Source of the DNA: Pseudomonadota bacterium
GTDB taxonomy: Bacteria > Pseudomonadota > Gammaproteobacteria > Burkholderiales > Burkholderiaceae_C
Assembly (NCBI GenBank): GCA_031119395.1
Contig: JAVHYA010000038.1
Span: forward strand, 1-43,810
DNA length: 43,810 bases
Reading direction: 5' to 3'
The translations under genes were made by a program, and so were the position numbers. The notes under the pieces were generated by a model. The model had not been told where the DNA came from. It saw nothing but the letters and a program-made list of their open reading frames with translations, and ran no database searches. Shown one piece after another: positions 1 through 43,810 of this stretch. Numbering within the stretch: position 1 is the first letter of the stretch; the number at the start of each line of letters is the position of its first letter.

Positions 1-65
1 CCTGGGCCGAGGCCAACGCGCCGGAGGAACTGGTCAACGCACGCGAGAGCAAGATCGCAGGCTGA
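1..65 (+). CDS. 3' end of an unidentified gene
   Basis: An open frame read from base 3 gives the last 20 residues of a protein ending ELVNARESKIAG and then a TGA at 63-65. The peptide is too short to assign to a family. It lies on the same strand as the next gene with a 47-base gap, so the two may be co-transcribed. It is called coding because the frame is open and its third positions are G/C-rich like the genes around it. Confidence 0.5.
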   Translation, partial: WAEANAPEELVNARESKIAG

Positions 66-112
66 CCACGATGCAACGACTTTCATTCCCACCCGCCGAG
101 GAGCGCAACACC

Positions 113-1621
113 ATGTCTTTCCGCCGATCCCTTCTGGGCGTGGCCCTGGCCGTCTGCCTGGTCCCCGCGTTCTCGCAGACGGCCGCACCGGCGGCACGCG
201 ACGAGTTCTTCTGGCTCGGCGAGATCAACAAGGCCACGGCCGTGATCAACACCGATGAGGGCCTGCTCGACAAGGCGATGGCGCCGCGCATCGCCGCCGG
301 CATCGCCAAGGTGCTGCAGGACGGCGCACAGCCCAAGGCGAAACGGCCGTCGACCGTGATCACCTTCGAGCCGCTGCTGATCGAGGCCGCGGGCCAGGAC
401 GTCACGCTGCTTCACGCCGGCCGCTCCAGCCAGGACATGCACGCCACCTACCGCGCCGCCATCCTGCGCGACCAGTTGCTGGACCTGGCCGAGCAGCTCA
501 ACAAGACCTCGGGCGCGATGGTGAAGCTGGCCGAGAAGCATGCCGGCACCATCGTGCCCAACTACACCAATGGCGTGGCCGCCCAGCCCAACAGCTACGG
601 CCACTACCTGCTGGGCCACGCGGCCGGTCTGGAGCGCGATGCCCAGCGCATCCGCGAGGCCTATGCGCGCATCGACCGCTCGCCCATGGGCACCACGGTG
701 CTCAACGGCACCAGCTGGCCGCTCAACCGCACCCGCATGGCCGACTACCTGGGCTTTGCCGCCACGGTGGACAACGCCTACGACGCGTCCCAGATCTCCT
801 CGCAGGAAGAGCCGGTGGAGGTGGGCGCCGTGGTGACCGGCATCGCGCTGCACACCGGCGCCTTCGTCGAGGACATCATGGTCCAGTACGCCCAGTCGCG
901 GCCCTGGATCCTGCTGGCCGAGGGCGGGGGCAACACCTACGTCTCCAGCGCGATGCCGCAGAAGCGCAACCCGGGCCTGCTCAACAACACGCGGCGCGAT
1001 GCCTCGCAGGTGATCGCGCTGGCCATGGTGCCGCTGCTGCAGGCCCACAACATCCCGCCCGGCATGCCCGACGCCAAGGAGGTGAAGAGCAACGGCGAGA
1101 TGGTCAAGAGCACGATCGCCGTGCTCCGGCAGTGGGAGCGCATCCTGGGCCAGATGGTCATCAGCCCCGAGCGCGCGCTGGAAGAGCTCAACAGCGACTG
1201 GACGGCCTCGCAGGAGCTGGCCGACGTGCTGATGCGCAAGTACAAGCTGCCCTTCCGCGTGGGGCACCATTTCGCCTCGGAGGTCGTCGAATACGCCAAG
1301 GCCAAGGACATCAAGCCGCTGGACTTCCCGTACGCCGAGGCGCAGCGCATCTATGCCGAGACGGTGAAGGGCTCCAGCTATGCGCAGGCGCTGCCGATGA
1401 GCGAGGCCGAGTTCCGCGCCACGCTCGACCCGGTGGCGATCGTGAAGCACCGCGCCTCGGCCGGCGGCCCGCAGCCGGCCGAGATGGCCCGCATGCTCAA
1501 GGCGGCGCAGGGGCAGCTCGCGCAGCAGGCCGAGTGGATCCAGGCACGGCGCACGCGCATCGCCGCCTCGCTCGCCCGGCTCGATGCCGACTTCGAGCGG
1601 CTGGCTGCCGCCGCTCGCTGA
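113..1621 (+). CDS. exported argininosuccinate lyase-like protein (fumarase/ASL superfamily)
   Basis: The protein has 502 residues. The ATG at 113 was chosen over the one at 71 because GAGGAG lies just upstream and a signal peptide begins exactly there (MSFRRSLLG, a hydrophobic stretch, cleavage near AFSQ/TAA); the twin arginine leaves Tat export possible. Superfamily markers are TSWPLNRTRMADYLGF (residues about 203-218), as in the sugar-free GT-P-R loop of argininosuccinate lyase, and the signature SSAMPQKRNP (residues 278-287) carrying the catalytic serine loop. The other catalytic region, which reads Y-T-H-L-Q-R-A-Q-P in true argininosuccinate lyases, reads YTNGVAAQP here, with Asn153 in place of the catalytic His. 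Location outside the cytoplasm together with this change argues against a role in arginine synthesis. It is probably a lyase-fold enzyme or binding protein with another substrate. The family call is firm; the function is unknown. Confidence 0.85.
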   Translation: MSFRRSLLGVALAVCLVPAFSQTAAPAARDEFFWLGEINKATAVINTDEGLLDKAMAPRIAAGIAKVLQDGAQPKAKRPSTVITFEPLLIEAAGQDVTLLHAGRSSQDMHATYRAAILRDQLLDLAEQLNKTSGAMVKLAEKHAGTIVPNYTNGVAAQPNSYGHYLLGHAAGLERDAQRIREAYARIDRSPMGTTVLNGTSWPLNRTRMADYLGFAATVDNAYDASQISSQEEPVEVGAVVTGIALHTGAFVEDIMVQYAQSRPWILLAEGGGNTYVSSAMPQKRNPGLLNNTRRDASQVIALAMVPLLQAHNIPPGMPDAKEVKSNGEMVKSTIAVLRQWERILGQMVISPERALEELNSDWTASQELADVLMRKYKLPFRVGHHFASEVVEYAKAKDIKPLDFPYAEAQRIYAETVKGSSYAQALPMSEAEFRATLDPVAIVKHRASAGGPQPAEMARMLKAAQGQLAQQAEWIQARRTRIAASLARLDADFERLAAAAR

Positions 1622-1630
1622 TTTTCCCAG

Positions 1631-1681
1631 CCGAAAGTGGCTGTAGCGCCCGCGCAGCAAGCGCGGGCCGCTATCAAATCA
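1631..1681 (-). repeat. dispersed ~60-bp palindromic repeat, copy A
   Basis: Read on the minus strand it has a truncated A/T palindrome (ATTTGATAGC), then a GC-rich stem (CCCGCGC facing GCGCGGGC), then a tail ending CACTTTCGG. This is the same order of parts as in the copies at 13053, 15270, 34063, 41310 and 43546. Its first bases supply the last codons and TGA stop of the PQ-loop gene. CTGATTT at 1618-1624, which contains the upstream gene's stop, can pair with AAATCAG at 1676-1682, closing the repeat into a hairpin between two convergent genes. Confidence 0.8.
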
Positions 1682-2009
1682 GGAGCGTCTGCGAGGCCTG
1701 CTTCCACTGCCAGCGCCGCCGCGCCGCGATCGCCGCGACCAGGCCGCAGCCGGCGAAGTTGATCAGGGTGATGAAGAGGAACAGCCCGTCCTTGACCACC
1801 AGCACGCCGTAGGCCGTGGCCGCGACGTGCGACAGCACCCACGAGCCCCAGGTCAGGAGCGACACCGAGCGCGCGCCGTCGCGGCACTTCCACACGGCGA
1901 GGATCTGCGGGATGTAGGTGAACACCCGCACGGCGTTGGTCAGCAGGTAGGCCCATGCGATGAGGCCGAGCCAGGTGTCGGCCGCCACGGGGATCGACAG
2001 GGATTGCAT
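1674..2009 (-). CDS. PQ-loop (SemiSWEET-like) small membrane protein
   Basis: The protein has 111 residues. It carries one PQ-loop repeat with the YIPQ motif at residues 32-35 and three predicted membrane helices (about 12-32, 51-72 and 77-97), the size of a bacterial SemiSWEET half-transporter that works as a dimer. The ATG at 2009 follows GAGGA about 10 bases upstream. The TGA stop lies inside repeat copy A, so the last one or two residues may be a by-product of repeat insertion. A -10-like TAGAGT lies on this strand at 2065-2060. The substrate is unknown; such proteins can also be non-transporting. It is the last gene of a minus-strand run after the sensor kinase. Confidence 0.8.
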   Translation of the reverse strand: MQSLSIPVAADTWLGLIAWAYLLTNAVRVFTYIPQILAVWKCRDGARSVSLLTWGSWVLSHVAATAYGVLVVKDGLFLFITLINFAGCGLVAAIAARRRWQWKQASQTLLI

Positions 2010-2101
2010 GAAGGAGGGTCCTCGGGCGGCGCCGTGCGCAGCGATGTCAGGGAGCCCGCACTCTAGGCAGGCATGCGCTGCCGCGGAATGCCGTATGGAC
2101 G

Positions 2102-4030
2102 CTAGGCCGATGGGCCTACCTCGCCGGGCGGGGTCGCCGTCGGCACGCCGGGCTGCGCACAGGCAAGGCACAGCCGCACGCGCGTGCCGGGGGCGCCGTG
2201 CTGCAGCTCCAGCGTGCCGCCGAGCTGCCGTGCGCGGGCGCGCATGTTGTCGATGCCGCGGCCGGGCGGCGCGTCGGCCACGGGCCGGGGCGGGTCGCGC
2301 GGACCCTCGTCCTCCACCTCCAGCGTCAGCGCGTCGCCCACCTGGCGCAGCGCCACCCGCACGCGCCCGGGCCGCGCATGCTTGGCCACGTTGGTCAGCG
2401 CTTCCTGCGCGATGCGCAGCAGCTGCAGCGTGGCCTGCGGCGACTGCAGCGCCGGCACCGCCCCCTCGGGGACGTCGATGCGCCAGCTCGGGTGGAAGTG
2501 GAGCTCCTCCAGTTGACCCTGCCAGCGGAACAGGAAGTTGCCCAGCGCGGTGCGGAAGTCGCCGTCCTCGGGCGCCAGCGCGTCCAGGGCGATGCGCATG
2601 TCGGCGATGCAGGCGCGCAGCACCTCGGCGATCTGCACCTCGCTCATGTCGCCGCGCTCCACGCGCGACAGCGAGGTGAACAGGCGTGAGCCGAGGCCGT
2701 CGTGGATGTCGCGCATGATGGCCTGCCGCGCCTCCGTCGCGGCGTTCTGCCGCTGCAGTTCGGCCATGCGTTCGAAGTCGGCGGCGATGCGGCGCTCGCG
2801 GTCGGCCACGCGGCTCTCGAGCGTGTGGTTGAGGTCCTCCAGCGCGTCCATGGCGTGCACGAAGCGCGCGGTGAGCAGGCCGCCCATGGCCAGCAACAGC
2901 AGGTTGGCGGCGTGGTGCAGCAGGAAGATGCGCTGCTCGAACCAGCCCGTCCACAGCGGCGGGCTCGCCGTCGGGCTCCAGCTCACGACGTAGTCGTGCA
3001 CGCCGGCGCCCAGCGCCAGCAGCATCGCGGCCGGCAGCACGGCGGAGGCGACGGTGCGCTGCGTGGCCACCGTGCGTATCGCCGCCGCGATCGCTCCCAG
3101 CCCGATGGGGATGAGCCCGGCGCTCCACACCCGGTTGACCAGCGGCTCGCTGGCCGGGCTCAGCACCACGCACAGCGGGCCGAGCAGCCAGTACGCCAGC
3201 AGCGCGCGCCGCAGCCACGGCCGCTCCACCTGGGCGAGCTGCATCGCGAACAGCGCCAGCACCACGATGAAGCCGCCCGTCGCCGCCAGGTACACCATGC
3301 GCCACACCGGCCACCGATCGGCCGGGAGCGCCTCGATCACGAAGGTCAGCGTGCGCACGCCCCACAGCGCCGCGGCGACGCCGAACAGGCCGTAGAGCAC
3401 CTCGCTGCGCCGCCGCCACCAGATCGCGAGCACGAAGCCTGCCGTGAGCGCGCACACGAAGGCGGTGAGCTGGGGCATGGTGCGCACCCAGAACAGCCGC
3501 CGGTCGTACACCGGCAGCAAGGTCCGCAGCGTGCCCACCTGCACGCGCGGGAAGCGGCGGATGGCCCGCTCGGGCGAGGCGGCGGCGCGCACCGCGAGCT
3601 CGTTGGGTGCGCCGCTGCGCAGCAGGCTCGGCGGCAGGCGGAAGAGGTGGGGGCGCTCCCAGCGCACCCGCCGCTCGGCGCTGGACTCCGCCACTTCGCC
3701 GACCAGGGCGCCGTTGAGCCAGACCTGGCCGCCGTCGTACAGGTAGGGCAGGTACACGGCCCAGCCGCCGTCGCCCGGCGTCGCCGCGCCGGCCGGCCCG
3801 TCGAAGCTCCCGCGGTACCAGAAGGCCTGTCCCGGCGTGCCTTCGGCGGGCCCGGGCGCCGCATCGGGCAGCGCGACCTCCTGCCAGCCCGGCGTGCTCG
3901 CGGCCGGCGGCGAACGGGCTGCGTCCTCCAGGCGCTGCATGCGGTGGAGCTCGAAGGCGGCGGACGCCACGGCCTGCAGCGCGAGTGCCAGCGCCACGCC
4001 CGTGCGCACGGCCCGCGCCAGGACGCTCAC
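2102..4030 (-). CDS. 7TM sensor histidine kinase (NarL/DegS type)
   Basis: The protein has 642 residues. It starts with GTG at 4030, overlapping the regulator's TGA by four bases (GTGA), which implies translational coupling. Order of parts: a signal peptide (about 1-25); a periplasmic beta-rich domain (about 70-170) that resembles the jelly-roll sensor fold of 7TMR-DISM kinases, with WAVYLPYLYDGGQVWLNGAL; seven or so membrane helices (about 185-395); a coiled coil; a HisKA_3 H-box RDIHDGLG with His443; and an ATP-binding domain with QEALTNVAKHA and a G-box GRGIDNM. It would autophosphorylate His443 and pass phosphate to the neighbouring regulator. The ligand is unknown. A carboxylate carried by the adjacent MHS transporter is a guess from position only. 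Confidence 0.88.
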   Translation of the reverse strand: MSVLARAVRTGVALALALQAVASAAFELHRMQRLEDAARSPPAASTPGWQEVALPDAAPGPAEGTPGQAFWYRGSFDGPAGAATPGDGGWAVYLPYLYDGGQVWLNGALVGEVAESSAERRVRWERPHLFRLPPSLLRSGAPNELAVRAAASPERAIRRFPRVQVGTLRTLLPVYDRRLFWVRTMPQLTAFVCALTAGFVLAIWWRRRSEVLYGLFGVAAALWGVRTLTFVIEALPADRWPVWRMVYLAATGGFIVVLALFAMQLAQVERPWLRRALLAYWLLGPLCVVLSPASEPLVNRVWSAGLIPIGLGAIAAAIRTVATQRTVASAVLPAAMLLALGAGVHDYVVSWSPTASPPLWTGWFEQRIFLLHHAANLLLLAMGGLLTARFVHAMDALEDLNHTLESRVADRERRIAADFERMAELQRQNAATEARQAIMRDIHDGLGSRLFTSLSRVERGDMSEVQIAEVLRACIADMRIALDALAPEDGDFRTALGNFLFRWQGQLEELHFHPSWRIDVPEGAVPALQSPQATLQLLRIAQEALTNVAKHARPGRVRVALRQVGDALTLEVEDEGPRDPPRPVADAPPGRGIDNMRARARQLGGTLELQHGAPGTRVRLCLACAQPGVPTATPPGEVGPSA

Positions 4031-4695
4031 AGCAGGCCCAGCTGGCTGGCTTCGTAGACGGCTTCGCTGCGCGAATGCACGGCCAGCTTGCGGTAGATGT
4101 TCTTCACGTGGGCCACCACGGTGTGCGACGAGATGCCCAGCAACTGGCCGATCTCGTCGAAGGGCAGCCCCTTGGCCGTCAGGCGCAGCAGCTCGGTCTC
4201 GCGCGGGGTGAGGGGAGTCGGCGATGCCGGCGCCTCGACCGGCGCGCCGACCTCGGCCGCTGCAGGCTTGAGCGCGACCCGAAAGCGCGCGAGCACCCGG
4301 CGTGCGATCCCGGGGCTGATCGGCGCGCCGCCGTCGTGCAGCTCGTGGATGCTGGCGACCACCCGCTCGGTCGAGGCGTCCTTGAGCAGGTAGCCGGTGG
4401 CACCCGCCTCGATGGACTCGACCACGTGGGCGTCGTCGCCGAACATGGTCACCACCAGCACGTCGCACTCGGGATGGGCCGCGGCGGCATGGCGGATCAC
4501 CTCGACGCCGCGCAGGTCGGGCAGCCCGAGGTCCAGCAGCAGCACGTCGGGGCGCTCGCGGTCCAGCAGCTCGATGCCCTGCTGGCCCGTGGGCACGGCA
4601 CCGACCAGTGCCAGGCGCGCATCGCTCAGCACCGCGGCCGAGAAGCGGCGGAGGAATTCGGGCTCGTCTTCGACGATCAGGACCCGGAGGGTCAT
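4027..4695 (-). CDS. NarL/FixJ-family response regulator
   Basis: The protein has 222 residues. The receiver domain (1-120) has the acidic pair E9/D10, the phosphoacceptor Asp55 in DVLLLDLGLPD, the switch Thr in VVTMFGDD and Lys in YLLKDAS. A Pro/Ala linker (about 140-158) leads to a LuxR-type helix-turn-helix, from LTPRETELLRLTAKG to SSHTVVAHVKNIYRKL. The ATG at 4695 is preceded by GGGAG at a normal distance; the longer open frame upstream has no such signal. It is the cognate partner of the overlapping kinase gene. A perfect 8+8 bp palindrome (4755-4774) just upstream is a candidate self-regulatory site. Confidence 0.92.
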   Translation of the reverse strand: MTLRVLIVEDEPEFLRRFSAAVLSDARLALVGAVPTGQQGIELLDRERPDVLLLDLGLPDLRGVEVIRHAAAAHPECDVLVVTMFGDDAHVVESIEAGATGYLLKDASTERVVASIHELHDGGAPISPGIARRVLARFRVALKPAAAEVGAPVEAPASPTPLTPRETELLRLTAKGLPFDEIGQLLGISSHTVVAHVKNIYRKLAVHSRSEAVYEASQLGLL

Positions 4696-4754
4696 CGCAT
4701 CTCCCGCGGCAGGGCTTCGGTGGCCGGATTGTCCGGCGCCGGGCGCACGAAGGG

Positions 4755-4774
4755 CATAGCGCATTGGCGCTATG
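4755..4774. promoter_or_regulatory. perfect 8+8 bp palindrome upstream of the two-component operon
   Basis: CATAGCGC, a four-base loop (ATTG), then GCGCTATG. It sits in the 97-base gap after the MHS transporter stop and 60 bases before the regulator's start, on the path of minus-strand transcription. No T-run follows it on either strand, so it suits an operator or an RNA hairpin better than an intrinsic terminator. Which of these it is cannot be decided from the sequence. Confidence 0.45.
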
Positions 4775-4792
4775 TCCCCGGGCGAGCCCGCG

Positions 4793-6121
4793 TCAGTGGT
4801 CGTGGTGCAGGTAGCTCGCCTGCCGCGGCAGGCGCAGGCTCACGACGAAGGCCAGGACCATCATGCCGGTGACGTACCAGAAGAAGGCCGACTCGTGGCC
4901 GATGGACTTCAGCCCCAGCGCCACGTACTCCGCCGAGCCGCCGAAGATCGCATTGGCGACCGCGTAGGCCAGGCCCACGCCCAGCGCACGCACCTCGGGC
5001 GGGAACATCTCGGCCTTCACGATGCCGCTGATCGAGGTGTAGAAGCTCACGATGGCCAGCGCCACCACGATGAGGACGAAGGCCACCACCGGGCTCGTGA
5101 CGTGCTGCAGGGCCGTGAGGATGGGCACCGTCGTCAGCGCCCCCAGTGCGCCGAACAGCAGCATGTTGGTGCGCCGGCCGATCCGGTCGGACAGGGCGCC
5201 GAACACCGGCTGCATGCACATGTAGACGAACAGCGCGCAGGTCATCACGTAGCTGGTCGTCTTGATCGGCAGGCCCACCGTGTTCACCAGGTACTTCTGC
5301 ATGTAGGTGGTGAAGGTGTAGAAGATCAGCGAGCCGCCGGCGGTGTAGCCCAGCACCGTGAAGAAGGCGGCCTTGTGGTGGCGGAACAGTCCGCCGATGG
5401 TGCCGGCCTCCTTGTTGGTGCGCGAGCTTTCGCTCTGGGTCTCGTGCAGCGTGCGGCGCAGCATCAGCGCCACCACGGCCGAGATGGCGCCGATCACGAA
5501 GGGGATGCGCCAGCCCCAGGCCTTGAGCTCGGCCTCGTCGAGCACGGTTTCGAGGATGACGATCACCAGCACGGCGAGGAGCTGCCCGCCGATCAGCGTC
5601 ACGTACTGGAAGGACGAGAAGAAGCCGCGCTGGCCGCGCAGCGCCACCTCGCTCATGTAGGTGGCGGTGGTGCCGTATTCGCCGCCCACCGACAGGCCCT
5701 GGAACAGCCGGCAGATCAGGAGCAGGAAGGGCGCCCAGGCGCCGATCTGCGCGTAGGTCGGCAGGCAGGCGATGACCAGCGAGCCGCCGCACATCATCGC
5801 CACCGAGATCAGCAGCGAGGCCTTGCGGCCCACCCGGTCGGCGATGCGGCCGAACAGCCAGCCGCCGATCGGCCGCATGAGGAAGCCCGCCGCGAACACG
5901 CCGGCCGTGTTGAGCAGCTGCGCCGTGGGGTCGGACTTGGGGAAGAAGGCCGGTGCGAAGTACAGGGCCGAGAAGGCGTAGACGTAGAAGTCGAACCATT
6001 CGACCAGGTTGCCGGACGAGGCGGCCATGATGGCGAAGACGCGGTGGCGCTTTTCCTCGGCCGTGTAGGCGCGGGGCGCGGAAGAGGCCGGCGCTGGGGC
6101 CGACGGCAGGGTTGCACTCAT
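4793..6121 (-). CDS. MHS-family (MFS) organic acid:H+ symporter
   Basis: The protein has 442 residues and about 12 membrane helices, the usual length of the metabolite:H+ symporter family (KgtP, ProP and ShiA relatives). Typical segments are [13 protein letters not shown] (about 37-49) in helix 1, [14 protein letters not shown] after helix 2, [13 protein letters not shown] (about 138-150) and the second-half copy [13 protein letters not shown]. The ATG at 6121 gives a short hydrophilic N-terminus. It probably takes up a dicarboxylate or alpha-keto acid, but the substrate cannot be read from the sequence. It is divergent from the ABC operon (287-base gap) and upstream, on the same strand, of a two-component system that may respond to the same solute. 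Confidence 0.88.
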
Positions 6122-6286
6122 GAAAGGAGTCGCCTTGGATCTGGGAGTTGTAGTCAAGGTGGCCGCCCGGGCGGCCTCGTTCCATTCTGCGGCGCTCCGT
6201 GGCGGCGCGCTGTCAGCGGGCGACCAGACCCCGAAGCCCGTGCGGACGGGCGGCGGCCGCCGTTCCGGCCGGGCGGCATTCATGCT

Positions 6287-6310
6287 GCTGTCAGACAGCT
6301 TCGCTAGAGT
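6287..6310 (+). promoter_or_regulatory. operator-like palindrome and -10 element before the ABC operon
   Basis: GCTGTC-A-GACAGC (6287-6299) is a perfect 6+6 palindrome with one central base. Six bases further on is TAGAGT (6305-6310), a plausible sigma-70 -10 box about 100 bases before the leader ORF. The core GTC-N-GAC resembles sites bound by FadR/GntR-type repressors, and a protein bound there would sit in the promoter spacer. No good -35 box is seen. Confidence 0.4.
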
Positions 6311-6408
6311 GCGCCTCGTTCCTGCCGGCTGCCGCCGCTTGCGGACCGGCAGCACGGCCTTCAGGCCAACGCTCCGGCCGCCTCGCGCGTTCTGCTGAGG
6401 CAACTCCC

Positions 6409-6489
6409 ATGAAGGCCCTGTTCCGATCCCTCTTCCGCCTGTCCGCGCCGCCGCGCGGCCGCGATGGCCTGCGCGGGGGCCGACCATGA
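6409..6489 (+). CDS. possible 26-residue leader ORF of the ABC operon
   Basis: [12 protein letters not shown] followed by an Arg/Gly/Pro-rich end. The ATG has GAGG ten bases upstream, a better ribosome site than that of the permease. Its TGA overlaps the permease ATG as ATGA, so translating it would deliver ribosomes to the permease start. It may be a coupling leader rather than a functional peptide. No family is recognised. Confidence 0.45.
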
Positions 6490-8216
6490 CGCGGCGTCGC
6501 CTGACGCTGCCGATCCCGGTGGCCCGCACCCTGGGCAACCGCTGGGACTGGGCGCTGCTGCCGCTGCTGCTGGCCGGCCTCTTCGGGCTGGCCTTCGCGG
6601 CTTCGCAGATGGCGCGGCCCTATGCCCTGGGCGAGTCGATCCCGCTGAGCCTTCATCCCTCGGTGCTGCCGTACTACCTGCTGCGCACCACGCTGCGCAT
6701 GTTCCTGGCACTGGGCGCCTCGCTGGTCTTCGCCTGCGTGTTCGCCGTGCTGGCGGCCAAGTACCGCATCGCCGAACGGGTGCTGGTGCCGCTGCTGGAC
6801 GTGCTGCAGTCCATCCCGGTGCTGGGCTTCCTGTCGATCACGGTGACCGGCTTCATCGCGCTCTTTCCCGGCAACCTGCTGGGCGTGGAATGCGCGGCCA
6901 TCTTCGCCATCTTCACCTCGCAGGCCTGGAACATGGCCTTCAGCCTGTACCAGTCGATGCGCACCGTGCCGTCCGAACTGGGCGAGGCGGCGGCCGTGTT
7001 CCAGCTCTCGGGCTGGCAGCGCTTCTGGCGGCTGGAGCTGCCCTTCGCCATGCCGGGCCTGCTGTGGAACATGATGATGTCGATGTCGGGCGGCTGGTTC
7101 TTCGTGGTCGCCTCCGAGGCCATCTCGGTGTCGAACCAGAGCATCAAGCTGCCGGGCGTGGGCTCGTACATCGCCATGGCCATCGAGGCGCGCGACCTGG
7201 CGGCCATCGGCTGGGCCATCCTGGCGATGCTGATCGGCATCCTGCTGTACGACCAGCTCTTCTTCCGCCCGCTGGTGGCCTGGGCCGACAAGTTCCGCTT
7301 CGAGGAGGGTGGCGGCGCCGAGGCCAGCCACTCCTGGCTGCTGACCTGGCTGCGGCGCACCCGGGCCGTGCGCGCGGCCGGCGGCGCGCTGGCACGCGGC
7401 GCGGCGCGCAGCCTGGCCTGGTTCCCGCGCCGCTTCGACGGCACCTCCGTGCGCGCGCGGCCGCGGCCGGCCGACCCGCGCATCACGCGCATCGGCGATG
7501 CGCTGCTCTCCGGCGCCGTGCTGCTGGCGGTGCTGTGGCTGCTGCGCTTCATCCATGGCGAGGTGGGCTGGCACGAGGTGGGCCATGTCTTCGTGCTGGG
7601 CCTGTACACGCTGGTGCGGGTGCTGGTGCTCATCGCCATCGCCGCGCTGGTGTGGGTGCCGGTGGGCGTGTGGGTGGGCATGAACCCGCGCTGGTCGGAC
7701 CGGCTGCAGGCCGTGGCGCAGTTCCTGGCCGCCTTCCCGGCCAACCTGATGTTCCCGGTGGCGGTGCTCTTCATCGTGCACTGGAAGCTCAATCCCGACG
7801 TGTGGCTGTCGCCGCTGATGGTGCTGGGCACGCAGTGGTATTTGCTCTTCAACGTGATCGCCGGCGCCTCGAGCGTGCCGACGGAACTGCGCCACGCGGC
7901 CAGCAACCTGGGCCTGACGGGCTGGCTGCGCTGGAAGCGCTACCTGCTGCCCGCGGTGTTCCCCAGCTTCGTCACCGGCGCCATCACCGCCAGCGGCGGG
8001 TCGTGGAACGCCAGCATCGTGGCCGAGTACGTGAGCTGGGGCGACACCACGCTGCAGGCCAACGGCCTGGGCAGCTACATCGCCCACATGACGGCGGTGG
8101 GCGACTTCCCGCGCATCGCGCTGGGCATCGGCGTGATGTGCGTGTTCGTCATGGGGCTCAACCACTTCGTGTGGCGAAGGCTGTACCGCCTCGCCGAGGA
8201 CCGCATGCATTTCTAG
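6486..8216 (+). CDS. NitT/TauT-type ABC transporter, fused double permease
   Basis: The protein has 576 residues, about twice a single permease, with two BPD_transp domains. Each half has its own ATPase-contact loop: [20 protein letters not shown] at about residue 165 and [20 protein letters not shown] at about residue 468. Around 12 membrane helices are visible, and a basic linker (about 290-330) joins the halves. It resembles the fused permeases found beside ATPases with an AAA-associated tail. No periplasmic binding protein gene lies nearby, so the substrate is open; anion, sulfonate or metal uptake are all possible. The start overlaps the leader ORF stop. A long palindromic repeat follows it, before the ATPase gene. 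Confidence 0.88.
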
Positions 8217-8221
8217 AAACC

Positions 8222-8363
8222 GGATTCGGACCTCCGTACGCGAAGGGCGCGAAAGTCACGCGAAGGGCGCGAAAGAATTCATTCAAAGTTTTCTTGTGTT
8301 CCCTTTCGCGGCCTTCGCGAAATCTTCGCGCCCTTCGCGTACCGGCTGTCCGCATTCGAATCC
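8222..8363. repeat. long hairpin repeat built of tandem CGCGAAGGG-type units, copy 1
   Basis: The left arm starts GGATTCGGAC and carries two tandem units (ACGCGAAGGGCGCGAAAG, then a second CGCGAAGGGCGCGAAAG). The centre reads AATTCATTCAAAG. The right arm is the reverse complement with changes and ends GGCTGTCCGCATTCGAATCC. It fills almost all of the gap between permease and ATPase, so the operon RNA would fold here into a very long hairpin. The same layout, with CGCAGAGGG units, occurs at 43612-43725, including the shared outer CGGACAGCC/GGCTGTCCG and a central ATTCAT. Confidence 0.85.
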
Positions 8364-8377
8364 CTCACCGCAAGCAC

Positions 8378-9691
8378 ATGAAAGAAGCGCAAGAACCCAT
8401 CATCGACCTGCACCGCGTGGGCAAGGGCTTCCGCGCCGCCGACGGCCACGCGCGCCCGGTGCTGCAGGACGTGGACCTGCACCTGGCGCCCGGCGAGATC
8501 GTGGCGCTGCTGGGCCCGTCCGGCTCGGGCAAGTCGACGCTGCTGCGCATCATCGCGGGCCTGATCGCGGCCGACAGCGGCGAGGTGCGCTATCGCGGCC
8601 AGCCGCTGCACGGGCCGGCGCGCGGCATCGCGATGGTGTTCCAGTCCTTCGCGCTCTTTCCCTGGCTCACGGTGCAGCAGAACGTGGAGCTGGGCCTGGA
8701 GGCCCGCGGCGTCGCTGCGGCCGAGCGGGCGCGGCGTGCGGCGCAGGCCATCGCGCTGATCGGCCTGGCGGGCTTCGAGGGCGCCTTGCCGCGCGAACTG
8801 TCGGGCGGCATGCGCCAGCGCGTGGGCATCGCGCGCGCACTGGTGGTCGAGCCCGACGTGCTGCTCATGGACGAGGCCTTCTCGGCGCTCGACGTGCTCA
8901 CGGGCGAACGCCTGCGCGACGACATCCTGCAGCTGTGGGAAGGGGGCAGCATGCCCACGCAGGCCATGCTCATCGTCTCGCACAACATCGAGGAGGCCGT
9001 GCTGATGGCCGACCGCGTGCTGGTCTTCGCCGCCGACCCGGGCTGCGTGCGCGCCGAGCTGCCGATCACCCTGCCGCGTCCGCGCGACGGCGACTCGATC
9101 GAGGTGCGCCTGCTGGTCGACCAGGTCTACACGCTGATGACCGCCGGCGCCGCCGGCCACACCGCCCACGGCGCCAAGCGCGCCGTGCTGGCCGAGCGCC
9201 TGCCCGAGGCCGACGTGACGCGCATGGAAGGCCTGCTCGAACTGCTCGCGCAGGACGACTTCGCCGGCCGGGCCGACCTGCCGCGCCTGGCCGACGAGTC
9301 GGAGCTGACCGACCACGACCTGCTGCCGCTCACGCGCGCACTGTCGCTGCTGGGCCTGGCCCGGCTGGACGAGGGCGACCTGCTGCTCACGCCGCTGGGC
9401 CGGCACTACGTCGACAGCGCCCACGGCGGGCGCCAGCGCATCTTCGGCCAGCAGCTGCTCGAACGCGTGCCGCTGGCGGCGCACATCCGCCACAGCCTGG
9501 AGCAGGACCCGGCCGGCCAGCTGGCCGACGCGCACTTCCTCGCGCTGCTGCGCGACAGCCTCGACGAAGCCGAAGCGGAACGGGTGCTGCACCGGGCGAT
9601 CGAGTGGGGCCGCTACGGCGAGGTCTTCGAGTACGACTTCCACACGGGGATGATCCACCTGCCGGCCCCCGACGTCGCAGCGCCGGCCTGA
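8378..9691 (+). CDS. ABC transporter ATPase with C-terminal AAA-associated domain
   Basis: The protein has 437 residues. The first 250 form a standard NitT/TauT-type ATPase: Walker A GPSGSGKST (about 46-54), Q-loop VFQSFALFPW (about 87), signature LSGGMRQR (about 142), Walker B VLLMDEAFSALD (about 161) and switch His in VSHNIEEA (about 201). Residues about 275-430 form the acidic, helical AAA-associated C-terminal domain seen on ATPases paired with double permeases; its role is not known to me. The ATG at 8378 follows the long hairpin repeat directly and has no strong ribosome site. It powers the permease encoded just upstream. Confidence 0.9.
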   Translation: MKEAQEPIIDLHRVGKGFRAADGHARPVLQDVDLHLAPGEIVALLGPSGSGKSTLLRIIAGLIAADSGEVRYRGQPLHGPARGIAMVFQSFALFPWLTVQQNVELGLEARGVAAAERARRAAQAIALIGLAGFEGALPRELSGGMRQRVGIARALVVEPDVLLMDEAFSALDVLTGERLRDDILQLWEGGSMPTQAMLIVSHNIEEAVLMADRVLVFAADPGCVRAELPITLPRPRDGDSIEVRLLVDQVYTLMTAGAAGHTAHGAKRAVLAERLPEADVTRMEGLLELLAQDDFAGRADLPRLADESELTDHDLLPLTRALSLLGLARLDEGDLLLTPLGRHYVDSAHGGRQRIFGQQLLERVPLAAHIRHSLEQDPAGQLADAHFLALLRDSLDEAEAERVLHRAIEWGRYGEVFEYDFHTGMIHLPAPDVAAPA

Positions 9692-9719
9692 GCGGGCGCC
9701 GGCCGTCTCAGGCCCCGGC
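9682..9719. terminator. bidirectional hairpin containing both stop codons
   Basis: CCTGAG (9687-9692, with the ATPase TGA) pairs with CTCAGG (9707-9712, with the LysR gene's TGA on the other strand). The outer GCCGG/CCGGC extends the stem. No T-run follows, so it may work through pausing, Rho or RNA protection rather than as a classical terminator. Confidence 0.45.
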
Positions 9720-10679
9720 GGGTGCGCCGGCCTGCGACTCGGCGGCCGCTTCCAGCAGCCAGCGGCGGAAGGCGCTGACCGCCTCGTCGTCGGCCCGCTC
9801 GGTGTTCACGACCAGCGTGTAGTCCGGGCCGCGCCAGGCCGGCTCGGGCAGGGGGCACACGAGCCGTCCCGCGGCGATCTCGCGCTCCACCAGCGGCAGC
9901 GAGGCCAGCGCCACGCCCAGGCCCGCCACCGCGGCGCCCAGCTGCAGGTAGACATGGTCGAAGTGCAGGTGCCGCGTGCCCTGCAGGCGCGGGGCGCCGG
10001 CCGCGTGCAGCCAGTCGGCCCAGGCGCTGCGCGTGCTGGTGGAATGCAGCAGGGCGTGGTGACGCAGGTCGGCGGTGCTGCGGATCGGATGCCGCAGCAG
10101 CACCTCGGGGCTGCAGGCCGGCAGCCGCAGGTCGGGCAGCAGCACGCTGGAGCTGACGCCGGCCGCGTCCTCGTGGCCCGAACGCACGCCGACGTCGAAG
10201 GCCTCGCCCACGTAGCGCAGCTTGCGCGAGGTGGTCGACAGCCGCACGTCGATGTGGGGGTAGCGGGCCTGGAAGTCCGCCAGCCGCGGGATCAGCCAGC
10301 ACAGCGCGAAGCTGGCCAGCGCGTTCACCCGCACCGTGCCCGACACGCGGCGCGCGCTGCCGTCGTTGCGCAAGCGCGCCGCGCCCGCGGCGAGCCGGTC
10401 GAAGGCGCTGCCCACGTCGCCCAGCAGCGCGGCGCCTTCGTCCGTGAGCTGCACGCCGCGCGCGCGCCGCTCGAACAGCGGCATGCCGAACCAGTCCTCG
10501 AGCAGGCGGATCTGCTTGCCCACCGCCCAATGGGTGACATGGAGGCGAGCCGCCGCCGCGGCGAAGCTGCCCTCGGTCGCCACCGCCTCGAAGGCGCGCA
10601 GCGCATGCAGCGGCGGCAGGCGGCCGCGGTCGGCAGGCGCCTGCGGCGCGCCGTCGGTGACGTGACTTTTTCTCTCCAT
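9708..10679 (-). CDS. LysR-family regulator, GcvA-like
   Basis: The protein has 323 residues. The winged helix-turn-helix (about 20-80) has LPPLHALRAFEAVATEGSFAA, then HWAVGKQIRLLEDWFGMPLF and LTDEG, the pattern of the GcvA/AmpR branch. The effector domain (about 110-315) contains PRLADFQARYPHIDVRLST and ends in the branch's typical GLGVALASLPLVEREIAAGRL. The ATG at 10679 was chosen because the helix-turn-helix then starts at the family's usual place. It is divergent from the MFS exporter gene with a 54-base gap, so it is likely to control that gene and perhaps the dehydrogenase after it. The effector is unknown. Confidence 0.9.
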   Translation of the reverse strand: MERKSHVTDGAPQAPADRGRLPPLHALRAFEAVATEGSFAAAAARLHVTHWAVGKQIRLLEDWFGMPLFERRARGVQLTDEGAALLGDVGSAFDRLAAGAARLRNDGSARRVSGTVRVNALASFALCWLIPRLADFQARYPHIDVRLSTTSRKLRYVGEAFDVGVRSGHEDAAGVSSSVLLPDLRLPACSPEVLLRHPIRSTADLRHHALLHSTSTRSAWADWLHAAGAPRLQGTRHLHFDHVYLQLGAAVAGLGVALASLPLVEREIAAGRLVCPLPEPAWRGPDYTLVVNTERADDEAVSAFRRWLLEAAAESQAGAPAGA

Positions 10680-10721
10680 TGAGGCGATATTACGTCCGTG
10701 GTGCGCTGGAGGGCCGCGCCC

Positions 10722-10727
10722 TAGCAT
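10722..10727 (+). promoter_or_regulatory. -10 element placed for a leaderless transcript
   Basis: TAGCAT ends seven bases before the A of the MFS start codon, and no ribosome-binding purine run precedes that ATG. Transcription starting at the usual distance would begin on the start codon itself. The -35 region is weak, as expected for a LysR-activated promoter. Confidence 0.35.
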
Positions 10728-10733
10728 CGGGCC

Positions 10734-11942
10734 ATGTCTTCAGCCCCGGTCCTCGCCACGACGCCCTCGCGGACGGGTGCTGCGCCGCCGCGCGGCCGGG
10801 TCCTGTGGCTGTCGTGCGTCGCGCATGCGCTGCACGACGGCTACACCGACATGATCTACGTGCTGCTGCCGGTGTGGCAGGCGGAGTTCGGCCTGGGCTA
10901 CGGCGCGCTGGCCGTGCTGCGCGGGCTGTACGGCGGCACGATGGCGGCGCTGCAGCTGCCGGCCGGCTGGGTGGCGCAGCGCATCGGCACCCGCGCCACG
11001 CTGGCGCTCGGCACGCTGCTCGCGGCCCTGGGCTACGCGGCGGCCGGCATGACGGGCAGCCTGGCCGGCCTCGGGCTGGCCCTGGCGCTGGCGGGCAGCG
11101 GCTCCAGCACGCAGCATCCGCTGGCCTCGGGCGCGGTGGCGCGCGCCTACGGGCGGGACGCGCGCGGCCCGCTGGGCGTCTACAACTTCGCGGGTGACCT
11201 GGGCAAGGCCGCGCTGCCGGCGGCACTGGCGCTGCTGATCACCGTCGCGCCGTGGCGCCATGCGCTCTGGGCCATGTCCGCCCTCGGTGTGGCGGCGGCC
11301 GTGGGCCTTGCACTTTTCCTCCCCAGGGTGGCTGTCGGCGGCGAGACGTCGCACGGCGGCGCCGCGTCCGCGGCGCCGGTGTCGCCCGCCGGTTTCCGGC
11401 TGCTGCTGGCGATCGGCGTGCTCGACACCGCGGTGCGCATGGGGCTGCTCACCTTCCTGCCCTTCCTGCTCAAGGCCAAGGGCATTGCGGCGCCGCTGCT
11501 GGGCGTGGCCCTGGCGCTGGTGTTCCTCGGCGGGGCGGCGGGCAAATTCCTGTGCGGCTGGCTGGGTGCGCGCCTGGGCGTGACCGGCACCGTGCTGGCG
11601 ACCGAGGGCGGCTCGGCGCTGGGCATCGTCGCGCTGCTGCTGTGCCCGCTCGGGATCGCCTGGGTGCTGCTGCCCCTGCTGGGGGCGATGCTCAACGGCA
11701 CGTCCTCCGTGCTGTACGGCACGGTGCCCGAGCTGGCGCCGCGCGGCAGCACCGAGCGCGCGTTCGCCATCTTCTACACGGGCGTCATCGCCTCCGGCGC
11801 ACTCTCGCCCGTGCTCTACGGCCTGCTCGGCGACCGGGTCGGCATCCAGCTGGCGACCTGCGCCACCGTGTTGACGGCGCTGGCGATCCTCCCGCTGGCC
11901 CTCGCGCTGCGCCCGCGGCTTGTGCCGGGCGGGAGCGCCTGA
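10734..11942 (+). CDS. MFS efflux transporter, fosmidomycin-resistance (Fsr)-like
   Basis: The protein has 402 residues and 12 membrane helices. Fsr-like marks are the N-terminal HALHDGYTDMIYVLLPVWQA (about residues 34-53), followed by a short Phe-Gly-Leu-Gly-Tyr stretch, then GSSTQHPLASGAVARA (about 122-137) and NFAGDLGKAALPAAL. Such proteins export small toxic or excess metabolites, and drug resistance is often a side effect. It is divergent from a GcvA-like regulator and 49 bases ahead of a dehydrogenase gene on the same strand. The native substrate is unknown. Confidence 0.85.
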   Translation: MSSAPVLATTPSRTGAAPPRGRVLWLSCVAHALHDGYTDMIYVLLPVWQAEFGLGYGALAVLRGLYGGTMAALQLPAGWVAQRIGTRATLALGTLLAALGYAAAGMTGSLAGLGLALALAGSGSSTQHPLASGAVARAYGRDARGPLGVYNFAGDLGKAALPAALALLITVAPWRHALWAMSALGVAAAVGLALFLPRVAVGGETSHGGAASAAPVSPAGFRLLLAIGVLDTAVRMGLLTFLPFLLKAKGIAAPLLGVALALVFLGGAAGKFLCGWLGARLGVTGTVLATEGGSALGIVALLLCPLGIAWVLLPLLGAMLNGTSSVLYGTVPELAPRGSTERAFAIFYTGVIASGALSPVLYGLLGDRVGIQLATCATVLTALAILPLALALRPRLVPGGSA

Positions 11943-11991
11943 GCGAGGCCGGCCGCTTTCCCTGGCTCTTCATCTCCGAAAGGTCGATCGC

Positions 11992-12753
11992 ATGGACACC
12001 GTCTCGCAAGCCCCCGTCATCCTCGTCACCGGTGGCGGCCGCGGCGTGGGCGCGGCCACCGCGCGGCTGGCCGCCGAGCGCGGCTACGACGTGGCGATCA
12101 GCTTCGTCGCCAACGAAGCCGCGGCCGAGGCGGTGGCGGCCGACGTGAGCTCGCTCGGGCGCCAGGCCCTGGCCGTGCGGGCGGACAGCGCCGACCCGCA
12201 GCAGGTCGCGCAGCTGTTCGAGGCCATCGACCGTCGTTTCGGCCGCATCGACGTGCTGGTCAACAACGCCGCCATCATCGGGCGCCAGTCGCGGCTGGAG
12301 GGCCTGGGCTTCGAACGCATGCAGCGCATCTTCGCGGTGAACGCGATCGGCCCCATGCTGTGCGCGCAGCAGGCGGTCAGGCGCATGTCGCAGCGCCACG
12401 GCGGGCGCGGCGGCGTGGTGATCAACGTCTCCTCGGCCTCGGCCCGGCTCGGCAGCCCGAACGAATACGTCGACTATGCGGCGTCCAAGGGCGCGCTCGA
12501 GACCTTCACCACCGGGCTGGCCAAGGAGGTGGCGCGCGAGGGCATCCGCGTCAACGGCATCCGCCCCGGCCACATCTACACCGAGATGCATGCCAGCGGC
12601 GGCGAGCCGGGGCGCGTGGACCGCGTCAAGGATTCGATCCCGATGGGCCGGGGCGGGCAGCCGGAGGAAGTCGCCCGCGCCATCCTGTGGCTGGCCGGCG
12701 AAGAGGCCTCCTTCGTCACCGGCACCTTCCTCGACGTGACCGGCGGCAAGTGA
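11992..12753 (+). CDS. short-chain dehydrogenase/reductase (SDR)
   Basis: The protein has 253 residues, the normal length for a classical SDR. The nucleotide-binding TGGGRGVG lies at residues 13-20 and NNAA at 91-94. The catalytic set is Ser148 (NVSS), Tyr162 and Lys166 (YAASK), followed by the usual RVNGIRPG and a C-terminal TGTFLDVTGGK. The second-strand context (VAISFVANEAAAE) does not clearly fix NAD or NADP; no specific substrate can be named. GAAAGG lies nine bases before the ATG. It probably shares a transcript with the MFS exporter. Its stop is only three bases from that of the convergent pbpC. Confidence 0.9.
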   Translation: MDTVSQAPVILVTGGGRGVGAATARLAAERGYDVAISFVANEAAAEAVAADVSSLGRQALAVRADSADPQQVAQLFEAIDRRFGRIDVLVNNAAIIGRQSRLEGLGFERMQRIFAVNAIGPMLCAQQAVRRMSQRHGGRGGVVINVSSASARLGSPNEYVDYAASKGALETFTTGLAKEVAREGIRVNGIRPGHIYTEMHASGGEPGRVDRVKDSIPMGRGGQPEEVARAILWLAGEEASFVTGTFLDVTGGK

Positions 12754-12756
12754 GCG

Positions 12757-15105
12757 TCAGCGTCGGCGCGCCGGGGCGGCCACGCCGGCGCCGCGCACCT
12801 CGAGCTGGATGGTGTCGAGCACCTGGCCCTGCGCGTCGGCCAGCTCGACCGTGTGGCGGCCGGGCCAGGGCAGCCATTGGGCCGTGGTGCCGCGCGCGAA
12901 GGGCTTGCCGTCGATGCGCCACTGCACGTCGCGGCCGGCGCCGTCGGATTCGAAGTTCACGCGCTGGTGTCGCGGCGGGATGTCGGGGTCGAGCGCGAGG
13001 ATGGTGCCCTGCGTCGGCGCGGTGATGCGCGCGGGGTTGCCATCCTTCGAGTCCAAAGTGCCTGCAGCGCCCGCGGGACGGGCGCGGGCAGCTATCGTTT
13101 CCATAGCAAACAGCGGCTGCTCGGTGCCGGCGATGAACCACTCGCTGCGCGCCGCCTCGATGGGTTCGCCGTTCCTTTCGGTCGGGTTGGGGCCGAAGCG
13201 GACCTGTGCCTGCACGACGCCCGGCGGCGGCGAGGGCGCGCGGCTGGGCTCGCGCCGGTGCAGGAAGCGCATGGTCTCGGCCCACAGCGGCGCGGCGCCG
13301 GTGGTGCCGCTCACGTCCCACATCGGCGCGCCGCTGGCGTTGCCGATCCACACGCCGACGGTGTAGCGCTCGGACCAGCCCACGGCCCAGTTGTCGCGCA
13401 TGTCCTTGCTGGTACCGGTCTTCACCGCCGTCCAGAAGCGCGTGCCCAGCACGCTGTCGACGCCGAAGGTGCGGGTGCGGGCGTTGGCGTCGGACAGGAT
13501 GTCGCCGACGATGAAGGCCGCGCGCGGATCGAGCGCGGGCGCGAAGGCGACCGGCTGCGGCCGCTGCGGCAGCAGCATGCGCGTGCCGCTCGCACGGCCG
13601 CCGTTGGCCAGCGTGCGGAAGGCGTTGGCCAGCTGCAGCAGCGTGAGCTCGGCGCTGCCCAGCGCGAGGCTGTAGCCGTAGTAGTCGCCGCTTTGCGCCA
13701 GCGTGATGCCGGCGCGCTGCAGCTGGCGCGCGAAGGCATCGGGCGAGACCATGACCAGCGTGCGCACGGCAGGCACGTTGAGCGAGGCGGCCAGGGCGGT
13801 GCGCACCGACACCGGCCCCTTGAAGTGCCGGTCGTAGTTCTGCGGGATGTACAGCCCGCCGGAGGTGGCGATCTGCGCCGACGAGTCCTCCAGCAGCGAG
13901 GCGGCGGTGAGCCGCCGCTCGGCGATCGCCTGCGCGTAGAGCAACGGCTTGAGCGTGGAGCCGGGCTGGCGCGGTGCGAGCACGGCATCGACCTCGGCCG
14001 CCCGGCTGAGCTGGCCCGACGAGCCGACCCAGGCCAGCACCTCGCCGCTGGCGTTGTCGAGCACGACCAGCGCGCCGTCCTCCACGTTGCGGCCGCGCAG
14101 CTCGCGCAGGTGGCGCTGCAGGCCCTGCAGGGCGAAGCGTTGCAACGGCGCGCGCAGGGTGGTGCGCAACTCCGTCGGAACCGGCGCGTTGCCATCGGCT
14201 TCGCGCGCGGCGCGCAGGGCCTGGCGCGCGAAGTGCGGCGCGATGCCCTCGCTGGCCTCGAAGGCGCGGCGCTGCACGACGGCCGAGGTGAACATGTCGA
14301 GCGCTGCACAAGACGTGGCCCCCGCGCCCGGCACTTCGTGGCCTCGCTGCCCGCCGGGGGGGCGCTCGCTCGCTTGGGGCGGCCCGACGCTGCGCTCGGG
14401 CGCCTGCTCCGGCGCAGCCATGCTCTTCATCACCTCGCAGGCCCGCTGCGCGACCAGCGCCGGTTTCGCGTTGGGCGCGCGCACCAGCGCCGCGGCCACG
14501 GCCGCCTCTCGCGCGTCGAGCCCGTGCGGCGCCTTGTCGAACAGCGTGCGCGACAACGCGTCGATGCCCACCAGTTCGCCGCGGAAGGGCACGAGGTTGA
14601 GGTAGGCCTCCAGCACCTGGTCCTTGCGCCACTGGCGTTCCAGCTGCGTCGCGGTGACGGCCTGCCCGATCTTCTGGCCGACGCTCCGGCCCCCGCTGGC
14701 GCGGCGCAGGTCGTCGTCCAGCAGGCCGGCCAGCTGCATGGTGATGGTCGACGCGCCGCGGGTCTTGGTGTTCCACAGGTTGGCCCAGGCGGCCGCCGAG
14801 ACGGCGCGCCAGTCCACGCCGCTGTGCTCGTAGAAGCGCCGGTCCTCGCTGAGCACCAGCGCCGTGCGCAGGGCGGGCGACACGTCGGCCAGCGCCGTCC
14901 ACTGGCCGCGCCGCACCGTGGCGTCGGTGCGCACGCGCTGCAGCAGCTCGCCTTGGCGGTCGAGCACGCGCACGTCGGACGGGCGGAATTCGCTGCGCAC
15001 CTGCTCGAAGCTGTCGACGGCCCACGCGCCGGCCGCGGCCTGGGCCAGGAGCAGGGCCGCCAGCGCCGCGCGCCACGGGATCGAGCGAAAGCCAGGGTGG
15101 GTCAT
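12757..15105 (-). CDS. pbpC: penicillin-binding protein 1C, carrying two repeat-derived insertions
   Basis: The protein has 782 residues. A signal anchor (about 12-30) leads to a glycosyltransferase domain with the catalytic Glu87 (SEDRRFYEH) and GASTITMQLAG (117-127). The transpeptidase domain has PGSTLKP with Ser383 and Lys386, an SLN motif and VKTGTS. The C-terminal BiPBP_C domain (about 690-780) contains RITAPTQGTILALDPDIPP. It would polymerise and cross-link peptidoglycan in the periplasm. Two segments look like translated repeats: residues about 230-265 (SERPPGGQRGHE, Gly/Pro/Arg-rich) between the two catalytic domains, and residues 667-685 (AMETIAARARPAGAAGTL) in the linker to the last domain. 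Neither adds a stop or frameshift, and all catalytic motifs remain. Its usual partner, an alpha-2-macroglobulin, lies 8.4 kb away on the same strand. Confidence 0.93.
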   Translation of the reverse strand: MTHPGFRSIPWRAALAALLLAQAAAGAWAVDSFEQVRSEFRPSDVRVLDRQGELLQRVRTDATVRRGQWTALADVSPALRTALVLSEDRRFYEHSGVDWRAVSAAAWANLWNTKTRGASTITMQLAGLLDDDLRRASGGRSVGQKIGQAVTATQLERQWRKDQVLEAYLNLVPFRGELVGIDALSRTLFDKAPHGLDAREAAVAAALVRAPNAKPALVAQRACEVMKSMAAPEQAPERSVGPPQASERPPGGQRGHEVPGAGATSCAALDMFTSAVVQRRAFEASEGIAPHFARQALRAAREADGNAPVPTELRTTLRAPLQRFALQGLQRHLRELRGRNVEDGALVVLDNASGEVLAWVGSSGQLSRAAEVDAVLAPRQPGSTLKPLLYAQAIAERRLTAASLLEDSSAQIATSGGLYIPQNYDRHFKGPVSVRTALAASLNVPAVRTLVMVSPDAFARQLQRAGITLAQSGDYYGYSLALGSAELTLLQLANAFRTLANGGRASGTRMLLPQRPQPVAFAPALDPRAAFIVGDILSDANARTRTFGVDSVLGTRFWTAVKTGTSKDMRDNWAVGWSERYTVGVWIGNASGAPMWDVSGTTGAAPLWAETMRFLHRREPSRAPSPPPGVVQAQVRFGPNPTERNGEPIEAARSEWFIAGTEQPLFAMETIAARARPAGAAGTLDSKDGNPARITAPTQGTILALDPDIPPRHQRVNFESDGAGRDVQWRIDGKPFARGTTAQWLPWPGRHTVELADAQGQVLDTIQLEVRGAGVAAPARRR
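13053..13107 (-). repeat. dispersed ~60-bp palindromic repeat, copy B, inside pbpC
   Basis: Read on the minus strand: GCTATGGAAACGATAGC, then TGCCCGCGCCCGTCCCGCGG and a tail GGCACTTTGG. This matches the free intergenic copies part by part. It is read in frame as a Met/Ala/Arg/Gly peptide between the transpeptidase and BiPBP_C domains. Confidence 0.8.
14304..14418 (-). repeat. second repeat type (GCCCGCCGGGGGGGCG core) inside pbpC
   Basis: About 115 bases with a strong dyad core (CTGCCCGCCGGGGGGGCGC) followed by CTCGCTCGCTTGGGGCGG. It encodes a low-complexity peptide with SERPPGGQRGHE that breaks the otherwise normal join between the glycosyltransferase and transpeptidase domains. From memory, this type of sequence is a common intergenic repeat in Variovorax-like genomes. 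No second copy occurs in this window. Confidence 0.6.
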
Positions 15106-15467
15106 TCGTCGATCGGCGCGAGGTCGAGCGCAGAAGTGCTCGGCAGGAACGGGGAGGGCGGCATGGCGGGCGTCGGGGCAGCAGGGCGTGCGGGCATCGG
15201 CCCGGTCTGGCATGGGGCGATTTTGCGTCGCCGCCCGGACGGCACCGCGGCGGCCCGCGGCCTTTGAACCCAAAGTGGCTGTCACGCCCGTCCCGCCGGC
15301 GCAGGCAGCTATGAAAAGAAGAGCATTGTGCCGGTGCGCCGGGCTCCGGTGGGCGGTGCGGCGGCCTGGCGCTCGGCGCGCGCGCCTACCCGCAGGCGGT
15401 GGCGCTGTCTGGCGAGCTGGCGGCCACGGCAAGGCGAAGGTTCAGGCCCTTGTCAGGAGAGACGCCC
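15106..15467. other. divergent intergenic region, pbpC / small lipoprotein
   Basis: This gap of 362 bases lies between divergent starts. Its middle is taken up by repeat copy C (15270-15324). No convincing sigma-70 boxes are seen for pbpC, which also lacks a ribosome site. CAGGAGA, 6-12 bases before the lipoprotein ATG, is a good ribosome site. Open frames crossing the gap have no start signal or recognisable sequence. Confidence 0.6.
15270..15324 (-). repeat. dispersed ~60-bp palindromic repeat, copy C
   Basis: Read on the minus strand: GCTCTTCTTTTCATAGC, then TGCCTGCGCCGGCGGGACGG, a short stretch, and the tail CAGCCACTTTGGG. The A/T-rich palindrome is partly decayed; the GC stem and tail match the other copies. 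Confidence 0.8.
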
Positions 15468-15677
15468 ATGAAAAGACTTGCTGCCCTCTTCACTGCTGCT
15501 GCCGTGCTGTCCGGCTGCGTGGCCGTGCCCTACGACCGGCCGCCGCCGCCCCGTCCTGCTCCGGGCTATGGCGACCGCGACCGCGACGGCGTGCCCAACC
15601 GCTACGACCGCGATCGCGATGGCGACGGCGTGCCCAACCGCTACGACCGCCGGCCGAACGATTCCTGGCGCAACTGA
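15468..15677 (+). CDS. small lipoprotein with Asp-rich thrombospondin-3-like repeats
   Basis: The protein has 69 residues. The signal peptide ends in the lipobox LSGC (Cys17). After a Pro-rich spacer come two DRDGDGVPNRYD-type repeats (about 37-61), the calcium-binding Asp motif of thrombospondin type 3 repeats. It is probably anchored in the outer membrane; Asp at position +2 is absent. The ATG has CAGGAGA upstream at good spacing. It is a common small protein in betaproteobacteria, with no assigned function known to me. Confidence 0.85.
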   Translation: MKRLAALFTAAAVLSGCVAVPYDRPPPPRPAPGYGDRDRDGVPNRYDRDRDGDGVPNRYDRRPNDSWRN

Positions 15678-15720
15678 GAACCAGACGCCGGCCGGCGCGC
15701 CGGCCTGGCTGTGGTCAGTT
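15672..15720. terminator. bidirectional hairpin containing both stop codons
   Basis: AACTGA (15672-15677, lipoprotein stop) pairs with TCAGTT (15715-15720, Bug receptor stop on the other strand). Between them a strong inner stem (GCCGGCC with its complement at about 15689-15704) forms. There is no T-run. Confidence 0.45.
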
Positions 15721-16695
15721 CAAGGTGATCTGCGCCTGCCGGGCGACCTCGGTGAACTTGGCGAGGCTTTTCTGCACGGCGCTCTGCGCTTCCGAGGGTG
15801 ACATCGTGCTGGCCACCTGGCCGCCGGCGTCCAGGGCATGCCGCACCTCGGGCGCGGACGAGGCCTGAAGGATCGCGGCGTTCAGCCGGCTCACCACCGC
15901 GTCGGGTACGCCCTTGGGCGCCGCGACGGCGAAGTACTGCGTGGCCTCGTACCCCTTGAGACCGGCCTGGTCCATGGTCGGCACGTCCGGCAGGCTGGGC
16001 AGGCGGAATGGCGTCGTGACCGCATAGGCCTTGAGCTGACCCGACTTGATCTGCGCCAGCACCGGCGTGAGGCCCAGCATGCCGAGCTTGACCTGCCCGC
16101 CCGCCACGTCGACCACGGCCTGGCCGCCCCCCTTGTAGGGCACGTGCAGCATCTTCGTGCCGGCCATCGTGTTGAAGAGTTCGCCGGCCAGGTGCTGTCC
16201 CGTGCCGATGCCCGAGCTCGCGAAGTCCCACTTGTCGGGCTCGGCCTTCATCGCCGCGATCAGCGCCTTGAGGTCGGCCGGCGCCTGGGCGGCACGCCCC
16301 ACGAGCACGATCGGACCCTGCGACAGCATGGCCACCGCCTTGAGTTGCGCACCGATCTGCGGCTGCGGCCGGGCGAAGAGCACCGGCCCGGGCACGGTGA
16401 CCAGCGTGTAGCCGTCCCCGCTGGCCCGGGCGGCCTGCTGCAGCGCCAGCGCGCCGGACGCGCCCGGCACGTTGTCCACCACGATCGACTGGCCGATCTG
16501 TTCGGACACGCTCTTGGCGAAGGCGCGCGTGAGCACGTCCACCGAGCCGCCCGGCACGTAGCCGACGATCCAGGTGATCGGGCGGGCGGTGGGCCAGGGC
16601 TTGTCGGCGTAGGCGGCCGTGCACAGGGGCACTGCGGCGAGCAGGGCGGCGACGCGCAGCAGCGAGCGGCGGGCGAGGGAAGAGGAGCGGGGCAT
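15715..16695 (-). CDS. Bug-family (TctC-like) extracytoplasmic solute receptor
   Basis: The protein has 326 residues. The signal peptide has a twin arginine (ARRSLLRVAALLAAVPLC) and cleaves near AYA/DKPWP. Family marks are PITWIVGYVPGGSVDVLTR (about 39-57), VVDNVPGASGALALQQAAR, GYTLVTVPG and PYKGGGQAVVDVAGGQV. The receptor would bind a carboxylate in the periplasm for a tripartite carrier encoded elsewhere. Two starts are possible. ATG 16725 overlaps the arylsulfatase TGA as ATGA; ATG 16695 was chosen because AAGGAC precedes it and the signal peptide then has normal length. It is co-transcribed with the arylsulfatase, so its ligand may be a product of sulfate ester cleavage. Confidence 0.9.
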   Translation of the reverse strand: MPRSSSLARRSLLRVAALLAAVPLCTAAYADKPWPTARPITWIVGYVPGGSVDVLTRAFAKSVSEQIGQSIVVDNVPGASGALALQQAARASGDGYTLVTVPGPVLFARPQPQIGAQLKAVAMLSQGPIVLVGRAAQAPADLKALIAAMKAEPDKWDFASSGIGTGQHLAGELFNTMAGTKMLHVPYKGGGQAVVDVAGGQVKLGMLGLTPVLAQIKSGQLKAYAVTTPFRLPSLPDVPTMDQAGLKGYEATQYFAVAAPKGVPDAVVSRLNAAILQASSAPEVRHALDAGGQVASTMSPSEAQSAVQKSLAKFTEVARQAQITLN

Positions 16696-16721
16696 GGCGG
16701 GTCCTTGGGTCGGTGAGGCGG

Positions 16722-18056
16722 TCATCGGTCCGGCTTGCCGGGCGGTGTGTGGGGATGGGCGGCGCTGCTGGCGTTGAAGTCCCGGATCATTCGCAGGATC
16801 GGGCCCATGACCCAGGTGTTGAAGACCAGCACGTCGGTCTCCTCCTTGGGATCGCGCGTCACGTTGAAGAGGTAGGGCGATTCGAGCTTGCCCTGGCCAT
16901 GGTTGACCTCGGGCTCCCAGTAGAAGTGCAGCTTCCAGTCGCGCCACTTGGCCGCGCGAAGCTCCTGCTTGATGTAGAAGAGAAAGCCCTCGCGGGCCGA
17001 CTTCTCCGATTCGCCGAACAGGAAGGCGCGCTGGTCCACGCCGTCGATGGGCCGGTCCTGCGGCACCTCGGCGCCGCCGATGCGGCACAGCGTGGTGAAC
17101 AGGTCGGTCACGTGCACGATCTCGTTGCTGACGCGGCCGGGCGCGATGCGCCCCGGCCAGCGGGCGATGAAGGGCACGCGCAGGCTGCCTTCCATCGCCG
17201 TGTGGTAGGTGCCTCGCCAGGGGCCGGCCGTGCCGCGGTAGGGCGCCCGGAACTCCGGGCCGTTGTCGCTGCAGAAGATGAAGAGCGTGTCGTCGGCGAT
17301 GCCCAGGCGCTGCACCTCGTCGATCACCTGGCCCACGCGGTGGTCCATCTCCGCCATCGAGTCGGCGAAATCGCCGTTGCCGGTGCGGCCGGCGAAATCG
17401 TCGTGCGGCAGCGTCGGGAAGTGCAGGTGCACCAGCGGCAGGTACAGGAAGAACTTGCGCCCGGCCGCGGCATGGCGGGCCATGAAGCGGCAGGAGCGGT
17501 CCACCAGTTCGGCGTCGATGCCGCGTCGCGATTGCAGGTCGTACACCTTCACCGCCTGCGAGGGCTCGCCGGCCCGGCCTTGCATGATGTGCGGCAGGTC
17601 GACCACGGTGGGGTCGAAGCCCACGGACGACGTGAACTGGCTCTCGTCCGTGGTCCGCGGGATCCCGTACCACTCGTCGAAGCCGCGGTCGGACGGGTAG
17701 CGCCCCTCGACGTCGCCCAGGTGCCACTTGCCGAAATGCGCCGTGGCGTAGCCCGCCGCCGAGAGCGCCTGCGCCAGCGTGATCTCCCAGCGTGTCAGGC
17801 CCTGCGGCAGGCCCGGCGGCACCGACTGCAGGCAGCCGGTGCGGATGGGGTGGCGCCCCGACATCAGGGCCGAGCGCGTGGGCACGCAGTCGCTCTCGAC
17901 GTTGAAGTTCTGCAGCAGCAGCCCGTCGCGCGCCAGCTGGTCGATGCGGGGCGTGGGCGCGCCGCGCAGCGCGCCGCCGCCGTAGCAGCCCAGTTCGCCC
18001 CAGCCGAGGTTGTCGGCGACGATGAGCACGATGTTGGGAGCGGCAGGAGCGGTCAT
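16722..18056 (-). CDS. type I (formylglycine) sulfatase, arylsulfatase-like
   Basis: The protein has 444 residues. The sulfatase signature CVPTRSALMSGRHP starts at Cys57, which is converted to formylglycine by a maturation enzyme encoded elsewhere. Metal ligands include Asp15-Asn16 (VADNLGWG) and SDNGPE; HFGKWHLG and PLVHLHFP are the usual Lys/His regions. No signal peptide is visible after the ATG at 18056, so the enzyme looks cytoplasmic. It would hydrolyse a sulfate ester, substrate unknown. It is divergent from a LysR gene by 91 bases and followed by a Bug receptor whose upstream ATG overlaps its stop: a compact sulfate-ester utilisation unit. Confidence 0.9.
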   Translation of the reverse strand: MTAPAAPNIVLIVADNLGWGELGCYGGGALRGAPTPRIDQLARDGLLLQNFNVESDCVPTRSALMSGRHPIRTGCLQSVPPGLPQGLTRWEITLAQALSAAGYATAHFGKWHLGDVEGRYPSDRGFDEWYGIPRTTDESQFTSSVGFDPTVVDLPHIMQGRAGEPSQAVKVYDLQSRRGIDAELVDRSCRFMARHAAAGRKFFLYLPLVHLHFPTLPHDDFAGRTGNGDFADSMAEMDHRVGQVIDEVQRLGIADDTLFIFCSDNGPEFRAPYRGTAGPWRGTYHTAMEGSLRVPFIARWPGRIAPGRVSNEIVHVTDLFTTLCRIGGAEVPQDRPIDGVDQRAFLFGESEKSAREGFLFYIKQELRAAKWRDWKLHFYWEPEVNHGQGKLESPYLFNVTRDPKEETDVLVFNTWVMGPILRMIRDFNASSAAHPHTPPGKPDR

Positions 18057-18135
18057 TGGAGGGCGATGCAACGTGGGAGCCCCCAATCTAAGTCCGTACG
18101 CCGCCTCGACCTATTCCCGGATGGCGTGGTGTCCA

Positions 18136-18141
18136 TAAACT
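18136..18141 (+). promoter_or_regulatory. -10 element placed for a leaderless LysR transcript
   Basis: TAAACT ends six bases before the ATG at 18148, and no Shine-Dalgarno run is present (the bases between are GTGGGA). The expected transcription start coincides with the start codon. Confidence 0.35.
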
Positions 18142-18147
18142 GTGGGA

Positions 18148-19065
18148 ATGTCCCTCGCGATCCACGACATCGAATACTTCCTGGCGGTGGCCCAGGCCGG
18201 CAGGCTCTCGGGCGCGGCCGAGGCGCTCGGCGTCACCCAGCCGGCCCTGAGCAAGGCCGTCAAGCGGGTGGAGGGCGAGTTCGGCCTGCAACTCTTCGAG
18301 CGCCGGGCGCGGGGCGTGGTGCTGACGGCGGCCGGCATCCGGGTGGCGCAGCAGATGCGCCGCCTGCAGGCCGACTATGCCGACGTGGTGCTGCTCGCCA
18401 ACGAAATGCGCGCCCAGCGCTCGGGACTGCTGCGCGTGGGCGTGACGGACACGAGCAGCCGCAACCGCATGATCGCGGTGCTCGCCAGGCTGCTCAAGCA
18501 GCGCCCCGGCCTTCGCGTGCGCATCGGCGTGGACCGCTCGGAGGCGCTGGCGGAGCAGGTGCGCGAGGGCACGCTCGACCTCGCCCTGGTGCCGGCCTAC
18601 GAGGGCCGCCCGCTGGATGCCGAGCGCATCAAGATCGACAACGATCCGCTGCTGCCCCTGGCCCGCGCCGGCCATCCGCTGGCGACGCGCTCGCGCCTGG
18701 CCATGAAGGACCTGGCGCCCTACGGCTGGATGATCGGGCCCGAGCATTCCGGCGCCTACGGTGCGCTCGCGGCGGTGTTCGCGAAGCACCAGCTCGCCGC
18801 ACCCACCATCGTGGTGGAGGTGCCCTACTCGTCGGAAATGAACCTGTCGCTGCTGGCGGCCACCGACCTGCTCACCCTGGCGCCGCGCTCGCTGGTGCGG
18901 CAACTGGCCGGCGACAGCTTGGTGGTGCTGCCCGTCGCCGCACTTCGCATTCCGCGCGCCGTGGTGCTGCTGTCGCGGCAGGGCGCGGCGCCGACGCCGC
19001 TGATGCAGGCGGTCATCGACGCCCTGCTGGCGCGCCCCGGTGCGCCCGGAAGAAGCGGCCGCTGA
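18148..19065 (+). CDS. LysR-family regulator of the sulfatase operon
   Basis: The protein has 305 residues. The N-terminal helix-turn-helix reads IEYFLAVAQAGRLSGAAEAL, then TQPALSKAVKRVEGEFGLQL and LTAAG (residues about 8-65). The effector-binding domain (about 90-295) begins LLRVGVTDTSSRN. The ATG at 18148 was preferred to the GTG at 18142 because it puts the helix-turn-helix at the standard distance. It is divergent from the arylsulfatase-Bug operon by 91 bases, the classical arrangement for a LysR regulator and its target. The inducer is probably the sulfated compound or its product (inference). Confidence 0.9.
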   Translation: MSLAIHDIEYFLAVAQAGRLSGAAEALGVTQPALSKAVKRVEGEFGLQLFERRARGVVLTAAGIRVAQQMRRLQADYADVVLLANEMRAQRSGLLRVGVTDTSSRNRMIAVLARLLKQRPGLRVRIGVDRSEALAEQVREGTLDLALVPAYEGRPLDAERIKIDNDPLLPLARAGHPLATRSRLAMKDLAPYGWMIGPEHSGAYGALAAVFAKHQLAAPTIVVEVPYSSEMNLSLLAATDLLTLAPRSLVRQLAGDSLVVLPVAALRIPRAVVLLSRQGAAPTPLMQAVIDALLARPGAPGRSGR

Positions 19066-19084
19066 GGCAGGCGTACCGCCTCAG
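19062..19084. terminator. bidirectional hairpin containing both stop codons
   Basis: CTGAGGC (19062-19068) and GCCTCAG (19078-19084) form a perfect 7-bp stem with a nine-base loop. The LysR TGA and the facing gene's TGA lie within the arms. No T-run follows. Confidence 0.5.
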
Positions 19085-19347
19085 AGCAGCTTCCACTTCA
19101 GCAGCAGCGCCGCCGCGGCCGGCACGCCGAAGAGCAGCAGCAGCACGGGCAGTTCCTCGGCGGCGCTGTAGCCGGCCTTGCTCACGCCCACCCACATGTT
19201 GAAACCGGTGATGCCCAGCCACACGACCAGGAACAGGCCGATGGCCCATGCGGCGGCGGCGGGGAAGTTCTCGGAGAAGAGGCGCGCCCAGATGACGAAG
19301 GCGGCGAGCATCAGGAAGCCGGAGCCGAGGAAAAGGGCGGTGCGCAT
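19081..19347 (-). CDS. small hypothetical membrane protein
   Basis: The protein has 88 residues and three hydrophobic segments (about 4-22, 32-52 and 67-84), ending in a short Lys-containing tail. No known motif is seen. The ATG at 19347 follows AAAGGAC at good spacing, supporting a real gene. It is convergent with the LysR gene through a shared hairpin. Function unknown. Confidence 0.7.
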   Translation of the reverse strand: MRTALFLGSGFLMLAAFVIWARLFSENFPAAAAWAIGLFLVVWLGITGFNMWVGVSKAGYSAAEELPVLLLLFGVPAAAALLLKWKLL

Positions 19348-19714
19348 GGCGGGTCCTTTCGGTCGATGGGGAGGACGACAGCCTTGGGCCGAAGGCCGCC
19401 GCGTCAGCTCAGCATGCCCGAATGCGGCATCGCCAACCCGGACGGACAGGCGCACGCCGCTGAGCTTGCACACGAACTGTAGCGAGGTGACACGGACTCT
19501 CCGGTCCGTCGGCGCGGCGCGAGCTTGTTAGGCAAGAACTATGCAAGCCTTTCGCTCGATCGTCGTGGTCTCTCCGGTTGACGCCAAATCGAACTCAAGA
19601 ATACTATTGGTTCAACCATAGACACGCGATGCGCGAGGAATGGTTCTCGCGCCGAGCAAGCAGCCCCGCGAGCCGACAGCAGTTCGATCGCACCCAAGAA
19701 CGAGGAGACATCCC
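19348..19714. other. intergenic region before the Bug/CoA-transferase operon
   Basis: These 367 bases are less GC-rich than most of the window. They hold a small imperfect hairpin (ACGGAC...GTCCGT, 19492-19509), the promoter and palindrome listed at 19578-19618, and GAGGAGA before the receptor ATG. No gene is seen: an upstream extension of the receptor frame to 19640 lacks a start signal. Confidence 0.6.
19578..19618 (+). promoter_or_regulatory. sigma-70 promoter with palindromic operator
   Basis: TTGACG (19578-19583), an 18-base spacer and TACTAT (19602-19607) form the most canonical promoter in the window. Directly after it comes TGGTT-C-AACCA (19608-19618), a perfect 5+5 palindrome covering the expected transcription start. 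This is the position of a repressor site, and its TGGT...ACCA form resembles GntR/FadR-type operators. No GntR gene lies next to it, so the regulator would be encoded elsewhere. Confidence 0.6.
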
Positions 19715-20683
19715 ATGCACCGATTGACCGCGCGGGCATTTCAAGCCGCACTGCTGTGCAGCATCGGCGCCGCTGCCTGGGCCCAGGAGTGGCCTCAACG
19801 TCCTATCCGCATCGTCGCTCCCTTCGCGCCGGGCGGAGTCACCGACATGGTGGCGCGTGCCGCTGCGGCCAGCATGAGCATCGGTCTGGGCCAGCCCGTC
19901 ATCGTGGAAAACAAACCCGGTGCGCAAGGTGTCGTGGGCACTTCCTTGGTGAAGAACGCGGCACCGGACGGCTACACGATCGTGCTGATGTCATCGTCGG
20001 TCGGGTGCGTCAACCCGGCCATGCGCAAGAGCGTGCCATTCGATATCACCAAGGACTTTGCCCCGATCGGCATGATCGGGGCGGCACCGATGGCGATGGT
20101 GGTGTCCGCGAACGCCACCACCATCACGCTGGACCAGTTCATCGCGCACGCCAAGGCCAACCCGGACAAGGTGAGCTATTCGAGCCCGGGGATCGGCGGG
20201 TCCGCGCACCTGTACGGCGCGGTGATGAATGCCACCCAGGGCTTGAACATGCAGTTGGTGCCCTACCAGGGCGGTGCGCCGGCGCTGCAAGCGGTTCTGG
20301 CCGGCGAGACGCAGATGACCTTCGCCGACCTGGGATCGGCAAGCGGGCAACTGCAGGCAGGAAAGCTGAGAGCCCTGGCTGTCTCCGGCGACGCACGCTG
20401 GCCCGCACTGGCGAACGTCCCGACCTTCGCCGAAGCCGGTTACCCCATCAACCTCGTTGGGTGGGTCGGCCTGATGGCGCCGTCGGGTACGCCGCCCGCA
20501 GTGGTCCGTCGCTTGAATGCCGAGCTGCGCCGGTTCGTCGATGCAGACGACAGCCGCGGGACGCTGCTGACTGCGGGGGTGGCCGCCCGGTCGGGCTCGG
20601 CAGAGCAGATGGCGTCCGCCGTTCGCGAGACCTGCCCCGCCTGGGCGGACGCGGTCCGGAAGGCCAACATCCAGCCCGAGTAG
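19715..20683 (+). CDS. Bug-family (TctC-like) extracytoplasmic solute receptor
   Basis: The protein has 322 residues. The signal peptide runs to about residue 23 (IGAAAWAQ), followed by the family opening WPQRPIRIVAPFAPGGVTD. Further marks are VIVENKPGAQGVVGTSLV, DGYTIVLMSSS, SYSSPGIGGSAHLYG and PYQGGAPALQAVLAGETQ. The ATG at 19715 has GAGGAGA nine bases upstream and a strong promoter behind it. It is the first gene of an operon with the CoA-transferase 77 bases downstream. The bound acid is therefore probably activated to a CoA ester by that enzyme (inference). No TctA/TctB membrane genes are adjacent. Codon use is noticeably less G/C-restricted than in the flanking genes. Confidence 0.92.
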   Translation: MHRLTARAFQAALLCSIGAAAWAQEWPQRPIRIVAPFAPGGVTDMVARAAAASMSIGLGQPVIVENKPGAQGVVGTSLVKNAAPDGYTIVLMSSSVGCVNPAMRKSVPFDITKDFAPIGMIGAAPMAMVVSANATTITLDQFIAHAKANPDKVSYSSPGIGGSAHLYGAVMNATQGLNMQLVPYQGGAPALQAVLAGETQMTFADLGSASGQLQAGKLRALAVSGDARWPALANVPTFAEAGYPINLVGWVGLMAPSGTPPAVVRRLNAELRRFVDADDSRGTLLTAGVAARSGSAEQMASAVRETCPAWADAVRKANIQPE

Positions 20684-20760
20684 GCCCCAGGGGGAAGCAG
20701 ACGCCGCCGCAACCGACTCGAGTGCGCGGCCACTGGCTCAATCACAACAGGAGATTTGGC

Positions 20761-23214
20761 ATGGATTCGGAGAAAGCTGCTCCAGCCCGGGGCGCATTGC
20801 ACGGATTGCGCGTGGTCGATTTTGGCCAGTACCTGTCGGCGCCGATGGTGGGAATGTTCCTGGCCGACAACGGGGCCGATGTGATTCGCATCGATCCGCC
20901 AGGCGGGGCGCGGTGGCAACATGCAGCGAATGCCGCATTGCATCGCGGCAAGCGGTCGATCGCGGTCGACCTCAAAACGCAAGCGGGTGTCGAGCAGGCC
21001 CGGCAACTCATTGCAAGCGCCGATGTGGTGCTGGAAAACTTTCGTCCCGGCGTCCTGGATCGCCTGGGCTTGCGCGCGGCTGACATGCTGCAGGCCAATT
21101 CCCGGTTGATCTGGTGCTCGATGCCGGGCTTTGCGGCCGACGACCCGCGGGCCCATCTGCCCGCCTGGGAAGGCGTGGTGTGTGCCGCCGCGGGTCTGTA
21201 TCCGCGCCACAATTTTGCCCAGGGCGATCCCGTCTTCACTGCGCTGCCGCTGGCATCCAACTTCGGGGCATTCGTCGCGGCCCATCGCGTCGCCGCAGCC
21301 CTGCTGGCACGACTCAAGACAGGGCAAGGCCAGCATCTCGAGGTGTCGCTGTTCGAAGCCTGCTTCCAGGCGATCGGCCTGTACGCCGAGATGCCGACAT
21401 CGCGCGACCTCTCCAAGACCCTGCTCAACCGCGTGCGCCCGATCCTGCGCATGCGGCAGGCTGCGGATGGCACCTACCTCTACTTCGACTCGCCGCTGCG
21501 TGGTCTGCAGGCGTTCCTGGACCGTTTCCTGCCCGGCCGACGTCTACAGGAGATGGACGAACGCGCCGTCATGGAAACAGCCGATCTGCTCGACGCGCTC
21601 ATTCGCGAAAAGCCCGGTGCCGAATGGGAACGCATTTGCCAAGAGGAAATCCGGGGTGCCTTCGGCTTGGTGCAAACGCTGCGCGCCTGGCTGCGGGACC
21701 GCCACGCGCTGGACAGCCAGACCATCGTCGAAGTGGACGATCCCATCCTGGGGCGCACCCGGCAGGCGGGCTTTCCCGTGCTGCTGTCGCGCAGCAAGCC
21801 GGCGGTTGGCTGGGCACGCGGCGCCCGCGATCCGCGCTCGGGCGAGCACGTCGAATGGCTGCGCGAGCCGTGGCGGGACGAGCATCGATTGCCCGAAGGT
21901 GGTCTTCCACTGGAAGGCATTCGCGTGTTGGATTGCTCCACGCTGCTGGCCGGCCCGACGACGGCTCGCATCCTGGCGCAGTACGGTGCGGAGGTGATCA
22001 AGGTCGACCGTGCGGGCATCGCCACCGACGATGTGGACCCGCTCTCGGACGACGAGTTCGCGTTCATCGGGACACGCACCGTCAATGCCGGCAAGCGCAT
22101 GGTGTTTCTCGACCTCAAGCAGCCGGATGGCCAAGCGGTTCTGCGGGAGGTGGTTCGCCGCTCGGACATCGTGCACCACAACTTCACCCCATCGGCAGCC
22201 AGGCGCCTGGGTGTCTCCGGCGAGCAGTTGCGGCAATTGAATCCTGCGGTGATCGTCTCGACGATGTCCTTGCATTCGCACGGTGGCTTTCGTGCCGAGT
22301 ACCGGGGCCATGACATGCTGGGCCAGATGATCACCGGCATGGGGCATCGCGCTGGCGGCGATGGCCCGCCGCAGGTGGTCGCGACCGTGCTGAACGACAA
22401 CGCCGCAGGCCATTTGAATGCCTTCGGCCTGATGTTGGCGCTCATCCACCGCAAGCGCACCGGCGAAGGCCAAGACGTCAATTCCTCGCTGTCGCGGACC
22501 GCCACCTTGCATCAGCTTCCCTACATGGTCGGCTTCGCCGGCCGTGCCTGGGACGAGCCGAGAGGTCCCGAAGCATGCGGCTGGAATGCGCTGGACCGCC
22601 TGTATCGGGCGAGCGATGGCTGGTTCTATCTCGCAGCCAGCCAGGGCAATGCGCCGCAGCGGCTGCGTCAAGCGAACGTGCTGCAAGGGATCGAAGCCAT
22701 CGCCGACATGGATCTGGAGTCCTGGCTCGAATCCAGGTTTGCCACCATGACCGTGACCGAGTGCGTGACGGCGCTCGCTGCGAGCGGCATCGGGGCCCAG
22801 CGGCATCTGAGCCTCGCCGACCTTGCGGCGGACCCCTACGTGGCCGAGCATGGCTATCTTGCCGTGGTCGAGCACCCGGGGATCGGGCGCGCGCTGGGCG
22901 TCGGTCTTCTGACGTATGGCAGTCCCGTGGGTACCCCACCGCAGGTGCTGGCTGCACGCAGGCCCGGCTTGGACACGCAGGAGGTCCTCGCTGAATACGG
23001 CCAGGCTGATCGCCTTGATGAACTCCTGCGGCGCAAGATCGTGGCGACCGCAGACGCAGCGATCGTCAGCACGCCGGCTGCGGAAGGGTTCTGGGCAAGA
23101 GCGCTGCAGCAGAAGCCCGGCGGGATGGCCGGGCTGATCCCCAGCGAGGAACTGGTCGAGCGGATCCGGAACACCGCACCGATGGCCTCAGGCAACCTTC
23201 GCCGAGGCGGCTGA
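20761..23214 (+). CDS. fused double-domain CaiB/BaiF (class III) CoA-transferase
   Basis: The protein has 817 residues, two family III CoA-transferase units in tandem (about 14-380 and 385-800). Each begins with the family's Rossmann-like motif (LHGLRVVDFGQYLSAPMVG; LEGIRVLDCSTLLAGPTTA) and has the following V-I-x-I-D/V-I-K-V-D strand. The catalytic Asp that forms the acyl-CoA anhydride in formyl-CoA transferase aligns with Glu199 in the first unit (EVSLFEA) and Arg579 in the second (NSSLSRTA), so neither half has it. Fused relatives with one inactive half are known (DddD). The enzyme may use Glu199 or act as a CoA-linked lyase or hydratase-like protein. AGGAGA precedes the ATG. It is in an operon with the Bug receptor. 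Codon use differs from the neighbours, consistent with transfer. Confidence 0.88.
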   Translation: MDSEKAAPARGALHGLRVVDFGQYLSAPMVGMFLADNGADVIRIDPPGGARWQHAANAALHRGKRSIAVDLKTQAGVEQARQLIASADVVLENFRPGVLDRLGLRAADMLQANSRLIWCSMPGFAADDPRAHLPAWEGVVCAAAGLYPRHNFAQGDPVFTALPLASNFGAFVAAHRVAAALLARLKTGQGQHLEVSLFEACFQAIGLYAEMPTSRDLSKTLLNRVRPILRMRQAADGTYLYFDSPLRGLQAFLDRFLPGRRLQEMDERAVMETADLLDALIREKPGAEWERICQEEIRGAFGLVQTLRAWLRDRHALDSQTIVEVDDPILGRTRQAGFPVLLSRSKPAVGWARGARDPRSGEHVEWLREPWRDEHRLPEGGLPLEGIRVLDCSTLLAGPTTARILAQYGAEVIKVDRAGIATDDVDPLSDDEFAFIGTRTVNAGKRMVFLDLKQPDGQAVLREVVRRSDIVHHNFTPSAARRLGVSGEQLRQLNPAVIVSTMSLHSHGGFRAEYRGHDMLGQMITGMGHRAGGDGPPQVVATVLNDNAAGHLNAFGLMLALIHRKRTGEGQDVNSSLSRTATLHQLPYMVGFAGRAWDEPRGPEACGWNALDRLYRASDGWFYLAASQGNAPQRLRQANVLQGIEAIADMDLESWLESRFATMTVTECVTALAASGIGAQRHLSLADLAADPYVAEHGYLAVVEHPGIGRALGVGLLTYGSPVGTPPQVLAARRPGLDTQEVLAEYGQADRLDELLRRKIVATADAAIVSTPAAEGFWARALQQKPGGMAGLIPSEELVERIRNTAPMASGNLRRGG

Positions 23215-23553
23215 GGCGCGACGGGCCGGGCTCGCGCGACGGCTCGCCGGCATCCTGAGCCGGACGACGCGTCGCACCTGAACCGAGGAGCGCGCCGCCG
23301 CGTCTCTTCTGGGCAGCATGCCCTTGCCTTGGTCGGACAGGCCATCCGGGTGCGATGCCCACCTGCTCGGACCCCTTCCACCGCCCGCCGTGCGCCTTCC
23401 GCGGCCTTGGGAGCATTGCCGCTGCGTCATGATGCAACAGGCTTCGTCCGGCTAGGCCCCACCGCCAGGGCGCGGAGGCCGGTCTCGGATGCGATCACGC
23501 AGCGGCACCCGGACTGCATCCATTCAGAGCCGGATCGGTCAAGCGGCGTCCCA
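23215..23553. other. intergenic region between the convergent CoA-transferase and macroglobulin genes
   Basis: These 339 bases have no convincing gene, repeat, promoter or terminator. Open frames on both strands are low-complexity by-products of GC content without ribosome sites. It is one of only three convergent junctions in the window without a hairpin spanning both stop codons. It may be the edge of an inserted segment. Confidence 0.5.
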
Positions 23554-26500
23554 TCATTTCGCCGCCTCCACCTTCATCCGCGCATTCGGCACCTCGCCGA
23601 ACATCTCCGGCGCATACATCGCCTCCACCCGGCTGGGCGGCAGCGCGAAGTCGCCGACGTTGTTCAGGCGCACCGTGTACTCCATCTTCACCGTGCCCTT
23701 GGGCAGGTACTCGTAGTAGCTGCGGAAGGACTCGAAGCTGCGCTCCTCGAAGGCCGGCCAGCCGGCGCCGCTGGACTTCTTCTCGCCCTGCGTGGCGATC
23801 TGCGAATCGCGGCCCAGGCCGCTGCCCAGGATGGTGGCGCCGCCGGGGATGGGGTCGGTGATGGCGACCCAGGTCATGTCGGCGCTGGCGTTGACCTCCA
23901 GCGTGACGCGCAGCACGTCCCCGCGCGTGTACTTGCCGCTCGCGGCCTGTTCCACCGGGGTGATGGTCTTCTTGATCGCGTAGCCGGCGGCGAAGGGGGC
24001 CTTGAGCTGCACGGCGGCCAGGGACTGCAGCGTGAGCCAGGGCTTGCCGGTGCCCTGCTGCGTGACGAGCAGCGTGTCGCGCACCGGCGGATTGGGCCAG
24101 GGCAGGAACATGCTGTTGTTGCGCAGGTTGCCCGGTGAGGCCGGGGCACCGAAGAAGGTGGTCTGGTTGGGCGCGCCCTGCGGGTCGGTCGCCTTGATGC
24201 GTTCGACCTTGCTCCAGTCGACCTGCGCCTTGGCCGTGCCGATGGTGGCTGCGGTGATGCCGGTCACCGGCGTGCTCTCGAAGGCCTTGCTGAACTTGTC
24301 CAGCGCCAGGCCGCCCCAGAGGTTGGCCGTGGTGGTGTGCCACGCGCCGTTCTGCTGCCGGCCGATGAAGCCGTTGGCGAGCTTGCCGATGTCGTCCTTC
24401 CAGGCCGGGTCGTCCATCACCGCGAGCAGCAGGCGCGCGGTGTTGACGTCGCCGTTGGTCATCAGCCACCACCAGTAGTCGTCCCGCTCGGTGCTGAAGA
24501 TCAGCTTGGTGCCCTGGTACGACAGGCGCGCCTTGAGCACGTTGCCGGCTTCGTCCATGCGCTGCTCGCGCTGCGGCACGTCCTTCACCCGCTTGAGGAT
24601 GTTGTACCAGTCGATCACGGCGCTGGTGGGCCACTGGTTGGGCGCGATCGTGATGCTGGTCGTCATCGCGCCGGTGGCCTTGCCGTAGCGCGACAGGGCC
24701 TCCAGGGCGGCGAGCTTGCGCACGTCCAGGTCCTTGCGCGGGCTCCAGAACTCGCGCTGGATGCGGCCTTCGACGAAAGCGATCAGGCCGGCCTCCATCG
24801 GCGCGCGCACCTCGTCGGGCAGGGCGAAGGCGGGGTTCAGCGCCGCCGCCTCGTTCGTCGCCGCCAGCAGGTAGCTGGTGAGGATGTCGCTGCCCCGGTT
24901 GGCTTCGCCGTCGCGCGGCGGGAAGTAGTTGGCCAGGCCGTCGCTGTCGAGGTAGCTCGGGATCTGCGTGGCCACGCCCTGCCACATCTTGCCGTCGCGA
25001 AGGCCCACGGCCTTGCTGGTCTTCTGCTCCAGGCAGATGAAGGGGTAGTTGGCGAACCAGTCGCGCACCCCCGGCATGCCTTCGGCGAGCTTCGGCTGCA
25101 ACGCGAGCTTCAGGCCGCCGCGGCCGGGCAAGGCGTCGGCGGGTGGCGCGACGTCGAGCGTGAAGGGCCCGTCGATCTGCACCAGCGTGGCCTGCTGCAC
25201 GGTCAGCGGCACGGCGGGCACGATGCGCTGGCGCACCTTGAGTGCGTCGCGCGCACCGCCGATGGTGTCCTTGGCCTCGATCTCCCAGAGGATGGCTTCG
25301 GCGCGCGTCTGCGCGAGCTGCGCCGGCGCGGTCACGGTCCACGCCACCTCGCGCGCCTCGCCGGCGGGGATGTCCACCGTCTGCGGCTCCAGCGTGAGCA
25401 AAGTGGCGCGCGGGGTGGCCTCCACCTTCATCGCCTTCTGCGTCGTGTTGCGCAGCGTGATCTGGGCGCGGAACTGGTCCTCCTCGCGCACCAGCGGCGG
25501 CAGGCCGCTGATGATCTGCAGGTCCTGCGTCGACTGGATGGTGGTCTGGCCCGTGCCGAAGAGGCCCGTGCCCGCATCGGCCACCGCGACGATGCGGAAG
25601 GTGGTCAGTGCGTCGTTCAGCGGCACGGTCACCACGGCCTGGCCGTTGGCGTCGAGCACGACCTTCGGATTCCACAGCAGCAGGGTGTCGAGCAGTTCGC
25701 GCGTCTGGCCCTTGCCGCCGCCGCCGCCCGCGGGCACGGCCTTCTTGCCGTAGTGGCGCCGGCCCACGATCTCCATCTGCGCGGTGGAGGTGGACACGCC
25801 CCAGCTGCGCCGCTGCAGCATGGCCTCGAGCAGGTTCCAGCTGTCGTTGGGCATCAGCTCCAGCAGGGCCTGGTCGACGGCGGCGAGCGCCACCTCGGCC
25901 CCGGCGGCGGGCTTGCCGTCGGGCAGCTTGCCGGTGATGGTGACCTGCGCCTTGGTGCGCACGGTGTAGCTGGGCTTGTCGGCCGCCACCTTCACCTCGA
26001 TCTGGTGCGCCTGCGTACCGACACGGATCTCGGCCAGGCCGAAGCGGTAGGCCGGCTTGGACAGGTCGACCATGGCCGTGGGCGCGGTGTATTCCCGGCC
26101 CTCCACCCAGAAGGCCGTCCACCACTCGCGCGGCGCTTTCCAGCCCCAGGTGAAGAACGAATACCACGGCACGTCGCGCAGGCGGCCGCGCAGGGCCAGC
26201 ACGCTCACGTACACGTTCGGGCCCCACTCGGGCTTGACCTGCAGGCGGATGGTCGGGTCCTGGCCGTCGAGCTGCACCACCTGCGTGTCGATGATGCCCT
26301 CGCGCTCCACGGCGACCAGCGCAGTGGCGAAGCGGAAGGGGCTGCGCACCTGGAACTTGGCGACCTCGCCCGGCTGGTAGGCCTTCTTCTCGGGCAGCAC
26401 GTCGATGCGGTCATGGTCCTCGCCGCCGAACCACAGCTCGCCCTGCTTGGTGACCCACACGGTGCTCGCGGCCTTGCTGGCGCGGCCGTCCTTGTCGGTG

Positions 26501-29500
26501 GCGGTGGCCACCAGTTCGACCTGGCCGGCTTCCTTGAGTTGCGACTCGCACAGCACCAGGCCGCGCGCATCGCTCTTGCCGGAACACACCACGCCCAGCG
26601 GTTTGACCTCGGTCTTGTTGTCGTAGGTGTAGAAGCCGCCGACCATGCGCTTGCGGCTGGTGGTGGTGATGCGCGCAATGGCGTTCACCTCGACCTTCGC
26701 GTCGGCCACCGGCTTGCCGCCGAGGTCCAGCGCCAGGGCCTGGAACCTGAGCTTGCGGTCGGTGGAGACCCAGCCCTCGGTCTTCAGGCCGACGACGACG
26801 GCCGCGGGCCACAGCGTCTGCACGCTGCGGATCGTCTGCACCTCGCCGTTGGGGTCGGAGTACGTGGCTTCGATCAGCAGCTCGCGCGGGGTCGCCTTGG
26901 TGGGCGGCACCTTGTCGATGGTGAGCTTGCCGGCGCCGTTGCGGTCCAGCGTGAGCGGCAGCTTGTCGGCGATGACGCGCGTGTCCTGCGAGGCCGAGGC
27001 CTCCTCGTCGGCGTCCACCGCGCCATTGCCGTCCTGGCCCTCCTGCTTGCGCGGCGGCGCGAAGCTGAAGCCATCGTAGTCGGCGAAGTTGAGCGACTTG
27101 CCGCGCGTCATGGCCGACACGCGCACCGGCAGGTTGGCCGCGCCGCCGCCGGAGACGTAGTTGATCTGCACGTCCGTCGGCACTGCCGTCACGGCGACCA
27201 GCGGCTTCTTCTCGCTGGGCGCGATGCGGCCTTCCAGCACCGGCAGGCGGAACTCCTCGACACGGAACATCCCGGTCGGGAAGCTGCGCGAGCCCCGGTC
27301 GTCGCCGTCGCCTTCCTCGGCTTCGCCGCGCTGGCCGCCGTCCTTGGCCGAGCGCAGCTCGACGTTGTAGACCCCCAGCTTGGCCGCGGGCGGAATGGCG
27401 AAGGTGTTCTCCGCGCTCTGGCCGCCGGTGCCGGTCCTGCGCCAGGCCAGCGCCTGCTTGAACTGCTGGCCGCTGCCCACGTGGGTGATGACCAGCGTGT
27501 CGGGCGCGTCGGCAGGCAGGCCGAAGCCCTGGCGCGTCTGGGTGCGGATCAGGTGCTTCATCGACACGGTCTCGCCGGCGCGCAGCAGCGTGCGGTCGAA
27601 GATGGTGTGCGCGACCACGTCGGGCTCGGGCTGCAGGCTGGTCGGCACATTGAAGCGCCACGGCTCGATGCCCCGCTGCCAGTCGCTCCAGGTGAAGGCC
27701 AGGTCTTCCACGCCCGCTGCATCCTTGGCGCGGGCGCTCACGAAGTACGCAGGGCTGCTGTAGTCGTCGTCGCTGTTGCAGTTCGGTGCCTCGGGCGACA
27801 CGCCCGAGAGCATGGCCAGGCCCTTGGCATCGGTGGTCGCCGTGGCGACCTCCTTGCCGTCGCAGCCCGACACGCGCACCGTGGCGCCGGCCACCGGCTG
27901 GCCCTTGTCCAGCGTGGTCACCCAGGCGGCCGCGTTCTCGCGGCCCAGCTTGAAGTGCACCGCGAGGTTCGTCGCCAGTGCCGTGGTGCGCACGTACATC
28001 GTGCGGCCTGCCCCGTAGCGCTCGTCGAGCAGCGCATCGCCCAGCTTCTGCGAGGCGATCTCCAGCACGTGGAAGCCGGGGGTGAGCGGGATGCCGACGA
28101 CCTCGAAGGGCCGGTTGTCGCCGGCATCGGACTTCGGCATGTCCAGCATCTTGGCGCCCGGCTGCCTGCCCAGCAGCGAGACCATGCGCGTCTGGATGCT
28201 CGTGCGGTCGTCCTTGTCGATCACCGGCGGCAGCGCGACCTTGCTGTCCTGCTGCGCCAGCTTGCGCGAGACCGTGTAGCTGTTGTCGTAGCGGCGCACC
28301 TTGCGGAACCACGCGATGATCTCGGCGTCGGTCTTCGGGTTGAGGTCGCTCACCTTGCCCGGCGTGAGCGCGTTGACCTGCAGCGCCGGCTCGACGCGCC
28401 GTACCGTCACCGGCATCAGCGCCACCCCGTCGGGTTCGGCCAGGCGCTCGACCACGCCGAAGGGCGAGGCGGCGAACTTGGCCAGCGGCGGCATCGGGCC
28501 GGTGGCGGTCTTGAGCGGGAAGCTCTCGGGCGTGGCCAGCGGCCGGCCCGAGGCATCCTCGAAACCCTTCGGGAGTTCGATGGTGAAGGCCGTCTGCTCC
28601 GGGAAGGGGCCGGGCAGCGTGACCGACTCGACCACCGCATCGTCGCCGGCGTTCTCGTCGTCGAACTTCGGCTGGATCGTCTGGCCGCCGCCCTTCATGG
28701 TGATCTGCGATGCCAGCTTGCGCGTGACCGGGGCGTTGAAGCCCAGCGACATGGGCTTGAGCGGCAGGCAGGCGGCCTGCGCGTTCTCGCGCTCGCAGCT
28801 GAAGGACACGGCGAAGGGTTCGCGCACCTGGAAGTTGAAGCGCTTCTCCACGTTGTTGGCGATGCCCGAGGGCGTGGCCACGCCCTTGCCGTAGACCAAC
28901 TGAACGCGGGCGCTGGCGCTCAGGCGCCGGTTGCACTGCAGGGTGATGAAACGCAGCGGGTCTTTCTTCGCCGCCTCGGCGTTGCCGCGGGCCTTGAGCA
29001 GCTCCTCGCGTTGCGCGCCGTCGAGCAGCTTCACGGGGATGCGCTCACCCACGCCGTCGGCGGCGCACCACATGTTCTCGCGCACGCTCTGCAGGCTGGC
29101 CGGGCCGTTGAGTTCGAGCAGAAAGAACTGCTCCTCGTCGATGCGCCCGCCGCCGGGCGTCACGTAGCGCACGAACGGACCGCCGCTATTGAATTGATAG
29201 CGCTCCGCGCCCGTCAGCTCGGCGCCGGAGGCCGATTTGAACCCTGAAACCCGCGTCACCGTGCAGCGCACGCCCGGAGGCAGGTCGTTCTCGAAGTCGA
29301 AGACCCAGCGCTTCTCGCCCGTCCAGCGGCCCGTGCCCTTGCCGGCCTGCGCGTCGCTGCAGCTCACCGTGAGCGGCGCGGGCGCCTTGGGGTCGCCGAA
29401 GTTGACGGCCGCCTGGTCGAAAGTGGCCACCACCTGCCGCACGCGCGAGACCTCGCCCTGCGGCGTGAGGTTGGTGATGGTCAGCGCCTGGGCCGACATC

Positions 29501-29556
29501 GCGCCGAGCGCGAGCGCGGCGAAGGCGAACAGTCGTCTTGGGATCGATCGGGTCAC
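23554..29556 (-). CDS. bacterial alpha-2-macroglobulin with thioester
   Basis: The protein has 2000 residues. A GTG at 29556 was chosen: AGGAGG lies ten bases upstream and the signal peptide begins there (MTRSIPRRLFAFAALALG, then an SAQA-like cleavage site). The ATG at 29604 has no ribosome site. After N-terminal macroglobulin-type domains comes a bait region and then the thioester YPFICLEQ with Cys1508 and Gln1511. The C-terminal part ends with YEYLPKGTVKMEYTVRLNN. No lipobox is present, so it is probably soluble in the periplasm, where it would trap proteases that breach the outer membrane. In E. coli a relative (yfhM) sits beside pbpC; here pbpC is 8.4 kb further along the same strand, with unrelated catabolic genes between. 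Confidence 0.92.
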   Translation of the reverse strand: MTRSIPRRLFAFAALALGAMSAQALTITNLTPQGEVSRVRQVVATFDQAAVNFGDPKAPAPLTVSCSDAQAGKGTGRWTGEKRWVFDFENDLPPGVRCTVTRVSGFKSASGAELTGAERYQFNSGGPFVRYVTPGGGRIDEEQFFLLELNGPASLQSVRENMWCAADGVGERIPVKLLDGAQREELLKARGNAEAAKKDPLRFITLQCNRRLSASARVQLVYGKGVATPSGIANNVEKRFNFQVREPFAVSFSCERENAQAACLPLKPMSLGFNAPVTRKLASQITMKGGGQTIQPKFDDENAGDDAVVESVTLPGPFPEQTAFTIELPKGFEDASGRPLATPESFPLKTATGPMPPLAKFAASPFGVVERLAEPDGVALMPVTVRRVEPALQVNALTPGKVSDLNPKTDAEIIAWFRKVRRYDNSYTVSRKLAQQDSKVALPPVIDKDDRTSIQTRMVSLLGRQPGAKMLDMPKSDAGDNRPFEVVGIPLTPGFHVLEIASQKLGDALLDERYGAGRTMYVRTTALATNLAVHFKLGRENAAAWVTTLDKGQPVAGATVRVSGCDGKEVATATTDAKGLAMLSGVSPEAPNCNSDDDYSSPAYFVSARAKDAAGVEDLAFTWSDWQRGIEPWRFNVPTSLQPEPDVVAHTIFDRTLLRAGETVSMKHLIRTQTRQGFGLPADAPDTLVITHVGSGQQFKQALAWRRTGTGGQSAENTFAIPPAAKLGVYNVELRSAKDGGQRGEAEEGDGDDRGSRSFPTGMFRVEEFRLPVLEGRIAPSEKKPLVAVTAVPTDVQINYVSGGGAANLPVRVSAMTRGKSLNFADYDGFSFAPPRKQEGQDGNGAVDADEEASASQDTRVIADKLPLTLDRNGAGKLTIDKVPPTKATPRELLIEATYSDPNGEVQTIRSVQTLWPAAVVVGLKTEGWVSTDRKLRFQALALDLGGKPVADAKVEVNAIARITTTSRKRMVGGFYTYDNKTEVKPLGVVCSGKSDARGLVLCESQLKEAGQVELVATATDKDGRASKAASTVWVTKQGELWFGGEDHDRIDVLPEKKAYQPGEVAKFQVRSPFRFATALVAVEREGIIDTQVVQLDGQDPTIRLQVKPEWGPNVYVSVLALRGRLRDVPWYSFFTWGWKAPREWWTAFWVEGREYTAPTAMVDLSKPAYRFGLAEIRVGTQAHQIEVKVAADKPSYTVRTKAQVTITGKLPDGKPAAGAEVALAAVDQALLELMPNDSWNLLEAMLQRRSWGVSTSTAQMEIVGRRHYGKKAVPAGGGGGKGQTRELLDTLLLWNPKVVLDANGQAVVTVPLNDALTTFRIVAVADAGTGLFGTGQTTIQSTQDLQIISGLPPLVREEDQFRAQITLRNTTQKAMKVEATPRATLLTLEPQTVDIPAGEAREVAWTVTAPAQLAQTRAEAILWEIEAKDTIGGARDALKVRQRIVPAVPLTVQQATLVQIDGPFTLDVAPPADALPGRGGLKLALQPKLAEGMPGVRDWFANYPFICLEQKTSKAVGLRDGKMWQGVATQIPSYLDSDGLANYFPPRDGEANRGSDILTSYLLAATNEAAALNPAFALPDEVRAPMEAGLIAFVEGRIQREFWSPRKDLDVRKLAALEALSRYGKATGAMTTSITIAPNQWPTSAVIDWYNILKRVKDVPQREQRMDEAGNVLKARLSYQGTKLIFSTERDDYWWWLMTNGDVNTARLLLAVMDDPAWKDDIGKLANGFIGRQQNGAWHTTTANLWGGLALDKFSKAFESTPVTGITAATIGTAKAQVDWSKVERIKATDPQGAPNQTTFFGAPASPGNLRNNSMFLPWPNPPVRDTLLVTQQGTGKPWLTLQSLAAVQLKAPFAAGYAIKKTITPVEQAASGKYTRGDVLRVTLEVNASADMTWVAITDPIPGGATILGSGLGRDSQIATQGEKKSSGAGWPAFEERSFESFRSYYEYLPKGTVKMEYTVRLNNVGDFALPPSRVEAMYAPEMFGEVPNARMKVEAAK
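29185..29243 (+). repeat. possible decayed repeat copy G inside the macroglobulin gene
   Basis: GCTATTGAATTGATAGC (29185-29201) is followed by GCTCCGCGCCCGTC and, further on, GGCCGATTTGAACCC, the same order as in the free repeats. The encoded residues (about 105-124, ending YQFNSGG) still fit the domain without any extra length, so this may be chance or a replacement rather than an insertion. Confidence 0.3.
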
Positions 29557-29634
29557 TTCTTCCGGGCCTCCTGATGCAGGGGCGGGAGCGTAGCCGATTT
29601 GCATGGCGGGCCCGTGCTGGCGCAGGCCGCCTCC

Positions 29635-29640
29635 TAGAAT
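29635..29640 (+). promoter_or_regulatory. -10 element before opgC
   Basis: TAGAAT, a close match to the -10 consensus, lies 54 bases before the chosen ATG of opgC in the gap between the divergent macroglobulin and opgC genes. No clear -35 is seen. Confidence 0.4.
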
Positions 29641-29694
29641 CGTGCGTTCGTCGTGCAGGCACCCCTTTCGGCCGACGTGCCTGCCACCGACGCC

Positions 29695-30846
29695 ATGAAA
29701 CGCCACTGGGAAATCGACGCACTGCGCGGGCTGATGCTCGTGCTGATGACCGTCACCCACCTGCCGACCCGCTTCACCGACCCGCTGGGCCAGCCCTTCG
29801 GCTGGGTGTCGGCCGCCGAGGGCTTCGTGCTGCTGTCGGCCTTCATGGCGGGGCTGGTCTACAGCCGCTATGCGCGGCGCGACGGCGTGGACGCCATGCG
29901 CAGCGCCTTCTTCCGCCGCGCGCTCAAGATCTACCTGTGCCACGCCGCGCTGCTGCTGTTCCTGCTCACGGCGATCACGGCGGTGGGTGTGCGGGTCGAC
30001 CAGCCGGCGGTGAAGAACCTGGTGTCCTTCTACCTCGCGCAGCCTTTCGAGGGCTTCTTCTACGGGCTGCTGCTGATCTACGAGCCGGCGCTGCTCGACA
30101 TCCTGCCGATGTACATCTTCTTCATGCTGCTGAGCCCCTGGGTGCTGGCCTGGGGCATGCGGCGGGGCTGGGCGGGCATCCTGGTGCTGAGCTTCGCGCT
30201 GTGGGTGCTGGCGCAGTTCGGCTTCACCGAATGGCTCTACGGCTGGACCTTCGCGCTCACCGGCATGCCGGTGCCCTACCAGGAGATGGGCGCCTTCAAC
30301 ACCTGTGCGTGGCAGTTCCTGTGGTTCACCGGCCTGTGGCTGGGGGCGGGGCGCAGCGCGCCGGGCGCGCGGCCGCTGCGCTTCGCCTGGCCGGTGACGG
30401 CGCTGGCGGTGGTGGTGGCCGTGGGGGGGCTGGTGTGGCGCCACTTCGGCGAGCACGGGCAGGCCCCTTTCGGGGCCGACGTGCAGCTCAACCTGCTGGT
30501 GGACAAGTGGCTGCTGGGCCCGCTGCGCCTGCTCGACCTCGCGGCGCTGGGCGTGGTGGCCATCCGGTTCGGGCCGACCTGGCTGCGCTGGCTGCCGCGC
30601 GTGCACTGGCTGGAGGTGATGGGCCGCGCTTCGCTGCCGGCCTTCTGCGTGCACCTGGTCGCCGTGCTGACGGTGCTGGCCTTCTTCGGCGACAGCCTGA
30701 CGGCACGCAGCTGGACCGAGGACAGCGCGCTGCTGGTGACGGTGCTGGCCGCGATGTACGCCGTGGCCCGCTTCACGCAGGGCGCCGACGCGGCGCCGCC
30801 GGAAGAAACCGTCGACCTGCCCGAGGCGCCGGCGCGCGGCGCCTGA
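29695..30846 (+). CDS. opgC: OpgC-family membrane succinyltransferase-like protein
   Basis: The protein has 383 residues. It opens with the family's WEIDALRGLMLVLMTVTHLP and has about ten membrane helices, with SAAEGFVLLSAFMAGLVYSR and FFRRALKIYLCHAALL. OpgC proteins are acyltransferase-3-like membrane enzymes that add succinyl groups to osmoregulated periplasmic glucans. The ATG at 29695 was chosen over the GTG at 29653, which lies too close to the -10 box; neither has a good ribosome site. No opgG/opgH genes are in the window. It is convergent with an SGNH hydrolase gene through a shared hairpin. Confidence 0.85.
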   Translation: MKRHWEIDALRGLMLVLMTVTHLPTRFTDPLGQPFGWVSAAEGFVLLSAFMAGLVYSRYARRDGVDAMRSAFFRRALKIYLCHAALLLFLLTAITAVGVRVDQPAVKNLVSFYLAQPFEGFFYGLLLIYEPALLDILPMYIFFMLLSPWVLAWGMRRGWAGILVLSFALWVLAQFGFTEWLYGWTFALTGMPVPYQEMGAFNTCAWQFLWFTGLWLGAGRSAPGARPLRFAWPVTALAVVVAVGGLVWRHFGEHGQAPFGADVQLNLLVDKWLLGPLRLLDLAALGVVAIRFGPTWLRWLPRVHWLEVMGRASLPAFCVHLVAVLTVLAFFGDSLTARSWTEDSALLVTVLAAMYAVARFTQGADAAPPEETVDLPEAPARGA

Positions 30847-30861
30847 GCATGCCCGCTCAGG
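30842..30861. terminator. bidirectional hairpin containing both stop codons
   Basis: CCTGAGC (30842-30848) and GCTCAGG (30855-30861) form a perfect 7-bp stem with a six-base loop. The arms include the TGA codons of opgC and of the facing hydrolase gene. No T-run follows. Confidence 0.5.
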
Positions 30862-31726
30862 GGCGGGGGGTTGCGCCGGCCATCACCGGTGCCGACGTCG
30901 GCGCGGCGGCCACGGCGCCTTCCGCGCCGGGGCTGCGCACCGCGGCCATCGCGGGCACGGCCGTGGCCGGCACGTGCGCGGCGATCACGCCATGCCACAG
31001 CTTGTAGCCGGTCTCGTTCATGTGCAGCCGGTCGGGCAGGAACAGCTCGGCGCGCGGCCGGCCGTCGCTGCCCATCATGGGCGTGAAGATGTCGATGTAG
31101 TCGGTGTTGGCCTGCGTGCGCAGGTAGGCGGCAACGATGTCGTTGGTCTCGCGGATCTTGGGCAGCAGCGCCTCGCGCGAGGGGCTGGGCTTGATCGAGA
31201 TGTAGCTGATGCGCGTGTCGGGCAGCTCCTCGCGCACCGTGCGGGCGAACTGGGCGAAGTCGTGCATCACGTCGATCGGCGTGCGGCCCACGGCGAGGTC
31301 GTTGTCGCCGGCGTAGACCAACACGTGGCGCGGCTTGTAGCGCGTGACCAGGTCGCGCACGAAGAGGTTGCACTCGGCCATGGTCGAGCCGCCGAAGCCG
31401 CGGTTGATGACCACGGGCTGCTCGCGGAAGTCCTTGGCCAGGCTGCTCCACATGCGGATGGTGGAGCTGCCGACGAAGAGCACGCCGCCGGCGGCCGGCA
31501 GCTGCGCCTTGTCGGCGGCGGCGAAGGCATCCAGCGAGCTCTTCCAGCGCGCCTGGGCGGCCTGGTAGGCCAGCAGCGCCGCTGTGGGAGCCGGCTCGGC
31601 GGCCGGCATGACGACCGGCTCGGCGTGCACGGCAGCCATGCCCAGCAGGGCCGTGGCCGCGAGGGCGGCGATCCTGCCGGACAGGGTGGGCGAGGGGGCG
31701 AGGGGCGAAAAGCGGGAGGAGGGCAC
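30857..31726 (-). CDS. exported SGNH/GDSL-family hydrolase
   Basis: The protein has 289 residues. A signal peptide (about 18-35, ending VHA) directs it to the periplasm. SGNH blocks are VGSST (catalytic Ser in block I), INRGFGGST (block II Gly), YAGDNDL (block III Asn) and DRLHMNETGY (block V Asp/His). The start is a GTG at 31726 (GTGCCCTCC), the only start that keeps a full signal peptide. The family cleaves acetyl or other ester groups from sugars, peptidoglycan or lipids; the exact substrate is not visible. Facing opgC, it could act on periplasmic glucan substituents, but this is inference from position only. Confidence 0.88.
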   Translation of the reverse strand: MPSSRFSPLAPSPTLSGRIAALAATALLGMAAVHAEPVVMPAAEPAPTAALLAYQAAQARWKSSLDAFAAADKAQLPAAGGVLFVGSSTIRMWSSLAKDFREQPVVINRGFGGSTMAECNLFVRDLVTRYKPRHVLVYAGDNDLAVGRTPIDVMHDFAQFARTVREELPDTRISYISIKPSPSREALLPKIRETNDIVAAYLRTQANTDYIDIFTPMMGSDGRPRAELFLPDRLHMNETGYKLWHGVIAAHVPATAVPAMAAVRSPGAEGAVAAAPTSAPVMAGATPRP

Positions 31727-31948
31727 GCGCTCAGCTCGAAAGTGGGGTCAAGGCCATGAAACCGTTGGAGCCGCCTTCGGGTTGACCGCCGGGCGGTCGG
31801 CAGTGAGAAAAATGTTAACTGCCGCGCCGCGAGGACGGCGCCTTGTCCTACGCCGAGCGGGGGCGTGCCGCCCGGCAGCCGACGAGCGGTCGCCGGATGC
31901 GGCTCAAAAACAACAGCGTGCGGGGCAGACGGCGACGCCCGGCGCCCG

Positions 31949-32701
31949 TTAGAGCGTTTTCTCGATCAGCGGGCCCTTGAACAGCACCGGGCCGGTCGGC
32001 CCGCGTTCCGACGGCACGCCGCCCTTGGGCTCCAGGCTGATCGCCAGGGCAGGCACCGCCTGCAGTTCCGAGGGCGTGGCCGCCAGGTGCAGCGCCTGCT
32101 GCGGCCCGAGCACGCCCAGCGAGCGCGGCGCGCCGCCCGGCGGCAGGGCCCACAGCTGCAGCGAGCGGTCGGCCGCCTCGCGGTAGGGCCCGACGCGCTG
32201 CAGGGTGAGCTGGCGGTTCTTCGGATCGAAGGTGACCAGCATCGAGGCGGCCGAGTGGTCGTCGGACAGCACGGCGACGTACTGCACCTGCGGCGCGCTG
32301 TGCAACTGCTCGCGCAGGCCGACGCCCACCACCACCGCCAGCACGGTGGCCAGCGCACCGGCCGCGGCCGCACCGCGCCACAGGGCCAGGCTGCCCCACC
32401 AGCCGCCGGCTCGGGGTGGGGCCGCTGCCGACGCACTGCGCTGGCGCGCGAGCGCCTCGCGCTGCTGCTCGGCATCGACCAGGTTGCGGATGCGGGTCCA
32501 CACGGCCGGGTCGGGGGCGATCGGCGCTTCGAGCTCGGTCAGGCTGGCGAGCCGGTCCTGCCACAGCAGGGCCGAGGCGCGCACGGCAGCCTGCTCGCGC
32601 GCCAGGGTCTCGAAGCGGCGCCGGGCGCCGCCGCGCAGCGTGCCCAGCGCATGGGCGGCCGAGAGCAGGGCGAGCAGGCGGGGGTGGGCGGCGAGATTCA
32701 T
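31949..32701 (-). CDS. RskA-type anti-sigma factor
   Basis: The protein has 250 residues. The N-terminal cytoplasmic part (about 1-105) has the short anti-sigma helix pattern (LLALLSAAHALGTLRGGARRR). One membrane helix follows (about 109-129) and then a periplasmic RskA-like domain (about 135-245) with DPKNRQLTLQRVG, then RSLQLWALPPGG and ISLEPKGG. It would hold the ECF sigma factor at the membrane until degraded. The ATG at 32701 lies ten bases after the sigma factor's stop, so the two genes are one transcript. Both ends are consistent with an intact protein. Confidence 0.88.
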   Translation of the reverse strand: MNLAAHPRLLALLSAAHALGTLRGGARRRFETLAREQAAVRASALLWQDRLASLTELEAPIAPDPAVWTRIRNLVDAEQQREALARQRSASAAAPPRAGGWWGSLALWRGAAAAGALATVLAVVVGVGLREQLHSAPQVQYVAVLSDDHSAASMLVTFDPKNRQLTLQRVGPYREAADRSLQLWALPPGGAPRSLGVLGPQQALHLAATPSELQAVPALAISLEPKGGVPSERGPTGPVLFKGPLIEKTL

Positions 32702-32711
32702 TGCGGGGCCT

Positions 32712-33287
32712 TCACGCGAGGCGTTCCATGCAGCCGCGCAGCTTCTCGAGCCCGCGGCGGATCCAGGTCTTGACGGTGCCCAGCGGCAACTTGAGCTGCT
32801 CGGCCAGCTCGCCGTGGCTCAGCTCGCGCAGGTAGGCCAGGCTCAGCACCTCGCGCTGCTTGCGCTCGAGCTGTTCCAGGCACTGGTGCAGGGCCCAGGC
32901 CTGCTCGCTGGCGTCGGCCAGGTCCATCGGGCCGGGCGCATCGGCCGGCAGGGTGTCGGCCAGCACCTCGTCGAATTCCTGCGTCAGGCTGGCGCGGTCG
33001 GCCGTCTGGCGGCGCAGCTGGTCGAGGCCGCGGCTGCGCACGATCAGACCCATCCAGGCCAGCGGCGGGCTCAGCGAGGCCCGGTAGTCGGGCGCCGAGC
33101 GCCAGATGGTCAGGAAGGCTTCCTGCAGCACGTCCTCGGCCACCTCGCGCTGCCGGACGATGCGCATCGCCAGCCCGAACAGGCGCGACGAGGTCCTTTC
33201 GTAGAGCTGCTGCAGGGCGGCGGTGTCGCGCCGTCCCACGCGATCGAGCAGGGCGGTGAGTTCGGCATCCGGTGACGACAAGGGCAT
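32712..33287 (-). CDS. ECF RNA polymerase sigma factor (SigK-like)
   Basis: The protein has 191 residues. Region 2 is FGLAMRIVRQREVAEDVLQE, then AFLTIWRSAPDY (about 37-70), and region 4 is LERKQREVLSLAYLRELSHG, then LAEQLKLPLGTVKTWIRRGLEKLR (about 135-183). The pairing with an RskA-type anti-sigma and a DUF3455 protein fits the SigK-like group. The ATG at 33287 has no ribosome site; CAGAAT ends seven bases before it, which could be the -10 of a leaderless transcript. The likely target is the divergent DUF3455 lipoprotein gene and its own operon. Confidence 0.92.
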   Translation of the reverse strand: MPLSSPDAELTALLDRVGRRDTAALQQLYERTSSRLFGLAMRIVRQREVAEDVLQEAFLTIWRSAPDYRASLSPPLAWMGLIVRSRGLDQLRRQTADRASLTQEFDEVLADTLPADAPGPMDLADASEQAWALHQCLEQLERKQREVLSLAYLRELSHGELAEQLKLPLGTVKTWIRRGLEKLRGCMERLA

Positions 33288-33489
33288 CGGCGGATTCTGG
33301 CGGTAAACGGCGCATCCCTTCCATACGGCCGTACGCGCTCGGCGGATTCGCCGACGCCGCGATGCTGCAAAAACTGACTGGAAGCTGAATCCGAACCGCG
33401 CAGCCTCGCGTACCGGAAGGGCAGGCAGGCGTTGTGCGCCCGTCCGCGACCCCCCATTCAACCTCCGTTCTCAGAAAAAGGAACCAGCC

Positions 33490-34044
33490 ATGCACCTTCG
33501 CTCCACCCTCGCCCTGGTCGCCGCCGCCGCGGCGCTCACCGCCTGTGGCGGCATGTCCAAGTCGCCGATGGCGCCGTTCTCGCAGGCCGCGCTGCCCGAC
33601 GCCGTGAAGGTGCCGGCCGGCCATCGCGTCGCCATGGAAACCGTGGGCGCCGGCTCGATCACCTACGAATGCCGCGTCAAGGCCAATGCGCCCGGCCAGT
33701 ACGAGTGGTTCTTCGTCGGCCCCGATGCGAAGCTGATGGACCGGGCCGGCAAGCAGGTGGGCAAGTACTACGGCCCGCCCGCCACCTGGGAAAGCATGGA
33801 CGGCTCCAAGCTCACCGCCACGCAGGTGGCCGTGGCGCCCAACGGCACCGGCAACATCCCGCACCAGCTCGTGAAGGCCAACCCGGCGATGGGCACCGGC
33901 TCGATGCAGGGCGTGAGCTACATCCAGCGCGTGGCCACCCAGGGCGGCGTCGCGCCGGCTGCCGCCTGCGCCGGCAGCAACATGGGCCAGAAGCAGGTGG
34001 TGCAGTACCAGGCCGACTACATCTTCTACAAGCCGACGATGTAA
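33490..34044 (+). CDS. DUF3455 lipoprotein
   Basis: The protein has 184 residues. The signal peptide ends in the lipobox LTAC (Cys19). The rest matches the DUF3455 pattern: VPAGHRVAMETVGAGSITYECR, split here as VPAGHRVAMETVGAG and ITYECR, then GPDAKLMDRAGKQVGKYYGP, TWESMDGSKLTA and a C-terminal YQADYIFYKP. The family's function is unknown, but it often lies beside ECF sigma/anti-sigma pairs in betaproteobacteria, suggesting an envelope stress output. AAAAAGGAA precedes the ATG. The gene ends 18 bases before a repeat that contains its terminator. Confidence 0.88.
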   Translation: MHLRSTLALVAAAAALTACGGMSKSPMAPFSQAALPDAVKVPAGHRVAMETVGAGSITYECRVKANAPGQYEWFFVGPDAKLMDRAGKQVGKYYGPPATWESMDGSKLTATQVAVAPNGTGNIPHQLVKANPAMGTGSMQGVSYIQRVATQGGVAPAAACAGSNMGQKQVVQYQADYIFYKPTM

Positions 34045-34062
34045 GCGCGCCACAGCTGGATC

Positions 34063-34124
34063 GCTATTGTTTTCATAGCTATCCGCGCAGGATCGACGGG
34101 CCTCAGGGCCCGTTTTTCTTTGGG
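34063..34124 (+). repeat. dispersed ~60-bp palindromic repeat, copy D
   Basis: GCTATTGTTTTCATAGC is followed by TATCCGCGCAGGATCGACGG and a 3' part that departs from the other copies to form a T-tailed hairpin. The orientation is the same as copy F. Confidence 0.8.
34097..34117 (+). terminator. Rho-independent terminator of the DUF3455 gene
   Basis: CGGGCC, loop TCAG, GGCCCG and then TTTTT. This is the clearest intrinsic terminator in the window, 53 bases after the DUF3455 stop, and lies within repeat copy D. Confidence 0.8.
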
Positions 34125-34266
34125 ATCCGGTTCGCCGATGCAACGGCGCGAGAAACAATATGAAACCTATACTCGCCGACCAAGACACCTGAGGAACTGG
34201 CCCTTGCGGCATGCACCGCCGGCCAGTGTGGTTTGGAGAAGAGGGCGCATCGCCCGGAGAGCCCGC

Positions 34267-35622
34267 ATGTCCACCGTGAGCCGCGACGACGACGACGACA
34301 GCCTGCCGGCCCCGGCGCCCTTCTGGCACCGGCTCAACACCTTCTTCGGCTTTCCGCTGCAGATGCGGCCGCTGTTCTACGCGGCGCTGCTGGCGGCCAG
34401 CAGCCTGCTCGTGTTTCCGCTCGGGCGGGTCATCAGCCTGCCGCTGGCCGGCGTCGTGGTGGTCATCGGCCTGCTGCTGGCCATCAGCCGCTACGGCTTC
34501 AAGGTGATGGCGCTGGGCGCGCACGGCATGTTCCGTTCGGCGGACTACCCCCACCGCATGGAGGAGGACGTCACGGCGCTGCCGTGGAAGCTGTTCTTCG
34601 TGCTGCTGGCGCAGGGCTTCGTCGCGGCCCTCGTGCAGCGCATGTTCGGTGAGGCGCTGGGCCTGGTCGCCACGGGCGTGGTGTCGCTGGTGATGCCGGC
34701 CACCATGATCGTGCTGCTGCTGTCGGGCAGCGCCTTCGCCGCGCTCAACCCGGCGCGGCTGTGGGACACGATGGCCGTGGTCGGCTGGCCTTACCTGCTG
34801 CTCTTCTTCTTCCTGTATCTGCTCAACGGCGGCATGGGCGTGGGGGCGGTGTTCGTCATCACCAAGATCGGCAGCACGGTCGCGCTGCCGCTGCTGACCT
34901 TCGTGGTCGTGTACTTCAGCTGGGTGATGTTCAGCCTGCTGGGCTACGTGATCTACCAGCACCACCGCGCCTTCGGCGTCGACCTGCTGCCCGGCGGCGA
35001 GGCCGATGCCGGCCGCCCGCAGCTCACGCCCGAGCAGCAGATGGAGCGCGAGGCCGACAGGGAGGTCTCGCGCCTGGTGGCCGCGGGCGACATCACCGCC
35101 GCGCTGGCCGCCGCCTACGAGGCCCAGCGCACCGACCCCCATTCGCTGAGCGCGCAGCGCCGCTACCACCGCGTGCTGCTGCTGTCCGACAAGACGCCCA
35201 CCCTGCTCGACCACGGCCGGCGCTTCATCGAGCAGCTGGTGCCGCAGGGCCAGACCTCCGAGGCGCTGCGCGTCTACCAGGCCTGCCGCAGCAAGGACGA
35301 GGCCTTCATGCCCGAGGGCAGCGCCAGCACCTTCGCGCTGGCGCGCCACGCCTGGCAGGGCGGCGACGCCAAGGAGGCGCTGCGCCTGGTCAACGGATTC
35401 GACCGGCGCTTCAAGGGCGACGCGCTGGTGCCGCAGGTCTACGAGCTCGCCGCGCGCGCCCTGGCCCAGGGCCTGGGCCGGCCCAAGATGGCGCTGCCGA
35501 TCCTGCAGCAGCTCGAGCGCAAGTTCCCCGACAGCGAGCAGACGCGCGAGGTGCAATGGCTGCTGCGCGATGTCGTCGTCAGCGCGCCACCCCCGGCCCC
35601 CGCTGCGCCTGCGCAGGCCTGA
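34267..35622 (+). CDS. uncharacterised multi-span membrane protein with TPR-like tail
   Basis: The protein has 451 residues. An acidic N-terminus (RDDDDD) precedes about six membrane helices (residues about 35-235). The soluble C-terminal half (about 250-440) is built of Ala/Leu-rich helical pairs of TPR type, such as AAGDITAALAAAYEAQRTD and GGDAKEALRLVNGFDRRF. The membrane part resembles the DUF4013-like helical bundles seen in Burkholderiales. GGAGAG lies before the ATG at 34267; a -10-like TATACT is at 34168-34173. A scaffold or cargo-handling role is conceivable, but no function is assigned. It is convergent with the MocR regulator through a shared hairpin. Confidence 0.75.
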   Translation: MSTVSRDDDDDSLPAPAPFWHRLNTFFGFPLQMRPLFYAALLAASSLLVFPLGRVISLPLAGVVVVIGLLLAISRYGFKVMALGAHGMFRSADYPHRMEEDVTALPWKLFFVLLAQGFVAALVQRMFGEALGLVATGVVSLVMPATMIVLLLSGSAFAALNPARLWDTMAVVGWPYLLLFFFLYLLNGGMGVGAVFVITKIGSTVALPLLTFVVVYFSWVMFSLLGYVIYQHHRAFGVDLLPGGEADAGRPQLTPEQQMEREADREVSRLVAAGDITAALAAAYEAQRTDPHSLSAQRRYHRVLLLSDKTPTLLDHGRRFIEQLVPQGQTSEALRVYQACRSKDEAFMPEGSASTFALARHAWQGGDAKEALRLVNGFDRRFKGDALVPQVYELAARALAQGLGRPKMALPILQQLERKFPDSEQTREVQWLLRDVVVSAPPPAPAAPAQA

Positions 35623-35634
35623 AGCGCATCAGGC
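35617..35634. terminator. bidirectional hairpin containing both stop codons
   Basis: GCCTGA (35617-35622), loop AGCGCA, TCAGGC (35629-35634): a perfect 6-bp stem whose arms include both facing TGA codons. No T-run. Confidence 0.45.
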
Positions 35635-37044
35635 GCGCCGCAGCGCCTGGCGCAATGCGCGCGCGAAACGCGGCGCTGCCACCGCGCCGACGTTGAAGCG
35701 GGCCCAGCGCGAGGGCGTCGAATCGACGGTGAAGATGCGTCCCGGCGCCAGCACGATGTTCTGCGCCAGCAGTTCCTGCGCGAACGCCATCGAGTCCTCC
35801 ACGCCCGGCAGCGCGGCCCACAGGTAGAGCGACTGCGCGTTGCGCGCGTAGATCTCGGCGCCCACCGAGTCGAAGAGGCGCGTCGCCCCGGCGGTGGCCT
35901 CCTCCAGGCGGGCGCGCAGCCGCGTGAGGTGGCGCTGGTAGTGGCCCTCGGCGAGCATCACATCCACCGTGCGCTCGCAGTACTCGGAGCTGCTCACGTG
36001 CAGCAGCGCCTTGAGGTCGGCCAGGTCGCTGGCGAGGTCGGCGCCGCAGGCGATGAAGCCCACGCGCAGCGCGGCCGAGAAGGACTTGGAGAAGCTGCCG
36101 ATGTAGATCGTGCGCTCCAGCTGGTCCAGCGCCGCCAGGCGCGTCGAGGCCATCGGCTTGAAGTCGGCCAGCGGATCGTCCTCGACGATCAGCAGGTTGT
36201 ACTTCTGCGCCAGCTGGAGCACCTTGAAGGCCTTGGCGGCCGACAGGTCCGAGCCGGTCGGGTTGTGCGCCACCGACTGCGTGAAGAACAGGCGCGGCCG
36301 GTGCACGATCAGCAACTGCTCCAGCGCCTCCAGGTCGGGCCCGTCGGGGCCGCGCGGCACGCCGAACACCTCGGCGCTCGCCACCTTGAGCTTGCCGAAC
36401 AGCGGGTAGTAGCCGGGGTCGTCCACCAGCACCTTGCCGCCGGGCGGCACGAAGTAGCGGATGACCAGGTCCATCGCCTCGTTCGCGCCCTGCGTGAGCA
36501 CCACCTGCGCGGGCTCGGCGCCGACGCCGATGTCGGCCAGCTTGCGCACGATGTGCTCGCGCAGCGGCGCATAGCCGTAGCGGCTGCCGTAGCGGAAGAG
36601 GGCGCCCAGGCCGGTGCGAACGACCTTGTGGTGGAACCTGTCCAGGCGCACGTCGGCCAGCCACTCGACGGGCGGATAGCCGTCGCCCACGGCCAGCGCG
36701 TCGGGTCGCGTCTTGAGCTGTTCGCGCATGAGCCACACGATGTCCATCGCGCGGCCGAGGCTGCCGCGCTCCTCCTCGGCCGGCGCCGGCGGCGCGGCGC
36801 GTTCCAGCACGTAGTAGCCGGAGCCGCGCCGCGGCTCGACCAGCCCGCGCGCCACCAGCAGCTCGAAGGCGGCGACCACCGTGTTCTTCGCATAGCGATG
36901 CAGCTCGGCCAGCTCGCGCAGGGACGGCAGCTTGTCGCCCGCCCGGTACGCGCCGTCGGCGATCTGCCGCTCGATGGTGTCGGCCAACTGGACGGTGCGC
37001 GACACCGGTCGGGCCGCGAGGGCAGGGCGTGACGCTTCTGTCAT
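35629..37044 (-). CDS. MocR-family regulator (GntR domain fused to PLP aminotransferase fold)
   Basis: The protein has 471 residues. The GntR winged helix (about 15-80) reads QLADTIERQIADGAYRAGDK, then LPSLRELAE and RGLVEPRRGSGYYV. The aminotransferase fold I domain (about 110-470) has NPTGSDLS (substrate loop), VEDDPLADF (PLP-ring Asp) and GSFSKSFS with the PLP-binding Lys320, plus a final Arg in SRWARFNVG. The ATG at 37044 was taken over the in-frame GTG at 37053. It is divergent from the HMG-CoA reductase operon; an inverted repeat at 37106-37129 lies between the two starts. By MocR precedent it probably activates that operon and represses itself. Control of an acid-degradation operon by this class would be unusual, since its ligands are usually amino compounds. 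Confidence 0.92.
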   Translation of the reverse strand: MTEASRPALAARPVSRTVQLADTIERQIADGAYRAGDKLPSLRELAELHRYAKNTVVAAFELLVARGLVEPRRGSGYYVLERAAPPAPAEEERGSLGRAMDIVWLMREQLKTRPDALAVGDGYPPVEWLADVRLDRFHHKVVRTGLGALFRYGSRYGYAPLREHIVRKLADIGVGAEPAQVVLTQGANEAMDLVIRYFVPPGGKVLVDDPGYYPLFGKLKVASAEVFGVPRGPDGPDLEALEQLLIVHRPRLFFTQSVAHNPTGSDLSAAKAFKVLQLAQKYNLLIVEDDPLADFKPMASTRLAALDQLERTIYIGSFSKSFSAALRVGFIACGADLASDLADLKALLHVSSSEYCERTVDVMLAEGHYQRHLTRLRARLEEATAGATRLFDSVGAEIYARNAQSLYLWAALPGVEDSMAFAQELLAQNIVLAPGRIFTVDSTPSRWARFNVGAVAAPRFARALRQALRRA

Positions 37045-37105
37045 GGTTTTCACTATGACACAGCAGCCCGTGTCCGCGGCCGATGGGTGGAACTGTCCCT
37101 GCCAA

Positions 37106-37129
37106 CTGTACCTATGAGGACTGGTACAG
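37106..37129. promoter_or_regulatory. inverted repeat, probable MocR operator
   Basis: CTGTACC (37106-37112), ten bases, GGTACAG (37123-37129), a perfect 7+7 dyad. AACTGTCCC at 37091 and AACTGTACC at 37104 form a direct repeat with a 13-base step, and paired direct/inverted half-sites are usual for MocR regulators. A -10-like TACAGT lies at 37136-37141, pointing toward the HMG-CoA reductase gene, so a protein bound at the repeat would sit at the -35 position. Confidence 0.6.
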
Positions 37130-37183
37130 GGCGCCTACAGTCGCGGCCTTCCATCACCGATAGCCCGAGAGAGAGTGACTGCC

Positions 37184-38467
<1,284 letters not shown>

Positions 38468-38471
38468 GCGC

Positions 38472-38506
38472 GCGGCCGGCAGGCTGCCGCGCAGCGTGCC
38501 GGCCGC
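38472..38506 (+). promoter_or_regulatory. strong intra-operon hairpin after mvaA
   Basis: GCGGCCGGCA (38472-38481) and TGCCGGCCGC (38497-38506) form a perfect 10-bp stem with a 15-base loop, beginning four bases after the mvaA stop. There is no T-run, so it is more likely to set RNA stability or partial read-through between the enzyme and the transport genes than to end transcription outright. Confidence 0.5.
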
Positions 38507-38557
38507 ATCCCCGGGACCCGACGAGGGCGGGCCCTTCCAACCACCGGAGACAGCACC

Positions 38558-39007
38558 ATGAGAAGTGACTCTGCATCGCCGCCTCGGCAACTCGTCGAGG
38601 TCTGGGGCGACACCGCCGACACGCGGCACCTGGCCTGGGCCATCGTGATCGGCATCGGCATCAGCCTGACCGGCTTCCTGATCGCCAGCCGCATCCTCGT
38701 CGCGCACGTGAGCAGCCCCGAGCTGGCGCGTGCCTACGCCATGCTCGCCGGCCTGGCCGGCTGCGTGCTGTCGGGCGTGATCTGCGCCTTCATCTTCCAG
38801 CCCAAGCGCGACGTGGTCGAAGGCGCCGCCAGCGACCCGGCGTGGCGCGAGGAAGTCGTCGCCCAGCTGGCCGAGGAACACGGCGGCCTGGGCTCGATGG
38901 ACGACCTGCCGCCCGTGGTGGCGCGCGAGATGAAGGAGCTGGAGATCTACGAGCTCTTCGCGCAGCACGACCCCGCCCACGCCACGAACAGGAAAACCGT
39001 CCCATGA
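38558..39007 (+). CDS. two-TM accessory protein of the TctA-like permease
   Basis: The protein has 149 residues. Two membrane helices (about 25-46 and 62-82) are followed by an acidic soluble tail (about 88-149: EEVVAQLAEEHGG, EMKELEIYELFAQHDP). GGAGA precedes the ATG. Its TGA overlaps the permease ATG (ATGA), so the two are made together. Position and layout recall the small TctB subunit of tripartite carriers, but it has two rather than four helices and no sequence resemblance I can name. It is probably a partner subunit of the transporter. Confidence 0.8.
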   Translation: MRSDSASPPRQLVEVWGDTADTRHLAWAIVIGIGISLTGFLIASRILVAHVSSPELARAYAMLAGLAGCVLSGVICAFIFQPKRDVVEGAASDPAWREEVVAQLAEEHGGLGSMDDLPPVVAREMKELEIYELFAQHDPAHATNRKTVP

Positions 39008-40389
39008 GCGCCGAACTCCTCCAACAGATCTGGGTCGCCGGGGCCATGGGCCTGGTCGGTGCCATCGTCTTCGCCGCCATCGGCCTCGTGTCGGGCACCG
39101 ACGAGACCACCACGCTCGCGCCGCTGACGCTGCTCGTGGTGCTGCTGGGCGTGCCCGCCGCGGGCGTGTTCACCTTCTTCCTGGCCGGCGCCGTGGCCAA
39201 GCACATGACGCACGCGGTGCCCACGGCGCTGCTGGGCATCCCGGGCGACACGCTGGCCACGCCGCTGCTGCAGGACGCCAACGCGCTGCGCAAGCTGGGC
39301 GTGCCGCACATCGCGCTGCGCAAGATGATCTCGGGCGCCATCGTCGCGGCCTTCGTCGCCGTGCCGCTGGCCGTGCTGTTCGCGGTGATGCTCGCGCCCT
39401 TCGGGCCCACCATCACCAAGGCGGCGCCGTGGATCTTCCTGGCCGCGGCCGTGCTGATCGCGTACTTCTCGCCCGGGCGCTGGGCCTCGGTGGCGCTGCT
39501 GCTGCCCTTCGTGGTGCTCATCATCGCGCTGCAGACGCTGACGGCGAAGTACAACGTCAAGCTCAGCGTGAGCTACTTCCTGGGCATCGCCATCGGCCCG
39601 CTGGTGGCGGATCTGTTCTCGGTCATCTCGCCGGCCGACCGCGGCCGCATGAAGCGCGACCAGCCGCGCACCTTCCAGCTCGCGCCGGACGTCAAGGGCT
39701 GGTCGGGCTACTTCCCCAACCCGCTGAAGGTGCTGGACCGCAAGCAGACGCAGTGGACGCTGGCGACCGCGACCATCTCGAGCGCGACCTTCGTGTTCAG
39801 CCCGGTCGCGATGACCGTGGTGCTGGGCGAACTGGTGGGCTCGCGCATCAAGCATGCCTACCACCGCCTCACCACGGTGCTGGCCGCGCGCAACGGCGTG
39901 ACCGAGGCGACCTACATCGCCGAGGCGCTGATCCCGCTGATCGCCTTCGGCCTGCCGCTCAGCCCGGTGGCCGCGGGGCCGGCCGCGCCGCTGTTCAACG
40001 CGCCGCCGCGCTTCACGGTGGATGCGGCCACGGGCCAGACGCACAACCTGCACAACCTGATGAACCACTGGGAGTTCCTCGGCTACGGCATGCTGGCGGT
40101 GCTGCTGGCGGCGGTGGTGTCGTACCCCTTCGCGATGAACTTCGCGCGCCGCGCGGCGCTCTTCGTGTCGCGCAAGGTGAGCCACGAGGCCATCATCGCC
40201 ACCTTCATCGGCCTGATCTTCGTCATCAGCGTGTGGGAGGGGCAGTTCCTCGGCCTGCTGGTCATCATGACCATGGGCCTGGTCGGCGGGCTGCTGTCGC
40301 GCATCCTGGGCTTCAACACCGGCGTGCAGTTCATGGGCTACTACACGGCCGTGCTGTCGGTGCCGGCGCTGCTGAAGATCTTCGGATGA
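39004..40389 (+). CDS. TctA-like permease, candidate mevalonate/HMG-acid transporter
   Basis: The protein has 461 residues and 10-12 membrane helices. Two re-entrant-type Gly/Pro motifs recall TctA: TALLGIPGDTLATPLLQDAN (about 76-95) in the first half and a LIAFGLPLSPVAAGPAAPLF stretch (about 313-332) in the second. The end, GLVGGLLSRILGFNTGVQF, is like the TctA C-terminus. The overall likeness is distant, so family membership is tentative. The gene overlaps both neighbours by ATGA and is enclosed between HMG-CoA reductase and lyase genes. Its substrate is therefore probably mevalonate or a similar 3-hydroxy-3-methyl acid (inference). No Bug receptor is encoded with it. Confidence 0.8.
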   Translation: MSAELLQQIWVAGAMGLVGAIVFAAIGLVSGTDETTTLAPLTLLVVLLGVPAAGVFTFFLAGAVAKHMTHAVPTALLGIPGDTLATPLLQDANALRKLGVPHIALRKMISGAIVAAFVAVPLAVLFAVMLAPFGPTITKAAPWIFLAAAVLIAYFSPGRWASVALLLPFVVLIIALQTLTAKYNVKLSVSYFLGIAIGPLVADLFSVISPADRGRMKRDQPRTFQLAPDVKGWSGYFPNPLKVLDRKQTQWTLATATISSATFVFSPVAMTVVLGELVGSRIKHAYHRLTTVLAARNGVTEATYIAEALIPLIAFGLPLSPVAAGPAAPLFNAPPRFTVDAATGQTHNLHNLMNHWEFLGYGMLAVLLAAVVSYPFAMNFARRAALFVSRKVSHEAIIATFIGLIFVISVWEGQFLGLLVIMTMGLVGGLLSRILGFNTGVQFMGYYTAVLSVPALLKIFG

Positions 40390-41297
40390 GCCTGGCGGTG
40401 AACGAACGCGTCAAGGTCGTCGAGGTCGGCCCGCGCGACGGGCTGCAGAACGAGAAGCGGCCGGTCGACGTGGCGACCCGGGTGGCGCTGATCGAGCGGC
40501 TCGTGGCCGCCGGCGTCACCCACATCGAGGCGGCGTCCTTCGTGTCGCCCAAGTGGGTGCCGCAGATGGCCGGCAGCGCCGAGCTCATGGCCGCGCTGCC
40601 GCGCCCGGCCGGCGTGCACTACAGCGCGCTCACGCCCAACCTGCAGGGCCTGGAGGCCGCGCTGGCCGCCGGCTGCGACGAGGTCGCGGTGTTCGGCGCC
40701 GCGTCCGAGGCCTTTTCGCAGAAGAACATCAACTGCTCCGTCGCCGAGAGCCTGGAGCGCTTCCGCAGCGTGGCCGAGGCGGCGCTGGCGGCCGGCGTGC
40801 GCGTGCGCGGCTATGTGTCGTGCGTGCTGGGCTGCCCCTACGAGGGCGCGGTGGCGCCGGCGCAGGTGGCGCGCGTGGCGGTGCAGCTGCGCGAGATGGG
40901 CTGCCACGAGATCTCGCTGGGCGACACCATCGGTCGCGGCACGCCCGACGCCGCGCGCCGCATGCTCGAGGCCTGCCTGCGGCACATCCCGGCGTCGGCG
41001 CTGGCGGGCCACTACCACGACACCTACGGCATGGCGATCGCCAACATCGCCGCCTCGCTCGAGATGGGGCTGCGCACCTTCGACAGTTCGGTCTCGGGCC
41101 TGGGCGGCTGTCCCTACGCCGCCGGCGCGTCGGGCAACGTCGCCACCGAGGACGTCGTGTACCTGCTGCACGGCATGGGCCACGAGACGGGCATCGACCT
41201 GCCCCGACTGGCCGAGGCGGGCGCCTTCATCTGCGCCGCGCTGGGCCGCGACAGCGCGTCGCGCGTCGCCCGGGCGCTGGCTGCCGCCTGCGCCTGA
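40386..41297 (+). CDS. mvaB: hydroxymethylglutaryl-CoA lyase, EC 4.1.3.4
   Basis: The protein has 303 residues, the usual length. A TIM-barrel start VVEVGPRDGLQNEK carries the metal-binding Asp18, GHYHDTYGMA carries the His pair, and the active-site signature SVSGLGGCPYAAGASGN contains the catalytic Cys. It splits HMG-CoA into acetyl-CoA and acetoacetate. The ATG overlaps the permease stop (ATGA). In P. mevalonii the same two enzymes form mvaAB; here two membrane genes lie between them. HMG-CoA lyase also works in leucine breakdown, but no leucine-pathway genes (ivd, mcc, liu) are present here, which favours mevalonate. Confidence 0.95.
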   Translation: MSLAVNERVKVVEVGPRDGLQNEKRPVDVATRVALIERLVAAGVTHIEAASFVSPKWVPQMAGSAELMAALPRPAGVHYSALTPNLQGLEAALAAGCDEVAVFGAASEAFSQKNINCSVAESLERFRSVAEAALAAGVRVRGYVSCVLGCPYEGAVAPAQVARVAVQLREMGCHEISLGDTIGRGTPDAARRMLEACLRHIPASALAGHYHDTYGMAIANIAASLEMGLRTFDSSVSGLGGCPYAAGASGNVATEDVVYLLHGMGHETGIDLPRLAEAGAFICAALGRDSASRVARALAAACA

Positions 41298-41309
41298 ACG
41301 CGGCGATTC

Positions 41310-41369
41310 CAAACGAAAAAGGGCTGCAGCGCCCGCCCCACCTGCGCGGGCTGCTATGAATAACGTAGC
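41310..41369 (-). repeat. dispersed ~60-bp palindromic repeat, copy E
   Basis: Read on the minus strand: GCTACGTTATTCATAGC, then AGCCCGCGCAGGTGGGGCGG, then GCGCTGCAGCCC and TTTTTCG. It follows the mvaB stop by 12 bases. On the minus strand the last stem plus T-run could terminate antisense transcripts; on the plus strand the T-run is on the wrong side. Confidence 0.85.
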
Positions 41370-41518
41370 AATCACCGGACGCGGCCGGGCCGGCATCCGG
41401 GGGATCGGCGACATGCCTCTTGCACGCATCGGGCGCACGGACGACGATCCGCACGCCGCGGCCCGGCCCGAGGGCCGCGAGGGCAGGGCGATCCCCCGGG
41501 CCAACCACAGGAGCTGCC

Positions 41519-42025
41519 ATGTTCGGACTGACTTCCCTGGGCACCGTGCACACCGCCATCGGCCTCGTCGCGCTCGTCGCCGGCCTGGTCGCCCTCTCGC
41601 GCCACGGCCGCGTGTCGCCACGCAGCGGCAGCGGCCGCCTCTACGTGTGGGCGACCGTGCTCACCTGCCTCACCGGCTTTCCCATCTTCCAGCACGGCGG
41701 CTTCGGGCCGCCGCACGTGCTGGGCATCCTCACGCTCGTGGTGCTGGGCATCGCGGCCCTTGGCGGCCGCGGCATCTTCGGCGGCGGGTCGGCGTACGTG
41801 GAGACCGTGGGCTACTCGCTCACCGTGTTCTTCCACTTCATCCCCGGCCTGACCGAAACCTTCACCCGCCTGCCGCAGGGCGCCCCGTGGTTCTCGGGGC
41901 CGGACGATCCGCTGCTGCAGACGATCGTCGGCGCGCTGTTCGTGGTCTTCCTGGTCGGCGCCTTCCTGCAGGTGCGGGCGTTGCGCAGCGAGCGCGGCGG
42001 CTTCCTGCCCGGGCGCGCCGCCTGA
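41519..42025 (+). CDS. hypothetical four-TM membrane protein
   Basis: The protein has 168 residues and four or five membrane helices. It opens FGLTSLGTVHTAIGLVALVA and has VWATVLTCLTGFPIFQHGGF in the middle and GYSLTVFFHFIPGLTETFTR in the third quarter; conserved-looking His and aromatic residues in the helices recall heme- or DUF2306-like membrane proteins. CAGGAG precedes the ATG at good spacing. A soluble end (about 150-168) is Arg/Gly-rich. It stands alone between mvaB and the rhomboid gene. Function unknown. Confidence 0.75.
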   Translation: MFGLTSLGTVHTAIGLVALVAGLVALSRHGRVSPRSGSGRLYVWATVLTCLTGFPIFQHGGFGPPHVLGILTLVVLGIAALGGRGIFGGGSAYVETVGYSLTVFFHFIPGLTETFTRLPQGAPWFSGPDDPLLQTIVGALFVVFLVGAFLQVRALRSERGGFLPGRAA

Positions 42026-42049
42026 GCCTTCCGAGCGGCTCCGTCAGGC
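42020..42049. terminator. bidirectional hairpin containing both stop codons
   Basis: GCCTGA (42020-42025) pairs with TCAGGC (42044-42049); AGCC/GGCT can extend the stem inward. Both facing TGA codons lie in the arms. No T-run. Confidence 0.45.
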
Positions 42050-43531
42050 CTGCGCCAGCATCCGGGTGACCGGCTCGCCGGGTGCGCGCTTCATCAGCTC
42101 GGGCAGCCAGGCACGCGCGCGCTGCCGCTCGCCGGCCTGCAGCAGGCCGGTGACGCACAGGCACAGCGTCTCGGCCAGGCGCGGATGCTCGGGCGCGGTG
42201 CGCAGCAGCGCCTGGCACAGGCGCTCGGCATCGGTGAGTTCGCGCGCCCGGGTGAAGCGGCGCGCCAGGCGCACCATGTCGTCGGCCTGCAGGCGCGCGC
42301 CGGGCTTGGCGATGTCGAGGTAGGTGCGGTAGCTCGCGTGCTGCAGCGCCAGCGTGGCGTCGTCCTTGCCGGGCAGCGCGAACACCAGGCGGGCGCAGCG
42401 GTGGAAGTCCTCGCTGGCCGGCCACAGCTTGGCGAGGTTGAACCACTGGCGCAGCGTGTCGGCATCGCGCGGGCGCAGCCTGGCGGCCGCCTTCCAGGCC
42501 GAGGCGGCGCGCTCGAACTGCAGTTCGCCCGTGAGCTTGCGCGCCAGCGCGACCTGGGCCGCATGGCCGTCGTCGGCCACGGCCGATGGCGCGGCCGCGG
42601 TGGCGGGCGCCTCGATGCGGCGCACGGCCAGGGCCAGCGCCATCAGCGCCGCACCCGTCAGCAGCCCGCCCAGGTGCGCCATGTAGGCGATGCCGCGCCC
42701 GCCCAGCCAGTGCTGCAGCAGCTCGTTGGCGATCCAGGCCGGCAGCAGCAGCAGGGCCGGCGCGGTGACGTAGTTGAAGTACACGAGGAACTGGTAGAAG
42801 AAACGGATGCGCCGCATGCGGTAGAGCACCGCGTACATGCCCATCAGTGCCGACACCGCACCCGAGGCCCCCAGGCCGAGCCCGCCCTGGCCGGCATAGG
42901 CCCAGGTGGCCATCGCCGACGCGCCGAGGGCGCCCAGCAGGTAGAAGGCGAGATAGGTCGTGCGGCCGAACGCGGCTGTGAGTGCCAGTTCGACCGAGCA
43001 GCCGAACAGGAAGAGGAACAGCATGTTGCCCAGCAGGTGCCCGGTGCTGCCGTGCAGGAAAGCCGAGCTGAGCCAGGTCACCGGCCGCCACTCGGCGCCG
43101 GGATTGTGGTCCTGCGCCCAGCGAGCCGTGAAGGGCTTGGGCAGCATCGCGTCGTACTCGGTGCGCGCGGCCTTCCAGGCGTCGTAGCGGCGGTCGGCGG
43201 GTGTGATCACCTCGTCGGCCCGCAGCCTGGCGAGGAAGGGCGTGGCCTGGTTCATGGCCTCGGCCAGGTCGGCGTACTGCTTGCGGGCGTAGGCCTGGCG
43301 CGCCTGCCGGGCGTGCTTCGCGCCGGTGCGATCGAGCCAGTCGAGGTACGCCGGCAATTCGATCGCCGGCAGCGCGCTCTTCGCGTAGAAGAGGGCGGCA
43401 CGTTCCTCGGCCTTGTTCTCGCTGCGCTGCGGCCCCCACCACACGGCCATGTTCACCAGGATCAGCAGCACCGTCATCCACGGCGGGTTGCGCCAGGTGG
43501 GGCGGTTCTCCAGGGGAATGGCGTAGAACAT
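42044..43531 (-). CDS. rhomboid-family intramembrane serine protease with TPR-like tail
   Basis: The protein has 495 residues. Helix 1 (about 18-33) is followed by a long soluble insert (about 34-150) and then the rhomboid core: HGSTGHLLGN (His160, His165, Asn169), the active-site GASG with Ser223 and the catalytic His286 in AYMAHLGGLLTG. The C-terminal 170 residues form TPR-like helical pairs (WKAAARLRPRDADTLRQWFN, LCQALLRTAPEHPRLAETL). It would cleave membrane proteins within the bilayer; the tail may recruit substrates. The insert between helix 1 and the core is much longer than in GlpG. The ATG at 43531 has no strong ribosome site. Confidence 0.9.
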   Translation of the reverse strand: MFYAIPLENRPTWRNPPWMTVLLILVNMAVWWGPQRSENKAEERAALFYAKSALPAIELPAYLDWLDRTGAKHARQARQAYARKQYADLAEAMNQATPFLARLRADEVITPADRRYDAWKAARTEYDAMLPKPFTARWAQDHNPGAEWRPVTWLSSAFLHGSTGHLLGNMLFLFLFGCSVELALTAAFGRTTYLAFYLLGALGASAMATWAYAGQGGLGLGASGAVSALMGMYAVLYRMRRIRFFYQFLVYFNYVTAPALLLLPAWIANELLQHWLGGRGIAYMAHLGGLLTGAALMALALAVRRIEAPATAAAPSAVADDGHAAQVALARKLTGELQFERAASAWKAAARLRPRDADTLRQWFNLAKLWPASEDFHRCARLVFALPGKDDATLALQHASYRTYLDIAKPGARLQADDMVRLARRFTRARELTDAERLCQALLRTAPEHPRLAETLCLCVTGLLQAGERQRARAWLPELMKRAPGEPVTRMLAQA

Positions 43532-43545
43532 GGCGCCGCCCGATT

Positions 43546-43610
43546 GCTATTATTTTTGTAGCTGCTTGCGCAGGTGGGACGGGCGCTGCGGGCCGATTCG
43601 GCTTGAAAAA
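43546..43610 (+). repeat. dispersed ~60-bp palindromic repeat, copy F
   Basis: GCTATTATTTTTGTAGC, then TGCTTGCGCAGGTGGGACGG, GCGCTGCGGGCC and the tail GATTCGGCTTGAAAAA. This is the most complete copy in the window. It starts 14 bases upstream of the rhomboid start codon and abuts the long hairpin repeat at 43612. Confidence 0.85.
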
Positions 43611-43611
43611 T

Positions 43612-43725
43612 CGGACAGCCGAACGCAGAGGGCGCAAAGGTCTCGCAGAGGGCGCAGAAGAAAACCATTCATGTCTTTTCTGCGCCCTCTGCGAAGTCTC
43701 TGCGCCCTCTGCGTTCGGCTGTCCG
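43612..43725. repeat. long hairpin repeat built of tandem CGCAGAGGG units, copy 2
   Basis: Arms of about 50 bases run CGGACAGCCGAACGCAGAGG, then GCGCAAAGG, then TCTCGCAGAGGGCGCAGAAG, around a centre ACCATTCATGTC. The right arm is the near-exact reverse complement and ends GGCTGTCCG. It shares outer ends, two-unit arms and centre with the element at 8222-8363, though the units differ in sequence. It fills the gap between the divergently oriented rhomboid start and the argH stop. Confidence 0.9.
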
Positions 43726-43740
43726 TATGGGGTTCGTTGC

Positions 43741-43810
43741 TCAGCCCAGCCGCTGCCGGTGCCGCTCGATCTGCGCCTTGACCTGTGCCGGCGCCGTGCC
43801 GCCCAGCGTG
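43741..43810 (-). CDS. argH: argininosuccinate lyase, 3' end only
   Basis: The window ends inside this minus-strand gene; only the last 22 residues and the TGA (43741-43743) are visible: TLGGTAPAQVKAQI followed by an Arg/His-rich end RLG. The G-G-T-A-P-x-Q-V pattern is typical of the ArgH C-terminus, so the call is likely but rests on few residues. A cytoplasmic ArgH here would make the exported ASL-like protein at 113-1621 a second, different member of the superfamily. Confidence 0.65.
   Translation of the reverse strand, partial: TLGGTAPAQVKAQIERHRQRLG

What the first reader, a model, noticed from the sequence alone, without database searches (positions are those of the whole stretch)
35629..41297. 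MocR-controlled mevalonate degradation operon with a built-in, receptor-less TctA-like transporter
Seen: a MocR regulator divergent from class II HMG-CoA reductase, a two-TM protein, a distant TctA-like permease and HMG-CoA lyase; the last three genes overlap by ATGA. Known: Pseudomonas mevalonii mvaA/mvaB convert mevalonate to acetyl-CoA and acetoacetate, and the reductase here keeps all four catalytic residues and the Asp linked to NAD preference. Inferred: the two membrane genes import mevalonate or a close relative, and a MocR protein senses it. The transporter type, the lack of a solute receptor and MocR control of a hydroxy-acid pathway would each be new as far as I know.
Basis: partly seen in the sequence, partly recalled or inferred. 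Interest (0 to 1): 0.78.

Follow-up and report, generated by a model that had tools for sequence, protein, structure and literature searches.

The report
Mevalonate-eating operon with two-part importer
A bacterium related to Xenophilus carries a portable gene set for using mevalonate (the building block of sterols and terpenes) as food, apparently with an unusual two-part membrane importer and a vitamin-B6-type regulator that are found together in distantly related bacteria.

Summary
MocR (35629-37053, -) is divergent from degradative HMG-CoA reductase mvaA, followed by a two-helix membrane protein, a TctA-family permease and HMG-CoA lyase, with ATGA overlaps. The permease passes Pfam TctA (78.5 v 28.9 bits) but is far from the genome's other TctA. 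Linkage is strong: 7 of 7 permease-bearing genomes from whole-genome sampling, 79 of 80 GTDB loci held (the 80th is cut by its contig) and 6 of 6 plasmid-collection records have MocR, mvaA, two-helix gene and permease together. Of 18 mvaA loci without the permease, 7 have a TRAP system. The permease stays 73-76% identical even where its mvaA partner is only 53-55%. A three-box operator, unique in the genome, lies between MocR and mvaA. The lyase is optional. Best reading: mevalonate import by two membrane proteins, oxidation to HMG-CoA, cleavage, under MocR control. Import, receptor independence and inducer are inferred. Receptor-less TctA is not new in kind (archaea), and 103 TctC matches in this genome leave a receptor in trans possible. 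MocR control of an amine-free pathway and the two-helix partner look new.

The parts
35629..37053 (-). MocR-type regulator (GntR DNA-binding domain + aminotransferase-like domain), divergent from mvaA
   Evidence: Pfam GntR and Aminotran_1_2; in 15 of 15 genomes chosen for having a linked MocR, the best match to it is the mvaA-linked copy; K323, N264, D293, R330, R452 invariant in 99 rows aligned, window included; 4 of 102 loci dropped for no or partial match
37092..37129 (+). Predicted MocR operator: direct repeat ACTGTCCC (37092-37099) / CTGTACCT (37106-37113) and inverted box GGTACAG (37123-37129)
   Evidence: Inverted pair in 68 of 79 relatives' MocR-mvaA regions v 0.01 in dinucleotide shuffles; one match in the whole genome, control pattern 0. 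Pattern written after seeing the regions; not found in this form in the Azorhizobium, Roseomonas, Lichenicola and Rhizobium copies
37175..38467 (+). mvaA, class II NAD-type degradative HMG-CoA reductase (start perhaps ATG 37184)
   Evidence: TIGR00532 424.7 bits; aligned to structures 1qax and 6dio
38558..39007 (+). Two-helix membrane protein, proposed second subunit of the importer
   Evidence: Two hydrophobic stretches; AlphaFold helices 22-50 and 54-79, mean pLDDT 81.7; beside the permease in 79 of 80 loci and 6 of 6 plasmid records; invariant W16, D18, T19, G65, L66, G68, P82, K83, R84 in 31 aligned
39004..40389 (+). TctA-family permease, proposed mevalonate importer core
   Evidence: PF01970 78.5 bits over 4-413 of 423; next to mvaA in every locus where the contig allowed a look
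40386..41297 (+). mvaB, HMG-CoA lyase
   Evidence: NCBIfam PRK05692 469.2 bits; matches solved HMG-CoA lyases 2ftp and 2cw6

Best explanation
A mevalonate-utilisation operon. The two-helix protein and the TctA-like permease together form a secondary importer for mevalonate (inferred). MvaA oxidises mevalonate with CoA and NAD to HMG-CoA (family knowledge; residues intact) and MvaB cleaves that to acetyl-CoA and acetoacetate (family knowledge). The divergent MocR protein binds the three-box site in front of mvaA and switches the operon in response to mevalonate or a product of it (inferred). It is a portable cassette in which MocR, mvaA, two-helix gene and permease are the fixed core; the lyase is added locally or supplied from elsewhere in the genome.
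For: Permease found in 7 distinct genomes by whole-genome sampling (5 of 250 at E 1e-10; 4 of 299 at 1e-10, 3 shared; 2 of 244 at 1e-20, 1 shared), and in 7 of 7 it lies beside mvaA, the two-helix gene and MocR. In the GTDB scan 79 of the 80 loci held have all four; the 80th contig begins 65 bases before the permease; 3 of the 80 are the same records as sampled genomes. 6 of 6 plasmid-collection records too (two of them 3.2-3.5 Mb Burkholderia replicons), including conjugative Rhizobium etli pRsp8C3a, and Roseomonas and Lichenicola plasmids with transposase genes close by. Transporter replacement: of 25 mvaA loci, 7 have the TctA-like system, 7 a TRAP system, 4 others a branched-chain-type ABC receptor within 7 kb, 7 none of these; none has both TctA-like and TRAP. 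The permease is 73-76% identical to the window's in Azorhizobium, Roseomonas and Lichenicola although their mvaA is only 53-55% identical; on an mvaA tree of 42 chosen rows the TctA label needs at least 3 changes on well supported branches. In G298 the permease is only 37% identical, yet a two-helix gene, MocR and mvaA are all there. MocR is adjacent in 17 of the 25 mvaA loci. Operator.
Against: No transport, growth or binding data. The lyase is linked in only 17 of 80 loci, although in 5 permease-bearing genomes without a linked copy a 55-64% identical lyase lies elsewhere. 187 of the 267 loci found were not shown, and most of the 80 are Burkholderiales. 8 of 25 mvaA loci lack MocR. 11 of 79 regions, and the alphaproteobacterial copies, lack the exact operator form. 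Known MocR inducers react through a primary amine (PMC8739950, passages), which mevalonate lacks. The permease model is poor (mean pLDDT 63.5) and matched no solved fold.
Confidence: 0.8

Rival explanations
1. The importer is a normal tripartite system whose receptor is an orphan TctC (Bug) protein encoded elsewhere, so it is receptor-less only on the map.
For: 103 TctC matches v 7 TctA matches in this genome; two TctC genes lie in this window at about 15.7-16.6 kb and 19.6-20.7 kb; 20 of 80 loci have a TctC-like gene somewhere in the flanks, 8 of them within 1 kb; orphan TctC proteins are common in Bordetella and relatives (PMC5812351, passages).
Against: All 8 TctC-like genes within 1 kb are on the opposite strand; the nearest same-strand one is 1.9 kb away in one Cupriavidus, behind other genes (six TctC queries at E 1e-6). 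The partner is a two-helix protein without detectable similarity to TctB (shallow profiles, low power).
Confidence: 0.3
2. The two membrane proteins move a related compound (mevalonolactone, hydroxymethylglutarate) or export a product such as acetoacetate rather than import mevalonate.
For: Substrate cannot be read from sequence; the TctA family is broad (PMC5812351, passages).
Against: The constant enzyme partner is mvaA, whose substrate is mevalonate, while mvaB is optional; the slot is filled elsewhere by TRAP systems with DctP receptors, which are importers by family knowledge.
Confidence: 0.15
3. The permease is a general carboxylate transporter that only happens to sit beside mvaA in one lineage.
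For: Most of the 80 loci are Burkholderiales and inherit one arrangement; 187 loci were not seen.
Against: Linkage recurs in two gammaproteobacterial genomes, in Azorhizobium and on alphaproteobacterial plasmids, with two deeply split mvaA groups; no unlinked copy in the 7 genomes sampled at the E-values used.
Confidence: 0.03
4. mvaA here works in the biosynthetic direction for isoprenoids.
For: Class II reductases of Gram-positive bacteria do so (family knowledge).
Against: TIGR00532 is the degradative NAD-type model (424.7 bits) and the NADP model TIGR00533 scores 49.1 against a cut-off of 441.8; the partner genes are a lyase and a permease. Whether the genome has other mevalonate-pathway genes was not tested.
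Confidence: 0.02

Closest known systems
Pseudomonas mevalonii mvaAB mevalonate catabolic operon
   Same: Same two enzymes (operon recalled); reductase aligned end to end with all named residues kept
   Different: Here with a MocR regulator and a built-in two-gene transporter; the P. mevalonii regulator MvaT is of a different kind (recalled)
TctABC tripartite tricarboxylate transporters (TTT)
   Same: Permease passes PF01970 over nearly its whole length; a small membrane gene precedes it
   Different: No TctC in the operon; partner has 2 helices rather than the 4-5 given for TctB in PMC5812351 (passages); permease far from five own-genome TctA
Stand-alone archaeal TctA (arCOG04469)
   Same: TctA-family permease without TctB/TctC (PMC5898192 and PMC5812351, passages)
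   Different: Those are mostly stand-alone genes of unknown substrate; this one has a partner protein and a pathway context
MocR regulators GabR and EnuR/EhuR
   Same: Architecture; PLP lysine and carboxylate arginine positions kept; operator of direct plus inverted boxes as described for proteobacterial GabR (PMC5320631, passage)
   Different: Those sense compounds with a primary amine (PMC8739950, passages); mevalonate has none
TRAP-linked MocR/mvaA clusters (L137, L140, L163-L165)
   Same: MocR 43-53% identical, divergent from mvaA 71-76% identical
   Different: Receptor-dependent DctPQM transporter in the slot

Membership tests
TctA permease family (PF01970) | Score over the curated cut-off across the domain | tested here: met
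   78.5 v 28.9 bits, profile 4-413 of 423; G298 homologue 92.8
TctABC tripartite transporter | TctC receptor encoded with the permease | tested here: not met
   None in the window operon; no same-strand TctC within 1.9 kb of the permease in the 80 loci
TctABC tripartite transporter | 4-5-helix TctB partner | tested here: not met
   2 helices; no Pfam hit over cut-off; no profile match to five own-genome TctB-position proteins, a weak test
TctABC tripartite transporter | Receptor-dependent uptake | not testable with these tools
   Needs uptake assay; 103 TctC matches in the genome
Degradative class II HMG-CoA reductase | TIGR00532 over cut-off and catalytic E/K/D/H | tested here: met
HMG-CoA lyase | PRK05692 over cut-off | tested here: met
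   469.2 v 246 bits
MocR subfamily of GntR regulators | GntR domain plus aminotransferase fold with PLP lysine | tested here: met
MocR subfamily of GntR regulators | Membership of a named NCBIfam MocR equivalog (PdxR, EhuR, GabR, rhizopine MocR and others) | tested here: not met
   Best is PdxR, 222.9 bits against a cut-off of 320
MocR subfamily of GntR regulators | PLP-dependent control of the neighbouring genes by a small inducer | not testable with these tools
   Needs binding and expression assays

The most novel reading that the evidence does not exclude
The two-helix protein and the TctA-like permease form a self-sufficient, receptor-independent mevalonate importer, a two-part branch of the TctA family with a known substrate, and its MocR regulator uses its PLP pocket to sense a hydroxy acid that has no amine, so it cannot work by the external-aldimine switch known for GabR and EnuR.
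Probability: 0.35. Interest if true: 0.75.

Novelty: new variant of a known kind. Interest (0 to 1): 0.62.

Why it matters
The listings of four paper searches showed no paper that names a bacterial mevalonate importer by its title; a 2025 paper says bacterial import systems exist and evolved yeast JEN1 for the job (PMC12405511, passages). This cassette gives a candidate. It also offers a bacterial case with a guessable substrate for the open question whether TctA proteins can work without a receptor (PMC5812351, passages), and a MocR regulator whose likely inducer lacks the amine that the accepted mechanism needs.

Tried and rejected
AlphaFold of the permease was too poor (mean pLDDT 63.5) for a fold comparison; Foldseek gave nothing at E 0.001 or below. 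Sequence searches of the PDB with the permease, its profile and the two-helix protein gave nothing meaningful. Homology of the two-helix protein to TctB: no signal, but both profiles are shallow and the five TctB were picked by position and hydrophobicity. Profile comparison with five own-genome TctA gave only a weak N-terminal match; membership rests on Pfam. Sigma-70 promoter scan found none. The TRAP receptor of L140 has only distant PDB relatives, so it did not name the substrate. A permease search in 289 alphaproteobacterial genomes found none, although it occurs in Azorhizobium and on alphaproteobacterial plasmids, so it is rare there. In one search four of five TctC queries were unchecked longest ORFs; one search repeats the count with six TctC proteins and gives the same 20 of 80. 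The 'ABC' label of L158 in the tree was by eye and is not supported by tblastn. The operator pattern was written after looking at the regions, so its shuffles are descriptive.
Full report
WHAT IS THERE. MocR 35629-37053 (-) carries GntR and aminotransferase domains. mvaA 37175-38467 is a degradative, NAD-type class II HMG-CoA reductase: TIGR00532 424.7 bits against a cut-off of 259.95, and residues E85, K269, D285, H383 and D148 align to the P. mevalonii catalytic set and the NAD-linked aspartate (the P. mevalonii numbers and roles are recalled; that NAD-type enzymes keep an aspartate at the cofactor site is in passages of PMC12292504). The 149-residue protein at 38558-39007 has two membrane helices and no family over a cut-off. 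The permease 39004-40389 passes Pfam TctA (78.5 bits, cut-off 28.9). mvaB 40386-41297 is an HMG-CoA lyase. The six other TctA matches of this genome score 198.6 to 533.1 bits, so this one is remote. The nearest named genomes are Xenophilus and relatives, with up to 100% permease identity.

LINKAGE. Whole-genome sampling found the permease in 5 of 250 genomes of the order (query P0004, E 1e-10), 4 of 299 of the phylum (profile A2, E 1e-10; 3 already seen), 2 of 244 of a gammaproteobacterial order (profile A3, E 1e-20; 1 already seen) and 0 of 289 alphaproteobacteria (A3, E 1e-20): 7 distinct genomes. In 7 of 7 it lies beside mvaA, MocR and the two-helix gene. A scan of GTDB contigs found 267 relatives, of which the best 80 are held: 79 of 80 have MocR, mvaA and the two-helix gene, and the 80th contig starts 65 bases upstream of the permease. 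These 80 are mostly Burkholderiales plus one Azorhizobium, include several close strains and 3 records already in the samples, so they are not independent; the 187 others were not seen. In the plasmid collection, 6 of 72,556 records hold the permease and the same 6 the two-helix gene; two of the six are 3.2-3.5 Mb Burkholderia replicons. MocR and mvaA are in 6 of 6 and mvaB in 4 of 6. The four annotated copies name the genes 'PLP-dependent aminotransferase family protein', 'hydroxymethylglutaryl-CoA reductase, degradative', 'hypothetical protein', 'tripartite tricarboxylate transporter permease' and 'hydroxymethylglutaryl-CoA lyase'. Roseomonas and Lichenicola keep the window's gene order, with transposase genes nearby; Rhizobium etli has mvaB on the MocR side.

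MORE THAN INHERITED NEIGHBOURHOOD. The permease of Azorhizobium, Roseomonas and Lichenicola is 73-76% identical to the window's, but their mvaA only 53-55%, and these mvaA fall in a different, strongly separated group. On an mvaA tree of 42 rows that I chose (24 labelled TctA), the TctA label needs 7 changes, at least 3 on starred branches; shuffled labels need 13.9 on average, so the label is also clustered, as shared descent would give (quick tree, some long branches, so counts are rough). In G298 the permease is only 37% identical and the two-helix protein has shrunk to 79 residues, losing the C-terminal tail but keeping the W-D-T and P-K-R positions; the pair is still beside mvaA and MocR.

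TRANSPORTER SWAP. In 25 mvaA loci (24 over the TIGR00532 cut-off, plus G615) 7 have the TctA-like pair, 7 a TRAP system, 4 others a branched-chain-type ABC receptor within 7 kb, and 7 none of these by tblastn; none has both TctA-like and TRAP. Details that blur this: two TRAP loci (L163, L165) also hold a weak ABC-receptor match further off; two of the 'none' loci (L026, L031) have a weak TctC match 3.4 kb away; G298 has a separate TctC 6.7 kb away; L158 looks like an ABC receptor by eye only; L135 and L160 are cut by contig ends. TRAP identity was confirmed by Pfam for L137 and L140 only. The slot next to mvaA is thus filled by different importer types, which is the main reason to call the two membrane genes the importer.

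REGULATOR. MocR is adjacent in 17 of the 25 loci: with 7 of 7 TctA-like, 5 of 7 TRAP, 2 of 4 ABC and 3 of 7 'none' loci. In 15 of 15 genomes, chosen because they have a linked MocR, the best match to this MocR is the mvaA-linked copy, though the margin is small in some (326.2 v 311.5 bits in G303). The inverted site CTGTACCT-N-GGTACAG (one or two letters loose) is in 68 of 79 intergenic regions and twice elsewhere in the same 80 loci, and its strict form once in the whole genome of the window. The direct-repeat box is in 66 of 80 regions, window included. Against: 11 of 79 lack the exact pair; Azorhizobium and the Roseomonas, Lichenicola and Rhizobium copies show at most single or related boxes such as GGGACAG/CTGTCCC. 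Among six more distant loci, L134 and L140 have paired boxes, L139 has them in the other order, L137 and L138 one box, L135 none. In 99 aligned MocRs (98 of 102 loci plus the window) K323 (PLP lysine position), N264, D293, R330 and R452 are invariant; GabR's Lys312, Asp279, Arg319 and Arg430 bind PLP and the GABA carboxylate (PMC6917764, passages); the correspondence is from the alignment to an aminotransferase and from spacing, not from a GabR alignment. So the pocket should bind PLP and a carboxylate. A passage of PMC8739950 says the known switch needs a primary amine on the inducer. Mevalonate has none. Either the inducer is another compound or the mechanism differs. Activator or repressor cannot be told.

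LYASE. A closely related mvaB (61% or more) is linked in 17 of 80 loci; 7 more have a 41-43% homologue on the opposite strand downstream. In G133, G204, G098, G138 (55-59%) and G298 (64%), which lack a linked copy, a lyase lies elsewhere, and the window's genome has a second one, 57%; these are probably leucine-degradation lyases (inference).

RECEPTOR. No TctC is in the operon. 20 of 80 loci have a TctC-like gene in the flanks; the 8 within 1 kb of the permease are all on the opposite strand, and the nearest same-strand one is 1.9 kb away in L092 behind other genes. In Bordetella L045 a complete TctABC-like set lies 3' of the permease on the opposite strand (by eye). The genome has 103 TctC matches and two lie in this window, so a receptor in trans is open. 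Review passages (PMC5812351) report archaeal TctA without TctB/TctC and rare bacterial orphans, without experimental proof; PMC5898192 (passages) says most archaeal members stand alone. PMC10133366 (passages) finds an archaeal TctA-like protein essential for natural transformation.

LITERATURE. Searches for mevalonate with TTT, TRAP/solute-binding, P. mevalonii, pathway enzymes and transporter, sole-carbon-source terms, mevalonate transport terms and MocR listed no paper that appears, by title and start of abstract, to describe such a transporter or regulator; several listings were capped. The main text of PMC5320631 holds no 'hydroxymethylglutaryl', 'HMG' or 'mva'; its abstract mentions 86 groups, and its supplement could not be read. 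Only open-licence papers are held. Mevalonate uptake as an activity in a Pseudomonas was reported in the 1980s (recalled).

VERDICT. A real, mobile mevalonate-degradation cassette with a likely dedicated importer that is a divergent member of the TctA family plus a new two-helix partner. The catabolic role is close to certain, import of mevalonate very likely, receptor independence and the inducer unproven.

Noticed in passing
window 19640-20683 (+) and 15715-16624 (-): Two TctC (Bug) receptor genes in the same window, among 103 matches in the genome: candidates for a receptor acting in trans.
   Followed up: partly
L098 about 580-605 and L107 about 590-615: A second copy of the operator-like site, about 5 kb from the mva operon in two Paraburkholderia, in front of a gene that looks like a histidine kinase by eye: perhaps a promoter left by a rearrangement.
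   Followed up: partly
L050, L059, L061, L048, L051, L053, L058 (downstream of the permease, opposite strand): Achromobacter cluster of TctC, in most a CoA-transferase-like gene, and a 41-43% HMG-CoA-lyase-like gene: possibly a related acyl-CoA lyase pathway.
   Followed up: no
L136, L138, L139, L140, L162, L028: mvaA linked to a CoA-transferase III, in all but L140 with an enoyl-CoA-hydratase-like gene: possibly a different route onward from HMG-CoA, through methylglutaconyl-CoA.
   Followed up: no
window 31949-33461 (-): RskA-type anti-sigma factor and sigma factor pair a few genes from the operon.
   Followed up: no
G138 (L028 and L029): One genome holds two mvaA loci, one with the TctA-like system and MocR, one with CoA-transferase and an ABC receptor; the latter mvaA is the closest to the window's among the 42 rows of the tree (91%).
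   Followed up: no
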